Below, piece after piece: positions 1 through 64,000 of a stretch of DNA of 64,000 bases. The notes under the pieces are model-generated. The model had not been told where the DNA came from, made no database searches, and was given only the letters and a program-made list of their open reading frames with translations. Numbering within the stretch: the first letter of the stretch is position 1; each line of letters opens with the position of its first letter. A program made the position numbers and the translations under genes. This stretch comes from Crocinitomicaceae bacterium (GTDB lineage Bacteria > Bacteroidota > Bacteroidia > Flavobacteriales_D > Sanyastnellaceae): contig NZGF01000004.1 in assembly GCA_002690915.1 (NCBI GenBank), positions 1-64,000 on the forward strand. The letters are read 5' to 3'.

Positions 1-150
1 AGCAGGACCAGCAGGACCAACAAGACCAGCAGGACCAACAAGACCAGCAGGACCAACAAGACCAGCAGGACCAACAAGACCAGCAGGACCAGCAGGACCA
101 ACAAGACCAGCAGGACCAACAAGACCAGCAGAATCAGGGTCAAGATCAGC
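1..150 (+). repeat. Tandem low-complexity repeat, GACCAGCAG/GACCAACAA 9-mers
   Basis: Direct reading: gaccagcaggaccaacaa repeated with only CAG/CAA alternation. Confidence 0.95.
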
Positions 151-308
151 AAGACCAGCAGCAGCCTCAACAAGTCGAAGGTCAGATTTCGAAAGAGGAC
201 ATGGAGCGTATCTTGGAGAGCTTAGAACGGGGTGAAGAAGAGGTTCAAGCCAAATTAATGAAGGCAAAGAGCCAAGGGAAGAAGAAAAAAATCGAAAAGG
301 ACTGGTAA
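3..308 (+). CDS. batC: BatC-like TPR protein, C-terminal fragment (5' end outside window) with QDQ-rich low-complexity tract
   Basis: Frame 3 is open from the window edge to TAA at 306-308. It reads (QDQ)n...QISKEDMERILESLERGEEEVQAKLMKAKSQGKKKKIEKDW, and its stop overlaps the batD ATG (TAATG). Confidence 0.75.
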   Translation, partial: QDQQDQQDQQDQQDQQDQQDQQDQQDQQDQQDQQDQQDQQDQQNQGQDQQDQQQPQQVEGQISKEDMERILESLERGEEEVQAKLMKAKSQGKKKKIEKDW

Positions 309-2032
309 TGGTCAAGTTCACTTTTACATCCTGTTTACAGCTGCTACTGCTTTGCTTCTTGAGTATGGGAATGGCATGGAGTCAAGAAGCCTTTGAAGTA
401 AGTGTAAATCGTAATCCTGTGCGCGTCGGGGAACAAGTGCAGTTGACCTTCACCCTCAAGAACATATCCCGTCGTATCGACGGACCAGTAATCAAGGGAC
501 TGAAGTTGCTATACGGCCCAAGTACCTCGAACAGCACGAGCATCTACAACGGCACCCGAACCAGTGAAGTGGGTTACACCTTTACCTACCAAGTCCTTTC
601 GAGGACAAACGTTGAAATCCCCGCCTTTGAGGTGCAAGGGTCGCAAGGCAAACTCAAGAGTAAGTCATTTGTCTTGAGTGTAAGTGCCAAAGGGGCAAAA
701 CCCTCCGGCTCAAAAACCGGTAACCTCGGGAGTGTAGCCTGCGTCATCGAAGCCTCAAAACGAAACCTCCACATCGGCGAGCAGGTCGTGGTTTCATTTA
801 AAATCTTCAACAATGCCAACAACCTCGATGTCCGAAAATTCAACATCCCTGAAACTCCCGGATTCTGGAAAGAGGTAGTGGACATTCCTGAACCTCGGTG
901 GGAACCTCAGGTCATTTCAGGTCAACGCTACAACGTAGCCACAGTCAAAAAACTGGTGCTCTTCCCTCAGCAAACTGGCACCCTGAGCATCGATGGGTTT
1001 GATCTGGTGGGGTACAAACGGACAAGCTTTTTCAATGGGCAAAACGTAACGGCCAATGCCAAGCCGATCAAAATTGAAGTGAAACCGCTTCCTGAGCCCA
1101 TCCCCCCAGCCTTCCTTGGTACCTTTAGACAATTGCGCGTCACCCTGAAACAGAAGGAGCAGGCGTGTCGCACGAATGAGGCCATCACTTACGACCTCAC
1201 GTTCAGCGGCAAGGGCAACATCAAATTCATCCAGGAACCGTCGCTGACTTGGCCTGGTGAATTCGAGGTGTTCGATCCCGAGGTCATCGACCAGATCAAC
1301 GTCAATGCCAACGGTGAATCAGGGAGCCGGACCTTCCGGTACGTCGTCATCCCGCGCGCCCCGGGTCAATATGATCTTCCGGTTGCAGAAGGGGCTTGGT
1401 TCAATACCAAGAATGGGGATTACGTCACCTTGAATACCAAGCCGCTGAGGCTCACCGTAGCCACGAATAATTCTGACGAAAGCGGCCTAGTGAGTTACAA
1501 TTCCAAGACAGACGTGCAAATCCTGAACCAAGACATCAACTTCATTCAGAGTGCTTGGAAAGGGCCGTGTTTGGCTCGAAACCAGTGGGACAATCAAGGA
1601 CAATTAGCAGGCGGATTGCTGGCCATTGGTCCTTTGGCGTTGGGGCTCTCATTTGTGGCGAGGCGTCGACGCGATGAAGATGAAAAAAACCCACTAACGG
1701 TGCGCAAACGACGAGCCAAAAATGCCGTCCGTCATGAGCTCAAAGAGGCCAAAAAACATACCGGCCAACCGAACGTGTTTTATCCTGCTTTGGGATCTGG
1801 CCTTGAAGCTTACTTGATGGCCAAGCTCCAATGGAATGCCAGTCAACTGACCACATCGGCGCTGAACGAAGCATTGGATTCACATGTTCCCGGACTGAAA
1901 GAACAATGGAATACCCTGCTAAACGATTTAGACATGGCGCGCTACGCTCCGGGTCAAGTGCCCCCTCCTGATGCCATGATTGCTGCAGCTGAAGCATTGG
2001 TCGATGCTACGGAAAAAAACTGGATCGCATGA
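308..2032 (+). CDS. batD: BatD / oxygen-tolerance family protein
   Basis: 574 aa with signal peptide, repeated beta-domain pattern (VNRNPVRVGEQVQLTFTLKN) and a C-terminal TM. It lies between batC-like and batE-like genes. Confidence 0.85.
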   Translation: MVKFTFTSCLQLLLLCFLSMGMAWSQEAFEVSVNRNPVRVGEQVQLTFTLKNISRRIDGPVIKGLKLLYGPSTSNSTSIYNGTRTSEVGYTFTYQVLSRTNVEIPAFEVQGSQGKLKSKSFVLSVSAKGAKPSGSKTGNLGSVACVIEASKRNLHIGEQVVVSFKIFNNANNLDVRKFNIPETPGFWKEVVDIPEPRWEPQVISGQRYNVATVKKLVLFPQQTGTLSIDGFDLVGYKRTSFFNGQNVTANAKPIKIEVKPLPEPIPPAFLGTFRQLRVTLKQKEQACRTNEAITYDLTFSGKGNIKFIQEPSLTWPGEFEVFDPEVIDQINVNANGESGSRTFRYVVIPRAPGQYDLPVAEGAWFNTKNGDYVTLNTKPLRLTVATNNSDESGLVSYNSKTDVQILNQDINFIQSAWKGPCLARNQWDNQGQLAGGLLAIGPLALGLSFVARRRRDEDEKNPLTVRKRRAKNAVRHELKEAKKHTGQPNVFYPALGSGLEAYLMAKLQWNASQLTTSALNEALDSHVPGLKEQWNTLLNDLDMARYAPGQVPPPDAMIAAAEALVDATEKNWIA

Positions 2033-2790
2033 TGAAATCCCGCCTCTCCTCCTTCCTTATTGTTAGTATGATTCAAGTCACGGTTTGGGGACAATTGAAT
2101 CCGAAAGCCCAATTCGAATCGGCCAATGCGGCCTACACTTCTGGAGACTATGCAGCCGCAATCGCAGGATACGAGTCCATTGTATTGGACCACATGCACT
2201 TTGAAAGCGAGTTCAACCTCGGCAACGCTCATTACAAATTAGCGCAATGGGGACCCGCTATTCTCCACTATGAAAGGGCAGCTCTGCTCTCTCCTTCCAA
2301 TGCAGACGTCAAAACCAACCTTGCCTTAGCCAATGCCAAAATCAAAGATCGCATCGAGTCGCTACCTTCCAATGGAATTTTGGACATCTGGGAGCGCATT
2401 ACTGCGCCTGGACGGTATCGATTTTGGGCACGGGTCATGATGTTGGCCTGGACTTTGGGATTTGGAGCTCTCGCATGGCGCATTTGGGTCGTGCGCATAG
2501 AAAACAGGCGCTTACTGGGATCCAGTGCCACTGTGCTGATTGCTGTTGGGCTTGCGGCCATGTTAATGACACGCATGGCTTCCCTGCGCATTGAATCGAG
2601 CAAGTCAGCCATTGTTATGGCCGCTGAGTCGGCTGTACGCAACGAGCCTGGATCCAACGGCATGACCCTTTTCATGCTCCATGAGGGCTCCAAAGTAACC
2701 GTGATTGAGCGCAACACGAGCCACTGGAAAGTACAGCTCGCCAATGGCAACACCGGTTGGATCTCCAATGAAGACCTAACCGAGGTTTAA
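2029..2790 (+). CDS. batE: BatE-like TPR + SH3 domain protein
   Basis: TPR motifs (FNLGNAHYKLAQWGPAILHYERAALLSPSNADVKTNLALANAKIKDRI) and C-terminal SH3-like region (EGSKVTVIERNTSHWKVQLANGNTGWI). ATGA overlap with batD. Confidence 0.85.
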   Translation: MMKSRLSSFLIVSMIQVTVWGQLNPKAQFESANAAYTSGDYAAAIAGYESIVLDHMHFESEFNLGNAHYKLAQWGPAILHYERAALLSPSNADVKTNLALANAKIKDRIESLPSNGILDIWERITAPGRYRFWARVMMLAWTLGFGALAWRIWVVRIENRRLLGSSATVLIAVGLAAMLMTRMASLRIESSKSAIVMAAESAVRNEPGSNGMTLFMLHEGSKVTVIERNTSHWKVQLANGNTGWISNEDLTEV

Positions 2791-2798
2791 AAAGGCTC

Positions 2799-5700
2799 TC
2801 AATCGATAACGTTGAGCGTCCAATGCGTCTGGCGTCCTGCGTAGTCTGGTCCAACTACCTCATACAAACCAGGTGACCAACCCTTGACGACCACTTCAGT
2901 TGAAACGTAGCCGGCACGCTGCTCCCAAACGAGCTTACCGCTCGCAACTTGGTAAATCCGCAACGTCGCTCCGGGCATCCAACCGTTCACTACAACGCTC
3001 TCGCTCGCAGGGTTGGGGAAACCCGTTACTGAAGATGTGCTTACCTCGTCAACCGATTCTCCAGTAGCGATGTCGTACAAAATGATATCATCAACAGCCG
3101 CCTCGACCAGGGAGCCGCCGTCGAGGTACTCCCCGAGTGTCGTGCTGTCCGATGCAATGAAACGCATCTGAAATTCGCTTGTGGGCTCGATGACGTCAGC
3201 TATGCGGAAAGCGTTGCGACGCCACGATATGTCCTGCTGCAACGTATTTTCGAGGAACTGCCAGTTAGCACCACCATCGTTTGAGACTTCAACCTGCCAC
3301 CAGTCAGAAGCAGGGTTGGCACCAGATGGCGGAGCATTCACAAACCATCGCCAATATGCCATCACAGGATTCTCATAAGGTGTCAGGTCTATAATTGGTG
3401 AAAGCAGGGTGGTTCTGCCGGCATCAACATCATTCGCTCCAATTCCGTCATTCACTCCAGGGTTTTGTCCCGTGATAAACGCGTAACCAGCCATGCCTAG
3501 GGTGTGGTCCTGTGTTGGTGCTACTACCGTGCTGGGATCATTGGCTTCCGCGTACGACCCTACTGGGATGGCCTCTTCCCAAATTCCTGTAGTCGCATTA
3601 TCTTGACCGGGCAGTCCCGTGGTCCAACTTCCGAAATCGGAATATTCATCCGAATCGTTAATGAGCGCAGGCTCAACGCCAACAAGCAAATTGAAAGGAA
3701 GGTTGGGATACGTCGCGTTTGCAGCAGCAAATGGAGTGACTGCAGACAGTCCGCCGAATTCGTCCGAAATGCCCATGTAGTAGGAAATAACCGTGCCCGG
3801 CTCCTGTGCCGGTATTTCAGCTGTAAAGACCGCATTCCCATCGGGATTGTCCATGGCTACTTGCGTCCATTCAGCACCTGATTCAGTGCGGTACCACATG
3901 TTCACCGCTTCGAAGTAAAGGTTGTATGGGAACACAATGAACGTCTCTGCTTCAATCTCAATGGTTGAAGCGGCCTCAACAAATTCCTCAGAATCGTGGT
4001 CGATTTCGGCATAGCTGAAAATCGAAATGCCATGGATATCGAAGCCCTCGACGATGGCGAGGTCGTTCGGGGTTCCGTTGGACAAATCACCGTCGTCATC
4101 ATCTGCCTGTAAGACGTCGAGCAAAACGTCAGTATAGGCTTGCCCTTCACTACCGTTCGGGGTTGTGGCTTGCAAACCCGGGTATGCATCCATGAACAAG
4201 GCCATGGTAGCATCCCAGTCGCCTCCCATCAATAGATGCGTGTCGTACCAGGCTCCGCAAATGATTTCACCGTCGGCATGAACTTCGCCAACCAAATCCT
4301 CCGGATATACCTTGGGGTCTTCATCGTAAACACGGATACCGTCTTCACTGTCCGTGTAAAATCCTTTGCCTATCTCGGCAATGTCACCCAAGCTCATGGC
4401 CCACAAATCCGCGTAGCCTTCATTCATCGCGCCATTGTTGAAGTTGGCGTTGAGGCTGTTGTAGAAATACCCATTAATTCCATGACCGTATTCGTGCCAC
4501 ACCACATCGGCAATCAATGACGTCGCATTGCAGCCGCCGCCAACATCGTAAAAATTAATGCTTTGGCCGTCGTAGAAAGCATTGCATTCGCCGGCAATGT
4601 CAATGTTCGTCGGCAAGGACCAATCCAAGTCTGTGAAATTTGGCATCAAGGCCTTCATGTGATCATGGATGAGAATGGTCGAGCGGTATGCCGAACGCTC
4701 TTTCAAGTTGCCCAAGTTGGACAAATCAAGTGTGTTGTATCCGTCATTAAAATCAACGGCCGTGCTGGGTGTATTGCCATTTGTATAAATGGTACTCCAA
4801 TAGCCCGTGAGGTCAACGTTCACGGTTTGGGGACCTACTGCCGTGGTGATAAAACCACCATCCGCATCGGTGTGCACAGTTTGCCCTGGAAACGGCAGTT
4901 CCAGTGCTGGCAAGCTCAAAGAAACAGCATCTTGGTAGGGATACAATTCATGAACGTCGGAGGTGATGACACCGCTAATGACCAGCGGTGGCATTGCACT
5001 CGGCAGGTCGATGCCCATGCGCAACACAGCGCGCTCTGGCTTTCCGTTCATGGAGGGCATGCCCCATTTTCCGTCGATGTGCATGACTTGGTTTTGACGC
5101 CAAACCAATTCCCCCGTTTGGACATCGACACCGGTTTCGTAGCGTCGGGGAATGGTACCCTGACGACCTGCCACTGTCCACGTTCGGGTCAAGTGCCATA
5201 CCAAATTTTGTGCCTGACCTCGGGTCGGCACCCATGCTAAATCTCCCATCTCAACCTCGCCCCACTCGTCAAACACAACGCCTGCAGTTGCCGCTTCCTG
5301 CTGAGCCGTTAGGGACAGAATTTCGGAGGCATCCTCAGGAATACCCTGATACCAATCCGCACCCCACATGATTAACTGATCGTTCCACCATTTTGTCACG
5401 AGTTTACCCCCTTTGACGGAAATGCCTTGCCATGTCTGTTCGGCATGGGCCCAGGTGTGCTGTCCCATCTTGGACTCGATGTCCCAAACCATTGGAGCGT
5501 CAATGCCGAAGCCGACCAGTTCCTCAGCGGCGAAGGTAAAAGCCTTGTCCGCGATGGTCAGTCCCGGGACATCGATTGCAGGACCGAAAGCCCGGTGAGG
5601 AAGGCCCGTAGCTTCGCTCATTACGCATCTCCAATTGGCATGATTGGAGGCCCAGTTATTCCATTCGGATGTCTCGCGCAGCATCCGCTGCTCTTCCGGT

Positions 5701-5837
5701 TCTGGATCATCGTTCAAAGGCGCCATGCGCACCTCGAGGGGATCGATTACAACACCGATGTCATAAAGCGCTTCGGTCTGGGCACTTGCCGCAAAGGCCA
5801 TTAGAACTGCGAAGAAAATCAGGTAAAGTGGTTTCAT
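2799..5837 (-). CDS. Secreted M36 (fungalysin)-type metallopeptidase with T9SS C-terminal sorting domain
   Basis: HEYGH...NEGYADLWAMSLGD zinc-site pattern, signal peptide, and C-terminal FPNPASESVVVNGW...WSPGLYEV typical of T9SS type A domains. Confidence 0.88.
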   Translation of the reverse strand: MKPLYLIFFAVLMAFAASAQTEALYDIGVVIDPLEVRMAPLNDDPEPEEQRMLRETSEWNNWASNHANWRCVMSEATGLPHRAFGPAIDVPGLTIADKAFTFAAEELVGFGIDAPMVWDIESKMGQHTWAHAEQTWQGISVKGGKLVTKWWNDQLIMWGADWYQGIPEDASEILSLTAQQEAATAGVVFDEWGEVEMGDLAWVPTRGQAQNLVWHLTRTWTVAGRQGTIPRRYETGVDVQTGELVWRQNQVMHIDGKWGMPSMNGKPERAVLRMGIDLPSAMPPLVISGVITSDVHELYPYQDAVSLSLPALELPFPGQTVHTDADGGFITTAVGPQTVNVDLTGYWSTIYTNGNTPSTAVDFNDGYNTLDLSNLGNLKERSAYRSTILIHDHMKALMPNFTDLDWSLPTNIDIAGECNAFYDGQSINFYDVGGGCNATSLIADVVWHEYGHGINGYFYNSLNANFNNGAMNEGYADLWAMSLGDIAEIGKGFYTDSEDGIRVYDEDPKVYPEDLVGEVHADGEIICGAWYDTHLLMGGDWDATMALFMDAYPGLQATTPNGSEGQAYTDVLLDVLQADDDDGDLSNGTPNDLAIVEGFDIHGISIFSYAEIDHDSEEFVEAASTIEIEAETFIVFPYNLYFEAVNMWYRTESGAEWTQVAMDNPDGNAVFTAEIPAQEPGTVISYYMGISDEFGGLSAVTPFAAANATYPNLPFNLLVGVEPALINDSDEYSDFGSWTTGLPGQDNATTGIWEEAIPVGSYAEANDPSTVVAPTQDHTLGMAGYAFITGQNPGVNDGIGANDVDAGRTTLLSPIIDLTPYENPVMAYWRWFVNAPPSGANPASDWWQVEVSNDGGANWQFLENTLQQDISWRRNAFRIADVIEPTSEFQMRFIASDSTTLGEYLDGGSLVEAAVDDIILYDIATGESVDEVSTSSVTGFPNPASESVVVNGWMPGATLRIYQVASGKLVWEQRAGYVSTEVVVKGWSPGLYEVVGPDYAGRQTHWTLNVID

Positions 5838-5898
5838 GATAATTCTATTGGTTGGTAATTTACGTCACACTTAGAATACTTTTGTCCTAACATTCCTC

Positions 5899-6933
5899 AT
5901 GCGACTTTGTTACGGCCTTATGCGACAAAATTGGCAACCGACGTGGTTTCTCACGTTGGTTGTTGTTGGTTTACTCAGCTGCTCTGGACTGCAAGACCCT
6001 GTGGGCCTGACGTGGGACCCCGGCGCAGAACCAGACTACACTCAGGGTTCTTCATGGCTATCACTCCCGGGGCGAGAGGATGCTTCGGATGCGGTTCCCA
6101 AAAAATTACCCGAAGCCGAGCGCACGGGAGACAGCCTCGAGGTTGATGTGTTCTTTGTTCACCCTACCCAACTCTTCAAAGGAGACCACTGGAACGCTCA
6201 CCTGGACAACAGCAAAGTGAATGCCCTCAATACCAAGTTCCCAATGCGTCTGCAGGCGAGTGCCTTCAACATCGGCGGTCGATTGTACGCACCGGCTTAC
6301 CGGCAGGCGCACATTGGTGTCTTCACATGGCAGGACAGCACCAGTTGGAAGGCCCTTGAATTGGCGTACGCTGATGTGCGGTCAGCTTTTGAACACTACC
6401 TGAACAATTGGAACGACGGTCGCCCCATTATTTTTGCTGGCCACAGCCAAGGCAGCTGGCACATTCGGTGGCTGTTGCAAGAGTTCTTTGACGGAAAGCC
6501 GCTGCAGGAGCAATTGGTCGTCGCATATGCGCCTGGATTTGATTTTTACACGACCGATTTCGATCGCATACCTTACTGCACGAGTGCGGAGGAAACCGGT
6601 TGCATTTGCACGTGGATGTCCTACGGTGAGGGGTACTTCCCAGGCTGGCTGCAGTCGAAGAATCAAATTCCTGTCTGCACACATCCCATTGCATGGACAC
6701 TCGACGGGACCAATGCCATCGAAGATCACCAAGGTGTCGTCCTGTCGCAAATGCGGTATGCCTACCCTACTGCTATCGAGGCCCACATCGAACGAGGGGT
6801 GCTTCAAGTTCACAAACCGGACGTACCGTTTGGAAAGGCTTTGCAGCGTGACAATTGGCACGTCGGGGACATCAATTTGTTCTGGTTAAACATTCGGAAT
6901 AATGCCAAAATAAGGGCGGACAATTATCGATAG
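5899..6933 (+). CDS. DUF3089-type alpha/beta hydrolase-like lipoprotein
   Basis: Lipobox VVVGLLSCSG; FAGHSQGSWH nucleophile-elbow-like motif; FVHPTQLF start typical of the family. Confidence 0.75.
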   Translation: MRLCYGLMRQNWQPTWFLTLVVVGLLSCSGLQDPVGLTWDPGAEPDYTQGSSWLSLPGREDASDAVPKKLPEAERTGDSLEVDVFFVHPTQLFKGDHWNAHLDNSKVNALNTKFPMRLQASAFNIGGRLYAPAYRQAHIGVFTWQDSTSWKALELAYADVRSAFEHYLNNWNDGRPIIFAGHSQGSWHIRWLLQEFFDGKPLQEQLVVAYAPGFDFYTTDFDRIPYCTSAEETGCICTWMSYGEGYFPGWLQSKNQIPVCTHPIAWTLDGTNAIEDHQGVVLSQMRYAYPTAIEAHIERGVLQVHKPDVPFGKALQRDNWHVGDINLFWLNIRNNAKIRADNYR

Positions 6934-6964
6934 AATACGTTACTGGCATCTCTGAACATTTATA

Positions 6965-8548
6965 TTGCACGATAAAAGGGATAATCACTTATATTGCACA
7001 GTGATATCCAAATCTTCAACTGTGCGACAACCTGTATTTCTCACCTTCTTCTTGCTGTTTTTATTCTCGTTGATTGTGCAAAATGATTTGCAGGCTCAAA
7101 CAGAAGGCGAGTCGAGTTTATGCGACACCATTTCACCGTACAATCCGGATGCGAACTGTAACGGATTGATTGACATTGGTGATGCCTTGGAATTCTTCAA
7201 TCTATTTGCAACTTCGTTCACTCCTGACACTGCCATTGGGATTTTGGAGAATTTGGACCCAGATCCAACAAACGAGCTGCAGTGGTTGGCTATTGATGGA
7301 GACACATTGCGGTTATTGATGCCGGACTCCTCTGTGTACAGTTCCATCTTCATTGGAGGAGCTGATGGCGAAGATGGACTTAGCGCCTATGAAGTCTGGC
7401 TTGGCCAAGGCAACTCAGAAACTGAAGATGACTTCTTCGAAAGCCTTACGGGACCTCAAGGACCACAAGGTCAGGAGGGTCAGAATGGGTTAAACGGAAC
7501 TGATGGCACGGACGGAGCCGACGGAACGGATGGAGCGGATGGAGCGGATGGATTTAGTGCTTACCAAATCTGGCAAAACAGCGGTAACTCAGGCAGCGAA
7601 AGCGATTTCTTGGCCAGCCTTGTTGGTGCGGATGGCGCGGCAGGCATCGACGGAAGCGATGGCGCCGATGGGACAAACGGACTTGACGGAACGAACGGTG
7701 CAAACGGTGCAGATGGACTCAGTGCGTATGAAATCTGGCTGGCAGCAGGAAACACAGGCAATGATGCGGACTTCTTGGCAAGCCTAATCGGAGCGGACGG
7801 TGCAAACGGACCTCAAGGTATACCCGGAGAACAGGGCGAAACTGGGCCTATTGGTCCGCAAGGCGAAACCGGAGCTGATGGCGCATCGGGGCTTAGCGCG
7901 TATCAGGTTTGGTTGGGATTGGGAAATGTAGGCACCGAAGAAGATTTCATCGAGTACCTCTCAGGCGGCGGAGCATTCTCCCCATCTTCTCATGGCGTCT
8001 TCGACAGCGAAACGGACGGAACAACATTTGCCATCGCAGAAGCCATCGCCACAGTAAGCGTTGAACTGTGGAGTGCATCGGGGGGCTCAGGCGGAGACAT
8101 CTGCGGACAAACCGTTGGTGGGGTGTCCTGTAATTTGTGCGACGCCACGGGCGGAACAGGCGGACGAGCTGTGAAAATGGTCAGTATGGTCTACAACCTC
8201 GCACAGGGCGATGTCTTGGAATTGCTTCCCGCCGAGGCGGGAGCTGATAGCGGTGAGTTGATCACCTGCAACCCAGGCCTTACAGGATGGACAAACTGGG
8301 ATTGTGGACCGGCATCCAGTGGCACAGACGGAGGTATTACTCAGCTCTTGTTGAATGGCGAAGTTATCGCAGAGATCAGTGGAGGTGTTGGTGGTTCTGG
8401 CGCGTGCATCGGATGCCAAGGCGACGGCTGCTTTAATGGCGACGGAGGAGCCGACGGCGCACTGACTGATGCTGCCAACTGGATGACCATCCTAAGCACT
8501 GAGGAATTGGAGGGTAACACAGGATCGCGCATCATCCTGCGTTACTGA
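6965..8548 (+). CDS. Secreted collagen-like (Gly-X-Y) repeat protein with dockerin-like N-terminal motif
   Basis: GPQGPQGQEGQNGLNGTDGTDGADG... tracts and four GLSAYxxW modules. No in-frame ATG precedes the signal peptide: the listed start is TTG, and GTG at 7001 or 7022 is possible. Confidence 0.8.
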   Translation: MHDKRDNHLYCTVISKSSTVRQPVFLTFFLLFLFSLIVQNDLQAQTEGESSLCDTISPYNPDANCNGLIDIGDALEFFNLFATSFTPDTAIGILENLDPDPTNELQWLAIDGDTLRLLMPDSSVYSSIFIGGADGEDGLSAYEVWLGQGNSETEDDFFESLTGPQGPQGQEGQNGLNGTDGTDGADGTDGADGADGFSAYQIWQNSGNSGSESDFLASLVGADGAAGIDGSDGADGTNGLDGTNGANGADGLSAYEIWLAAGNTGNDADFLASLIGADGANGPQGIPGEQGETGPIGPQGETGADGASGLSAYQVWLGLGNVGTEEDFIEYLSGGGAFSPSSHGVFDSETDGTTFAIAEAIATVSVELWSASGGSGGDICGQTVGGVSCNLCDATGGTGGRAVKMVSMVYNLAQGDVLELLPAEAGADSGELITCNPGLTGWTNWDCGPASSGTDGGITQLLLNGEVIAEISGGVGGSGACIGCQGDGCFNGDGGADGALTDAANWMTILSTEELEGNTGSRIILRY

Positions 8549-8593
8549 TTCGGTCGCTATCTTGCGGCTCAATTCCAACGTATTGGTTCGCAC

Positions 8594-9343
8594 ATGGCGC
8601 TAATTGAAGAATTTGAAAAAACAGGCAATTGGCTATTTAAAGGCCGATCCTTTTTCCCCCTTTTGTTGTATGTCTTTATGGCAGCCATCATCGGCTTCCA
8701 GCTCGACCCTTTTTTCCAGTCTTTTGATCTGATTTCGGCGGTAGTATGTATCGCCATCTCCATCCTTGGCCAACTCATCCGAGCTTTAACCATCGGCTAC
8801 ACGCCACGCGACACCTCTGGCCGCAACACCAAGGACGGTCAAATCGCCGAGGTCCTCAATACCGAGGGCATGTATAACCTGGTTCGCCATCCGCTCTACC
8901 TCGGCAACTACTTCATGTGGTTAGGCATCATGATCTATGTCGGAAATTTTTGGTTCGTTGTGGTGTGCAGCTTGATTTACTGGCTGTACTACGAGCGCAT
9001 TATGTTTGCCGAGGAAGCGTTCCTGCGGGGCAAATTCGGCGAGGCTTACCTGGAATGGTCTGAAGGAGTTCCGTCGTTCTGGCCGCGCGCACTGCGCTGG
9101 AAAACACCCGGTGTCGAATTCTCCTTGCGCAATATTTTAAAGCGTGAATACAACGGCTTCTTCGCCATCTTCGTGAGCCTAGCGGTAATTTCAGCCGGCA
9201 AGAATACTGTGCGCGGAGCAGAGGAGTGGATGGACATTCTTGTCCCATTTTGGCAATACACACTCGCAGCCACATTCGTGATTTTTCTTACCCTTCGCAG
9301 CCTAAAGCGTTACTCGCGGGTGCTGCACGTGGAGGGCCGATAA
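8594..9343 (+). CDS. Isoprenylcysteine carboxyl methyltransferase / phospholipid methyltransferase-like membrane protein
   Basis: NLVRHPLYLGNYFMWLG...YYERIMFAEEAFLRGKFGEAYLEW motif of the ICMT/PEMT-like family; multiple TM segments. Confidence 0.75.
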   Translation: MALIEEFEKTGNWLFKGRSFFPLLLYVFMAAIIGFQLDPFFQSFDLISAVVCIAISILGQLIRALTIGYTPRDTSGRNTKDGQIAEVLNTEGMYNLVRHPLYLGNYFMWLGIMIYVGNFWFVVVCSLIYWLYYERIMFAEEAFLRGKFGEAYLEWSEGVPSFWPRALRWKTPGVEFSLRNILKREYNGFFAIFVSLAVISAGKNTVRGAEEWMDILVPFWQYTLAATFVIFLTLRSLKRYSRVLHVEGR

Positions 9344-9418
9344 AATTCAATCTACCAGGACTTCCATAAGGTGAACTGAAGGCTCGGTCCGATCTTCTGT
9401 ATCCCTTGACAGCCAACT

Positions 9419-9450
9419 AAAAACGGCGCCCCTTTCGGAACGCCGTTCTG
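9419..9450 (-). terminator. Rho-independent terminator downstream of tRNA-Ala
   Basis: Minus strand AACGGCGTTCCGAAAGGGGCGCCGTTTTTT: stem AACGGCG/CGCCGTT followed by a T-run. Confidence 0.75.
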
Positions 9451-9458
9451 AAGAATTT

Positions 9459-9534
<76 letters not shown>

Positions 9535-9608
9535 GTGGCTGTGCATCCTTCGAAGCGATCGTAAAGATACGCTGATTTGTGCGATGCGCCAAAGGCAAAA
9601 ATTGAGCC

Positions 9609-10103
9609 TTAGGGCATGGCCACGGTTCCAACATGCCTGACGCCTGGCAGAGCCATGGCTGTGCATTTGTTAGCATCTCGTTGGATTAAGTAAGCAGCTT
9701 CACTTAATACCAAGGCTGAAGTTTTAGGAAGCACCTCGTCCATGGACATTACACCTTCCCGCACAGGTTGGTAAAAATTGCGGCTACCAGACCATTGCCA
9801 TGCCCCGCTTTCCTCGAATCGAACGCGCATAGGAATCAACACGGAATCCATCGCGAGTAACCACTCGCTTTGGTCATTGAAATCTGCCTCAGCGGATCCT
9901 ACGACAAAATAAAGACGCTGCTTCCGGAGGTTGCTCTCCATGCCTGGAAGGACGTCCTGAGTGAAAAACTCGTCCGCCCGCCATTCCTCCACAGCACACG
10001 ATTGTCCAGCTACCGCCAAGCGCGGCGTATTGCAGCCCTGAATGCCCATAATTAAGGTGAAGACCAATGAAAGTCCGATCGGCATGTGGTGTGGATGCTT
10101 CAT
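9609..10103 (-). CDS. Hypothetical lipoprotein
   Basis: MKHPHHMPIGLSLVFTLIMGIQGC lipobox; start trimmed to the ATG just after the upstream stop. Confidence 0.6.
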   Translation of the reverse strand: MKHPHHMPIGLSLVFTLIMGIQGCNTPRLAVAGQSCAVEEWRADEFFTQDVLPGMESNLRKQRLYFVVGSAEADFNDQSEWLLAMDSVLIPMRVRFEESGAWQWSGSRNFYQPVREGVMSMDEVLPKTSALVLSEAAYLIQRDANKCTAMALPGVRHVGTVAMP

Positions 10104-10110
10104 GCGGTAA

Positions 10111-11547
10111 TTAACGCACCACCCAAACAGGTATTGCTTCATTGTAGGCATGCATGTGCAACATGTATATACCCGGACTCAACCCACTCGCATTGCCCGT
10201 TGGCCCCGTTCCTTCAAGAACAAGGCGCCCAGATGCATCTGATATCGACCACGGTGATGTTTCATCGACGTTCGATAGCGTGAATACGCTGCGAATCGGA
10301 TGGGGATGCACTTTCAGTGGCTGCGAAATGTTCAGCTCCGCTACTGCTACCGCATCTTCCACAATATTAACCTCGACGTTGGTGAACACATCATTATTTC
10401 CAACCTGCGGGGACGGAGCCACCAGGAGGTATACATCGTCCCGGCCGTTGGAATAACCATCCGTCGATCCCATCATCCACAAGCGACCATCCGAAGCGTG
10501 GAGAATGGCGGCTGGGATTTCGTCCCCCTGTGTGCCAAATGTGGGACCGCCCTGCCACACACCACCATTGGTCCAACGCGAAAAGAGCCACTCACCCTCA
10601 CCGAGACCCAACTCGCTGGTGGAGGAGAGCGTAGCAAAATTATTGGGCCCGTACCACGCGATATCTTCGCCCGCCACGTCCACACCCGATCCCGGAATCG
10701 TTTCGAGCAAGGTGTCCCCCTCCAAATTCAAGCACGCAAAGCCCAAACGCATGCCATCTGGCGTATCCGCATTGAAGAGCATGACCAAGGCGGAATCCTG
10801 CACATCGACTGCCTTCGAAGTTGTCGGCGACGCGAACGGCGTTCCATAGGTCCACTCCACAGTGCCCAGCAGCGAATGAAATACCGTGCAGTACGCTTGG
10901 TCATTAGATGTGGTTGAGATGGCAATGGAACTTCCAATGAATGCGGCATCGGTCACCTCATCCACTGCCCCGCCATACCACGACCAAGAGCTGTCAAAAA
11001 GCCATTCGTCTTCATTCCAGGTGTGCAACGTCACCAAGACTTCGCCGGCGCCGGTTGCATAGGTTGTCCCGACCGACCAGAGAGAATCGTTGCGCTGGAG
11101 TAGTCGAGCGGGAATGTCCCAAGCGTCGGAGCCCCATTGAGTTTCCGAAACAGGATTACCCGAGACATCCAGAGTATACCAGCCCCAATCGTATGCCGCG
11201 GATGCATTGGCGTATCGCACACCGAAGACGGTGACGAAGCCTAATCCGTGCTCCACTGCGTCGACTGGCTGGAGCAACGGCGTATCAGAAATCGTTGCAT
11301 TCCAAACGGGATTGAGAAGCGAATCAAAGCGGTGAATCCACGCGTGGGGCTCTTCATTGGACGTGCTGTTTGACGAGCTCAGTGCCAAGACATCACCATT
11401 GGCGAGTTCAACAAGCCGAAGGCCGCGGTCGTCACGTTGCCCACCGAGTACGAGGACTTCGACCGTGTCAGCTTGCGCCGAACTGCCCATAGCCAACGCA
11501 ACGCTGGCAACCAGGCACAAAGATTCAATCCACTTGAACGGCTGCAT
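10111..11547 (-). CDS. Secreted protein with T9SS type A sorting domain
   Basis: Signal peptide (SLCLVASVALAMGSSAQA) and C-terminal KVHPHPIRSVFTLSNVDET...LSPGIYMLHMHAYNEAIPVWVVR. ATG at 11547 preferred to GTG at 11553. Confidence 0.75.
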   Translation of the reverse strand: MQPFKWIESLCLVASVALAMGSSAQADTVEVLVLGGQRDDRGLRLVELANGDVLALSSSNSTSNEEPHAWIHRFDSLLNPVWNATISDTPLLQPVDAVEHGLGFVTVFGVRYANASAAYDWGWYTLDVSGNPVSETQWGSDAWDIPARLLQRNDSLWSVGTTYATGAGEVLVTLHTWNEDEWLFDSSWSWYGGAVDEVTDAAFIGSSIAISTTSNDQAYCTVFHSLLGTVEWTYGTPFASPTTSKAVDVQDSALVMLFNADTPDGMRLGFACLNLEGDTLLETIPGSGVDVAGEDIAWYGPNNFATLSSTSELGLGEGEWLFSRWTNGGVWQGGPTFGTQGDEIPAAILHASDGRLWMMGSTDGYSNGRDDVYLLVAPSPQVGNNDVFTNVEVNIVEDAVAVAELNISQPLKVHPHPIRSVFTLSNVDETSPWSISDASGRLVLEGTGPTGNASGLSPGIYMLHMHAYNEAIPVWVVR

Positions 11548-12346
11548 GTACACGTTTCAATTGAGTGAGCAAGTCCTTAAGCTGGTCCAGCGCCAACATG
11601 TTGGCACCGTCAGACAGCGCTTCTGCTGGACGCGGGTGCGTTTCAATGAACACCCCGTTGGCACCGGATGCCACGGCTGCTTTGCCGATTGTTGCGATGA
11701 GTTCCGGTCGACCACCGGTGACACCTGAAGTTTGGTTGGGCTGTTGCAAGCTGTGGGTGATGTCCGCAATAACAGGAGCCATGCGTGCCATAACGGGAAA
11801 TCCGCGCATATCCACCACCATATCCTGGTAGCCAAGCATGGTTCCACGCTCGGTCAACCAGACGCGTGGATTGCCCGATTCCTCAACCTTTACAACGGCG
11901 TGCTGCATCGCTTCAGGCGAGAGGAATTGGCCTTTTTTGATGTTGACCACTTTGCCCGTCTGAGCGGCTGCTACGAGCAGGTCGGTCTGCCGACACAAGA
12001 ATGCTGGTATTTGCAGAACATCGACGTATCCCGATGCCAGAGCTGCTTCGTCCGCAGAGTGGATGTCCGTCGTCGTGGGTACCGAAAAATATTCACCCAC
12101 CTTCGCAAGAATTTCCAGGGCATTCTCGTCACCGATGCCCGTAAAACTGTCCAACCGAGAACGGTTGGCTTTGCGGTAGGATCCTTTGAAAATTAGAGGC
12201 AATTCCAACGCATTGCAGACCTCGACAACGCCCTCAGCTATTTCCATGGCCACCGCTTCACCTTCAATGGCACACGGACCTGCGATGATTTGCAGCCGAT
12301 CACCTGCTGTCCATCCTGAGTCTTTGTATCGTTCCGATGCGTTCAT
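11525..12346 (-). CDS. kdsA: 3-deoxy-8-phosphooctulonate synthase
   Basis: IIAGPCAIEGE, FKGSYRKANRSRLDSFTGIG, DIHSADEAA, LQIPAFLCRQTDLL, VNIKKGQFLSPEAM motifs. Confidence 0.95.
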   Translation of the reverse strand: MNASERYKDSGWTAGDRLQIIAGPCAIEGEAVAMEIAEGVVEVCNALELPLIFKGSYRKANRSRLDSFTGIGDENALEILAKVGEYFSVPTTTDIHSADEAALASGYVDVLQIPAFLCRQTDLLVAAAQTGKVVNIKKGQFLSPEAMQHAVVKVEESGNPRVWLTERGTMLGYQDMVVDMRGFPVMARMAPVIADITHSLQQPNQTSGVTGGRPELIATIGKAAVASGANGVFIETHPRPAEALSDGANMLALDQLKDLLTQLKRVHAAVQVD

Positions 12347-12388
12347 GGGTTAAAGTTCGTGGTTTCTGTTTGAGCGAGAACGACCGCT

Positions 12389-13543
12389 TTACAAGTTTTG
12401 GTAACGCAGGGTGATGCCGCGTCCGTATGCAGCTTTGGATCCCCATCCGAATGGATCTTCTAAAAACAGCATCAAAGCATGCTCTCCCGGCTTTTTCCAA
12501 CGTGCCCACGCAGCGGGACGAGGCCGGCCCCAGCCGCCGACTACTATCTGAATGCCTGCTTGCCATTGCTTACCAATGGCACGTCGGTAGCCGGCAATCG
12601 CTCGAGGGGTGGGCATCCAATCACCCACCTGCACCTGAACATCCCAACCTGAACGCGGACCGAGGGGGTACTCAAACGACGCATCGATCCGGAAGGGCAT
12701 CATGTCGAGCCGGAACCGTTGGTTCGACTCGGAGATAACCTCCGATACGCCCTCCGATTGCATGAGGGATTCTACGGATAGCCCCGGCCCCGTCCAAGTG
12801 AGGCCGGTTGTCTCCACCAACGTGTCCACATGCAATTCTGTCCAATCCGGTGCAACAACAAACCCAAAGTTGTTCAAGCGCAGGTGGAACGCAAAAGGTG
12901 CTTCTTCACGCAAAAAGTGCCACTCGGCATTGGTTACCAAGCCCCACGAGCCGACTTCAGACGATCCAATATGGCCGCGCAAGTAACCGGTCATATAATC
13001 CAGGCCTTCACTCACGTAAAAATATCCGTTGCGTATCAAGGCTTCCATCGATTGCGTGCGGTGAACCAATCCCAACTCGATTCGGTTTTGATTTGCGCCT
13101 TCCAATCCAACGGCCACTTGGATCCATGTGGACATGCGCATCCGTGAACCGTCCAACACATCCCATCGGCCCAAGTGCCCTGAATTGCCACTAAGCACCA
13201 AGTCAAACAATTCTGGGGTCCAGCGAAAGTCGCCTAAGGTTTTGAGTTGCAAAGAGCCACACAGCCTCGCCTCCTTATCTCGCCATGGACGCAGGCTGGA
13301 CCAATTGATGGCCAAACCAGAGGTGTAACCAAATGCACCCATCTCCCCGCCCTGTGCCTCTTGGGCGGAATCGACCAGAGACCGGTCAATGTGCCCGCCA
13401 CGAAAGAGCAACCGGCCCAACTCGTGCGAGAGAGCATTGGAGCGGTACTGGCCCCAAGCGGTTGCGTTCCAAGTCAGGGAGTCCAATTGCCCTTGGACCG
13501 CAGAAGCCAACACCAAAAACATGTATGCCATCCAAATCCTCAT
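12389..13543 (-). CDS. Hypothetical exported protein, possible outer-membrane beta-barrel
   Basis: Signal peptide, alternating aromatic strands, 4-bp ATGA overlap with the upstream gene. Confidence 0.6.
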   Translation of the reverse strand: MRIWMAYMFLVLASAVQGQLDSLTWNATAWGQYRSNALSHELGRLLFRGGHIDRSLVDSAQEAQGGEMGAFGYTSGLAINWSSLRPWRDKEARLCGSLQLKTLGDFRWTPELFDLVLSGNSGHLGRWDVLDGSRMRMSTWIQVAVGLEGANQNRIELGLVHRTQSMEALIRNGYFYVSEGLDYMTGYLRGHIGSSEVGSWGLVTNAEWHFLREEAPFAFHLRLNNFGFVVAPDWTELHVDTLVETTGLTWTGPGLSVESLMQSEGVSEVISESNQRFRLDMMPFRIDASFEYPLGPRSGWDVQVQVGDWMPTPRAIAGYRRAIGKQWQAGIQIVVGGWGRPRPAAWARWKKPGEHALMLFLEDPFGWGSKAAYGRGITLRYQNL

Positions 13544-15084
13544 CGCACACTTACTTGGTATGTTCCTTGGCACGCGACTTGCAAACGAACACGTTCCATT
13601 CCAGAAAATTGCACAGGGCCATCCGAAGTCATGGCTGCTTCAATCGTCAACGTGCCCGGCGAAGCCAAGCGGGCTTCACCAATGGGAATACGCACCTCAG
13701 TCACCTCTGCCGTTGGAAAGGCAGCTGCCTCTGCCGTGAACACCTCAGCGCCAAGCTCCAAATCCTCATAGTCCCAGGTGCCCGTCACATTCCAATGAAC
13801 CGGGTAACCGTTGGTAAACCGCAGAATGAGTTCGCCGTTGAACCCGGCCAAATCGGTTCCTTCAAATGCTATCGAACGGACGATACGAAATCCTTCGATG
13901 ACTCCTTCCAATGGCCATTCAAAGTCAAGGTAAAGTTGCGGAGGATGCTGAATATTGAAATAGTCCTGTCCACCTGAAACGTCGCCTAGCGGATTCAATA
14001 AAGCCTCACCACTCGTAGTGACGACCTCCGGCAAATACCCTAAAAGGTCAAACAAAGAAGGAGCGGTTTCGAGCAAGTCCATTTCCCACAGGGTCGGTTG
14101 CACCTCATCCCCGCTCCAATCCGCGCGTGTGATCTGCTGGGGTATGCCGAGGATAGGATGACTGACGGCGATACCATCTACCGACAGGGCATCCAATTGC
14201 AACTGCAAATCAGCGGCAACGGTATTGCGAAATTGGAGTTTGGCACGCGTTGGCTGGACCTGCAAAAACCCACTGGTGAAGTCAGAGGGTTGGAATACAT
14301 TCTGATCCACCCCAAATGCTAAGACCTCTTGGCCAAAGTACCCCGCAACTTGCTCCACAAACATGTCCTGGAAGTGCATCGCCACCCGGATGCTATCGGT
14401 GCCGAATACCTGGGCGGTATCCGGAATTTCGTCTGGGGTGCCGATGATCAAGTGGCTCGCAATACGGTTGATTTCATTACCGGAGACTCCAGTCAAGTCA
14501 ATCACTGCCCCGGCGAGGTCAATGGAGCCCGATTCCGTCTGAAAGGTCACTCCATCACTCGGGGGCAAAACAACTTTTAATTCCAAAGCTTCGCCGCCGA
14601 TGGTCACACTGGGAAATGCGTATTGAAACTCTACATACCCGTTGGTAGAACTTTCAACGAAGTAATCGATGCGCCCAGTAGACAGCACGAGGCCAGAGAA
14701 TTGTTGATCGATTCCTTGAAAAACAATGTCCTCCTCGGAATCCAACAACACCGCACCTGGGGGAACGGGAAAGGGTCCACCAGTGAAATCGGGCGTGAGC
14801 TCTTGGGTAACAATGGTGTCGGGCAGTTCGGAAAGGGAGGGAATTTCCCAATCCGCAATCGGCCCTTCGAATCGCAAGACCGCTGGCATCCCCTCAACAA
14901 CGTCGATGCTGCCGCTTTCAGACGCCCCCTCGATGACGTCGACCCAACTCCAACCATCATCGATGAGCGGCAAAGCAACATCAACTGTCCAGGTCGTCGA
15001 CTCCCGTTTGCAGCCGAATGCGAGCATGGCAAGAACAAGGACCAAAAGTCCCCGTTGCAAGTGGAGTGTGTCGAGGCATTTCAT
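13540..15084 (-). CDS. Hypothetical lipoprotein, large beta-rich
   Basis: MKCLDTLHLQRGLLVLVLAMLAFGCKRES lipobox; ATG at 15082-15084 overlaps the upstream stop. Confidence 0.65.
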   Translation of the reverse strand: MKCLDTLHLQRGLLVLVLAMLAFGCKRESTTWTVDVALPLIDDGWSWVDVIEGASESGSIDVVEGMPAVLRFEGPIADWEIPSLSELPDTIVTQELTPDFTGGPFPVPPGAVLLDSEEDIVFQGIDQQFSGLVLSTGRIDYFVESSTNGYVEFQYAFPSVTIGGEALELKVVLPPSDGVTFQTESGSIDLAGAVIDLTGVSGNEINRIASHLIIGTPDEIPDTAQVFGTDSIRVAMHFQDMFVEQVAGYFGQEVLAFGVDQNVFQPSDFTSGFLQVQPTRAKLQFRNTVAADLQLQLDALSVDGIAVSHPILGIPQQITRADWSGDEVQPTLWEMDLLETAPSLFDLLGYLPEVVTTSGEALLNPLGDVSGGQDYFNIQHPPQLYLDFEWPLEGVIEGFRIVRSIAFEGTDLAGFNGELILRFTNGYPVHWNVTGTWDYEDLELGAEVFTAEAAAFPTAEVTEVRIPIGEARLASPGTLTIEAAMTSDGPVQFSGMERVRLQVACQGTYQVSVR

Positions 15085-17102
15085 GGCTCTTGTTTCGCTG
15101 CATCCGAAAGGGACCAAGGCACCTTCCAAGGATCCAGACTCAACCAAACGGCCCATCCTAACAACATCATGGACGAAGGGACGAATTGGGGCACGAAATT
15201 AAACAGCAACAAAAAACCAACGACACCCATTGATAAAATCCATCGGAGCCAATTGTACATCGCTCCATCTCCCAATGCCCATAGCAAGGGAAGGAAAGGC
15301 GAAGCCCATAGTAAGTTCCAATTGCCCCACGTATCGCGATGGTCAGTTAACGCCCACATTGCAAGCAATAACACCCCGAGCAATCCGGCCAGAGCCAAAA
15401 CAGCCTTTTCCGCGCGAGATTGCATGGGAAGAACTGTTCGCCCCGCACGGTGCCGCATCAACCTTCGTAGGGTTCCGACAAACGACCAGGCGAGGATAAG
15501 CGCACACCACACGACAGGATGAGCCAGTACAGGAGTATAGACAGTCCGAAACCAAGATCTTTGCGGAGGCAACAATTCTGTTGGTGGTCCTGCGAGAAAT
15601 CGGCCATCCAAGGTGGCGCTTTGCAATTGCTGCATCAATCCGTCAGGGAGGAAACTCGAGCCGCATGGCGGCATGAGCCGGTCAGCTCGTGGACCAAGAA
15701 TGAAGTCAATTCCCGTTTCAATCCATGCGTCTCCCTGGATGTAAGGCCGCAACGCATCGCGGTAGGTTACGCCGAGCGCAGCATCATTCTCACAGCCGCT
15801 GTCCCAACGGTCACCAAATACCTGTTCCATGACGGTCAGCAAACGCGAGGAACAATTATCCTCAAAAAACTTGTACGCATACACGCGGTTTTCAGGTAAG
15901 TAGTTCCATTCGAGGTAAGCCACTACTGCCTTGGCATCTTCCGCCGTCAATGCAAGCGGTTGTTCTAAAATGGCCCGTTCGGAATGCATGTATTCCCTTT
16001 GAAGGGAGGAAAAAGGCGCCTTGGCCAACCGGTAGCTCAATTCACCGCGCATAAACCGCATATAAAATCCTTCCCCGAATTCGAACGTGCCATAATTGTA
16101 GGTCCAGTCCACAGGTGGCGTTTGGCCGGGATCGAACACCCGAATGGCGGTATGTCCCCATGCGCTATATAAATCTGGCCCTGGCGAACCTGTGAGAACA
16201 GACAGCTCCACTTCATCCGTCCACCCGGATTGTGCTTCTGCTATTGGCATCCATCCCATCCAGAGTGCTGCGGTCAACGCCGTCCACTTCAAGCCGTTCC
16301 ATGTGGCATGGAGCACCTTATTCGCGGCACCATAAAGCCAAATGTTATGGAATATCCCCGTGGCTTCGTCGGGTTCATTGAGCTCTACGCGCAGCGTACC
16401 ACCCGGCATCTGCACTTCACGTTGTAACGGACCACCACGTTCTGCATAATCCGCAACCGCCGCAGCGACCGCTCCTGTTCCACACGCCCTTGTCTCGCTC
16501 TCCACCCCACGCTCGTAAGTTCGCATGGCCAGTGCTGCTTCGTCGAGTCGTTGAACGAAGTCCACATTCGTGCCATCCGGCGCGTAATCAGATCCGTAGC
16601 GAATTGTTCGGCCAATACCTTCTACATCTTGAACGCCTGCGTGGCTCACCCAAATTAAATGGTGGGGGGAACCCGTGTCCACAAATGTGGCTCCATCGCT
16701 TGCGGCCACAGGAGGCGCAATGGGCAGCAATTCAACTCCCGGTTCGCCTTGGTTGTCATCCCATGCTACCTCATGGCGACCATCGCAGGCTTGCAATTGG
16801 CCGCCCGAAGCGGGCATCCAACACCGCTCCCTCAAAAACGCAAAAAGAGCGCGGCTGCCATTGCCACAAAAAGACCTTGAGCCATCCGCATTGACGTAAT
16901 CCATTTCCCAATCGGAGCAAGGCAATGCACCTGTTATGTTGTGCAAGGGCCGAAAAAAAATGAGGCCGTCTGCCCCCAATCCGTTCGAGGCATCACACAT
17001 GGCCGCAATTATCGCAGCATCGGGCAATGCAGGCCACTCCCTTCGATCCATCAGAATGAAGGTATTTCCTGTTCCCTCCCATTTCCACGCATTGATGAGC
17101 AT
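15081..17102 (-). CDS. dapF: Diaminopimelate epimerase fused in frame to a DUF4105 membrane protein
   Basis: N-terminal half: WEGTGNTFILMD, NADGSRSFCGNGSRAL, ESETRACGTGAVAAA (both DapF cysteines). C-terminal half: signal-like segment, YSAWGHTAIRVFDP...YNYGTFEF...NRVYAYKFFEDNCSSRL (DUF4105-like), then TM helices. Confidence 0.85.
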   Translation of the reverse strand: MLINAWKWEGTGNTFILMDRREWPALPDAAIIAAMCDASNGLGADGLIFFRPLHNITGALPCSDWEMDYVNADGSRSFCGNGSRALFAFLRERCWMPASGGQLQACDGRHEVAWDDNQGEPGVELLPIAPPVAASDGATFVDTGSPHHLIWVSHAGVQDVEGIGRTIRYGSDYAPDGTNVDFVQRLDEAALAMRTYERGVESETRACGTGAVAAAVADYAERGGPLQREVQMPGGTLRVELNEPDEATGIFHNIWLYGAANKVLHATWNGLKWTALTAALWMGWMPIAEAQSGWTDEVELSVLTGSPGPDLYSAWGHTAIRVFDPGQTPPVDWTYNYGTFEFGEGFYMRFMRGELSYRLAKAPFSSLQREYMHSERAILEQPLALTAEDAKAVVAYLEWNYLPENRVYAYKFFEDNCSSRLLTVMEQVFGDRWDSGCENDAALGVTYRDALRPYIQGDAWIETGIDFILGPRADRLMPPCGSSFLPDGLMQQLQSATLDGRFLAGPPTELLPPQRSWFRTVYTPVLAHPVVWCALILAWSFVGTLRRLMRHRAGRTVLPMQSRAEKAVLALAGLLGVLLLAMWALTDHRDTWGNWNLLWASPFLPLLWALGDGAMYNWLRWILSMGVVGFLLLFNFVPQFVPSSMMLLGWAVWLSLDPWKVPWSLSDAAKQEP

Positions 17103-17155
17103 CGCAGCGAAGGTAACCCATCCGGGCTGGCCTATCTTTACCCTGTCAACGAAAA

Positions 17156-19222
17156 ATGAACGCATCCACCTCTTTAGAAACCGGCGTCAAAGCATTGCTT
17201 GAAGCCTTTCGCACCATGAGCACTGCACGTGCCATGAGTGACCTCTTCGAGGAACATGCGCGGTTGACCTCAAAATACGTTCACGCCTGCTCGCGAGGGC
17301 ACGAGGCAATCCAGTGGGCCACCGGGCGGATGCTCGAGCACCAGGACTACCTCAGCGCCTACTACCGAGACGACTGCTTGCTGCTGAGTCTAGGCATGAA
17401 GCCAGAAGAGTTGATGCTTCAGCTGCTTGCCAAAGGCGACGACCCCTTTAGCGGCGGCCGCACCTATTATAGTCATCCGTCGCTTAACCAAGAGGGGCTA
17501 CCTCGCATTCCTCATCAGAGCAGTGCCACAGGTATGCAAGCCATCCCAGCAGCGGGTATTGCGATGGGCCTCCAATACAAAGAGCTTCTGGGTATTCCTC
17601 AAGACCGAGAAGGAGCGCCACCGGTTGTTGTATGTTCCATTGGCGATGCAGCCATCACCGAGGGAGAGGTCAGCGAGGCGCTGCACATGAGTGACTTGCG
17701 TGAACTGCCCATCATCTGGCTGGTTCAAGACAACGAATGGGACATTTCGGCGCATGCTTCAGAAATACGTTCTCACGATGCTTCCACCTTGGCCAAGGCA
17801 TTTCCGCTAATCAAGGCTATGGAGATTGATGGTGCCGACGCCGAGGCAAGCATGAATGCCTTGCTTGAAGCGTTCAAATACGTCCGAACCAAGCGTAAGC
17901 CGATACTTATACATGCCCACGTGCCGCTGCTAGGCCACCACACCAGCGGCGTTCGAAAAGAGTGGTACCGGGACGACTTGGAAGAACACGAAAAGCGCGA
18001 TCCACTCGTTGCCTTGCGGAAACGGTTGCAGAAACTTGGCATCGCAAGCGAAGCCTTGGACACTATTCACTCGGAGGTGACTGCAGAGGTCGAGGCCGCG
18101 TTTGAACGGGCGCAAAGCCATGATGAACCAGATCCTGCAACGTTAGCTCAGCATGCCTTGGCACCGGCTTCAATTACGGAAGAGGAAGGCACTCGCGAAG
18201 GCACCGATGACGAGCCCACCTTGATGGTGGATTGTGCCTTGCACGCTATGCAAGAAATCTTGGCTGCCCACCCCGAAGCCCTGTTGTATGGTCAGGACGT
18301 AGGCGGACGATTGGGCGGCGTTTTTCGAGAAGCCGCAACACTCGCAGAGAAATTCGGAGACCAACGCGTCTTCAACACCCCCATCCAAGAAGCCTTCATC
18401 ATTGGTTCCACAGCTGGTATGTCAGCCGCAGGACTGCGGCCGATTGTAGAGGTGCAATTCGCTGACTATCTCTGGCCCGGCCTGAATCAACTTTTCACCG
18501 AACTCAGCCGAAGCTACTTCCTGTCAAACGGTCAGTGGCCTATTCACAGCTTGATTCGTGTCCCCATTGGTGCCTATGGTTCCGGGGGGCCCTACCACAG
18601 TTCGAGCATTGAATCGGTCTTGGCGAATATCCGGGGCATCAAGGTGGTCTATCCGTCCAATGGCGCAGACTTAAAAGGCCTGCTCAAATCCGCCTTTTAT
18701 GATCCGAATCCGGTCGTTGTGCTGGAGCACAAAGGGCTCTATTGGTCGAAAATTCCAGGAACAGAAGCCGCCAAAGTCATCGAACCGGATGCGGCTTATC
18801 GCGTGCCCATTGGGAAAGGGCGCATGGTGACCGAGATACAGACCGGTAAGGAAAGTGCATGTACCATCATCACCTATGGACGGGGAGTGTACTGGTCACA
18901 GGCCGCAGCCGCGGAATTTGAGGGTCAGGTGGAGATTTTAGATTTGCGCACCATAAGCCCTGTGGATTTTGAATTGATTGCCGAACGGATCACGTGCACA
19001 CACCGCGCTTTGATCGTCACAGAAGAACCCGTCAACAATGGGTTTGCCCAGGCACTGGCCGGTCGCATCGGCTCTGAACTCTTTGCGGAACTCGACGCAC
19101 CCGTACTCGTCGTGGGCTCCATGGAGACCCCCGCCATTCCTTTAAATGAGAACTTGGAGCGTTTCGTACTTGTGAATGAATCGAAGGTGCGAACTGCCCT
19201 GTTGCAAACATTGGACTATTGA
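17156..19222 (+). CDS. Thiamine-diphosphate dehydrogenase E1 component, alpha and beta fused (2-oxoisovalerate dehydrogenase type)
   Basis: E1-alpha pattern (SRGHEAIQWATG...GDAAITEGEVSEALHMSDL...DNEWDIS) followed by E1-beta pattern (LLYGQDVGGRLGGVFR...NTPIQEAFIIGSTAGMSAAGLRPIVEVQFADY). Confidence 0.92.
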   Translation: MNASTSLETGVKALLEAFRTMSTARAMSDLFEEHARLTSKYVHACSRGHEAIQWATGRMLEHQDYLSAYYRDDCLLLSLGMKPEELMLQLLAKGDDPFSGGRTYYSHPSLNQEGLPRIPHQSSATGMQAIPAAGIAMGLQYKELLGIPQDREGAPPVVVCSIGDAAITEGEVSEALHMSDLRELPIIWLVQDNEWDISAHASEIRSHDASTLAKAFPLIKAMEIDGADAEASMNALLEAFKYVRTKRKPILIHAHVPLLGHHTSGVRKEWYRDDLEEHEKRDPLVALRKRLQKLGIASEALDTIHSEVTAEVEAAFERAQSHDEPDPATLAQHALAPASITEEEGTREGTDDEPTLMVDCALHAMQEILAAHPEALLYGQDVGGRLGGVFREAATLAEKFGDQRVFNTPIQEAFIIGSTAGMSAAGLRPIVEVQFADYLWPGLNQLFTELSRSYFLSNGQWPIHSLIRVPIGAYGSGGPYHSSSIESVLANIRGIKVVYPSNGADLKGLLKSAFYDPNPVVVLEHKGLYWSKIPGTEAAKVIEPDAAYRVPIGKGRMVTEIQTGKESACTIITYGRGVYWSQAAAAEFEGQVEILDLRTISPVDFELIAERITCTHRALIVTEEPVNNGFAQALAGRIGSELFAELDAPVLVVGSMETPAIPLNENLERFVLVNESKVRTALLQTLDY

Positions 19223-19752
19223 TGAAGCGCATCCTCATGTTCATTATGCTTGCAGGCCATGCAGTTGCTGGCGCCCAAAGTGATTGGAGCGGCGAGGTAG
19301 TGTTCGATGTCAATCCTTTGCATACCAGTAAGAGCCAGTGGGATTACATCCCCCACACCATTATTTACCAAACCAATGGGGAACGTTGGAGGGTGCTTGA
19401 ACAAGGTACGAGCTTTGAACGCGTTTGGATTGGGGAGCACGCAGCACCTGAGCACCACATTTTATTCCATTTCCTTGGTCATGCAGTAGAACTCGAGTCG
19501 TCCTGTTCGGCGAAGCGAACACCACAATTCAAGTGGGGTCTTGCCCCGTGTCCATGGAGCACAGATGCATTGGGCGAGAAGCTTTTCGTCCAAGACGGTC
19601 CCGTACAGTACGCACTTACGGAACGTTCATTGCACACTGTAAAACACTCCGATTGGGACCGAAAACACTTTCACCTGCCCGGTGGCTATGAACCCATGGA
19701 CAAACCCGGGTTGTCAGCATTGCTCCAATCGCTAGGTCAAACCCGGCATTAA
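19222..19752 (+). CDS. Hypothetical exported protein
   Basis: Signal peptide MKRILMFIMLAGHAVAGAQS; ATG overlaps the upstream stop (TGATG). Confidence 0.6.
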   Translation: MKRILMFIMLAGHAVAGAQSDWSGEVVFDVNPLHTSKSQWDYIPHTIIYQTNGERWRVLEQGTSFERVWIGEHAAPEHHILFHFLGHAVELESSCSAKRTPQFKWGLAPCPWSTDALGEKLFVQDGPVQYALTERSLHTVKHSDWDRKHFHLPGGYEPMDKPGLSALLQSLGQTRH

Positions 19753-19844
19753 ATTCAAACCATTCCCAGCAGTCTTTGTGGACGTGGGATTGTATTTTCC
19801 ATCGGTTCAGCGAACTTTTCGTGCATCCGAGTAATTGAACAGGT

Positions 19845-20915
19845 ATGCAGGAGCAATTGGGTACATCATGGAACGTAGCGTCCGTACATCGCGAAGGCCC
19901 TGAGGCGGTGCGTGTTCGCATAGCACCTCAGCATCCCAACAATCCAACATTACAGTGCAATTTGGCTGGAGGCTTTGTTACCTTCTCTTTGCCCACCCCC
20001 ACCCTCCTGCACCGGACCTATTCGGTGGTTGAGCAGGACGCTAAAGGATTGGAATTTGTTGTAAAAAACGTGCGCGGAGGCCAAGCAAGTCGCTTCTTTA
20101 GCTCGGTAATCCAAGAAGGCGACACGTTAGAAATGATGGCGTTTGGAAATGCGCTGTGGCAACCGGAGTGGGACGATCACCCGCAACATTTCATTGCTTT
20201 TGCCGGCGGCATCGGTATGTCCCCCATTATCAGTTGTATGCAGCGCGCTTTGAATAGCAACGTCGGGCATCGATTTACCTTGTACCAATCTTCCCGATCA
20301 GAACGCCGTCGATTGTTTTCCAAAGAATTAGAACAGCTGCGCAAGAGCCCGATGTGTTCTGTTTATCAGCTGTATACAGAAACACAGAACCGCTCCATTC
20401 CCAGTGCTGGTCGCGTCACGAGAGAGCGGGTCATTCAATGGCTCGAAAACCATCCAGACGCGAGCACAGCCAACTATTTGGTCAGCGCTCCACATGGCAT
20501 GATGGAAGCGGTGCACCGCGGATTAGACGCGCTGGATGTGCCAATGGCGCAACGATTTACGGAGCACTTTACAAACCGCCCGTTGAGTCACGAAACGGAA
20601 GTTCTCCACCCAACCGCAAGCGCAGCTCCACGTCCGCATTGCACATTGGAAATCGAACAGGACAGCGGAACTCAATCCTTTACCATGTACGGGGAAGGCA
20701 GGAGCATTCTTGACGCAGCAACGGATGCAGGCGTTGAGGTCCCTGCTAGTTGCAGCGGTGGAATTTGCTTGGCATGCCAAGCACAAGTTGTCGAAGGAGA
20801 AGTACAGCTCCACGGCATCAGTGGACTGACCGAAGAAGAAAAAGCAAAAGGCATGGTACTCTGTTGCCGTTCACAGCCCAAGTCGAAGCGGCTCAGACTC
20901 CGTTTAATCAACTGA
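19845..20915 (+). CDS. Ferredoxin-NADP(H) reductase-like flavoprotein with C-terminal 2Fe-2S ferredoxin domain (PaaE-like)
   Basis: RTYSVV, AGGIGMSPIISCMQ, and CSGGICLACQAQVVEGEV...LCCRSQP 2Fe-2S ligands. Confidence 0.88.
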   Translation: MQEQLGTSWNVASVHREGPEAVRVRIAPQHPNNPTLQCNLAGGFVTFSLPTPTLLHRTYSVVEQDAKGLEFVVKNVRGGQASRFFSSVIQEGDTLEMMAFGNALWQPEWDDHPQHFIAFAGGIGMSPIISCMQRALNSNVGHRFTLYQSSRSERRRLFSKELEQLRKSPMCSVYQLYTETQNRSIPSAGRVTRERVIQWLENHPDASTANYLVSAPHGMMEAVHRGLDALDVPMAQRFTEHFTNRPLSHETEVLHPTASAAPRPHCTLEIEQDSGTQSFTMYGEGRSILDAATDAGVEVPASCSGGICLACQAQVVEGEVQLHGISGLTEEEKAKGMVLCCRSQPKSKRLRLRLIN

Positions 20916-20924
20916 GACTGAACA

Positions 20925-21539
20925 TTAGGGCAATCCTAGATACTTGTGGGTCTGCAGGCTAATGCGCCACTCGGGATTTTCTTGCACAAATGCAATCGTA
21001 TAGCTCAAGACCTTTTGCCGTCGATCCCATTCAGGCTGAAAGTATAAGCGTGCATCCGTTTGCAGGAGAGCAGCATGTTCCTTCCCCCACACTAAATCGT
21101 GCCGGTTCACAACGATAACCTTGAGCTCATCCGTTTGCCCGTATATACCATCCAATGGCGCCTTGAATCGCTTCGGGGAAAAGGTGACCCAATCCCACGT
21201 TCCCGTCAAAGGATGGGTTCCGGACGTCTCAATGTGGGTGTGAAGACCCGCCGCTTTTAAGCCGTCGGTTAGCGCCCTGAGGTCGTGCATAGCCGGCTCT
21301 CCTCCTGTAATGACGCAAATGGGCGCTTTTGACGCCACCGCTTCATCCACCAGGTTGCCGGCGAGAACAAGCGGATGGGCATTCACATCCCAGCTTTCCT
21401 TAACATCGCAAAAAGCGCAACCCACATCGCAACCGCCCAAGCGGATAAACCATGCCGCTGCTCCGGTATAAGCGCCCTCCCCTTGCACGGTCAGGAAACG
21501 CTCCATGACCGGATACCCCTGGTCACGCCAATTTGCCAT
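20925..21539 (-). CDS. queE: 7-carboxy-7-deazaguanine synthase (radical SAM)
   Basis: GEGAYTGAAAWFIRLGGCDVGCAFCDVKESWD and ITGGEPAMHDL. Confidence 0.9.
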   Translation of the reverse strand: MANWRDQGYPVMERFLTVQGEGAYTGAAAWFIRLGGCDVGCAFCDVKESWDVNAHPLVLAGNLVDEAVASKAPICVITGGEPAMHDLRALTDGLKAAGLHTHIETSGTHPLTGTWDWVTFSPKRFKAPLDGIYGQTDELKVIVVNRHDLVWGKEHAALLQTDARLYFQPEWDRRQKVLSYTIAFVQENPEWRISLQTHKYLGLP

Positions 21540-22836
21540 GCAAATCAAATTCAGAAGCTGCCTCTATGCGCACTTGGACAAAATCGCCAATGCGCAAATG
21601 AACATCGTCCGGCGTCTGGATGCGGACCTCATTGTCTACGTCTGGCGAATCCCATTCGGTGCGCCCGACCCATTCGCCATCTTCGATTCGGTCGATGAGG
21701 ACGCGATGCTCCGTTCCGACGAACTTCTGGTTAAGTTCGAATGAAATCCCGGCCTGTTGCGTCATAATTTCATCAACGCGCTTTTTCTTGACCTCCTCGG
21801 GGACGTCATCACTCATGGTGTATGCGTGGGTGTTCTCCTCGTGTGAGTAAGTAAAGCAACCAACCCGTTCAAACCGCATACGCTCCGTCCAGCGCATCAT
21901 GTCTTCGTGGTGGGCTTCTGTCTCGCCCGGGAATCCGCAAATCAAGGTCGTACGCAACGCGATTTCTGGCATCCGATTCCGGATGTCCCCGATGAGCCGG
22001 TCCATCTTGACTTGTGTGATGCCGCGGCGCATGGCACGCAACATGTCATCCGACGCGTGCTGCAAAGGCATATCAAGGTAGTTGCAGACGTTGGGCTTCC
22101 TCGCCATCACATCGAGTACATCCATAGGAAAGCCCGTGGGAAAAGCGTAATGCAAGCGAATCCAATCGATGCCCTCCACATCGCTCAACCGGTCCACCAA
22201 TTCCGCGAGTTTCCGCTTTTTGTAGAGGTCGAGGCCATAGTACGTCAAGTCCTGTGCGATCAAAATCAATTCCCTCGATCCGTTGGCCGCCAGCGATTGA
22301 GCGTGGGTCACCAAGTCCTCCATCGGCGTCGAGACGTGCTTGCCACGCATCAACGGGATGGCACAAAATGCACAAGGACGGTCGCAACCCTCGGCGATTT
22401 TGAGGTATGCATAATGGGCGGGTGTCGTAAGCAACCGCTCACCGACCAATTGCTTTTTGTAATCAGCACGCAAGGTCTTCAATAACCTTGGTAAATCACG
22501 GGTACCGAACCACGCATCCACCTCTGGAATTCCTTCCTGCAGTTCGTCTTTGTAGCGCTCCGATAAACAACCCGTGACATAAACGCGGTCCACGTAGCCC
22601 GCTTTTTTTGCCTGGGAAAACTGAATGATGGTATCGATGCTCTCCTGTTTGGCGCTCTCAATGAACCCGCACGTATTAACGATGACTATGCCGGCATCAT
22701 CCGCTTTTGATTCGTGCTCAACCTCAAATTCGTTGGCCCGCAATTGACCCATCAAGACTTCAGAGTCGTAAATATTCTTGGCGCATCCCAATGTCACCAC
22801 ATTGACTTTGCGCGGTTTCGTCGTTCGGGTTCTCAT
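21523..22836 (-). CDS. rimO: Ribosomal protein S12 methylthiotransferase
   Basis: VTLGCAKNIYDSEVLMGQL, NTCGFIESAKQESID, AEGCDRPCAFCAIPLMRGKHVS, C-terminal TRAM region. Confidence 0.93.
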   Translation of the reverse strand: MRTRTTKPRKVNVVTLGCAKNIYDSEVLMGQLRANEFEVEHESKADDAGIVIVNTCGFIESAKQESIDTIIQFSQAKKAGYVDRVYVTGCLSERYKDELQEGIPEVDAWFGTRDLPRLLKTLRADYKKQLVGERLLTTPAHYAYLKIAEGCDRPCAFCAIPLMRGKHVSTPMEDLVTHAQSLAANGSRELILIAQDLTYYGLDLYKKRKLAELVDRLSDVEGIDWIRLHYAFPTGFPMDVLDVMARKPNVCNYLDMPLQHASDDMLRAMRRGITQVKMDRLIGDIRNRMPEIALRTTLICGFPGETEAHHEDMMRWTERMRFERVGCFTYSHEENTHAYTMSDDVPEEVKKKRVDEIMTQQAGISFELNQKFVGTEHRVLIDRIEDGEWVGRTEWDSPDVDNEVRIQTPDDVHLRIGDFVQVRIEAASEFDLHGKLA

Positions 22837-23813
22837 GATCCTGAGGGGCTTTGGGATTCCCAGTTTGCAGGCAGCAAGCTATCAATGAATTCAATCACCT
22901 CAAAGTCCTGCAAGTCCTCCATTTTTTCACCGATGCCAATGAAGCGAACCGGAATGCTCAATTGGTCGGAGATTGCTAGCACTACGCCGCCTTGGGCAGT
23001 GCCGTCAAGCTTGGTCAGAATCAATCCGGTCACGTCGGTGGCAGACGTAAATTGTTTCGCTTGCTCTACGGCATTTTGGCCAGTCGAACCGTCCAATACC
23101 AACAGCACTTCGTGCGGTGCGCCAGGAACGATACGCTCCATCACGCGGCGGATTTTGGTCAATTCTTCCATCAGGCCACGCTTGTTGTGAAGGCGGCCTG
23201 CAGTGTCTATGATGACCACTTCGGAATTGCGCGCCACAGCAGCTTCAAGGGTGTCAAATGCCACGGCTGCCGGGTCAGCGCCCATATGCTGGGCGATGAT
23301 GTCCACGCCTGCGCGTTCTGACCAAATCTTCAATTGATCGATGGCCGCTGCGCGAAAGGTGTCAGCCGCACCGAGCAACACCCGCTTCCCCGCTTGCTTA
23401 TGCCGCCAAGCCAGCTTACCAATGGATGTGGTCTTGCCCACACCGTTGACGCCAACAACCATGACCACACGGGGCTGACCGGAGGCCGTTTCTTCTATGG
23501 CGGCGGCTTGGGAAGCCTCGGCAAACAGCCCGCCGATCTCTTCGCGCAGCATGGCATACAGCTCTTCCACCTCGGCGTAAGCTTCAAACCGTGCTCGCTT
23601 TCGCAGACGATCGAGAATCTTCATAGTGGTGTCTACCCCCACATCTGCCGTGATCAACGCTTCTTCGAGTTCATCCATCAAATCCTCATCTACGCGGCGG
23701 CGGCCGGTAAGGACCTTCGAAAGCTTCTGGAAGACGTTCGTACGTGACTTTTCCAGTCCGCTGTCCAAGCTTTCCTTTTGCTTGCCGGAGAAAATACGTT
23801 TGAAAAAACTCAT
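22833..23813 (-). CDS. ftsY: Signal recognition particle receptor
   Basis: VVMVVGVNGVGKTTSIGKLAWR, DTFRAAAIDQL, DTAGRLHNK, TKLDGTAQGG. Start set to MSFFKRIFSGKQ. Confidence 0.95.
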   Translation of the reverse strand: MSFFKRIFSGKQKESLDSGLEKSRTNVFQKLSKVLTGRRRVDEDLMDELEEALITADVGVDTTMKILDRLRKRARFEAYAEVEELYAMLREEIGGLFAEASQAAAIEETASGQPRVVMVVGVNGVGKTTSIGKLAWRHKQAGKRVLLGAADTFRAAAIDQLKIWSERAGVDIIAQHMGADPAAVAFDTLEAAVARNSEVVIIDTAGRLHNKRGLMEELTKIRRVMERIVPGAPHEVLLVLDGSTGQNAVEQAKQFTSATDVTGLILTKLDGTAQGGVVLAISDQLSIPVRFIGIGEKMEDLQDFEVIEFIDSLLPANWESQSPSGS

Positions 23814-23835
23814 GATGAACGAAGATTTTAGGGAT

Positions 23836-23870
23836 AAAAAAAGGGCCGTCTCCACTGGAGTTCGGCCCAA
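23836..23870 (-). terminator. Hairpin terminator after DUF4295 gene
   Basis: Minus strand GGGCCGAACTCCAGTGGAGACGGCCCTTTTTTT. Confidence 0.75.
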
Positions 23871-23890
23871 TTCCATGCGTTAGCGCACAA

Positions 23891-24046
23891 TCAGTCGCGA
23901 GCCAACCAGTCTTTTACGTCGTCGTTGTGAACCACCTCCTCTCGGAAGGTATATGCACCGGACTTCGCGCTACGAACCATCTTAATCACTTTCGTATGCT
24001 GCTTTCCTCCACCAGTTTGGAGCGATGCTACTGTTTTCTTTGCCAT
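23891..24046 (-). CDS. DUF4295 small protein
   Basis: Translated by hand: MAKKTVASLQTGGGKQHTKVIKMVRSAKSGAYTFREEVVHNDDVKDWLARD; absent from the supplied ORF track because it is short. Confidence 0.85.
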   Translation of the reverse strand: MAKKTVASLQTGGGKQHTKVIKMVRSAKSGAYTFREEVVHNDDVKDWLARD

Positions 24047-24054
24047 GGCTCAGT

Positions 24055-24237
24055 TTATTTAATCTCTTTGTGGAGGGTGTTTTTGCGCAACACCGGATTG
24101 TACTTCTTTAATTCAATACGATCCGGCGTGTTCTTCCGGTTCTTTGTCGTGATGTAACGGGAAGTTCCAGGCATGCCAGAGGTCTTATGCTCTGTGCATT
24201 CCAAAATCACTTGTACACGGTTGCCTTTCTTGGCCAT
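24055..24237 (-). CDS. rpmG: 50S ribosomal protein L33
   Basis: [60 protein letters not shown]. Confidence 0.95.
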
Positions 24238-24391
24238 CTTTCGAAAATTGGACTGCAAATATAACCATTCCTGACGACCTAACAAGGGGTTTGACCAAAC
24301 CCAACAATCCAACGTGGAAAAGCCGGGCGGATTCCCCCTGCAGGCGGGTGTTTCCCGTCTTAGCTTTCATTGCTTCAAGGATCGACCCACC

Positions 24392-26938
24392 ATGTTCAAA
24401 TCCAAAGCGAAGACAAAATCCAAATCCAAGCCGGCATCCAAGACCAAAAAGGCCAAGAAACCCAGCCAAATTAGGTTGTTTCTCCAGACCATTAGGACCT
24501 GGCTTGGCGACCCAAGGGTACAGGCAGTAAATGGTGTTTTGATGATGGCGGGATCGATCTTCATGGTCATCGCTTTAATTTCAGGGATGTTCACGGGGGC
24601 CAGTGACTACGCGCTAGTAGCTGAAGGCGTGGTGGATTCACCATCGGATGCCGGCCGCGAGCCTTTCCACAATTGGCTAGGAGGGGCTGGAGCACATTTT
24701 GCATTTTGGTTAGGGCGTCAGGGCTTTGGCTTGGGAGCGCTGGCTCTTCCGGTATTGCTCGGGCGATGGAGTTGGGTCATGATCTCACAGCGGTCATTGG
24801 GCTCACGTTGGACGGCAGTTCGCAACGGCTTCTTTTGGTTGGTGTTCACCCCCTGGGTCAGTGGATATGCGGCAACACTGATGAATCAGTGGGGAAACAG
24901 CGCCTGGGACCATTGGATTGGAGCGACCGGACGATTCGTCACCGATTTGGGACTGCTCTATCTCGGCACGCTTGGCAGTGGGCTCGCCATTGCTACGGTC
25001 ATTCTGGCGATTGCCGCATACCACTTGCAACCGTCATTAAACAACCTCCCTCGTTTCTCCCTGGACGGCATCAAAAGTTGGTTCATCTCAGAGGATGGTG
25101 AAGCATCTGTTTGGGCAAAATCGCCTGAAGCATTCGAAGAAGATGCGCCAGACGTCACTCCTGTCGAGGAGGCATTGTCCATTGAACCGGACGAAGCTTC
25201 CGATGCCATTTTGGACGACTTACTTGATGACATACAACGGGACGAGAAGGAAACATCCGTGGTCGAAGAACCGTTTATTCCGGATACTCCGACGCATGAT
25301 TCTTCCTCTGCCCCTGTGAATGAACTACCTACTCAAACTGCTGACGATGATGTTGCTTTCGAGGTCAAAGAAGTAGATGAGGAAACCCAGCTCAGTGGAG
25401 ATGAGATTGACAAAAAGGTCCAAGACTTCGGAGAATACGACCCCACTTTAGACCTCAGCCGATATGAATTGCCCAATATCGACCTACTCGTTCAACACGG
25501 CGACGGCAAGGTCAAGGTGACCGAAGCGGAGTTGGACGCGAATAAGACTCGGATCATCGAGACGCTCCGAAACTTTAGCATCGAAGTATCCAGCATCACC
25601 GCTGAAGTAGGGCCCACCGTGACGCTCTACGAAATTGTCCCTGCCCCCGGCATTCGCATTTCCAAAATTAAGAACCTCGAGGACGACATCGCCTTGAGTC
25701 TAGCTGCACTCGGGATTCGGATTATTGCCCCAATCCCCGGCCGCGGGACCATCGGAATTGAAGTCCCTAATTCTCATCCGGATATCGTTTCGATGCGAGC
25801 CCTGATAGCTTCGGACAAGTTCAATAATTCGAATGCCGCCTTGCCCATTGCCATCGGCAAAACCATCTCCAACGAGACCTTTGTATTCGATTTGGCCAAA
25901 ATGCCTCACCTTCTCATGGCGGGAGCGACGGGCCAGGGTAAATCAGTTGGACTCAACGCCATGCTGGTCAGTTTGCTCTACCGAAAACACCCGGCACAAC
26001 TCAAATTTGTCCTGGTCGATCCAAAGAAGGTCGAGTTGACGTTGTTCAATCACATTGAGAGGCATTACCTCGCTAAGTTACCGGATTCGGAGGACCCCAT
26101 CATCACGGATACGTCAAAGGTGGTGGCGACATTGAACTCGCTCTGCATCGAAATGGATCAGCGATACGACCTTCTGAAGGAAGCGCAGTGCCGCAACATC
26201 GCGGAATACAACAAGAAGTTCATCCGACGCCGGCTCAATCCAGAGGAAGGCCACCGGTACCTGCCCTACATCGTACTGGTCGTGGACGAATTTGCAGACC
26301 TCATCATGACAGCGGGCAAAGAAGTGGAAACACCCATTGCGCGTTTGGCACAGTTAGCCCGTGCAATTGGTATCCACCTCATCATAGCCACCCAGCGGCC
26401 CTCGGTGAACATCATCACTGGTACCATCAAGGCCAATTTTCCAGCCCGAATTGCCTTCCGCGTAACTTCCAAGATCGATTCAAGAACCATTCTCGACGCC
26501 GGTGGAGCCGAACAACTCATTGGCCGCGGCGACATGCTCCTCAGCACCGGCAATGACCTCATCCGCATCCAATGCGGCTTTGTGGACACGCCGGAAGTGG
26601 AAGAAATTTGCGAGTACATCGGCAGTCAGCAAGGCTATCCTGATGCGTTCCTGCTCCCCGAGTATACACCAGAGGGCGGCAGCGAATCAGGCCACATTAG
26701 CGACGATGAACGCGATGCCATGTTCGAAGATGCGGCGCGGGTCATTGTCATGCACCAACAAGGTTCCACATCGTTGCTGCAGCGTAAACTCAAAGTAGGT
26801 TACAACCGCGCCGGACGCATCATCGACCAACTTGAAGACGCCGGAATCATCGGACCATTTGAAGGATCCAAAGCAAGAAAGGTGCTCGTCCCCGATGAAA
26901 TGAGTTTGGAACAGATGTTGCAGAAGGGAGATGCATGA
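24392..26938 (+). CDS. ftsK: DNA translocase FtsK/SpoIIIE family
   Basis: TM N-terminus, acidic linker, LMAGATGQGKSVGLNAML Walker A, VVDEFADLIM Walker B, C-terminal gamma-like winged helix. Confidence 0.95.
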   Translation: MFKSKAKTKSKSKPASKTKKAKKPSQIRLFLQTIRTWLGDPRVQAVNGVLMMAGSIFMVIALISGMFTGASDYALVAEGVVDSPSDAGREPFHNWLGGAGAHFAFWLGRQGFGLGALALPVLLGRWSWVMISQRSLGSRWTAVRNGFFWLVFTPWVSGYAATLMNQWGNSAWDHWIGATGRFVTDLGLLYLGTLGSGLAIATVILAIAAYHLQPSLNNLPRFSLDGIKSWFISEDGEASVWAKSPEAFEEDAPDVTPVEEALSIEPDEASDAILDDLLDDIQRDEKETSVVEEPFIPDTPTHDSSSAPVNELPTQTADDDVAFEVKEVDEETQLSGDEIDKKVQDFGEYDPTLDLSRYELPNIDLLVQHGDGKVKVTEAELDANKTRIIETLRNFSIEVSSITAEVGPTVTLYEIVPAPGIRISKIKNLEDDIALSLAALGIRIIAPIPGRGTIGIEVPNSHPDIVSMRALIASDKFNNSNAALPIAIGKTISNETFVFDLAKMPHLLMAGATGQGKSVGLNAMLVSLLYRKHPAQLKFVLVDPKKVELTLFNHIERHYLAKLPDSEDPIITDTSKVVATLNSLCIEMDQRYDLLKEAQCRNIAEYNKKFIRRRLNPEEGHRYLPYIVLVVDEFADLIMTAGKEVETPIARLAQLARAIGIHLIIATQRPSVNIITGTIKANFPARIAFRVTSKIDSRTILDAGGAEQLIGRGDMLLSTGNDLIRIQCGFVDTPEVEEICEYIGSQQGYPDAFLLPEYTPEGGSESGHISDDERDAMFEDAARVIVMHQQGSTSLLQRKLKVGYNRAGRIIDQLEDAGIIGPFEGSKARKVLVPDEMSLEQMLQKGDA

Positions 26939-27594
26939 AGCATCTTCGCAGAATGAAATTTATTGTTGCAGTAACGTTGACTGCTTGTTGTGCAACCTTG
27001 GGGTGGGCTCAGGATGCGAACGCCTTGCTGGGAAAATTGAGCGAACAGGCCAAATCATACGATTCTATTGAAGCCACCTACACTTCGACGATGGTCGATA
27101 AAGTGAGCGACTTCGAAGCTACGCAAGCAGGAACCATTTACGTCGACGGTGACAAATACAGCCTAGACATCGGCGATTACCTCATCATCTCAGACGGCGA
27201 GACCATATGGACCTACGAATCGGCTGTGAACGACTGCTATGTTGACGATGCAGAAATGATGGCCGAGGAAGGCATGGACCCCTCGAAACTCTTCACCATT
27301 TGGGAGGATGATTTCAAAAACGAATGGAAAGGTGCTGTTGAATTGAGCGGTGAAACCTTGGTGCAGATTAATTTGTACCCGCTGGCAGGCGATGAGAAAC
27401 CCTTTCACACCATTCAACTGTTTATCAGCGAGCAAGACCTCGAGCTTCGCCGTGCCGTCGTCAAAGGCCGCGAAGGCACAGATGTTACTTACGACGTGAA
27501 CTCCTTCAAGCCACGTGCTGCAGTTCCGGCGTCCACTTTCACGTTTGACCCCGAAAAATTTCCCGGTGTGAACATGGTAGACAACCGCATCTAA
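26935..27594 (+). CDS. lolA: LolA-like outer-membrane lipoprotein carrier
   Basis: Signal peptide; KSYDSIEATYTSTMVDK...GDYLIISDGETIWTYES...VNSFKPRAAVPASTFTFDPEKFPGVNMVDNRI. ATGA overlap with ftsK. Confidence 0.85.
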   Translation: MKHLRRMKFIVAVTLTACCATLGWAQDANALLGKLSEQAKSYDSIEATYTSTMVDKVSDFEATQAGTIYVDGDKYSLDIGDYLIISDGETIWTYESAVNDCYVDDAEMMAEEGMDPSKLFTIWEDDFKNEWKGAVELSGETLVQINLYPLAGDEKPFHTIQLFISEQDLELRRAVVKGREGTDVTYDVNSFKPRAAVPASTFTFDPEKFPGVNMVDNRI

Positions 27595-29105
27595 CGCACC
27601 AGCTCCCAACCACCGTTAACGAAGGTCTCGAGAGACCAATGCTCGTTTAGAAAGCGCGACCGCGTTTCGTTCCACTGCCAATTCAATGTAAAGTATACCT
27701 GGGCTGGCAACGGCCAAGGCAATCCTTGCCAACGCGCACTCTCGATCATGGCGTCGAAAGCAATGAGTCCATAAACCGAAGGATCAGTCGCGTGCGCCGC
27801 CCGAAACTGTTTCATCTGTCCAGCGACTTCGAAATCGTTCCATCGGGTCACCTTCGAAATCGGTAAGGTGTAGTGCGACCGGTCGAGGTAGCGCCGTTCT
27901 AGAAATCCAAACGACCGAGAATCCGGATTGCCGTACACGTGAACCGGAAACGAATCGGCCAACTGCAATTCCGTCTGCACGTAAGCGTAAAGGGATTGGG
28001 CGGACTTCCCTGCTGGAATGGCAATCGGATTCACCTTGGAAGTATCCAATTCTGCAATCAACCCCTCTGAAAATTGGGTATTCGCAGGGACCGATTGCAA
28101 CACGGTGCTATCGGCTGCGGTGCTGAGAAACCCCCTACGGAAAGCCCGTTCCAGCGCAATATCTGCACCGCGTGTTTCGAGCATTATCACTGTATCTCCA
28201 GCGTGTTGTTGCGCCGCAAGGGCTCCAAGTCTTTGCATGCCGGGAGCGGGATTCGGCTCCAAGCTAAACGCCAGCGGATGTTTTTCCCATATGGCTGGAT
28301 TCTGCGGGGTCAACACCCATTGGGGGACCACTGAATTTTGCAGCAACGAATTGACCGAATCCAACGGCTCCTTACGAAGCGGTCCAAGCACCACGTCTGC
28401 CCATTCCAAGTCGGCCATGCTCCAAAGGTGAACACCCAGCGAATCCGGTTCAGTATCCACCAACCGCAACGCCACTGCGTATCCAGAGTCACTCAGCAAT
28501 CGAGTGGCCCACTGAGCGCCGTGCATGAATTCCAAAGCGATTTCGCGCAGGCGGTTGGTCTTGGCGCTATAACCCCCACCATCCACAGTGTCCGCCTCCA
28601 ACATGAACGGCAGCATGAGCAGCGTGCGTAACGTGTCTTGCCGCAAAACTGGCAGCGATTGGTCGGTCAACACGGGCACACCGAGAGACTCGAGGTTGAC
28701 TGGTTTTTCCTGTGATAATGCGCCAACCACAAGGACCTCGCCAATGCTCAATCCTTGCACAGCTGTTGGGTTCCAAGTTTCCAGCTGTGCCACCTCGATG
28801 CCATAGATATCCGCAATGGCGTACAAAGTCTGACCGGCCTTCACCGTGTGTACAACTGGCTCAGAATCTGCCGCATCCAACACGCTCACCAACTTCATGG
28901 GCTGCGGAATGCGGACCACCTCCCCAGGTAAAAGTGCTTCCCCGCGGCCCGGGTTGGCCTCCTGGAGCTCAGTCAACGTGACGTCGTGCGCACGCGCGAT
29001 TCGGGCATAAGTGTCGCCAGGAAGAACAGTGTAATCCACCTGTGCGGTAGCGAACTGAACGCCCGACGCAAGGCACAGCGACAGCACGAAGAGTAGGTTA
29101 CGCAT
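27591..29105 (-). CDS. LysM-domain protein with periplasmic-binding-like C-terminal region
   Basis: Two LysM motifs (YTVLPGDTYARIARAHDVTLTELQEANPG; HTVKAGQTLYAIADIYGIEVAQLETWNP). Confidence 0.8.
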   Translation of the reverse strand: MRNLLFVLSLCLASGVQFATAQVDYTVLPGDTYARIARAHDVTLTELQEANPGRGEALLPGEVVRIPQPMKLVSVLDAADSEPVVHTVKAGQTLYAIADIYGIEVAQLETWNPTAVQGLSIGEVLVVGALSQEKPVNLESLGVPVLTDQSLPVLRQDTLRTLLMLPFMLEADTVDGGGYSAKTNRLREIALEFMHGAQWATRLLSDSGYAVALRLVDTEPDSLGVHLWSMADLEWADVVLGPLRKEPLDSVNSLLQNSVVPQWVLTPQNPAIWEKHPLAFSLEPNPAPGMQRLGALAAQQHAGDTVIMLETRGADIALERAFRRGFLSTAADSTVLQSVPANTQFSEGLIAELDTSKVNPIAIPAGKSAQSLYAYVQTELQLADSFPVHVYGNPDSRSFGFLERRYLDRSHYTLPISKVTRWNDFEVAGQMKQFRAAHATDPSVYGLIAFDAMIESARWQGLPWPLPAQVYFTLNWQWNETRSRFLNEHWSLETFVNGGWELVR

Positions 29106-29292
29106 AATGGGCATCGTAGTGGGCCGTTCGTTCATCTTTTTTCATTCCAGCCGTTTCCTTGACAAAACGGTTGCGGTCGTCCGTTGAATTGAAAACCCAA
29201 ATGCACACGGAATTATTGCTGTGGTAGATGGCCTTTAACTCATCGTCTATGGTACACAATTCTCGGGGTATTTCAGCAGGAATGCAAATCAT
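29098..29292 (-). CDS. Small conserved-looking hypothetical protein
   Basis: 64 aa ORF between guaA and the LysM gene, same strand; it starts with ATG immediately after the guaA stop. Confidence 0.45.
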   Translation of the reverse strand: MICIPAEIPRELCTIDDELKAIYHSNNSVCIWVFNSTDDRNRFVKETAGMKKDERTAHYDAHYA

Positions 29293-29302
29293 GCCGTCCA
29301 GA

Positions 29303-30838
29303 TCATTCCCATTCGATGGTCGCTGGCGGCTTAGAGCTAATGTCGTACACCACGCGGTTCACGCCGCGTACTTTGTTGATGATGTCATTGGACACCTTGG
29401 CCAAGAAATCATAGGGCAGGTGGCACCAATCCGCCGTCATGCCGTCTGTCGAGGTCACTGCCCGAAGGGCCACGGCCTGCTCATACGTGCGTTCATCGCC
29501 CATAACCCCTACACTTTGAACCGGCAGCAGAATTGCTCCAGCCTGCCACACTTCATCGTACAAACCGGCTTCTTTGAGGCCGTCGATCCAAATGCGATCG
29601 ACATCTTGCAGGATGCGCACCTTCTCAGCCGTGATATCACCAAGGATACGAATGGCCAATCCGGGACCTGGGAACGGGTGGCGACCGAGGATTTCATGCT
29701 TGACGCCGATTTCCTTTCCTACACGGCGCACTTCGTCCTTGAATAACAAGCGCAATGGTTCGACCACCTTGAGTTTCATGTAATCGGGAAGTCCACCCAC
29801 GTTGTGGTGGCTTTTGATTGTCGCCGAAGGCCCGCCTGTTGCGCTCACGCTTTCAATGACGTCCGGGTAGATGGTTCCTTGAGCAAGCCAGTGGGCATTT
29901 TCCACCTTCTTGCTCGCATCGTCAAAGACGTCTACGAACACCTTGCCGATGGCCTTACGCTTTGTCTCGGGGTCGGATTCGCCGCCGAGGGCCGCGAGGA
30001 AACGATCTCCTGCACGCACCCCTTCCACTTGTAACCCCATGTCCTCGTAACTGACCAACACCTCTTCAAATTCATGCTTGCGCAACAACCCGTTGTCCAC
30101 AAAAATGCAATGAAGCTGCTTGCCGATGGCTCGGTGAAGCAGCGCCGCAGCCACGGTGGAATCTACCCCGCCACTGAGTCCGAGGATGACTTGGTCATCG
30201 CCAATTTGCGCACGCAGCTTGACCACTGTTTCATCGGCGAAGCTGGCCGGTGTCCAGTCCCCCGCGCACCCGCAAATGTCAATAACGAAGTTTTTGAGCA
30301 ACTGGGGTCCGTGGGTGCTGTGCCACACCTCTGGATGGAATTGAATGCCCCAGACAGGTCGGTTCACATCACAAAAGCCAGCAAATTGGACGTCGTGGGT
30401 GCTGCAGATGGTCTCAAATTGATCGCCAATACTCAAGATGGTATCCCCATGGCTCATCCACACTTGAGATTCTTGGGCCACACCTTTCAACAACGAGTTG
30501 GAGCCGTCCACGTGGGCGAGGTTGGCGCGTCCATACTCACGAGAATCGGAAGCTTCCACCGCCCCACCGTGTGTTTGGGCGAGGTATTGTGCGCCATAGC
30601 ACACCCCAAGCACAGGCACGTGCCCTAGCATATTGGACAGGTCAGGGCGTGGTGCACCTTCTTCTAGCACGCTGTGCGGCGAGCCACTCAAAATGACGCC
30701 CTTTACGTCGTCGGGCACACTCTCGTACCGGTTCCATGGGATGATATCAGAGTACACGTTCAACTCGCGCACCCGCCGTGCGATGAGTTGCGTGTACTGT
30801 GAACCGAAATCGAGGATGAGAATGCGTTGGTGCTGCAT
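29303..30838 (-). CDS. guaA: GMP synthase (glutamine-hydrolysing)
   Basis: [58 protein letters not shown]-terminal PPATIEWE. Confidence 0.97.
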
Positions 30839-30914
30839 GGGCGTCGTTGTGAAGCTGCAAAGGTAGTTCCGCCGTTTGGGAGGATGAGCGCTCCTCAACC
30901 GGTATTTTTGCACC

Positions 30915-31505
30915 ATGCTGTACCCACATTTGAAAGGAAAGCGCGTCATTCTAGCCAGCCAATCGCCTCGGCGACTGGAATTGGTCAAAGGCCTCGAACT
31001 CGACCCCATCTCCTGGCTTAAGGACGTCGACGAATCGTTTCCCGATGACATCACAGGTCCCGCCATTGCGGAATACGTCACGCGATTGAAAGCCGAGGCT
31101 TATTGGGATGAACTTGGAGCGGATGATGTGCTCATTACCGGAGACACCGTGGTCCTGCTCGACACCGAAGTATTGCAAAAGCCTAAAGACCGGGACGAAG
31201 CCATCGGGATGCTCGAACAATTGAACGGTCGAACACACACCGTGGCTTCGGGCATTGCGGTTACCACCTTAAGAACTGGAATTCAATCCACCTTTGACAC
31301 TTGCGAAGTGACCTTTCGACCCCTTGAAAGGGCATGGATTGAACACTACATCGATCGCTATCAACCTTTCGACAAAGCAGGGGGGTACGGAGTACAAGAC
31401 ATGATCGGATTCGCCGGTGTCACTGGAATGCAGGGCTCCTATTTCACGGTTATGGGTCTCCCGACACACAAACTTTTTGAACTTATAAACAACTTGAAGT
31501 CATAA
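30915..31505 (+). CDS. maf: Maf family nucleotide pyrophosphatase
   Basis: [35 protein letters not shown]. Confidence 0.93.
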
Positions 31506-31629
31506 CTTTAGCCCGTTTTTCCTTGGGTCTGTTTAACATTTAATAGCTTGCCTTGAACAAACTCTGTTAGCAGATGTTAATTCGATGTTTTCAGGACACG
31601 ATTCCTATTTGTAACCAAAACCCAAACAC

Positions 31630-32352
31630 ATGACTTCTTTTATTCTTGCTGCAATTAAAGCAATGCCCGCAGACGATTATGTAGGCTTTACATTCTTTGT
31701 AGGCTGCATGGCCATGATGGCAGCTTCAGCATTCTTTTTCCTTTCAATTAATATGGTTGAAGGAAAATGGAAAACTTCTTTGTTGGTAAGCGGATTGATC
31801 ACCTTCATAGCCGCTGTTCACTACTACTACATGCGCGACTACTGGGCAGAAGTAGGCGAGTCGCCAACGTTCTTCCGCTATGTTGACTGGACTTTGACAG
31901 TTCCGTTGATGTGCGTTGAATTTTACTTGATTTTGAAAGCAGCCGGTGCTCAAACAGGTCTGCTTTGGAAATTGATCTGGGCGTCAGTTGTGATGCTTGT
32001 TACAGGTTACCTCGGAGAGGCAGTATACACTACTGGAACTGGTCCAGCTATGTGGGGCTTGTTCTCAGGTCTTGCTTACTTCTACATTGTGTACCTAATC
32101 ATGTTCGGCGAAGCGAAAGCCTTGGCAGATAAGTCTTCTGCAGGCGTTCAGCGCGCACACGGCATCCTCTGCAAGTTTGTTTTGATCGGTTGGGGTATCT
32201 ACCCACTCGGTTACATGATTGGCACTGATGGCTGGTACGATTTCGTTGACGGAATCGGCCTCAACATGGATGTTGTTTACAACATTGGTGACGCCATCAA
32301 CAAAATCGGATTCGGATTGGTCATCTACAGCTTGGCTGTAAGCAAGGACTAA
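31630..32352 (+). CDS. Proteorhodopsin (light-driven proton pump type)
   Basis: FRYVDWTLTVPLMCVEFYLIL (D-T-E pump triad), conserved His in AAVHYYYMRDYW, Schiff-base Lys in GDAINKIGFGLVIY, 7 TM pattern. Confidence 0.95.
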   Translation: MTSFILAAIKAMPADDYVGFTFFVGCMAMMAASAFFFLSINMVEGKWKTSLLVSGLITFIAAVHYYYMRDYWAEVGESPTFFRYVDWTLTVPLMCVEFYLILKAAGAQTGLLWKLIWASVVMLVTGYLGEAVYTTGTGPAMWGLFSGLAYFYIVYLIMFGEAKALADKSSAGVQRAHGILCKFVLIGWGIYPLGYMIGTDGWYDFVDGIGLNMDVVYNIGDAINKIGFGLVIYSLAVSKD

Positions 32353-32380
32353 GACAGAATCCTCAACGTCCTGAAAAGCG

Positions 32381-32413
32381 AACCGCCGGCTCAGTTGAGT
32401 CGGCGGTTTTTTT
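32381..32413 (+). terminator. Strong terminator after proteorhodopsin
   Basis: AACCGCCGGCTCAGTTGAGTCGGCGGTTTTTTT. Confidence 0.85.
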
Positions 32414-32429
32414 GTGCAAAAAATTGGGA

Positions 32430-33473
32430 CTAGAGCGAAACATACCGTCCGCCTTCATATGCGGACAAGCCACCAATGGAGCGCGCCGGTAACCCCGACT
32501 CTGTCAAAATAGCCTCAACAGATGCGGCATGGTCCGGACACACGGAGAGCAACAATCCGCCACTCGTTTGTGGGTCACACAGCACGTCCCGTTCAAATCC
32601 TTGCACATCGGTCACGTGGTGACCGTAACTCGCCCAGTTCCGCCTGGATCCGCCTGGAACACAACCCAATTCGTGGTAGTACCTCAGGCGTTCACCGCTC
32701 AACAACGGCACAGACGTAACATCCAATTCCGCTTGCAAACCCGAGCCTTCGCACAGCTCCACTAGGTGGCCCAACAAACCAAACCCGGTCACATCCGTCA
32801 TTGCGTTTACACCTTCAATACGGGACAACTCGGCTCCGATGGCATTCAACTGTTGCATGGATTGCACCGCAAGGTCCAGGTCCGCAGCCTCGACCACGCC
32901 CTTTTTCTCGGCCGTGGTAAGCATGCCGACCCCAATGGGCTTGGTGAGGTACAACCGGTCACCGGCCACCGCCGAAGCGTTGGCTTTTAGGTCTTTGAGC
33001 GGCACGCGCCCTGTAACGGCCAAGCCAAAAATGGGCTCCGGGCTATCAATACTGTGCCCACCTGCCAACGGGATACCAGCCTCTGAACAAATGGTCCGGC
33101 CGCCATCCACCACATCGCTGGCCGCGCTTTCCGGAATCTTCCCCAATGGCCACCCGAGGATGGCAATGGCCATGAGCGGGGTTCCCCCCATGGCATAGAT
33201 GTCGCTGATGGCATTGGCGGCAGCGATGCGACCGAACGTGCGGGGATCGTCGACGATGGGCATGAAAAAATCCGTTGTGGAAATGATGCCAGTGCCGTCG
33301 CCCAAATCCACCACAGCCGCATCGTCCTTGGTGTCGTTGCCTATGATCAGATTTTCGAACACCTCCGAGCGGTCAACCCCGGACAAAATTTCGTGAAGCA
33401 CCGCCGGGGACAACTTGCAACCGCATCCGGCCCCGTGTGAAAATTGGGTCAATCGTATCGTATCCATGCGCAT
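32430..33473 (-). CDS. selD: Selenide, water dikinase (Cys form)
   Basis: [74 protein letters not shown]. Confidence 0.95.
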
Positions 33474-33503
33474 CGTTTGAAACCGCAAGGTACAGCAGCC
33501 CCC

Positions 33504-34544
33504 CTAGCCTTCTGAGGCGGCCAATACCTTAGCTGCTGCTTGTGCAAAGTCCATTCCTTCGCACTCCACATGGACGCAATGGTCGCGGGCATAGCGTTGT
33601 CGAGTATGCAGATACAGCTTGTCGTAATACATCAACCCGATGGCGGCGGCTGTACGCAGGTCCCCTTGGTCCAAGGCATTCAATGCCTCCTGCATCTTCA
33701 GTCCCCCGAGTTTCTCTCGAATCCGCACGAACGCCCGTTTGAGCGCTTCCCGATCGGCATCGCCATACACCCGGCACAGCTCATCCACGCGTTCCTCCAC
33801 GGTGCGGTTGACTACCCATATTGGTGCTTCCCTCAGGGCGTCGAACAATTCTTGGGGCTGATGCACTGTTCCGATTACGCGGCTCTCGTTTTCCATCCAA
33901 ATGGGCCGACTTGCATCCAAGGTCAACAAATCGAAATGACAGTCGTTGCAGAATTGCTCAGACGTCGGCTGGGGCGTGCGGTCTAGGTTGCCAAAGGCCG
34001 AGCCTAAATGACCTGCCAGATCCTCTAGGTCAATCACTTGCGCCCCTTGGGCACGCATTTCCTTAAGGATTTGTGTTTTTCCGACACCGGTCATACCGCC
34101 AACGATGCGAAGGTCACGAATTTGAGCGAAATCCGCCCGGGCACAAGCTCGGTAGGCCTTGTAACCGCCAGTTAGCTTAATGACTTTAAGACCAGCCGTC
34201 TCCAGCAGCCAGGCCACCGAACCAGAGCGCATGCCGCCGCGCCAACAATGAACGACCAGCGGCAATGGCTCCGACTGGGCGGCAAATCGATCTTTTGCCT
34301 CGCGTACGAATTCGGCCATTTTGGGGCCCACGAATTCCAGACCTTGCTCCACGGCCGCATCCTTGCCTTGCTGCTTATACAAGGTCCCGATGACGGCGCG
34401 CTCGTCGTCGCCGAATAGAGGGAAGGATACTGCACCGGTAATGTGACCCTTCTCAAATTCCTTAGGCGAACGGGTATCAAGTATGACGTACGATTGTTCG
34501 AACAACCACTGTCCTGGAGGACGTTGAACCGAAGCTTCCCTCAT
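33504..34544 (-). CDS. mnmH: tRNA 2-selenouridine synthase
   Basis: Rhodanese domain (DTRSPKEFEKGHITGAVSFPLF, VVHCWRGGMRSGS) plus P-loop (VGGMTGVGKTQIL); directly upstream of selD. Confidence 0.92.
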   Translation of the reverse strand: MREASVQRPPGQWLFEQSYVILDTRSPKEFEKGHITGAVSFPLFGDDERAVIGTLYKQQGKDAAVEQGLEFVGPKMAEFVREAKDRFAAQSEPLPLVVHCWRGGMRSGSVAWLLETAGLKVIKLTGGYKAYRACARADFAQIRDLRIVGGMTGVGKTQILKEMRAQGAQVIDLEDLAGHLGSAFGNLDRTPQPTSEQFCNDCHFDLLTLDASRPIWMENESRVIGTVHQPQELFDALREAPIWVVNRTVEERVDELCRVYGDADREALKRAFVRIREKLGGLKMQEALNALDQGDLRTAAAIGLMYYDKLYLHTRQRYARDHCVHVECEGMDFAQAAAKVLAASEG

Positions 34545-34548
34545 GTGC

Positions 34549-37500
34549 TTATCGGATGACACACTTGACACCGCTCATTCCTTCGACCTGGAGTTGATAA
34601 ATGCCCGAAGACAAGCCTAAATCCAATGCAGTTCGCGGTTGAATCAAACGACCAGAGGCCACTTCCCTTCCGGCGCTATCGAAGATGCGGTACATGTTTC
34701 CTACTGAATGTTCCGGGACGATGAGGTCACAGTAGCCGTCATTTGGGTTGGGAAACAATTGGGGGGGCAACATTGCGTGCTCCGGCATGTCGTTCGCTCC
34801 AAGCACGTTGACGTTGTCAATCCAAGTGTGGTTACCGTACCCTCCAACATTAACGAACGCCAACTCAAGGCACGACTCCGCTCCGCCCGTCCAATCGGCG
34901 GGCAATTCCACGCTGTAATTGGCCCACTGTATAGTGCCGCCGGTGTCGTACCAGAACCAGGTGTAACAGTCGTCTACTGCCAATTCAGCTCCGTACGCGG
35001 ACCACAGCACGCTCCACTCCGATGCGCCGCCTAGACGGCCCCACACTTCCAGTCCATCCACGTAAGATGCATAGGTTTGGTACGCCACATCAAAGGTGAC
35101 CTCCGAGAAACCCGAAGGATCAAATGCAGGTGTGATCAGTAAATCGTACGCCCCATCGGTATCGACCCAGTAATTGGGGAATTGGGCCACCCCGTTGTCC
35201 GTTTCCACTAAATCCCACGAATGCTCCCACGCGTGTCCATTGACCTCCAACCGCCAATTTTCTGGCGGGAATTGAGGCCCATCAAAATCTTCCACAAAGC
35301 CCGTCTCCTGAACCACAGGGTTGTTGACCACTTCGATCATACCATCCCACGTCCAAGAATCGCTGTTGCCGTTGGCGTCTGTTACGGTCAACGTAACTGG
35401 ATACATCCCCTCCGTTTCGTAAGTGACCCACACCTCAGCCCCTGCATCTTCGAGCACTGTACCTCCGGAGAAATCCCAATTGTAGGTCGCACCCTCGCAC
35501 AAGACCACCGGTACAGCGGAGAAATGGATGGGTGAAACTTGGCACGGAGAGGCGAGGTTGATGTTCGTGCGGTCGGCCATAAAGCCCGAAAGCACATCGG
35601 ATGATTCATAAAACGCCGCTTGATGCACGCCACGGGTACCAGCCGTTCGGATTTGGCCGCCACAGTAATCCGCTTGCATGAAGGTGCACACGTTGATCAT
35701 GGGCAAGCCGGTGTTATAAAGCAACCAGTCGTCCATCTCGGCGTCGCGGTAGTAAACCGCTTGCGTGGTGCCGATGTAGACGCCGCCGTTCGTGCCGCGC
35801 TGGTGGGCCAAGCTTACGACACGCTGGCCTGCAATGGTCTCCGTTGACCAATCCTGCCATGTCTCCCCGGCATCCTCGGAACGCAAAATTTTGTGCCCGT
35901 TCTGGTTTCCGGTCAGCACACACCAGAGCTGGTCGGGGTTCGTGCCGTCCACGTCGAGGTAGATGGGCTGGTTGTTGTTGTTGCCGTTTTCACCCGGCGT
36001 AGGTGATGCCAACTCCCAGGTAGCTCCACCATCGGTCGAGCGGTGAACACGCCAAAGCGAACCGCTTTGCTTGTGGCTTACGTAAATCCGATTCCGATCG
36101 CGTGGACTCACTTTGACCGATATGATTTTCTCCCCTCCGAAATCGTTCACAAGCACCCAACTGGCGCCGCCATCATCTGAATACCACAATTCAGAACCGA
36201 CCGGAGAATACATGCAATTGTAGCACGTCGGGTCCCACTCGAGGTTGCCATATTCACCAAACCAATAAGCGGTATTGGGCTTTTTGGAACCGTCGAATGG
36301 CATCGCAGCGATGCGGTCAAAGCGATCATTGGTAAACCGGAAGGCGCCGCCATCGTGGTAGCCGCGGGTCGCGTCGCCTGGGTTAATGAAGCCTCGGAAA
36401 TTATCTCCGGCCAATTCGGCCAACCATCCGCCGGAACTGTCCTCATCGGCGCCCCAATGATACACATTAGCGTTCCGGATTAGCGTGCCGTTGTGGTAGG
36501 TGCCGCCCACCATGACATCCGGACCTCGCCAGCCCGATTGCCACCCCCAGAAATCCGTGCCGTGCAATCCGTACATGCGCGGTTCGATATGGTCGCCTTC
36601 ATCTGCGGAGTAATAGAGGCCGCCGTCGGATGCTACCCACATATCCACCGAGCCATCGGCGCGGGTGAAAAATTGGATGTCATGCACATCGGCGTGCGTG
36701 TAACGGTCTGCTGTGAATTCGCCAGCCCAAGTGACCCAGTGGCCATTGAGTGACCAGTCTGAGCCGCCATCTTCAGAGCGCCACACGCAAATGCCTGCAG
36801 CGAACTGACGATCGGGATCGGTCGGACTCACGTCGAGGGCCAAATCGTAGTAGTACTGCCCGCCATCGCCGGTGCCGTCCTCGCTCCACCCGAGGATGTT
36901 CGGGTTCGAACCGGCTTCCCAAGGGCCGCTGGGGCCGTCACCGCAGCACATGAATTCAAACGTTTCACCTGCGTCGTAACTCTGGTACATCCCATACAAC
37001 CCTCCACCATCGGGCGTCGAACCTGCAGCGAGCACCACCACCCGGTCGGGGTCAGCAGGGGTCACCGCTAACTCGCAACGCCGCTGCCCGTCCTCGCTGC
37101 CCACGCTCGGCCATCCCGTTGCCCCCGTGGCGAACGATATACCGCCGTCCGTGGAACGCTTAAAAACGGTGCTTTCGCCTAACAATTGGATGGTGTAACA
37201 AATGGAAGGGTCGATCGGATGAAAGGCCAATTCCATATACTCTCCCGAGGCTACTTGGATCATGGTCTCACCATCATCTTCGCTTCGAAAGAGTCCATAG
37301 TTGGTGGCTGCAAACAACTGTGGCTCCTCCCCTTCTAAAGCGGGAGCAATAATGACGTCACGGTACCAGCGGTCGGCACCTTGAAACGTCGAATTGCCGC
37401 ATTCCTCCCACGAGATGCCGCCATCGGTGGTTCGCCACAATTGACCGGAACCGGATCCCACAAATACAAGGTCGGGATTCAACGGGTGGATGGCCACGCT

Positions 37501-38037
37501 GTACACGCTGGTCAGCGGCAAATCGCGCGTCATAAGCTCCCAGTGGGCCCCGTGGTCTTCACTTTTCCAAGCACCTGCAGTAGCGGTACCGCACCACACC
37601 ACCTCGTGATCGGAGGCAGCCTGCTCCACAGTGTACACGTGGCAAGCCCCTGGACTCTGCACCTGGAATTGCATGGCCACTTCAGGGTCGTAACTCCAAG
37701 GGCCCAATTCTTCCCATTCACCAGTAAGACGGTTCGCCGCTTCTGCGCACGCAGCCCTGTAGGCATGCGAAACCGCCGGTGCGGGAAGTTCGGAGTTCCT
37801 CATCCAACGCTTGTAAAACTGAGTATCTCTGTTCTTGACGAAAATATGACTCACATAGTACGATTCGTATGCTGCACGCACTGCTTCGTGTGAAGCCTCA
37901 CCGCCATACATAAGCTGAACCCAAGCGGGCATGTCCACTGCTGTACGGTAGGTCGTTTGAGGAACGTGTTGGGCAACCACAGCAGTCGTGAGCAAAATGC
38001 CTGCTGCTGTGAGCAGGCAGAATTGGAATCTTCGCAT
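34549..38037 (-). CDS. Secreted BNR/sortilin-type beta-propeller protein with PKD-like domain and T9SS sorting domain
   Basis: About ten Asp-box motifs (TTDGGISWEE, SDDGGASWVL, STDGGATWEL, SEDAGETWQD...), PKD-like YNWDFSGGTV...YPVTLTVTDANGN, and a C-terminal LFPNPNDGYCDLIV...LSSGIYQLQVEG. Confidence 0.85.
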   Translation of the reverse strand: MRRFQFCLLTAAGILLTTAVVAQHVPQTTYRTAVDMPAWVQLMYGGEASHEAVRAAYESYYVSHIFVKNRDTQFYKRWMRNSELPAPAVSHAYRAACAEAANRLTGEWEELGPWSYDPEVAMQFQVQSPGACHVYTVEQAASDHEVVWCGTATAGAWKSEDHGAHWELMTRDLPLTSVYSVAIHPLNPDLVFVGSGSGQLWRTTDGGISWEECGNSTFQGADRWYRDVIIAPALEGEEPQLFAATNYGLFRSEDDGETMIQVASGEYMELAFHPIDPSICYTIQLLGESTVFKRSTDGGISFATGATGWPSVGSEDGQRRCELAVTPADPDRVVVLAAGSTPDGGGLYGMYQSYDAGETFEFMCCGDGPSGPWEAGSNPNILGWSEDGTGDGGQYYYDLALDVSPTDPDRQFAAGICVWRSEDGGSDWSLNGHWVTWAGEFTADRYTHADVHDIQFFTRADGSVDMWVASDGGLYYSADEGDHIEPRMYGLHGTDFWGWQSGWRGPDVMVGGTYHNGTLIRNANVYHWGADEDSSGGWLAELAGDNFRGFINPGDATRGYHDGGAFRFTNDRFDRIAAMPFDGSKKPNTAYWFGEYGNLEWDPTCYNCMYSPVGSELWYSDDGGASWVLVNDFGGEKIISVKVSPRDRNRIYVSHKQSGSLWRVHRSTDGGATWELASPTPGENGNNNNQPIYLDVDGTNPDQLWCVLTGNQNGHKILRSEDAGETWQDWSTETIAGQRVVSLAHQRGTNGGVYIGTTQAVYYRDAEMDDWLLYNTGLPMINVCTFMQADYCGGQIRTAGTRGVHQAAFYESSDVLSGFMADRTNINLASPCQVSPIHFSAVPVVLCEGATYNWDFSGGTVLEDAGAEVWVTYETEGMYPVTLTVTDANGNSDSWTWDGMIEVVNNPVVQETGFVEDFDGPQFPPENWRLEVNGHAWEHSWDLVETDNGVAQFPNYWVDTDGAYDLLITPAFDPSGFSEVTFDVAYQTYASYVDGLEVWGRLGGASEWSVLWSAYGAELAVDDCYTWFWYDTGGTIQWANYSVELPADWTGGAESCLELAFVNVGGYGNHTWIDNVNVLGANDMPEHAMLPPQLFPNPNDGYCDLIVPEHSVGNMYRIFDSAGREVASGRLIQPRTALDLGLSSGIYQLQVEGMSGVKCVIR

Positions 38038-38063
38038 GTCCAAAAATAAGGGAGCGACAACTG

Positions 38064-38099
38064 GAAAAAGAAAGAGCCGCCCCTTCCCGGGCGGCTCTC
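38064..38099 (-). terminator. Terminator after the giant repeat protein gene
   Basis: Minus strand GAGCCGCCCGGGAAGGGGCGGCTCTTTCTTTTT. Confidence 0.75.
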
Positions 38100-38143
38100 T
38101 CGTTCAAGTGAAATTTGGATGGTTGGTCCAAATGGTTGGTTTG

Positions 38144-41100
38144 TTATTCAGGGCACGATGTTCCGTAGAACTGGAAGAACGTGAGGAGGTCACTGACGTC
38201 GATGAACAAATCACCGTTGATGTCACCCGGACATGCATCGGGGTAATCGCAACCACCTGGGAAGTTGGCGCCGGCATCAAAGTTCAATCCCTCCGGATCC
38301 ATGCAGCCTACGATGAGGCATGATCCGTCGTCGGAAGTGGCCGAAGCAGTGTAGTTGCAGGCCAATTCGTTCATGCAACCGGCGAATTCACACGAACCAT
38401 CATCGCCAAAGGCGTTCGGGTTGTAGTTCGTGGCTCCAACACTGGTGCAACCGGCATACAAACAGGATCCGTTGTCCTCTTCTGCAGCAGCATCGTAATT
38501 CGAAGCTGTGTCATCAGTGCAGCCTTGTACACCACAGACAAAAGAACACGACATATCATCATAAGTGGCTGCGGGATTGTAGTTCGCAGCAGCTTCGTAC
38601 ATGCAACCGGCAATGACGCAGGAAACGTCGTCAACATTCGCGGATGGGTCGAAGTTATCAGCAGTCGGATCTGTGCAGCCTTCGTATTCACACAAGGCCT
38701 CTTGGTCGCCTGCATTGGCCTGCGGATTAAAGTTATCTGCGTTTTGATCCATGCAGCCGCTGAACAGGCACGTTCCGTCGTCAACGTTCGCTCCAGTATC
38801 GTAGTTGTCCGCGATGGGATCTGTGCAACCCAGGTATTCGCACAACGTTTCTTGATCACCAGTATTGGCTTGGGAATCGTAGTTGTCGGCTTGCGCGTCC
38901 ATGCAACCGCTGTAAAGGCAAGATCCGTCTTCTACGTTCGCACTTGGGTCGAAGTTATCCGCAGCAGGATCCATGCAGCCCTCGTATTCACAAAGCGCTA
39001 ATTGATCTCCTGTGTTCGCCTGAGAATCGTAATTGTCAGCATCGACATCCGTGCACCCTGTGAACAAGCAGCTGTCATCGTCAACATTGGCTTCAGCATC
39101 ATAGTTGTCGGCCGCTGTATCCGTGCATCCTTCGTATTCACACAACGCTTCCTGATCGCCCGTGTTGGCCTGTGCGTCATAGTTGTCTGCATCAAGATCC
39201 ATGCAACCGGTATACTCACACGAATCGTCGTTCAATGTCGCAGTCGGATTGTAGTTATCTGCAGCTGCATCCGTACATCCATAGTAATAGCAAGAAAGGT
39301 CATCGAAATTGGCCGTCGCATCGAAATTCGAGGCCAACGGATCTGTACAACCGCCTGCAATCAATGGGAAGGTCAGCTCTACATCCTCGTATTGCGTCAA
39401 TTGACCGCCCAATTCGAACTTGATGTTGAAGCGTAAGAATATCACACCGTCGGTGGTGAATTGTCCCACTAACAAGCGACCTTCTGAATCTGGCACACCT
39501 TGCGTTTCAGAAGCACCAGGGTTCAAGAAAATCTGTGCACCAGCCTCCGTGTCGATTATCATGTCCTCGCCTGCGTTGAATGAAGGCAAGTGCAGGTACA
39601 TATTTTGCTGGGCAAGCGCATTGTAGTCCCCTGGAGCCGCTCCTATAGTCAACCACGAATCGTATTCCAATTCAGGGAAGAAGCTGAAGAAGCCCGGGTT
39701 GATGTTACCCCCGAAGTCCGCACCAAGCGGATCCTGGAAAAAAGTGCCCGTTGTGGTGGTCCACCAAGGGTACTGAGCGTCACCAAACAATGACGTCATG
39801 TCAATCTCTGCATTCGAATCGAACTGAGCATAGACGCGGTAGGTGGAGTTACCCGCCACCGTGCTATCGCCCACCACTTCGTATGTAAGGCCTTGGAACG
39901 AGCCATCACCCCAAATACAAGAACCGTCGTCGTTCGTCGCAAACGAATCGTAGTTGCTCGCTGAGGCCGAGGCACAGCCCCACACTTCGTCGCATTCGTC
40001 CACGCCATCGCCCTCATAATCACCATTGCAGAGACCATCACAATTCGAGAATGGGCCCGGATACTCGCATGTCTCTGGCACGTCCACATCAGCCGCAGGA
40101 TCGTAGTTACAAGCCAGCTCGTCGAAACATCCTCCCTCTAAGCAAGAACCGTCTTCATCCGTTGCATTTTCGTTGTAGTTGTATGCGGTCGAATCGGTAC
40201 ACCCTGCGATTTCTTGTCCGTCGCAGATGCCGTCGTTATCCGTATCGGAGAAGCAGTTGCCATCGCAGCCAATGTGCTCTGTACTATAGTAGCACGTGCC
40301 GTCGTCATCGGTTGCATCGATGTCATAATTGCAGGCTGTCGCGTCTGTACAACCCACACCAAACGACGGGAACACGAGGTTCAGGTCTGTTACGTTGTGC
40401 GTCGTATTCGTCGCATCGCGGAATTGCAGGTTGTATTTGACCGACGTGACACCGCTGGTCGTGAATTGACCGAGCAACATCTTACCATCCTGAACAAACG
40501 AAAGTGTACTTCCGTCTGGGCCGGGGATGTAGTACAAACTAGCTCCAACAGCAGTGTTCACCAATATATCAGCACCATTGTCTTCGAAATCACTGAAGAA
40601 ATTTGCCAATCCCACCGACTGCAATTCAATGTCCGATCCAGGACCTCCACCCAATGCAATCCACGTATCGAATTCCAAATCGGGGAAGTACGCGAAGAGT
40701 TCTGGATTGATGTCATGAGCCAACAAAGCGCCCAATCCATCTTGGTGGAAGCCTTCGGTCGAACTGATTGCCCATGGGTCTTCCCCTGTGCCATAGCAGG
40801 CCACCACCTGAATAAGTGTATCCGGGTTAAAGTCAGCATACAAGCGGTAAGTCGTGGTTCCTTCGATGAGGTCATGGCCCACCAATTCGTAGCTCAAACC
40901 TGTGAACAACCCTTCTGGCCAAACGCATGAATCATCATCGTCCGTGGCCAAGAAGTCGTAGTTTATAGCAGAAGAAGAAGTGCAGCCCAGACTTTCCGCA
41001 TCGTCACATATACCATCGCCGTCGTGGTCATTCAAACAGTTACCACTACAGTCTTGACCCGCTTCTGGGTAGGTGCAAGAGTTGTCGTCATCAGTTGCAT

Positions 41101-44100
41101 TTGCGTTGTAGCCGCATGCAGTTGAGTCAGTACATCCGGCAATTTCAAACTCATCGCATACGCCGTCACCATCGGTGTCCACGAGGCATGAGCCGTCACA
41201 ATCATAACCGGCAACCGGGACGTTGCCGTCGCAGTCACATGCCCCGTCGGCAATGCCGTCGCCTCCGCATACACCACATTCATCGAATGAAGCGCAAGAA
41301 GCATCATCTTCCGTCGCAGTCGCGTCATAATTGCAGGCAATTTCATCCGTACACCCGACAATTTCAAATTCGTCACACACTCCGTCGCCATCGGTATCTG
41401 ATAAGCAAACACCATCGCAATCATAACCCGCGTCGGGCAAGTTACCTTCGCAATCGCATGCACCAGGAGCAATTCCAGCGCCACCACAGACTCCGCATTC
41501 GTCGTTCTGAAGGCACGAACCATCATCGTCAGTTGCAGCAGGGTTGTAGTTGCAGGCCGTTGCATTGGTACAGCCATTAAGCGGCGGAACATATTCTCCA
41601 GACGAGAAGGTCAATCCACGGTTTTCCATGGACACACCTGCAGCGTTGCGCCATTGCATGTTCCACGATCCACTAACCTCACCCGCCTCGCCCATTGCAT
41701 CGTCCGTCACCGTTAACTGGGCCAACAATACCTTTCCATCCTCACCGGCCACGGCCAACGGGTTGGAGTTCGGCGTCACGTACCAGCTTCCTCCAGAAGG
41801 GCCGTCCAGCGAGAAACCATTCCCTGCGTTGAACGTGGTGAAAGCATCGGTCATGCCAACCGAGCTCACTGGCTCATCGTCAACAGATTCCGAACCAATG
41901 GTCAACCAGCTGTCAAATGCAGCATAGGGGAACATGCTAATAAAGAAGGGGTTAAAGCTGCTTCCAAGGTTGGCTCCTACGGCACTTTGCCAGAACGAGG
42001 TCGTCACTTCCAGATTCAAATCCACTGGATCCAGCTCAGCTGATCCTATCCCAAACAAAGCGATACATTCATCAGCAGCATTCTCAAAATGAGCGTAAAC
42101 ACGGTAGGTCGTTCCAGAGTCTGTCTCGGCATGCACTTCTGCATTCAGGAATGGGAAACTCGGCACGTTGCAGCTTCCGTCATCGTCGGTAGCACCAGCG
42201 CTGTAGTTAGTTGCTAATTCATTGGTGCAACCTCCAACCTCAAATTCATCGCACACGTCGTCGCCGTCCGCGTCGTTGACGCAGTCGCCCGCACAGTCGT
42301 ATCCGGCCTCAGGCGAGGTGCCCTCGCAATCGCATGCGCCTTCCGCAATGCCATCGCCGCCGCAAACGCCACATTCGTCGTTTTGCAAGCATGATCCGTC
42401 ATCCTCGTTGGCCGCAGAATTGTAGTTGCATGCAGTCGCATTGGTACATCCTGGCACCACTGGAGTGCACACAGCCGTGCACTCGCCCGCGCAGAAAGCC
42501 ACGGTGATCGGCGACTCAACCAAGTCAACGCCATAATTTCCGCCACCTTGGCCAATCGGTAATTCTGGATTGGTGCTGCACTCAGAAGGCGCGTTGATGG
42601 TTTGACCCCAACCAGAATATTGGTCGGCAGGGCCAGTCACAGCAATCACAAACTCAAAGGACGTGTTCTCCTCAAATAAGGCTGAACCGGTAAATATGCC
42701 ATCGGCATCGTCGTCTACCAGGGTCACGCCCGAACCACTCCACTCGTTCCAGCTGCCGTTGATCACTACATTATCGTAATCGGCATTGGGGTAGTCGGAG
42801 TTGTTCATATCGATTTCAAACGTCACCGTTTCGAAGAACTGCTGCTCCGAACACGGAATGCATGAGCCGTAGGTGTCATCGTTGGTTGAACCCACCGTTG
42901 TGAGGCGGTTCGCATATGTACTGTAGTCCGTCACAGGCGCACACGTGCCACCGTTTTGCATGTCATCTATCAAGTTTTCTTGCCCAGCCCAATTGTCCAC
43001 CATGTACTTGTACTCAACATCGCCTGCGGGCAAGTCGAGCGTTACACTATAAACGCCATCGGCATCCGCATCGCTCAAATCGTTCCAGCCCTCAGAAGCA
43101 CACCAGCCGCAGAATGGACCCGTGACGTGAACCGTGGTGAACGAGAACTCCACACACGACATGTCTACGCTGAATACCGTAGTATATAAACACGAGCCGT
43201 CGTCATCCGTAGCCGAGGCAACGTAGTTGGCTGCAGTTGCATCGGTGCAACCCACCGTTTCAAATTCGTCGCAAATGCCATCTGCGTCCGCGTCGTTTAC
43301 GCAGTCGCCGGCACAATCATAGCCCGTTTCGGGCAATGTGCCCGCACAATCGCAGGCGCCTTCGGCGATGCCGTCGCCACCGCACTCACCACACTCATCG
43401 ATGGTGTTGCCGTCGCAATCGCAAGCGCCCTCGGCGATGCCGTTTCCACCGCACACACCGCACTCGTCGAGTACAGTACAAGAGCCATCGTCGTCTGTGG
43501 CCAAATCGTTGTAGTTACAAGCATCCGAGTCGGTGCAGCCTGCTACCTCGAACGGATCACACACGCCATCGCCGTCAGCATCCGCCAAGCAGTCGCCGGC
43601 ACAATCGTAGCCTTCAGCAGCCTGCGTTCCTTCACAGTTGCAATCACCTGCTGGAATTTCTGTACAACCGCACTCGTAAACGTCGCCTGGTCCATTGCAA
43701 ATTCCACATGCATCCAATGATCCAACACAATCATCCACATCGTCACAAATACCATCCGCGTCGGCATCCGCCAAGCAAGTGCCTCCACACTCATTCAATG
43801 CATCCAAGTAATCACAGGAACCGTCATCAGCTGTTGCGGCTGGATTGAAGTTGCACGCTGCTCCATCCATGCAACCCATCACATCGGGCATATTGTCCGC
43901 TGTATCATGCACAGCTCCGGTGCTGTTGCTGGACGCCCCATTCTCATCGCGCCACTGAATATTCCAATCACACATTACGTGACCCGGATTTCCTTCGGAA
44001 TCGTCTTCGGCTGTAAACTGCCCCAAAAGTACCTTGCCGTCATCGCCCGCATACGCGAGCGGATTTGAACCGGGAGTGATATACCAACTTCCACCAACAG

Positions 44101-44551
44101 CGCCTTCACCGAGGGTGAAGCCATTGCCATTGTCGAACTCGGCAAACGCAGACGTCATACCTATTGATGAAACAGAAGGATCTTCATTGGTTTCAGAACC
44201 AATGGTGAACCAGCTATCATAGCCAATCGCGGGTATCAACGACAGGAAGAAGGCGTTGATGTCTGACCCTAAGTTCCCACCGCCAGCATTCTGAAAGAAC
44301 GACGTGGTTACACCCAATTCTAGGGTAACAGGGTTAGCTTCACCGGCACCTACGGCGTAGATAGCCACGCATTCATCTTCAGCAGAGCCGAATTCTGCAT
44401 AAATGCGATACGTTGTGCCATATTCTGAGGTGGCATGGACCTCGCTTCCCAATCCCAAAAACTGGGAAAACCCCGTTGCTGTGAGCAACAAGGTGGAAAG
44501 TGAAAGCAGCGTACACCGCTTCCAAGCAGTTGTGATTGTTGAGTAATTCAT
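38144..44551 (-). CDS. Giant secreted multidomain repeat protein (about 2,135 aa): GCTD repeats, four ~185-aa paralogous domains, two CBM-like domains, TSP3-like Ca-binding segments, dockerin-like C-terminus
   Basis: Continuous ORF with signal peptide [30 protein letters not shown] and a plausible promoter upstream. It ends [29 protein letters not shown]. Start trimmed from 44752. Confidence 0.9.
38609..39208 (-). repeat. Four tandem 150-bp (50-aa) higher-order repeats, each a dimer of 26-aa and 24-aa GCTD units
   Basis: [26 protein letters not shown] + GCTDxxADNYDxxANVDDGSCLFS x4; measured spacing is exactly 600 bp. Confidence 0.93.
39350..39905 (-). other. Domain copy 4 of the ~185-aa family inside the giant protein (approximate bounds)
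   Basis: [26 protein letters not shown]...[12 protein letters not shown]...[27 protein letters not shown]. Confidence 0.8.
40355..40915 (-). other. Domain copy 3 of the ~185-aa family (approximate bounds)
   Basis: [26 protein letters not shown]...[12 protein letters not shown]...[26 protein letters not shown]. Confidence 0.8.
41585..42165 (-). other. Domain copy 2 of the ~185-aa family (approximate bounds)
   Basis: [23 protein letters not shown]...[12 protein letters not shown]...[35 protein letters not shown]. Confidence 0.85.
42455..43180 (-). other. Two CBM-like (starch-binding/AMPK-type glycogen-binding fold) domains in tandem (approximate bounds)
   Basis: [60 protein letters not shown] and [61 protein letters not shown]. 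Confidence 0.6.
43895..44446 (-). other. Domain copy 1 of the ~185-aa family (approximate bounds)
   Basis: [22 protein letters not shown]...[12 protein letters not shown]...[35 protein letters not shown]. Confidence 0.85.
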
Positions 44552-44583
44552 CGCGGATATAATCCAATTCCTACTTAAATATA

Positions 44584-44591
44584 CAAAATTA
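44584..44591 (-). promoter_or_regulatory. Candidate Bacteroidota -7 element for the giant protein gene
   Basis: Minus strand TAATTTTG matches the TAnnTTTG consensus, 33 bp upstream of the ATG at 44551; no clear -33 element. Confidence 0.4.
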
Positions 44592-44779
44592 ATCAACTTA
44601 ATACCATTGTTCGTCGATATATTTTCCGTTATAGTAGGCTGAATTAGAATCATTTTTTCGGTTTTGGAGGTCGAACACTGCCTCCGCATACGCGAGCTGG
44701 TGAGCAGAAGTTGCATTTGGCAACGAAAAGATTGAACTCCTGTTCTTTTCATTAGTTTAGTGTTTGATTATCACTCCAT

Positions 44780-47200
44780 ATGCCATTCGAAATTACGCTC
44801 AATTCGACGGTAAACAGGCGCCAAAACATTTGGTTGGTGCTGTCCATGGTGGCTTTACCGCTCTTTGGAACAGCACAAGAATCTACCGCCTGCTCATCGT
44901 GGTACGAGCCCACTGCCATTTTTCAGGTACACCGCCAAGATGCCCCATGTGTTCCAACTCATAACGCCGCATCAAGCGTGGTATTCTCCGCCAAACAGTC
45001 GGTGTGGAGCGAGCTGCAAGCCCAACGGCCAGCATATTGGGAATTGCCGTTGACCTTTCCCGGGGGAGACCATACGACGGTCATCTTGCACGAATTCAAA
45101 GCCTACAGGTCAAACCTAGAGGTGGGACACATGACGAAAGACGGCCTTAGAACAGAGCTGTATACCCCACAATTGCTGAGCTATCGAATTGCCAATGATG
45201 AAATCCATGGATCTATTGTCTTCCTCGAGGGTCAAGTGGCGGGTGCCATTCGTTACAAAGGGGTGCAATACGAATTAGGCGGGCTCGAATGCGACGACCG
45301 GGAAACGGGCTTGTTTGTGCTTTATTCAACTGCGGATGCATTGTACACACCGGCTTTCGAATGTGGACTGGAAACGCTTGCTGAGCAAGTACACACGCCG
45401 CAGCCAATGGGCCTCCCAAGCCCGCTTCCCAATAATCCCGTTACAGAATGTGTGGAGATTGCCCTCGACATTGACAACTTCACCTACAACCAATTTGGTG
45501 CGGATTGCAATGCTTCTGTGGAATGGGCCCTGGCATTGCTCACTGGGGTAAGTGAGATTTACCAGACGGAGCTCAACGAGCTTATCTACCTCGCAGCATC
45601 TTACATCAACGTCTGGGAAACCCCTGACCCATACGCGGCATTCACGGGAAACGCCGGAGCCATGCTGGATGCGTTCCGACTCGAATGGCTCCAAAATCCT
45701 GACCTCGTCAATCGGCCTCGTGATCTTGTGCACCTGCTGACCCGCCGCACTGACACCGGAACAGGAGGCATTGCCTACCTCGGAGTCAATTGCAATTCGT
45801 CGTATGCCGCCGGATTCAGCTCCTACCTGAGCCCCTCCATGGTTTACAACCTGAACAACTACAGCTGGAACCTCAACGTCGTAGCGCACGAGTTTGGACA
45901 CAATTTCGGCTCCAACCACACCCACTGGTGCGGGTGGCCAAACGGCCCTATTGATGACTGCTACACCGCTGAGGGCGGTTGCACAAATACGCCAACACCT
46001 CAGGTCGGCACCATTATGAGTTATTGCCACGCCGTAGCAGGCGGTTCAGTCAACCTCGAGTTCCACCCTACCGTCGAAAATTCAGCACTCATCCCCATGA
46101 TCAACAGCCAGGGAACATGCTACAACACGTGCGATGAATTCTCGACAAGTTGCGCTTTTTACGGCTGTACGTTTGAATGGGCTTGTAACTACGACCCTGA
46201 AGCTGTTTTGAACGATGGTTCTTGTGCGACGGCAGACATTTGCGGGGAATGCGGCGGTGACGGCTCTAGCTGCTTCGGCTGCACAGATCCGATTGCATGC
46301 AATTACAATGAATTCAATCTTGTCGACGACGGCAGTTGTTTCTATTCTCCCAACGGAGGTGCCTGCAATTGCGAAGCAACGATGTCACTTGCCGACACCT
46401 TGGCCCCGGGGGAAACAGTTTCTATGGCAGTAAGTGGGTTCGGCTACGTGGCAGCAGTGACGGTTTTCTTGGACTTCGAAAACCTCAACGAAGATGGAAC
46501 CAAAGCCAGCGACTTGACGGTAATTATTGAGGCACCTAACGGGGAGTGCAGGCAAATTGGTGGGTTCGATGTTGACTTCGGCTGCACAAACTCCGGATTC
46601 TGGCCGAACGCGTGGGATTCCAGCGCCTCTGGCTCCTACACGGGAGCTGCCACGATCGGCAGCGCTCCGGAGGGCAACGGCACGTGGTTTATTCGCATAG
46701 GGAATGGCTGGAGCGGTTCGCAAGGCGCTTACTTCTCAGCAGACATAAGCATTTGGGATCTCTGCTTGGATGTAGATCCTCCGGGATGCATGGACCCCGC
46801 AGGGTGCAATTATAACCCGGCGGCTACAGTAGATGACGGAACATGTGATTACATTTCGTGCTACGGCTGTGCAGATGTTGCCGCCTGCAATTTTGATTTG
46901 GCTGTGACCGCTGACGATGGAAGCTGTGAATTCGAATCCTGCGCGGGATGCACGGATTTGGAAGCTTGCAATTACGACCCTGCTGCAACCATTGAAGACG
47001 GATCGTGCCTTGATGAGTGCCCATGTCCCGGCGATTTGAACGGAGACGGGGTAATTGCGGTAACTGACATCTTACTCTTTCTATCCGATTACGGCTGCGT
47101 TACCGCCCCGTGCATTGGAGACGTGAACGGCGACCAAATCAGCACGGTCAGCGATCTACTTATGTTACTCAGCGAATTCTCCGAAACATGCGCACCTTGA
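44780..47200 (+). CDS. Secreted reprolysin-like (M12B-type) metallopeptidase with GCTD repeats, P-domain-like region and paired dockerin-like C-terminus
   Basis: HEFGHNFGSNHTHWCGW (HExxHxxGxxH); P-domain-like FLDFENLNEDGTKASDLTVIIEAPNGE...GTWFIRIGNGWSG; C-term CPGDLNGDGVIAVTDILLFLSDYGC...GDVNGDQISTVSDLLMLLSEFSETC. Confidence 0.88.
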   Translation: MPFEITLNSTVNRRQNIWLVLSMVALPLFGTAQESTACSSWYEPTAIFQVHRQDAPCVPTHNAASSVVFSAKQSVWSELQAQRPAYWELPLTFPGGDHTTVILHEFKAYRSNLEVGHMTKDGLRTELYTPQLLSYRIANDEIHGSIVFLEGQVAGAIRYKGVQYELGGLECDDRETGLFVLYSTADALYTPAFECGLETLAEQVHTPQPMGLPSPLPNNPVTECVEIALDIDNFTYNQFGADCNASVEWALALLTGVSEIYQTELNELIYLAASYINVWETPDPYAAFTGNAGAMLDAFRLEWLQNPDLVNRPRDLVHLLTRRTDTGTGGIAYLGVNCNSSYAAGFSSYLSPSMVYNLNNYSWNLNVVAHEFGHNFGSNHTHWCGWPNGPIDDCYTAEGGCTNTPTPQVGTIMSYCHAVAGGSVNLEFHPTVENSALIPMINSQGTCYNTCDEFSTSCAFYGCTFEWACNYDPEAVLNDGSCATADICGECGGDGSSCFGCTDPIACNYNEFNLVDDGSCFYSPNGGACNCEATMSLADTLAPGETVSMAVSGFGYVAAVTVFLDFENLNEDGTKASDLTVIIEAPNGECRQIGGFDVDFGCTNSGFWPNAWDSSASGSYTGAATIGSAPEGNGTWFIRIGNGWSGSQGAYFSADISIWDLCLDVDPPGCMDPAGCNYNPAATVDDGTCDYISCYGCADVAACNFDLAVTADDGSCEFESCAGCTDLEACNYDPAATIEDGSCLDECPCPGDLNGDGVIAVTDILLFLSDYGCVTAPCIGDVNGDQISTVSDLLMLLSEFSETCAP

Positions 47201-47709
47201 ATCCAGCCATAATCGCATGCGTTGCACTGCATTGGATCGCTTGCGGCAATCCTGCTCCTCCTGGTGCAGAGAAAAATAGGCAGCGCGCTAGGGTGGCCAC
47301 ATCGGTCACCCAATCTGCAGAGCCCTACCGCGTTGAAAATTGGTACGGAACATGGAACGGCGAGCGCCCAGAGTACCCGTTGCTTAACGCGAATGGGGAG
47401 GTCATTGTGGTGCGCGGCAAGGAAGCGAAGGTGGGGCGCAGCACCTTCACGTTTACCATTGGTGCCATGGGAACCGCTGAACTCGTGCAAAGCCACGATG
47501 ACGGTCGGGTAGCAGCCTTCTCCGGTACATGGAAAGGACGCATGGAACCTGGGACCAACGAATTAACCGCCATTGTTTGCGATTTGACAGCCAATTCCAC
47601 CGGAGCATATCGACAGTTTGCCCTCATGAAAGACGCTAAACGTCAAGCCGTTGTATGCCACGGCACGTCGGCAGAACCGCCCTTCGAGGTATCTTTTTCT
47701 ACTGACTAG
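47188..47709 (+). CDS. Hypothetical lipoprotein
   Basis: MRTLNPAIIACVALHWIACGN lipobox; ATG at 47188 preferred to the longer ORF. Confidence 0.6.
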   Translation: MRTLNPAIIACVALHWIACGNPAPPGAEKNRQRARVATSVTQSAEPYRVENWYGTWNGERPEYPLLNANGEVIVVRGKEAKVGRSTFTFTIGAMGTAELVQSHDDGRVAAFSGTWKGRMEPGTNELTAIVCDLTANSTGAYRQFALMKDAKRQAVVCHGTSAEPPFEVSFSTD

Positions 47710-47803
47710 GTCCCGTTTCCTCGTGTATAATTTCGATGAAATATCGATTTTGTTATACGAATATTTTATACTATCTTGAGGTTGAACACGAACGACCTAC
47801 TTT

Positions 47804-48955
47804 ATGAAACATGCTGCGCTTCTGCTGGCTTGCTGCTTTGTCAGCGGGCTCGCACTTGGTCAGGTTACAGGCATCCACGCTGAAGTGATAGCCAACCACG
47901 ACACCACGGGAATTCCCGAACTGGATGAAATGAAAACGTACCACTTGTACGCTCAAATGACCAATGAAACAGATGAGTTGTCTGCCGTATTCGGTGATAT
48001 TTCTACTCCCCTAAACATCAGCAGCACTGAAAGCTTCTACCAAAGTGCCCTTGGCGCAGACTTTGCCTGGGCCATCAACGGCGCAATCCTGCCCTTCTTT
48101 CCAGAGGCCAATTATGATTCTTGGCTCACCATAGGTGCGACCAATAACGCGATGGGTTCACTTGCCGGGGCAATCGGATTGGATGTGGCGCTGGCGTCTT
48201 TCAACAGTGGTGGTGGCTTTATTGTTGACGATGCCATTGGCGGTTCAATATTCACCTTACTTGGCGACGTCAATGCGTTAGCCGGTGCTGACAATCGCGT
48301 CTTGATTGCCCAATTGACAACGGCCGGTGAAATTTCTGGCAGTGTTAACGTGCAAATGTTTGTGGAGGGATTGCAGAGCCAAAGCATGCAAGTGCTCGCT
48401 ATGCCCATCCAATTGCCTCAAGGATGCGGGGACGAGGATGCGTGCAACTACGACCCAGAATTCGATCCAGAAGACACGGCTGAATGCCAATATCCCGGGG
48501 CATGCTCGGACTGCGAAGGGAACTGCATCGACGCCAACGGCAATGGTGCATGCGATTGCGAGGAGCTGCCTGGTTGCACCAACCCCATGGCTGACAACTA
48601 TCAAAGCGATGCCACCTCAGATGACGGCAGTTGCGTCATTGGCGGCTGCATGTACATGAGCGCCGCCAATTTCAACCCCGAAGCCAACTACGATAACCTC
48701 TCGTGTGTGTTTGCGGGATGCACCGATGCCATGGCCTTGAACTTCGATCCTTCCTCAGTGCTGGAAGACGGTAGTTGTTTGTACCTCGGGTGCATGGATC
48801 CGGTAGGGCTCAATTTTAATCCCGTGGCAAACGTCAGCGGGGCATGTGACTACTCTACTGTGTGCATGAGCGACCTAGACGGGGACGGATACGTAGATGT
48901 ATTTGACCTGCTCCTGTTGTTTGAGGCGTACGGATACGATTGCGACAGCGAGTGA
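47804..48955 (+). CDS. Secreted protein: one ~185-aa domain + GCTD repeats + dockerin-like C-terminus
   Basis: Signal peptide; MKTYHLYAQMTNETDELSAVFGD...[12 protein letters not shown]...DNRVLIAQLTTAGEISGSVNVQMF; repeats [21 protein letters not shown] etc.; ends CMSDLDGDGYVDVFDLLLLFEAYGYDCDSE. Confidence 0.88.
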   Translation: MKHAALLLACCFVSGLALGQVTGIHAEVIANHDTTGIPELDEMKTYHLYAQMTNETDELSAVFGDISTPLNISSTESFYQSALGADFAWAINGAILPFFPEANYDSWLTIGATNNAMGSLAGAIGLDVALASFNSGGGFIVDDAIGGSIFTLLGDVNALAGADNRVLIAQLTTAGEISGSVNVQMFVEGLQSQSMQVLAMPIQLPQGCGDEDACNYDPEFDPEDTAECQYPGACSDCEGNCIDANGNGACDCEELPGCTNPMADNYQSDATSDDGSCVIGGCMYMSAANFNPEANYDNLSCVFAGCTDAMALNFDPSSVLEDGSCLYLGCMDPVGLNFNPVANVSGACDYSTVCMSDLDGDGYVDVFDLLLLFEAYGYDCDSE

Positions 48956-49064
48956 TTCGCTGAATCGCATCCAAAACAAACGCATAAACCATTGTCCTCT
49001 TATTGCTTAGGCTTTGCCCTCGAGCGTAATGAATCAAACGGCGAAAAGGTCGAACGTTGAATGG

Positions 49065-50585
49065 CTATCCTCCATTGACAACCAAGCGACCCAGCGCCTG
49101 GTTGCGCGTATTGAGATCTAACAAACGAACAATGTATTGGCCAGCGGGCCAGCCCGATGTGTTCAATTGGAAGGAACCAAGCGCGTTCCCAGTGGCCACC
49201 ACTCGGCCCGATAGATCGCTCACTTCATAATCCATAGGCGACTGACCGCCCCATGGCGCGATAATCCATGGACTATCACCCGCATGCACAGCATTCGGTA
49301 GAATTTGAGCCGTCTCGGTGGAGAAAAGCTCTTGAATCGAGACAGGAGCCGTGTTCTCTTGGTAGGAGAATTCATTCGGACCGTATATGCCATTCACAGA
49401 ATTGTCATTGTGGATGGCGTCCAAGTCACCGTCGCCGTCAAGGTCACAAAATTGAGTGATGGCCAACCCCCCAAACTGACTCAACTGAAGTCCGAAGGGT
49501 GAAGCAACCTGCGCAGCAAAAGCAGGCGATTCAGGCGACCCCTGATTTTCAAAAAACAAAAGTCCAGAGACGCCGCCGTAATCACCATAACTGCCATCGG
49601 CCACTGAAACAATGAAGTCAAGGTCTCCATCTTGGTCGAGGTCTGTTAAGTCTACGGCGGGAGCGATGCCCTCAAATTCACTCACGATTTCCCCCGGCAA
49701 TCCGAACGGCCCTTGCTCCAGGGGCAAAAAAGAAGGATCGGTTGAAGATCCCACATTCTCACAGCCAAACACTGCAATGCCGCCGCCATAACCGTTTGAC
49801 CGGGTACCAAGTAAGTCTAAATCCCCGTCTGCATCTATGTCCGAAAAAGCAAACGAAGACCACGAGTTCACATAAGAATCGCTACCCACGTCCAACCCAA
49901 AGGGATTTACCTCAATGGAATTGAACTCGGGAGCACTCGGCGTCCCTGTGTTCTCCATGAACAAAATAGGACTGTACCATTCGACATATTCTTCATCATA
50001 ATCATCGGTTTCGCCATATGCATAAAGTGCATGGGCAAGAAGATCATAATCACCATCCCCGTCCAGGTCCGCCGCGGTCAGCGCGACCCCGTTGTAAGTT
50101 TCCCAATAAGAAAATCCTGGCATAATAGGTGTCCCAAACAGCCCCTCTTCGGGTGCAGCAAATTCCGGATTCGAGGCTGAACCGTTATTCACGTAAAATG
50201 CCAGGTGAATCTCGTAAATGCTTCCAAATCCAAGCTCACGGCTGACCAAATCGTAGTCCCCATCGTCATCGAGATCCACAAAATCAAAACCAACAGAGGC
50301 ATCTCCCCAAGGCACCCCTGTCAAGCCGAATGGGTTTGTCACCGGATCGGCGAATGATTGGGCCTGAAGTGCCGTCCCGGCGCTGAGCGTGGCGCTGAGG
50401 ACAAAAGCCAATTTGCGCATCGCCGCGCTGGACAATAGGCTACGCAGTGAAGCGTAACCCTCTTTCAGCTGCCTCAACCATGTGGCAGCTCGGCGCGTCA
50501 GTGCACCGCCGTTAGCGGCCACCTCGTTTGCAATGCGATGAGCCAAGTTCTTGAGCTGGCGTTGTTTGCGGGCGTGGTGTATCAT
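49065..50585 (-). CDS. Secreted FG-GAP/VCBS-like repeat protein with C-terminal T9SS-like domain
   Basis: Repeated DLDGDGDYDLL / DIDADGDLDLLG motifs; C-terminal YEVSDLSGRVVATGNALGSFQLNTSGWPAGQYIVRLLD. ATG at 50585, or internal ATG at 50420 just before the signal peptide. Confidence 0.83.
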   Translation of the reverse strand: MIHHARKQRQLKNLAHRIANEVAANGGALTRRAATWLRQLKEGYASLRSLLSSAAMRKLAFVLSATLSAGTALQAQSFADPVTNPFGLTGVPWGDASVGFDFVDLDDDGDYDLVSRELGFGSIYEIHLAFYVNNGSASNPEFAAPEEGLFGTPIMPGFSYWETYNGVALTAADLDGDGDYDLLAHALYAYGETDDYDEEYVEWYSPILFMENTGTPSAPEFNSIEVNPFGLDVGSDSYVNSWSSFAFSDIDADGDLDLLGTRSNGYGGGIAVFGCENVGSSTDPSFLPLEQGPFGLPGEIVSEFEGIAPAVDLTDLDQDGDLDFIVSVADGSYGDYGGVSGLLFFENQGSPESPAFAAQVASPFGLQLSQFGGLAITQFCDLDGDGDLDAIHNDNSVNGIYGPNEFSYQENTAPVSIQELFSTETAQILPNAVHAGDSPWIIAPWGGQSPMDYEVSDLSGRVVATGNALGSFQLNTSGWPAGQYIVRLLDLNTRNQALGRLVVNGG

Positions 50586-50589
50586 GGGA

Positions 50590-51669
50590 CTAATCTTGTG
50601 GCATTGGCTTGCGCCAAAATGTGCGGTCTGGCGTGGTCACACCATCGCGATGTAATTCATCATCCGGCCCAAGGATATTGGGCCTTCGTTTGCCGTGCAA
50701 GATATGAACATCGTAAATTTCTTTCACGGAGGATTGGTATTCGATTATGCCCACTTTGCTCATGGTGGGCAAGTGAACGACCATAACACCGGCTCGATTG
50801 TCAGGCAACTGCGCTGCAATGGCTCCGAATGTTTTGGACTTCTCACGCAACTTGGAAAGGCCTACAAAGAGGTAATCGCCGTGCTGCGACATACCCCGAA
50901 CAAATCCGCCAAAATCAACTACTGTGCGGCTTACCCCTGTTGCGCGGTCGATGTGCACCAGCTGACCGTTGGCCGAGGTCAATACATACAACTCTCCATG
51001 GATCAATTGCGGTGAATGAGGCATCGCTAGGCCCCGTGCAACCACCTCATTGGAATCAATGTCCAGAATGACACCCGTATTTGCGACGTCCTCCCTCCAG
51101 CTCTGGCGGGTGTTGCCCTGGTTGAATGCTGAAACATAGCGCGGCTTCCCATCCTCCATGGCGAGGCCGTTCAGATGGCAGCGGTCCTCGCCGAGAATCG
51201 CATCAATGAAAGGTGGCTTCCATACGGGCGTAAAACTCGAGCGGTCGTCCACCCGCATGATGCAGGAGAATAAGGTGTTGACCGCATACAACTCTCCGTC
51301 CGCACCAAAGTGCACATCATGGACATCCAGCGGTCCAGTAAAATACGCGGCCCTCGGCATGTACAACGCGTCGTATTTCCCTGGAGATTTTGGGTAGTGT
51401 TCAGCCAGTTCAGCCGAATTCCGAAAGACCAAGATTTGATCCTGGCAGGCGATGGCCAATCTATCGGATGCCCGATCCTCGGCCACTCCCATTGCCTTGC
51501 GGAAACTCCTCGGCAATTGAATGAGTGATTCACTATCCTTGGCCGAAAACAATACCAACTTGCCGGCCTGGTAGGTAGAAAGCGCCACAGTGGCCTCGAG
51601 GGCCAGCAGTAATTCAGGCAGCTGCGGAGAGTATCGGCATGAAAATGGAGGGGCAGGAGCTTGAGGCAT
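50590..51669 (-). CDS. TIGR03032-family conserved protein
   Basis: STYQAGKLVLFSA, RAAYFTGPLDVHDVHFGADGELYAVNTLFSCI, CHLNGLAMEDGKPRYVSAF; start trimmed to ATG. Confidence 0.75.
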   Translation of the reverse strand: MPQAPAPPFSCRYSPQLPELLLALEATVALSTYQAGKLVLFSAKDSESLIQLPRSFRKAMGVAEDRASDRLAIACQDQILVFRNSAELAEHYPKSPGKYDALYMPRAAYFTGPLDVHDVHFGADGELYAVNTLFSCIMRVDDRSSFTPVWKPPFIDAILGEDRCHLNGLAMEDGKPRYVSAFNQGNTRQSWREDVANTGVILDIDSNEVVARGLAMPHSPQLIHGELYVLTSANGQLVHIDRATGVSRTVVDFGGFVRGMSQHGDYLFVGLSKLREKSKTFGAIAAQLPDNRAGVMVVHLPTMSKVGIIEYQSSVKEIYDVHILHGKRRPNILGPDDELHRDGVTTPDRTFWRKPMPQD

Positions 51670-52211
51670 GAACGGCAACTGTTCTTACTCCGAAGGTAAA
51701 CCAAATCGAGGCATTATCTCAACCGGCACATCCTTTGCCTCCTATAAGTTTCGGCGGTGATTTCAGCGACGGTCTCCGAATCATTGGCTAGTAAAATGAC
51801 CGAAACTCACCCGGCACTTTCCACATGCCAGCCTGGCCTTATGCTTCGTTTTTGGAGGTTCTCCCTTCGGAGGATGCGTCCAACGGCAAGCGAAAAGACT
51901 GTCAATCGCAAAGTCATACTGCAAATAAGGAAGCTGTTGTCACAATGGAAAAGTGATTCCATTGGAATCACTAGACAAGACATTTATACATTGATTTAGA
52001 GCGAGTTAATATTCTGAAAGCTAACTTTCGTGATGGGATGAGGGGGGCTATTAACCCAATGCACGCAGAATCGAAACCAACACCTCATGCGGTGCAGGTG
52101 CCTTCAAAGTTTGCCCGAGGCGTTCACAAAATTGGAAGTCCCGTAAGTTGCATTATTATTGTATGTATTCGGCCACCACAAGGCCGTCTTAACCTTAGTT
52201 CCCTAGCATCC

Positions 52212-53069
52212 ATGAGAGACATCTTTACCCTTACCCTCGTCTTTTTTCTAGGGCTGCATCATCTAGTGTTCTCTCAAACGGAGATCACCATTGACAACTA
52301 TTCGGTGAACCTCTACGGACAAGTGCAACTGTCAATCCAAGGCAGCACCGACAGTTATTACATTCTTCTCGCGGAACACGGTCCTGATTTCGAGTGGCCT
52401 GCATCGATCACAATGGGGTCAGATGGTACCATGGTGATATCCGCGCCCGGCGCAGCATATCCACTCGATCAGTACAGCATTTGGGAATACGACATAGCGG
52501 ATCCCGGTGACATCGATGGGGACGGAATAGACGATGTAACCGAATACAACACGATGCCCACGGACGCGCCGCTCAACTACGCCGAGGCCGTGGATTTTTA
52601 CGACGGAGCGACCTCCATTCCCGATGCCGAAACCTTCATGGCGCTGGCTACCGTCAACAATGTTGGATGGGCGCCCTTCTTAGACGACCAGCTCTACGTG
52701 AAGTTTGGCATACTCAACCGAGACAGTCCAAACCCGCAGGTTTACTTCATCAACAGCAACACCCACACAGTACACTATGGTTTCTGGTCGGCAATTGATG
52801 CGGATGTCACTGGTGACGATTCCTCCGGTGAGATCGTCTTTAACCCCACGCAAATCAACCCCAACGGGGTCATTGGTGGGTACTCTTTCAATTTCTCGTT
52901 TGGCGATGCCTACGACTTTGAAGCCACGCAACGAACGCATCAGTTGTTGATGGCCAACATGCCCTTCCTCCAAAACATCATGAACCATTTCATCGGCGAG
53001 AACGACGAGGACGATTACCTCGATGATTACGCGGATGACTACGAGGGCTCTGGGATTGAGGTGGTGCTG
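52212..53069 (+). repeat. 858-bp dispersed direct repeat, copy 1
   Basis: Gapless match to 62691-63548, with long near-identical stretches such as gatggtaccatggtgatatccgcgcccggcgcagcatatccactcgatcagtacagcatttgggaata. Confidence 0.92.
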
Positions 53070-53943
53070 CGGTTACGGCCAAGGCAACTTCCAAGTTTGG
53101 AATTCCGAAGGGGAAGTCATTGTCTACAACGATGGGGACTTCGACAGTGAGGCTGTTGAGTCATTTTGCGCAGGCGACAGCGGATGCCAAATCGCCGCCA
53201 ATGTCGACGTACAACCCGCCTCATCCGAAGCGGCATCCGATGGAGTCATCACCATCCAAACCCTTTCGGCCGATGATGATTTCGTCTTCAGCATCGATGG
53301 TGGGCAGTCCTTTCAAAGCTCAAACAGTTTCGAAGGACTCGCACCCGGCACGTACGAGGTGGTGGTCGAAAATGGAGCTGGCACCTGCACGTATACCGAC
53401 AGCATCGTCATTGCCGTTTGTGACTTTACGGATTTAGAAATCACCGTGACTCACCCCTATTCGGTGTTGACCACGGACGGATCCATCATCATCGCACCAA
53501 CTTCGGGGGAAGGTTCCTACCTCTACAGCATTGATGGCGGTCAAAATTTTGAGGCCACCGGCGTCTTCATGAACCTGCCCGTCGGCGAATACAACATTGT
53601 TGTAACCGACACCCTCGGCCCTTGCATGTATGAATTCGAACGGTTGCTTGTTCCCAGTGGCGTTGTGGCCGTCGACGAGCAAGCATCCATTGGCCCCATA
53701 ATCCGGGTTTACCCCAATCCCACCGACAACCAACTCAGCATCGAGTTGGAATCATCGAGCGCACTCAGCCAATCGTTGCAGTTCATAGTATTCGATCGTT
53801 TGGGAAGGGTTCTGGAAACCGGGAGCATTTCAGCAGGAAGCACACGAGAGACCATCTGGTTGGGTGGTTACGCCCCCGGCACCTATTTCGTCAAATGCTT
53901 AAGCGAGGACTTCGAGCAAAACTTCAAAGTCATCAAGATGTAA
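52212..53943 (+). pseudogene. Internally deleted, frameshifted copy of a secreted PEP-utilising-like/T9SS protein
   Basis: 52212-53069 aligns without gaps to 62691-63548 (offset 10,479 bp). At about 53069 it switches into a C-terminal CCGYGQGNFQVWNSEGEVIV...T9SS region lying in another frame (ORF 53023..53943). Confidence 0.75.
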
Positions 53944-53980
53944 TCTGACTTTCATTAATTCTGAAGGCTCCATGCCTTCA

Positions 53981-54018
53981 AAAATCCCTATTCCTTCTCG
54001 GAGTGGGGATTTTTTTTT
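53981..54018 (+). terminator. Terminator downstream of the truncated gene
   Basis: AAAATCCCTATTCCTTCTCGGAGTGGGGATTTTTTTTT hairpin plus T-run. Confidence 0.65.
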
Positions 54019-54155
54019 GCTCCCGCAGAAATGCGCTTTTCGACCAACGTCTTGGCGAATGTGCTCAGGTGAACGCTCATCGATTACCAGACTACGAGCC
54101 AAACAAAAGCAACAAATTCAGCTTCGACACATGCATTGCCGAACAAAACCTGACT

Positions 54156-54926
54156 TCACTCCACAAATACATACAGCAGCAGGTGCGTTTTTTTCTTTGA
54201 GTTTAGTTCGGAGGGTCCAGTGTAGATGTAGGATATTTCAAGGTCAGGATGCTCTTCCCTGAACGATGCAATGGTGGCTTCCAAAACGCGTTTGTCTGCG
54301 AGAAACGGAAAATCAAATTTGTAAACTCCCTCGACCACTTCAATTCCACGCACTGGTGCTTCTGCATTGAAAAATGTTCTGCTCGAGAAGCCTGAAACCG
54401 ACGCGCAAACAGCCAGTGTCAATGAACTCCCTAGCACCAATGCACGCGTCAGCATTCCCTTTTGGGGACGTTCACGTTTTTCATTTGGGTCCTGGTGCAA
54501 GGCATAAAATCCCCACCACGTTCCGATGAGGATGATCCAAAATAGGCTGTGCTCGAGCAATTGAAAACGATCACCAAAGACTTGATCTGCGATTGAAAAC
54601 AAGGTGAATAAGACCAGCGAAGTCAAAATCGCCCGAAAAAACCAACGGTCAGTCGCCTGCTCGTTGCGCTGCAGGTGTCGCACCATTGCCGCAACGTAAA
54701 AGGTGAAGTTACACGCCTCTAGCGCGCTTACGCCTGCAAGGGCTAGTGTTGGGAACAAGGAATCCTTTATTCCCAATGAACCAAAGAATTTGACAAAAAG
54801 GGCAAAGAAATCTTTACCCACCCACAGAAAGTGAACATCGGGAATGATTTTATCCAATACGCTCAGCCCCCAGAAGAGAGTCCAAAACGAAAGAATCGCC
54901 GTTTGAAGTATCCTACGCTCATTCAT
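54156..54926 (-). CDS. DoxX-like membrane protein, paralog B
   Basis: Four TM-like segments and a C-terminal domain YKFDFPFLADKRVLEATIASFREEHPDLEISYIYTGPSELNSKKK, homologous to the next gene. Confidence 0.65.
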   Translation of the reverse strand: MNERRILQTAILSFWTLFWGLSVLDKIIPDVHFLWVGKDFFALFVKFFGSLGIKDSLFPTLALAGVSALEACNFTFYVAAMVRHLQRNEQATDRWFFRAILTSLVLFTLFSIADQVFGDRFQLLEHSLFWIILIGTWWGFYALHQDPNEKRERPQKGMLTRALVLGSSLTLAVCASVSGFSSRTFFNAEAPVRGIEVVEGVYKFDFPFLADKRVLEATIASFREEHPDLEISYIYTGPSELNSKKKTHLLLYVFVE

Positions 54927-55773
54927 GGGTTGAGGAATTTTGTGCGTTTACTACCATCCGATCTTTGGTAGCGATATAAAAAATGAGTGCATCCGCCTTC
55001 TTCAATCGCAGCGGGTTGGGGGCCGTGTAGATGTGGTCAATGGACTTGTTGGGATATTCGCGTTGAAACTTAGCAAGGGTCTCCTCAAACACCTGGCTAC
55101 CTCCAAGAAATGGGAATGCAACCTTGAATAAATCCTCACCAACGGGCTCAGCGTCAAGTGCAGAAGTTCGACGGTAAAAGAAATCGTTGTTGTACTTAAA
55201 AATGGACCCCGTCGTGAAGGTCACGAGTCCAATTGCCAGTATCGCCACGCTTCTGCTCCCTCCATACCGCCCCGGACGCTTGGGCTGTTCGTCGGAGGAT
55301 AAATTACCCTGGCTCTCAAGTCGAACGTAAACCCCCCAAGAAGCGAGCGTGATAAACCAGAAAAGGGTGTGTTCCAGCAGTTCAAATCGGTCTCCAAACA
55401 AGTGATCACCGATCGAAAAAAACGTAAATGTCACCAGGGTAATGATGATACCGATGAAGCACCATGACCTCGCTTGATGTGCTCGCTTGCACGTAAAATT
55501 CCACAATGCCCCAGCAAAAAACACAAGGGCAAACACCTCAAGTGCTGCGGCAACATACAGCGCCAAATCAGCAATCCATGGCGACTCCAGTCCCGCGGAG
55601 GCGAAGTACTTCTGAAATTGGGCGAATCGATCGCGTCCAACCCATAAAAAAGTGCTTCCGCCGATGGCCTTATCGACGACATTAAACGACCAAAAGCAAG
55701 TCCAAAAAAGGAGAATCACGCCCCGAACGAGTCGATCCCGCGTCCACACTCCTGAATCTTGGTTAGTATTCAT
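54919..55773 (-). CDS. DoxX-like membrane protein, paralog A
   Basis: VVDKAIGGSTFLWVGRDRFAQFQKYFASAGLES..., C-terminal FKVAFPFLGGSQVFEETLAKFQREYPNKSIDHIYTAPNPLRLKKA; 8-bp overlap with paralog B. Confidence 0.65.
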   Translation of the reverse strand: MNTNQDSGVWTRDRLVRGVILLFWTCFWSFNVVDKAIGGSTFLWVGRDRFAQFQKYFASAGLESPWIADLALYVAAALEVFALVFFAGALWNFTCKRAHQARSWCFIGIIITLVTFTFFSIGDHLFGDRFELLEHTLFWFITLASWGVYVRLESQGNLSSDEQPKRPGRYGGSRSVAILAIGLVTFTTGSIFKYNNDFFYRRTSALDAEPVGEDLFKVAFPFLGGSQVFEETLAKFQREYPNKSIDHIYTAPNPLRLKKADALIFYIATKDRMVVNAQNSSTHE

Positions 55774-55918
55774 GATTGGAAGAAACTACATTCTTGCGGA
55801 TTGAAACACGTAAACAGGAACTAATTGTTCACCGCGCTTTCATAACGATTCTGTTTGCAGAATCCCTCCTCATTCTCTAAAAAGTAAAACTTGGACCTGG
55901 AATTGGTTAAAAAGGAAT

Positions 55919-56317
55919 TCAATCGAGCAGGCGCTCCCGAACCTCGGTATTCTCCAAATCGCATGTCCCCCAACGCCTTGATAGATCCATGCGTTGCCGA
56001 GCGATCCAGCCATAGCCGAAACCGGGGGTGAACGCAAGGAGCCATCTGTAGGGCCACTGAAGATAGGGTGCCAAAGCCCTCACTGCCGCAGCACCAACTT
56101 TGCACTCAGCGCCAGTACTGAAGACGAGACCTTCCAGGGGCGGAGTACGAAGTTCCACTGGAAGCAAATCGGCCGCAAGGTTGCTCTGCAACGATGCAAA
56201 ATGCAGCTTCGGCTCTCCACCCCTCCCACGTTCATGGAGAACCAACCACTTCACGCTTCGTTGACACAATCCACAGGGACCATCAAAAAAAACGATGGAT
56301 AGATGAGCAGGATTCAT
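55919..56317 (-). CDS. DCC-type thiol-disulfide oxidoreductase
   Basis: IVFFDGPCGLCQRSVKWLVLHERG (DxxCxxC) and C-terminal YGWIARQRMDLSRRWG. Confidence 0.85.
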   Translation of the reverse strand: MNPAHLSIVFFDGPCGLCQRSVKWLVLHERGRGGEPKLHFASLQSNLAADLLPVELRTPPLEGLVFSTGAECKVGAAAVRALAPYLQWPYRWLLAFTPGFGYGWIARQRMDLSRRWGTCDLENTEVRERLLD

Positions 56318-58773
56318 CGGACTGGTGCATACGTGATGGCAAGACGGATGTTAAATCCATCAGCTGGAAGAATCCCAGGACCCGGATAGGCCAAAGCTCT
56401 GCGTGTATAATACCGTGAATCGGTCAGGTTGTTGAGCTTAAGACCCAGTGAGAAGTCGCCTTGGCCAAATTGACGATCAAGACCAAAATCGATGATCGCA
56501 TATGCTGGAATCTCTCCATACACTGCGGTAGGCGTGTATTCGGCATTTGTGGCATCCGTGAATTGCTTTCCAGTAAGCGAGCCATGCAATTGTACAACCC
56601 ATTTATCTTTCTTGAGCCTTACGTTTCCCCGGCAGGTGTAATCAGGAACAAACTCGAGTTCATTCCCTTTAATCGGTGAGTCCCCAGCGATGTAAACTCC
56701 ATGCGCAATTCCGATACTCCCGCCGCAACGAATAAGGGCTTCATCGAGCACGAATTGCTTGGACACAGATAACTCTGCGCCCAAAGTCCGGGCATCGTTC
56801 AGGTTCTTTCGTAAGAAAATCGCCTTCTGGAAAATTGGAGGTGGGGCGGAGACAACGTCGGGTATCAGGCCAATTCGTTTCTTGTAAAACAGGCAATAAG
56901 CGCTCAAATCAACTTGGAAAGTTTCCGTCTTTTTTCGGATGCCCAGGTCAAAATTTGCTCCAAATTCATCGCTGATGTTCGGATCGATCACAACGCCTAA
57001 ACCCGTTAATTGGATATCAGAAAAATTAATGGCTCGGAAGTTTCTCACAGCATTGCCATAGACTTCCGTCGTGCCCTCCTTCCACGAAAAACCTATGCCA
57101 GGCAGGAATACGACTCTGTTCCTAGCATCACTTGTGCTGAAAATGGAATCTTCCAGAAAGTTCCCATTCAGATCAGTTGCTACCGCCCTATACTCACCAC
57201 TCATTGAGGTTCTTATCCACTCACAGCGAATGCCTGGAGTCAGCGAAAATCTTGGTGAAGCCCCAATGATGCCTTGAGCAAAGAGAGCTTCTTGAAAATT
57301 GGGGAAGTTGGTGTCACTGCTTTCGCCAACGAGTAGTTCGATAAATGTAAAATCTGAATCATCCGAATCATTTGCCCAGCCCTGGCGCATCCGATTATCA
57401 CCCCTAAGACCCTGACTACCAATTAGCAAAGCATTAAAACCACCGCTGACTTTATTCTTCCAACTTCGAGTTCCTCTTAAATCCCACGTAATTGAACTGA
57501 AATCCGCCGAGATCAAACCTCGTGCTCCCCCGAGATCAATCCGATCTGGAGTCCCCAAAAAGCCCAATGAATTTCGGTTCGCGATGACTGTGCTCAGATC
57601 TGCGTTCAGCTTCCATTGGCTGGATGCTTGGTAGTCTATCCCGACCCCGCCAACGAACCAATCTATGCTGAACCAATTTCGATTCCGTGTGCTCATTCTG
57701 GGACTTGAGACAAATAAAGCCTCTGTCAGGCCGCCCGGTTGTTGCTCCTCTCGCGTCATGTAGGAAACATGCTCTCGAATCGTCAAGGCATCGCCAATGT
57801 CTTGTATTCCATTGATATGAAACGTTGTGCTATTAAACCTTCCATTGCTTCTCCAGCCCGTGCCTGTTTTGTTGTCGATGGCAATAAAGAGGCCCGACGT
57901 GGCAGAAGTCGGAAGTGAGGCTTGCAGCGCAAAATGTTGGTTGCCCCTGTATTCCTTGTCCTCCGGGAGATAGGCGGTTAGGGACAAGAGACTTTCCAGA
58001 TCCACCCTGTCATTTCCATTCCAGCGCTTCATTTGAAAATTCAATAAGCCGCCAAGTTGAGAGCCGTATTGAAGCGCTGCCGCACCAGAAACGAGCGATA
58101 TGGCTTCAACCATTTGCAAGGGCGGGGTGTAATAGGCTTCAGGATAGCCCAAGGGATCTGCCGCAATCGGCACTCCGTCCTGTCGGATACTCAAGTAAGC
58201 TGAACGGTTTGGACTCAATCCGCGGACGCCAATGCCAAGTTGAAGTCCGGCCGCGTCACTCTCCCAAATATTGGCCCCCGGAATGGCCGAAAATATATTT
58301 CTGGCTTGAACCTCACCCGGCACGGATAGTACCGCTTCGGGTCGAATGGCCAAACTCTTCATCCCTCGGTATAGCCCTCCATTGGAAAGCGATGGCAGCC
58401 ATTCGGTAGGGCTTCGCTTGGATTCGACCAATGCCTGATTTACGGTGACGCTCAGTTCATTCAACACAATCACCAAGGGTGTACTTTGTGGCTCATCAAC
58501 TAATGTGTCCACGGCTCCATAACCAATGGCGCTTACAGAAAGGCGTACGGGATACTCCTCCAATTCGATTAAAAAGCTACCGTCATCAGCTCCGGAGATA
58601 ACCTCCTCAGCAGATTGTGTGGTCCAAACAATGTTTGCGCGTGGAATGGGGGAGTTGTCAGTGGCGATTGCGTACCCACGAAGCGCTTGTCCAAACAAGC
58701 AAGAAGAGCATAGGATCATGCACGTCAGGACGAAGGCTTTTTCCATAATCCAGCAATTACCAACCTCTTTCAT
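56314..58773 (-). CDS. TonB-dependent receptor with carboxypeptidase-like N-terminal domain
   Basis: Signal peptide; ALRGYAIATDNSPIPRANI; plug GANIWESDAAGLQLGIGVRGLSPNRSAYLSIRQDG; C-terminal NLTDSRYYTRRALAYPGPGILPADGFNIRLAITY. Alternative ATG at 58746. Confidence 0.92.
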   Translation of the reverse strand: MKEVGNCWIMEKAFVLTCMILCSSCLFGQALRGYAIATDNSPIPRANIVWTTQSAEEVISGADDGSFLIELEEYPVRLSVSAIGYGAVDTLVDEPQSTPLVIVLNELSVTVNQALVESKRSPTEWLPSLSNGGLYRGMKSLAIRPEAVLSVPGEVQARNIFSAIPGANIWESDAAGLQLGIGVRGLSPNRSAYLSIRQDGVPIAADPLGYPEAYYTPPLQMVEAISLVSGAAALQYGSQLGGLLNFQMKRWNGNDRVDLESLLSLTAYLPEDKEYRGNQHFALQASLPTSATSGLFIAIDNKTGTGWRSNGRFNSTTFHINGIQDIGDALTIREHVSYMTREEQQPGGLTEALFVSSPRMSTRNRNWFSIDWFVGGVGIDYQASSQWKLNADLSTVIANRNSLGFLGTPDRIDLGGARGLISADFSSITWDLRGTRSWKNKVSGGFNALLIGSQGLRGDNRMRQGWANDSDDSDFTFIELLVGESSDTNFPNFQEALFAQGIIGASPRFSLTPGIRCEWIRTSMSGEYRAVATDLNGNFLEDSIFSTSDARNRVVFLPGIGFSWKEGTTEVYGNAVRNFRAINFSDIQLTGLGVVIDPNISDEFGANFDLGIRKKTETFQVDLSAYCLFYKKRIGLIPDVVSAPPPIFQKAIFLRKNLNDARTLGAELSVSKQFVLDEALIRCGGSIGIAHGVYIAGDSPIKGNELEFVPDYTCRGNVRLKKDKWVVQLHGSLTGKQFTDATNAEYTPTAVYGEIPAYAIIDFGLDRQFGQGDFSLGLKLNNLTDSRYYTRRALAYPGPGILPADGFNIRLAITYAPVR

Positions 58774-60076
58774 CTCGTAAGTTTTCCCGCATTTCGTCCC
58801 ATTCGGCTGGTCTGATTACGGAGTCCAAGGGCAACACATAAGTACGCGAAGCCCAACTGGCTATTGGGGTCGACAAATCTTCAAATGGGTCAAGGTACAA
58901 CTGGGATCTTCTCCCATTCATCGATACCCACACCTCCGCTCGAACCCGCTCTTCACCCTCATTTTCAGCAGCTATCCTTCGGGCAACTTGACGCAATAGA
59001 TCTGGCTGGGTAGCGGTCATTTTTACTTGGTTCGGCGTCAAAATTTTATCGAGCTCAAAAATTCGTTCAACACCTGTCTCCTCTTTGACATAAAATGTCG
59101 CCATACCTGACTTCTCCATGAGCATCACCCGCCATCCAAAACGGTATCCCGTTTCGTGCCAAAACGGATTGCCAGGATAGACAAGGTGCCGCCAAGGGAA
59201 AATCACTTGGAAAACAAATAACACGGCGATTGCTGCGAATTGCCAACCCATTCTAGCATGGGAAACCAATGGGGCAGCTTGGGCTTTAGCAAGGGGCAAT
59301 CCAAGGCGGTCCCACAGCGAATAATGCCAATCATCTCGGAAGAATACGGTCGTAGAAAGGATCATGACCCATGGAAAAATACCGATTGGGAAGAGTACCC
59401 AAGTGAGCACATGAAAAACAACCAAAATCGGATAAAACCAAGGACGCAATTTGTCACTAAAAAGAGCAAATGGAGCGAAGAGATCGAATGCAGCACCCGC
59501 CCAGCTAAATGCATAAGCAATCCATCTCTCCGCAAGCAATGGACCAATTAAAGGCAGACTGCTGTGCTGAGGCAACCAGATTGAAAGGGGAAGCGCCTCA
59601 ATTAACCAGTCTGTGTGAAGCTTAGCCAGTCCGGCGAAAAAGTACACCAACGCCAGCAAGCCTTGAAAGGCCAACTTCATAAAAAGGGGGACCATGGGCC
59701 GATCGGAACGAGCAGGTATCAGAATGAGCAGAAAAGCAACAAGCGAAACGAAATAGTAGTGGTTGAGGTAATTGCACTTATCCAATAACTCAACGTACGT
59801 GAAACAGATAAAGAAAATAAACGCCCCCAATCGCGCCACTCGATCGAAAAACATCAAACAAGAACCGGCAAGCATACCTGAAAAAAGAAGAATGGCTCCT
59901 TCCACAGTTGGACGAGGGAGCCATTCAAATCCATCAAAAGGGAACAGCCAAGTAGGCTGCAAAATTTGAGTCTCAACCCAGCCGTATCCAATGAATCGAA
60001 CCGTGCTGCAGAGGGTAAGCACCGCAAACAGCCTCCTCAAGGTAACCAAAGGGGCGGCCGAGACAAGCCTAGTCAC
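58757..60076 (-). CDS. HTTM / vitamin-K-dependent gamma-carboxylase-like membrane protein
   Basis: NHYYFVSLVAFLLILIPA, LVYFFAGLAKLHTDWLIEALPLSIWL, FDLFAPFALF, FHVLTWVLFPIGIFPWVMI. Start appears to be GTG. Confidence 0.83.
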   Translation of the reverse strand: MTRLVSAAPLVTLRRLFAVLTLCSTVRFIGYGWVETQILQPTWLFPFDGFEWLPRPTVEGAILLFSGMLAGSCLMFFDRVARLGAFIFFICFTYVELLDKCNYLNHYYFVSLVAFLLILIPARSDRPMVPLFMKLAFQGLLALVYFFAGLAKLHTDWLIEALPLSIWLPQHSSLPLIGPLLAERWIAYAFSWAGAAFDLFAPFALFSDKLRPWFYPILVVFHVLTWVLFPIGIFPWVMILSTTVFFRDDWHYSLWDRLGLPLAKAQAAPLVSHARMGWQFAAIAVLFVFQVIFPWRHLVYPGNPFWHETGYRFGWRVMLMEKSGMATFYVKEETGVERIFELDKILTPNQVKMTATQPDLLRQVARRIAAENEGEERVRAEVWVSMNGRRSQLYLDPFEDLSTPIASWASRTYVLPLDSVIRPAEWDEMRENLRDERGW

Positions 60077-61151
60077 CGTCTGTATCTTGGTAAGTCACTA
60101 GAACACCGAGAGCAGACATCATATCCACTTTTAAAAGGATAACCAAGGCCTGTAATTCGCTGTATACATCGAGAGCTGCAGGTTGGTTGGAAACCACATA
60201 CTCAGACAACGGATCATCCAATGTTAGGACTGCCGCCTGAGCCGCTGCAATTTGAGCTTTTATTTCCGCATCAAGCTCTGTGCCGTAGGATACATCACCT
60301 AACGATTGAAGATAATCGTCAAGACCTATACCCTCTCCTCCCAAATAGATTCGTTCAGTCGCCAACATGGCCTCTTGGAGTAAGTCAACACTCCAATCAC
60401 CGGCATGGTATGCCTCTGCCAACTGCGGGGCAGGGTTACCCGAAAATGAAAATACACCTGCTGGAAGGCCTAATTTACCCTTACGCACATTTCCTTCGTA
60501 CGTTCGGTTAAAGGCATTGAGCATCATTCCCAGACCACTTCCAATATCTGTATCCGTCCGACTAACAAAGTCATCCCTGTATTCGGTAACCCAGCTGTCG
60601 TGGACAGCCTGAAGTTCGTCATGTAAATGGTTTGCCAAAAAAGTGGCATGTTGCAGCCTATCCGCGTTCCATTCTCCTTTGTGCAATAAATAATCCAATG
60701 CCGGCAATCCTGTGCGATCCAGTGTACTTGGGAGGCCCGGAACAACATTGCCGTTCATCACATCTTCGTCCACGTCCAGTGAATCACAGGGATGGGAGTT
60801 CGTTGTACCCAAGAGGTTTCGGCCCACCGCGGGACCAAAATCAAAAAGAGCGACCGCTTGCCATTTCATCGCACACTCCTTCAAGGCCGCGCGGGATTGT
60901 TCTAAGGTTCCATCCCAAAGTGCGATACAAAGATTTTCCGCAGAAACCACCGCTTCCGAGTATGCAGGAATAATAAGATTATCGGCAGCATTGATCAAGA
61001 AGGCTTCTCGGTCAAAAGAATCTCCGGGCTCATCTTGCTCATCTGGATTGCATCCAGCTAGGACAAGGACCATGAACAAAAGGAAAAACTGGAGCCCCAT
61101 AAAGGAGCCCCAGTTCATTCCAATGTTCTCTTTGAGTATGCTCCTACCCAT
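60069..61151 (-). CDS. Imelysin family lipoprotein
   Basis: Lipobox LVLAGCN; LKECAMKWQAVALFDFGPAVGRNLLG; TLDRTGLPALDYLLHKGEW. Confidence 0.88.
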   Translation of the reverse strand: MGRSILKENIGMNWGSFMGLQFFLLFMVLVLAGCNPDEQDEPGDSFDREAFLINAADNLIIPAYSEAVVSAENLCIALWDGTLEQSRAALKECAMKWQAVALFDFGPAVGRNLLGTTNSHPCDSLDVDEDVMNGNVVPGLPSTLDRTGLPALDYLLHKGEWNADRLQHATFLANHLHDELQAVHDSWVTEYRDDFVSRTDTDIGSGLGMMLNAFNRTYEGNVRKGKLGLPAGVFSFSGNPAPQLAEAYHAGDWSVDLLQEAMLATERIYLGGEGIGLDDYLQSLGDVSYGTELDAEIKAQIAAAQAAVLTLDDPLSEYVVSNQPAALDVYSELQALVILLKVDMMSALGVLVTYQDTDGD

Positions 61152-62356
61152 TACAATTGCTCAGCTAAGTCGGTCAAGCCCGTCGCCGCTGCAAGTTCGT
61201 CACGAACTTCGGTCAGCATTGCTGTTGTTACTGCGTAGAAATCGTCACCTAAGTCTTCGAGCAAGTGTGCAACCTCATCTGAATCGACTGAGGTGTTTTC
61301 TCCAAACTGAAGTCCCCACATGAACGCTTTTGCCTCGCTCAAAGCGTGATTTCTGAGTGCGTCGTCGGCGAAGTTGGAAATTGCAGAGTTAAAGTAGTGG
61401 ATTGCTGTGCCAGCAGCAGCCAACTCCAATTCAGTTCTGATGATCTCAATTTGCTGGTCACGAACCGTCATGTTGTCTGCGGAAATCGCAGCTCGTCCCA
61501 AACGGAAAGCCGCAGAGATTTTGGTCCCGCTTTGCAAAAGATCTTCTCGACCATCGGCGTACTTACCCCAAAAACGGTCTGTGCCAGAATTCGGATAATC
61601 CACTGCCGTGGTGAAGTAACCATAGCCTTCATCCCAGTGATGTTCCATTTTCGTGTAGTACTTGCCATTTGCAGGGTCCTCAGCCGTTGTATTGTCCACG
61701 TCCATTTTGTCGCTTCCCAAATACACCACTGAGATGTTGTAGTAGAAGCAAGCGCCCATCAACCCTTTTTCAATCAGTTGGGTCCATTCCTGCCCTTGGG
61801 CACTTTGCAAATATTGCTTCGCAGGATTGGTTGTGGAGAGAACCACACCAGTGACACCAGCAGAGCCTGCACCTGAACCATCACTTGCTGCAGCTACCTC
61901 ATCCATCCACGTTTCGAAAACATTCGTGAACTCACTATCTCCACCAACAGTCTTATTCTTCAATTGCTTCGAAGAACCTGTCATGCCAAGGTCTTCCTCA
62001 TCATCCCATGTGTAGTCCTCATTGGCGTACATGTCTTTCAGTACGTCAGCGTCCACGGATACGCCTTCATCGTTTGCTGTTTTTAGGTATGACGACATCT
62101 CAGACAGCATGTTCAAACGCTGGTGCTGCCCGCTGTAGCTCACGGTGTTGTTTCCGTCAGCGTCGGTGAACACATAAGTGTCAGGTGCGGCAATAGCGTA
62201 GGAGCAAGATCCATCGTCTGTATCTGCATCTGAATCATAATTATCGGCTGCTGGGTCAGTGCATCCTTCCGTGTCTCGATTGCACGAAGTCAGGGCGAAA
62301 GTAGCCACTAGGGCAAAGACAAAAATGCCTTTTAAAGAGGAGAACGTCGTGTTCAT
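61151..62356 (-). CDS. DUF4856 lipoprotein with one N-terminal GCTD repeat
   Basis: Lipobox ATFALTSCN, then EGCTDPAADNYDSDADTDDGSC; YSGQHQRLNMLSEMSSYLKTAND; start trimmed to ATG at 62356. Confidence 0.8.
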   Translation of the reverse strand: MNTTFSSLKGIFVFALVATFALTSCNRDTEGCTDPAADNYDSDADTDDGSCSYAIAAPDTYVFTDADGNNTVSYSGQHQRLNMLSEMSSYLKTANDEGVSVDADVLKDMYANEDYTWDDEEDLGMTGSSKQLKNKTVGGDSEFTNVFETWMDEVAAASDGSGAGSAGVTGVVLSTTNPAKQYLQSAQGQEWTQLIEKGLMGACFYYNISVVYLGSDKMDVDNTTAEDPANGKYYTKMEHHWDEGYGYFTTAVDYPNSGTDRFWGKYADGREDLLQSGTKISAAFRLGRAAISADNMTVRDQQIEIIRTELELAAAGTAIHYFNSAISNFADDALRNHALSEAKAFMWGLQFGENTSVDSDEVAHLLEDLGDDFYAVTTAMLTEVRDELAAATGLTDLAEQL

Positions 62357-62690
62357 TTTCCAGGTTTTGTAAATTAAAAGCGAGTGCAAATCTCATTTGT
62401 CGAATCGAGTTGACCAATACCGTAAATCCGGTAATTTAGAACTGGTCTAAATAAAGAAAGGAAATGCGACCGAACCATTTCTTTCTTCAGCCAGTATTGA
62501 ACGTTGGTTTTCGAAATCACCGACGGGTGTGATGCCTCAATCAAACCGTCTATGCAGGGGCGGTAGTTTCACCAAAACAACCAGAAACAGCACCTCTAAC
62601 GGCGCAACTAAACAAAAATCGCACTCGTTGTGGTAATATTGGTGGTCTCCATCTTTCAAAAACACTGCAGTTGACCCCAATCTGTCTGAA

Positions 62691-63548
62691 ATGAAAAATA
62701 TTTCACACCTCACCATCGTCTTTTTTCTAGGATTATGCGGTTCACTGTTCGCTCAAACAGAAGTCACCATTGACAACTATTCGGTGAACCTCTACGGTCA
62801 AGTGCAGCTTTCGATTCAGGGCAGCACCGACAACTACTACATCCTCGAGGCCCAGCACAGCGCCGATTTCGAGTGGCCTGCATCGATCACTATGGGGTCA
62901 GATGGTACCATGGTGATATCCGCGCCCGGCGCAGCATATCCACTCGATCAGTACAGCATTTGGGAATATGACATAGCGGATCCCGGTGACATCGATGGGG
63001 ACGGAATAGACGATGTAACCGAATACAACACAGTGCCCACGGACGCGCCGCTCAACTACGCCGAGGCTGTCGATTTTTACGACGGTGTGACTTCCATCCC
63101 AGATGCCGAAACCTTCATGGCGCTGGCGGTAGTTAACAATGTTGGATGGGCTCCATTCTTGGACGACCAGCTCTACGTGAAGTTTGGCATACTCAACCGA
63201 GACAGCCCAAACCCGCAGGTTTACTTCATCAACAGCAACACCCACACCATTCACCCGGCTTTTTGGACTGCAATCAATGCGGAGGTTATCGGTGACGATT
63301 CCTCCGGTGAGATCGTCTTTAACCCCACGCAAATCAACCCCAACGGGGTCATCGGTGGGTACTCTTTCAATTTCTCGTTTGGCGATGCCTACGACTTTGA
63401 AGCCACACAGCGCACCTATCAATTGTTGATGGCCAATATGCCCTTCCTCCAAAACAACATGAACCATTTCATCGGCGAGAACGACGAGGACGATTACCTC
63501 GATGATTACGCGGCTGACTACGAAGGCTCTGGGATTGATGTTGTGCTG
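62691..63548 (+). repeat. 858-bp dispersed direct repeat, copy 2
   Basis: Gapless partner of 52212-53069. Confidence 0.92.
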
Positions 63549-64000
63549 GAGTCTGAGGTGTTTGGCGACATCGATTACATCCCACTTCATCTGGCCGAAG
63601 GGTACGGATTCTTCAAGCATATGGAAGTTGATGAGACCCCCGGATCGAGAGACATCGTGCTGTATGATGCCCTCCCGAACTCACTCCCGCGCGTTGGCGG
63701 CATCATGACTTCCGTGATTCAAACACCGCTCTCCCACGTCAACCTGCGCGCCATTCAAGACAAAGTACCCAACGCTTACATCGCTGATCCGCTTTCCATC
63801 GATTCCATCGCAGGACTCTTGGGGAATTACATCTACTACCGGGTTGAAGCCGATTCGTACTTCATTCGCGAGGCCACATTGGATGAGGTCAACGAATGGT
63901 ATGAAGCGTTGCGCCCCACGGAGCCTCAGATTCCACCCCGCGACCTGAGCTTTACCGAAATCCTCCCACTTGATGACATCGGGTTTGAGATGTCCAGTGC
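62691..64000 (+). CDS. Secreted PEP-utilising/PEP-pyruvate-binding-type protein, N-terminal part (runs off window)
   Basis: Open to the window edge; signal peptide MKNISHLTIVFFLGLCGSLFAQ; LPRVGGIMTSVIQTPLSHVNLRAIQDKVPNAYIADP resembles the phosphohistidine swivelling domain of PEP-utilising enzymes. Confidence 0.75.
   Translation, partial: MKNISHLTIVFFLGLCGSLFAQTEVTIDNYSVNLYGQVQLSIQGSTDNYYILEAQHSADFEWPASITMGSDGTMVISAPGAAYPLDQYSIWEYDIADPGDIDGDGIDDVTEYNTVPTDAPLNYAEAVDFYDGVTSIPDAETFMALAVVNNVGWAPFLDDQLYVKFGILNRDSPNPQVYFINSNTHTIHPAFWTAINAEVIGDDSSGEIVFNPTQINPNGVIGGYSFNFSFGDAYDFEATQRTYQLLMANMPFLQNNMNHFIGENDEDDYLDDYAADYEGSGIDVVLESEVFGDIDYIPLHLAEGYGFFKHMEVDETPGSRDIVLYDALPNSLPRVGGIMTSVIQTPLSHVNLRAIQDKVPNAYIADPLSIDSIAGLLGNYIYYRVEADSYFIREATLDEVNEWYEALRPTEPQIPPRDLSFTEILPLDDIGFEMSS

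What the first reader, a model, noticed from the sequence alone, without database searches (positions are those of the whole stretch)
54156..62356. Overlapping cassette: DUF4856 - imelysin - HTTM - TonB receptor - DCC - two DoxX-like paralogs
Seven minus-strand genes overlap by 1, 8, 17, 4 and 8 bp, with a single ~145-bp gap, so they are very probably one operon. It joins two surface lipoproteins (imelysins are often iron-linked), an outer-membrane receptor, a gamma-carboxylase-like HTTM protein, a CxxC oxidoreductase and two membrane proteins. This fits uptake plus redox or covalent processing of a metal or metal complex. The combined function is, to my knowledge, uncharacterised.
Basis: partly seen in the sequence, partly recalled or inferred. 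Interest (0 to 1): 0.7.

Follow-up and report, generated by a model that had tools for sequence, protein, structure and literature searches.

The report
Iron-starvation operon with vitamin-K-type carboxylase
This is an iron-controlled set of bacterial surface-uptake genes, conserved across the Bacteroidota, whose core includes a close relative of the human vitamin-K-dependent blood-clotting enzyme (γ-glutamyl carboxylase) with its active site intact, which suggests that these bacteria may use clotting-factor chemistry to help capture iron.

Summary
In detail: seven minus-strand genes with exactly the stated overlaps and one 145-bp gap. Only the first four form a conserved system. DUF4856 lipoprotein, imelysin lipoprotein, HTTM/VKGC enzyme and TonB receptor occur adjacent, in order and on one strand in 70 of 80 Bacteroidota loci. 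Starting from DUF4856 instead, 31 of 33 hits in 198 genomes have VKGC directly downstream. DCC and the two "DoxX-like" genes are a genus-level add-on; the DoxX-like pair also occurs away from the cassette and matches no Pfam family.

New evidence: (i) a perfect Fur box (ATTTAGA-N5-TCTAAAT) sits upstream of DUF4856, the only perfect match in the genome; 85 of 106 homologous promoters carry it against 12 of 790 control genes. (ii) A published Riemerella anatipestifer RNA-seq study lists the TonB receptor, "vitamin K-dependent gamma-carboxylase" and imelysin as induced by iron restriction and putatively Fur-regulated. (iii) The HTTM protein is homologous to human GGCX, and the catalytic base and most of the vitamin-K and glutamate pocket are invariant in 115 homologues.

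Best reading: a Fur-regulated TonB-dependent iron-acquisition operon carrying a menaquinol-dependent γ-glutamyl-carboxylase-type enzyme, probably modifying a cassette lipoprotein. The modification step is inferred. Novelty: new variant of the known imelysin–redox-enzyme–TonB iron loci.

The parts
62434..62452 (-). Fur box ATTTAGACCAGTTCTAAAT, about 78 bp upstream of the DUF4856 ATG
   Evidence: 0 mismatches to the arms of the Riemerella Fur consensus ATTTAGAATTATTCTAAAT; only perfect match in window and genome; conserved in 85/106 homologous promoters vs 12/790 control genes
61151..62356 (-). DUF4856 lipoprotein (core gene 1)
   Evidence: PF16148 1.7e-46; lipobox Cys25; AF2 pLDDT 91.9, all-helical, no PDB fold match; conserved E201/K208, H250-x2-D253-E254, H348-x3-E352 in 412-aa numbering
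60069..61151 (-). Imelysin (M75) lipoprotein, GxPxxD variant of GxHxxE (core gene 2)
   Evidence: PF09375 4.3e-19; family profile hits solved imelysins 3n8u, 4ecg, 3pf0; motif counts
58757..60076 (-). HTTM + VKGC lumenal-domain membrane enzyme, GGCX homologue (core gene 3)
   Evidence: PF05090 2.3e-54, PF22777 5.2e-37; human GGCX 8e-20; K152, H106, N105, W157, F221, F234 and others = GGCX K218, H160, N159, W223, F286, F299, invariant in 115 homologues
56314..58773 (-). TonB-dependent receptor with N-terminal carboxypeptidase-regulatory-like domain (core gene 4)
   Evidence: PF00593 2.6e-25, PF07715 5.1e-8; nearest solved structure FecA 8e-16
55919..56317 (-). DCC1-like thiol-disulfide oxidoreductase, DGPCGLC motif (genus-level accessory)
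   Evidence: PF04134 3e-12; same position only in genus-mates G007, G008, G012, G013
54919..55773 (-). Multi-TM protein DX1 (accessory, family unknown)
   Evidence: no Pfam family above cut-off; paralogue of DX2 at 37%; pair also found away from the cassette in G002, G005, G009, G011, G016
54156..54926 (-). Multi-TM protein DX2 (accessory, family unknown)
   Evidence: as DX1

Best explanation
The core is a four-gene, Fur-repressed operon for TonB-dependent iron acquisition. Under iron starvation Fur leaves the box at 62434-62452. DUF4856 and imelysin are made as outer-membrane lipoproteins that bind iron or an iron complex and hand it to the FecA-like TonB receptor. The third protein is a cytoplasmic-membrane enzyme of the vitamin-K-dependent gamma-glutamyl carboxylase (GGCX) type. 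It uses menaquinol (the organism has MenA), O2 and CO2, and most likely gamma-carboxylates one or more glutamates of the exported lipoproteins as they pass the membrane, creating or tuning a malonate-like metal ligand. DCC and the DX pair are a lineage-specific addition, perhaps helping thiol or quinone redox. Shown: gene order and its conservation; the Fur box; published iron/Fur response of the orthologous genes; conserved GGCX active site; lipoprotein signals. Inferred: that the cargo is iron; that the enzyme is active in these bacteria; that its substrate is a cassette lipoprotein; that it makes Gla rather than only oxidising quinol.
For: Conserved order in 70/80 loci with short or negative gaps. 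DUF4856-first searches give the same result: 31/33 hits have VKGC about 2.1 kb downstream on the same strand, and genome co-occurrence is 31 both, 2 DUF4856 only, 15 VKGC only, 150 neither, p 1e-22; 19 of 22 DUF4856 loci in relatives carry all four genes. Fur box perfect in the window, unique in the genome, enriched 85/106 vs 12/790 and vs 21/2120 shuffles; Fur encoded in the genome. R. anatipestifer RAYM_09779 (TBDR), 09784 (VKGC), 09789 (imelysin) and 09794 (hypothetical) rise 2.1-3.1 in the paper's ratio under iron restriction and are listed as putatively Fur-regulated (PMC5609570 Table 4). Human GGCX residues shown to act in catalysis or vitamin-K/Glu binding (K218, N159, H160, W223, A214, G259, F286, F294, F299, Y395, M402; PMC12589487) are 90-100% conserved in 115 cassette homologues. 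MenA present. In L078, L085 and L092 the same HTTM-TBDR genes follow the classical imelysin-DHOR-imelysin iron cluster.
Against: No gamma-carboxylated bacterial protein was found in the papers searched here. The bacterial enzyme lacks the human C-terminal ~250 residues, and K217, N158 and R436, which help bind or couple the substrate in human GGCX, are not conserved. No Gla-domain-like Glu cluster was seen in DUF4856 or imelysin. VKOR is absent from this (85% complete) genome and does not co-occur with VKGC across 198 genomes (9/46 vs 32/152), so an epoxide-recycling partner is unknown. A DUF4856-imelysin-TBDR locus without HTTM exists (L030), and one genome has DUF4856 alone (L036). Imelysins tested in vitro did not bind ferric iron or heme (PMC3143127).
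Confidence: 0.5

Rival explanations
1. Same iron operon, but the HTTM/VKGC protein works as a quinol-linked redox enzyme rather than a carboxylase: menaquinol oxidation or epoxidation supplies redox chemistry to the iron complex or the lipoproteins, taking the place of the di-haem peroxidase that partners imelysins elsewhere.
For: Imelysins are almost always linked to an EfeB/DUF1111 redox enzyme (PMC3143127); here no DHOR gene is in the genome and the VKGC gene sits beside the imelysin. Vitamin-K pocket conserved, whereas several protein-substrate contacts of human GGCX are not.
Against: The glutamate-coordinating N159, H160 and Y395 are also kept, which a pure quinol oxidase would not need. 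DHOR and VKGC coexist in L078, L085 and L092, so replacement is not strict.
Confidence: 0.22
2. Same iron operon, but the enzyme modifies a small peptide or metallophore (the TonB receptor's cargo) rather than the lipoproteins.
For: The TBDR is FecA-like, a class that takes carboxylate-rich chelates; gamma-carboxylation would build such a chelator.
Against: No conserved flanking gene for a peptide, NRPS or exporter was found beyond the four genes.
Confidence: 0.12
3. The cassette takes up another Fur-regulated cargo (another metal or cofactor complex); the iron link is only regulatory.
For: No transport or binding data exist; ferric iron and heme did not stabilise two imelysins in vitro (PMC3143127).
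Against: Induction by iron restriction in Riemerella, Fur-type box throughout the family, iron roles reported for imelysin loci in other phyla.
Confidence: 0.1
4. The seven genes are one functional machine in which DCC and the DX pair recycle the quinone epoxide or disulfides needed by the carboxylase.
For: Adjacent and same-strand in the window, in G013 and, across a contig break, in G007; VKOR is missing from the genome.
Against: Almost all other cassettes lack DCC and DX; DX pairs occur away from the cassette in five genus-mates beside unrelated genes; the 145-bp gap precedes DX1.
Confidence: 0.06

Closest known systems
Fur-regulated imelysin operons (P. aeruginosa PA4370-4373, V. cholerae VC1264-1266, Leptospira lruB-DHOR-imelysin beside a TBDR)
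   Same: Fur/iron control, imelysin lipoproteins, an oxidative enzyme between or beside them, a TonB receptor nearby in Leptospira (PMC3143127, PMC13066512)
   Different: Here the oxidative enzyme is a GGCX homologue instead of a di-haem DHOR, one imelysin is replaced by DUF4856, and the TBDR is part of the fixed gene order
R. anatipestifer RAYM_09779-09794
   Same: TBDR, 'vitamin K-dependent gamma-carboxylase' and imelysin as adjacent locus tags, iron-repressed, putative Fur regulon (PMC5609570)
   Different: Only listed in a table; in a related R. anatipestifer locus (L072) an extra gene lies between DUF4856 and imelysin, so whether RAYM_09794 is DUF4856 is not settled
Human vitamin-K-dependent gamma-glutamyl carboxylase (GGCX)
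   Same: HTTM and lumenal domain, catalytic Lys218, His160/Asn159 Glu site, vitamin-K pocket
   Different: 439 vs 758 residues; lacks the C-terminal region and several substrate-coupling residues; no VKOR partner
EfeUOB
   Same: Imelysin-type protein plus oxidative enzyme in iron uptake
   Different: No EfeU permease, cupredoxin domain or EfeB here; outer-membrane receptor instead

Membership tests
Vitamin-K-dependent gamma-glutamyl carboxylase (GGCX/VKGC) | HTTM transmembrane domain plus VKGC lumenal domain | tested here: met
   PF05090 2.3e-54 and PF22777 5.2e-37; human GGCX 8e-20 over 6-423
Vitamin-K-dependent gamma-glutamyl carboxylase (GGCX/VKGC) | Catalytic Lys218, Glu-site Asn159/His160/Tyr395, vitamin-K pocket | tested here: met
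   K152, N105, H106, Y311, W157, F221, F229, F234, A148, G194, M318; 90-100% conserved in 115 homologues; M401 is Val
Vitamin-K-dependent gamma-glutamyl carboxylase (GGCX/VKGC) | C-terminal lumenal region beyond human residue ~510 | tested here: not met
   protein ends at 439 aa; alignment stops at human ~510 of 758
Vitamin-K-dependent gamma-glutamyl carboxylase (GGCX/VKGC) | Carboxylates protein Glu to Gla with quinol epoxidation | not testable with these tools
   needs biochemistry or mass spectrometry
Imelysin superfamily (M75) | Sequence homology to imelysins | tested here: met
   PF09375; profile hits 3n8u 1e-34, 4ecg 1e-23, 3pf0 2e-22
Imelysin superfamily (M75) | GxHxxE motif | tested here: not met
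   GxPxxD: G 119/120, Pro 84/120, Asp 95/120; the His-to-Pro change is like the IPPA/PA4372 family
DUF4856 as an imelysin-fold relative | Detectable profile or fold similarity to imelysin | tested here: not met
   hhalign aligns only the signal peptide region; Foldseek of a pLDDT 91.9 model finds no PDB match; hmmsearch vs PDB no hit
Fur-regulated iron operon | Fur box in promoter | tested here: met
Fur-regulated iron operon | Iron/Fur-dependent expression in this organism | not testable with these tools
   shown only for orthologous genes in R. anatipestifer (PMC5609570)
Imelysin-DHOR-imelysin operon | Di-haem oxidoreductase (PF06537) in the operon | tested here: not met
   none in the window cassette; none in the 85%-complete genome
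DoxX family (for DX1/DX2) | Pfam DoxX/DoxD/MauE match | tested here: not met
   AF2 model low confidence
DCC1-like | Pfam match and DxxCxxC motif | tested here: met
   PF04134 3e-12, DGPCGLC
FecA ferric-dicitrate receptor | NCBIfam FecA equivalog cut-off | tested here: not met
   78 bits vs cut-off 1100; a TBDR of related type only

The most novel reading that the evidence does not exclude
A bacterial vitamin-K (menaquinol)-dependent carboxylase makes gamma-carboxyglutamate on surface lipoproteins under iron starvation, so that Gla, known for calcium binding in clotting factors, serves as an iron-capture ligand in a TonB system found throughout much of the Bacteroidota.
Probability: 0.3. Interest if true: 0.92.

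Novelty: new variant of a known kind. Interest (0 to 1): 0.68.

Why it matters
What bacterial relatives of the human clotting carboxylase do is, to my knowledge, an open question. A conserved four-gene, Fur-controlled context with two candidate substrates makes it directly testable: delete the enzyme, starve for iron, look for Gla on two named lipoproteins. If confirmed, it would place vitamin-K-dependent carboxylation in bacterial iron uptake and suggest an ancestral role for the enzyme. It would also add a third oxidative partner (after EfeB and DHOR) to imelysin loci, and give a first context for DUF4856, a family with no solved structure found here and no paper in the searched library.

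Tried and rejected
DUF4856 as a hidden imelysin: rejected as unproven. DX1/DX2 as DoxX: no family support; AF2 from two sequences was poor, and Foldseek's H-NOX hits (E 0.007, TM 0.16-0.23) are meaningless for such a model. VKOR as obligatory partner: no co-occurrence. Conserved flanking genes that might name the cargo: none beyond the four; the commonest neighbours (10 of 79 loci) are a hydroxymethylglutaryl-CoA-lyase-like and a LysE-like gene upstream, by eye. A second, lower-scoring class of bacterial VKGC sits beside housekeeping genes (RibF, seryl-tRNA synthetase and others), is not in this cassette and gave no functional clue. Literature searches for DUF4856 and for imelysin + HTTM gave nothing. 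Gene calls in loci L149 and L150 (high-GC) failed with my simple caller and were not used. The Fur box was not found near DUF4856 in R. anatipestifer L072 (best 5 mismatches), so that species' box position remains unclear.
Full report
OBSERVATION. The seven minus-strand ORFs are present with the stated coordinates, overlaps (1, 8, 17, 4 and 8 bp) and a 145-bp gap between DCC and DX1. Both first proteins are lipoproteins by lipobox.

CONSERVATION. A scan of public genomes with the HTTM protein gave 80 loci, all Bacteroidota in the broad sense from their titles: Flavobacteriales, Cytophagales, Chitinophagales, and Fodinibius. In 70 of 80 the order DUF4856-imelysin-HTTM-TBDR is complete, adjacent and on one strand; several exceptions are contig ends or split genes. 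Median gaps are 50, 6 and -4 bp, so this looks translationally coupled. Because that set was chosen by HTTM, I repeated the test from DUF4856. In 198 genomes spread over the phylum, 31 of 33 DUF4856 hits have a VKGC lumenal domain about 2.1 kb downstream on the same strand, and 19 of 22 loci from relatives hold all four genes. Of the VKGC hits without a Pfam DUF4856 neighbour, many have a divergent DUF4856 or at least an imelysin and TBDR beside them. Exceptions exist: L030 lacks HTTM and L036 has DUF4856 alone. Related genomes are not independent, so p-values are indicative only.

ACCESSORY GENES. DCC follows the TBDR in G008 and G012. DCC-DX1-DX2 follow it in G013 and, across a contig break, in G007. 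The DX pair occurs in eight of 22 genus genomes. In five of them it lies in a different context: next to a GH30-like enzyme (by eye) and, in several, a fatty-acid-desaturase-like gene. It is therefore not part of the core.

REGULATION. The published Riemerella Fur consensus is ATTTAGAATTATTCTAAAT (PMC5609570). The window has ATTTAGACCAGTTCTAAAT at 62434-62452, both arms perfect. It is the only perfect match in the 2.39-Mb genome and the only match within two mismatches in the window. Within 300 bp upstream of DUF4856, 85 of 106 distinct loci have at most two mismatches, against 12 of 790 control genes and 21 of 2120 shuffles (first version). The genome encodes a Fur-family protein. In R. anatipestifer YM, TBDR, VKGC, imelysin and a hypothetical protein with consecutive locus tags rise 2.1-3.1 in the paper's ratio under iron restriction and are listed as putative Fur targets (PMC5609570 Table 4). 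In another R. anatipestifer strain (L072) an additional T9SS-type gene (by eye) separates DUF4856 from imelysin, so the identity of the fourth listed gene is uncertain.

THE ENZYME. The HTTM protein aligns with human GGCX over residues 60-510 (E 8e-20). PMC12589487 describes K218 as the base that deprotonates vitamin K hydroquinone, N159/H160/Y395 as Glu-coordinating, and F286/F294/F299/W223/A214/G259/M401 as lining the quinone site. In 115 cassette homologues K218, N159, H160, W223, A214, F286 and F299 are invariant, F294 and G259 98-99%, Y395 90% (rest Phe); M401 is Val throughout. Human K217, N158 and R436, which concern substrate coupling, are not conserved. The likely cofactor is the respiratory menaquinone: MenA is present. 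VKOR is absent from this incomplete genome and uncorrelated with VKGC in the phylum, so epoxide recycling, if any, uses something else.

THE LIPOPROTEINS. The imelysin belongs to the M75 superfamily but has GxPxxD instead of GxHxxE, like the IPPA/PA4372 branch in losing the His. DUF4856 gives a confident all-helical AF2 model with no PDB neighbour and invariant or near-invariant polar residues (E201, K208, H250, D253, E254, H348, E352 in 412-aa numbering), compatible with a metal site but not proving one. No profile similarity to imelysin beyond the signal peptide was found.

LINK TO KNOWN SYSTEMS. Imelysins are almost always linked to an EfeB/DUF1111 oxidoreductase and are Fur- or iron-controlled in Pseudomonas and Leptospira (PMC3143127; PMC7567364; PMC13066512). 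In L085, L092 and L078 the same HTTM-TBDR genes are preceded by imelysin-DHOR-imelysin. This is direct evidence that the VKGC cassette and the classical cluster belong together. In the window genome no DHOR was found.

MECHANISM. Shown: co-conservation, Fur box, active-site conservation, export signals. Inferred: iron cargo, enzyme activity, lipoprotein as substrate. I judge 'Fur-controlled TonB iron-acquisition operon' at about 0.85, 'enzyme is a functional menaquinol-dependent GGCX-type enzyme' at about 0.7, and 'it γ-carboxylates a cassette lipoprotein' at about 0.3-0.35. The stated confidence of 0.5 refers to the whole best explanation read loosely.

CONTEXT. The cassette has lower GC3 than the rest of the window (0.46-0.54 vs 0.587 ± 0.039) and sits between two ~90% identical copies (841 bp aligned) of a T9SS-type gene spaced 10,479 bp apart. 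Within the genus it is patchy. This suggests mobility of the whole block, not tested further.

Noticed in passing
52229-53069 and 62708-63548: The cassette lies between two ~90% identical direct copies (841 bp aligned, spacing 10,479 bp) of a T9SS-type surface-protein gene; the left copy is read as two overlapping ORFs. With the low GC3 of the cassette this suggests insertion or duplication at this site.
   Followed up: partly
L078:3288-13837, L085:6117-13752, L092:5956-13825: Imelysin-DHOR-imelysin clusters directly precede (DUF4856-imelysin-)HTTM-TBDR, joining the classical and the new arrangement in one locus.
   Followed up: partly
L128, L132, L134, L135, L140: A second class of bacterial VKGC homologues with conserved K218/H160/N159 sits beside a ~308-aa gene, identified as RibF (FAD synthetase/riboflavin kinase) in L128, with seryl-tRNA synthetase downstream there; no substrate is apparent.
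   Followed up: partly
L175:6730-8309, L176:6289-7922, L177:5323-6908, L178:6245-7872, L179:2243-3825: DX1-DX2 membrane-protein pairs occur outside the cassette in the same genus, beside a GH30-like enzyme and, in several, a fatty-acid-desaturase-like gene.
   Followed up: partly
L072:7999-8806: In Riemerella anatipestifer an extra T9SS-type gene separates DUF4856 from imelysin, and no clear Fur box precedes DUF4856.
   Followed up: no
L030: A DUF4856-imelysin-TBDR locus without the HTTM gene; a natural case for comparing the lipoproteins' conserved glutamates with and without the enzyme.
   Followed up: no
60069-60110: The cassette imelysins end in a conserved C-terminal DxDGD tail (D346 and D348 invariant in alignment A3).
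   Followed up: no
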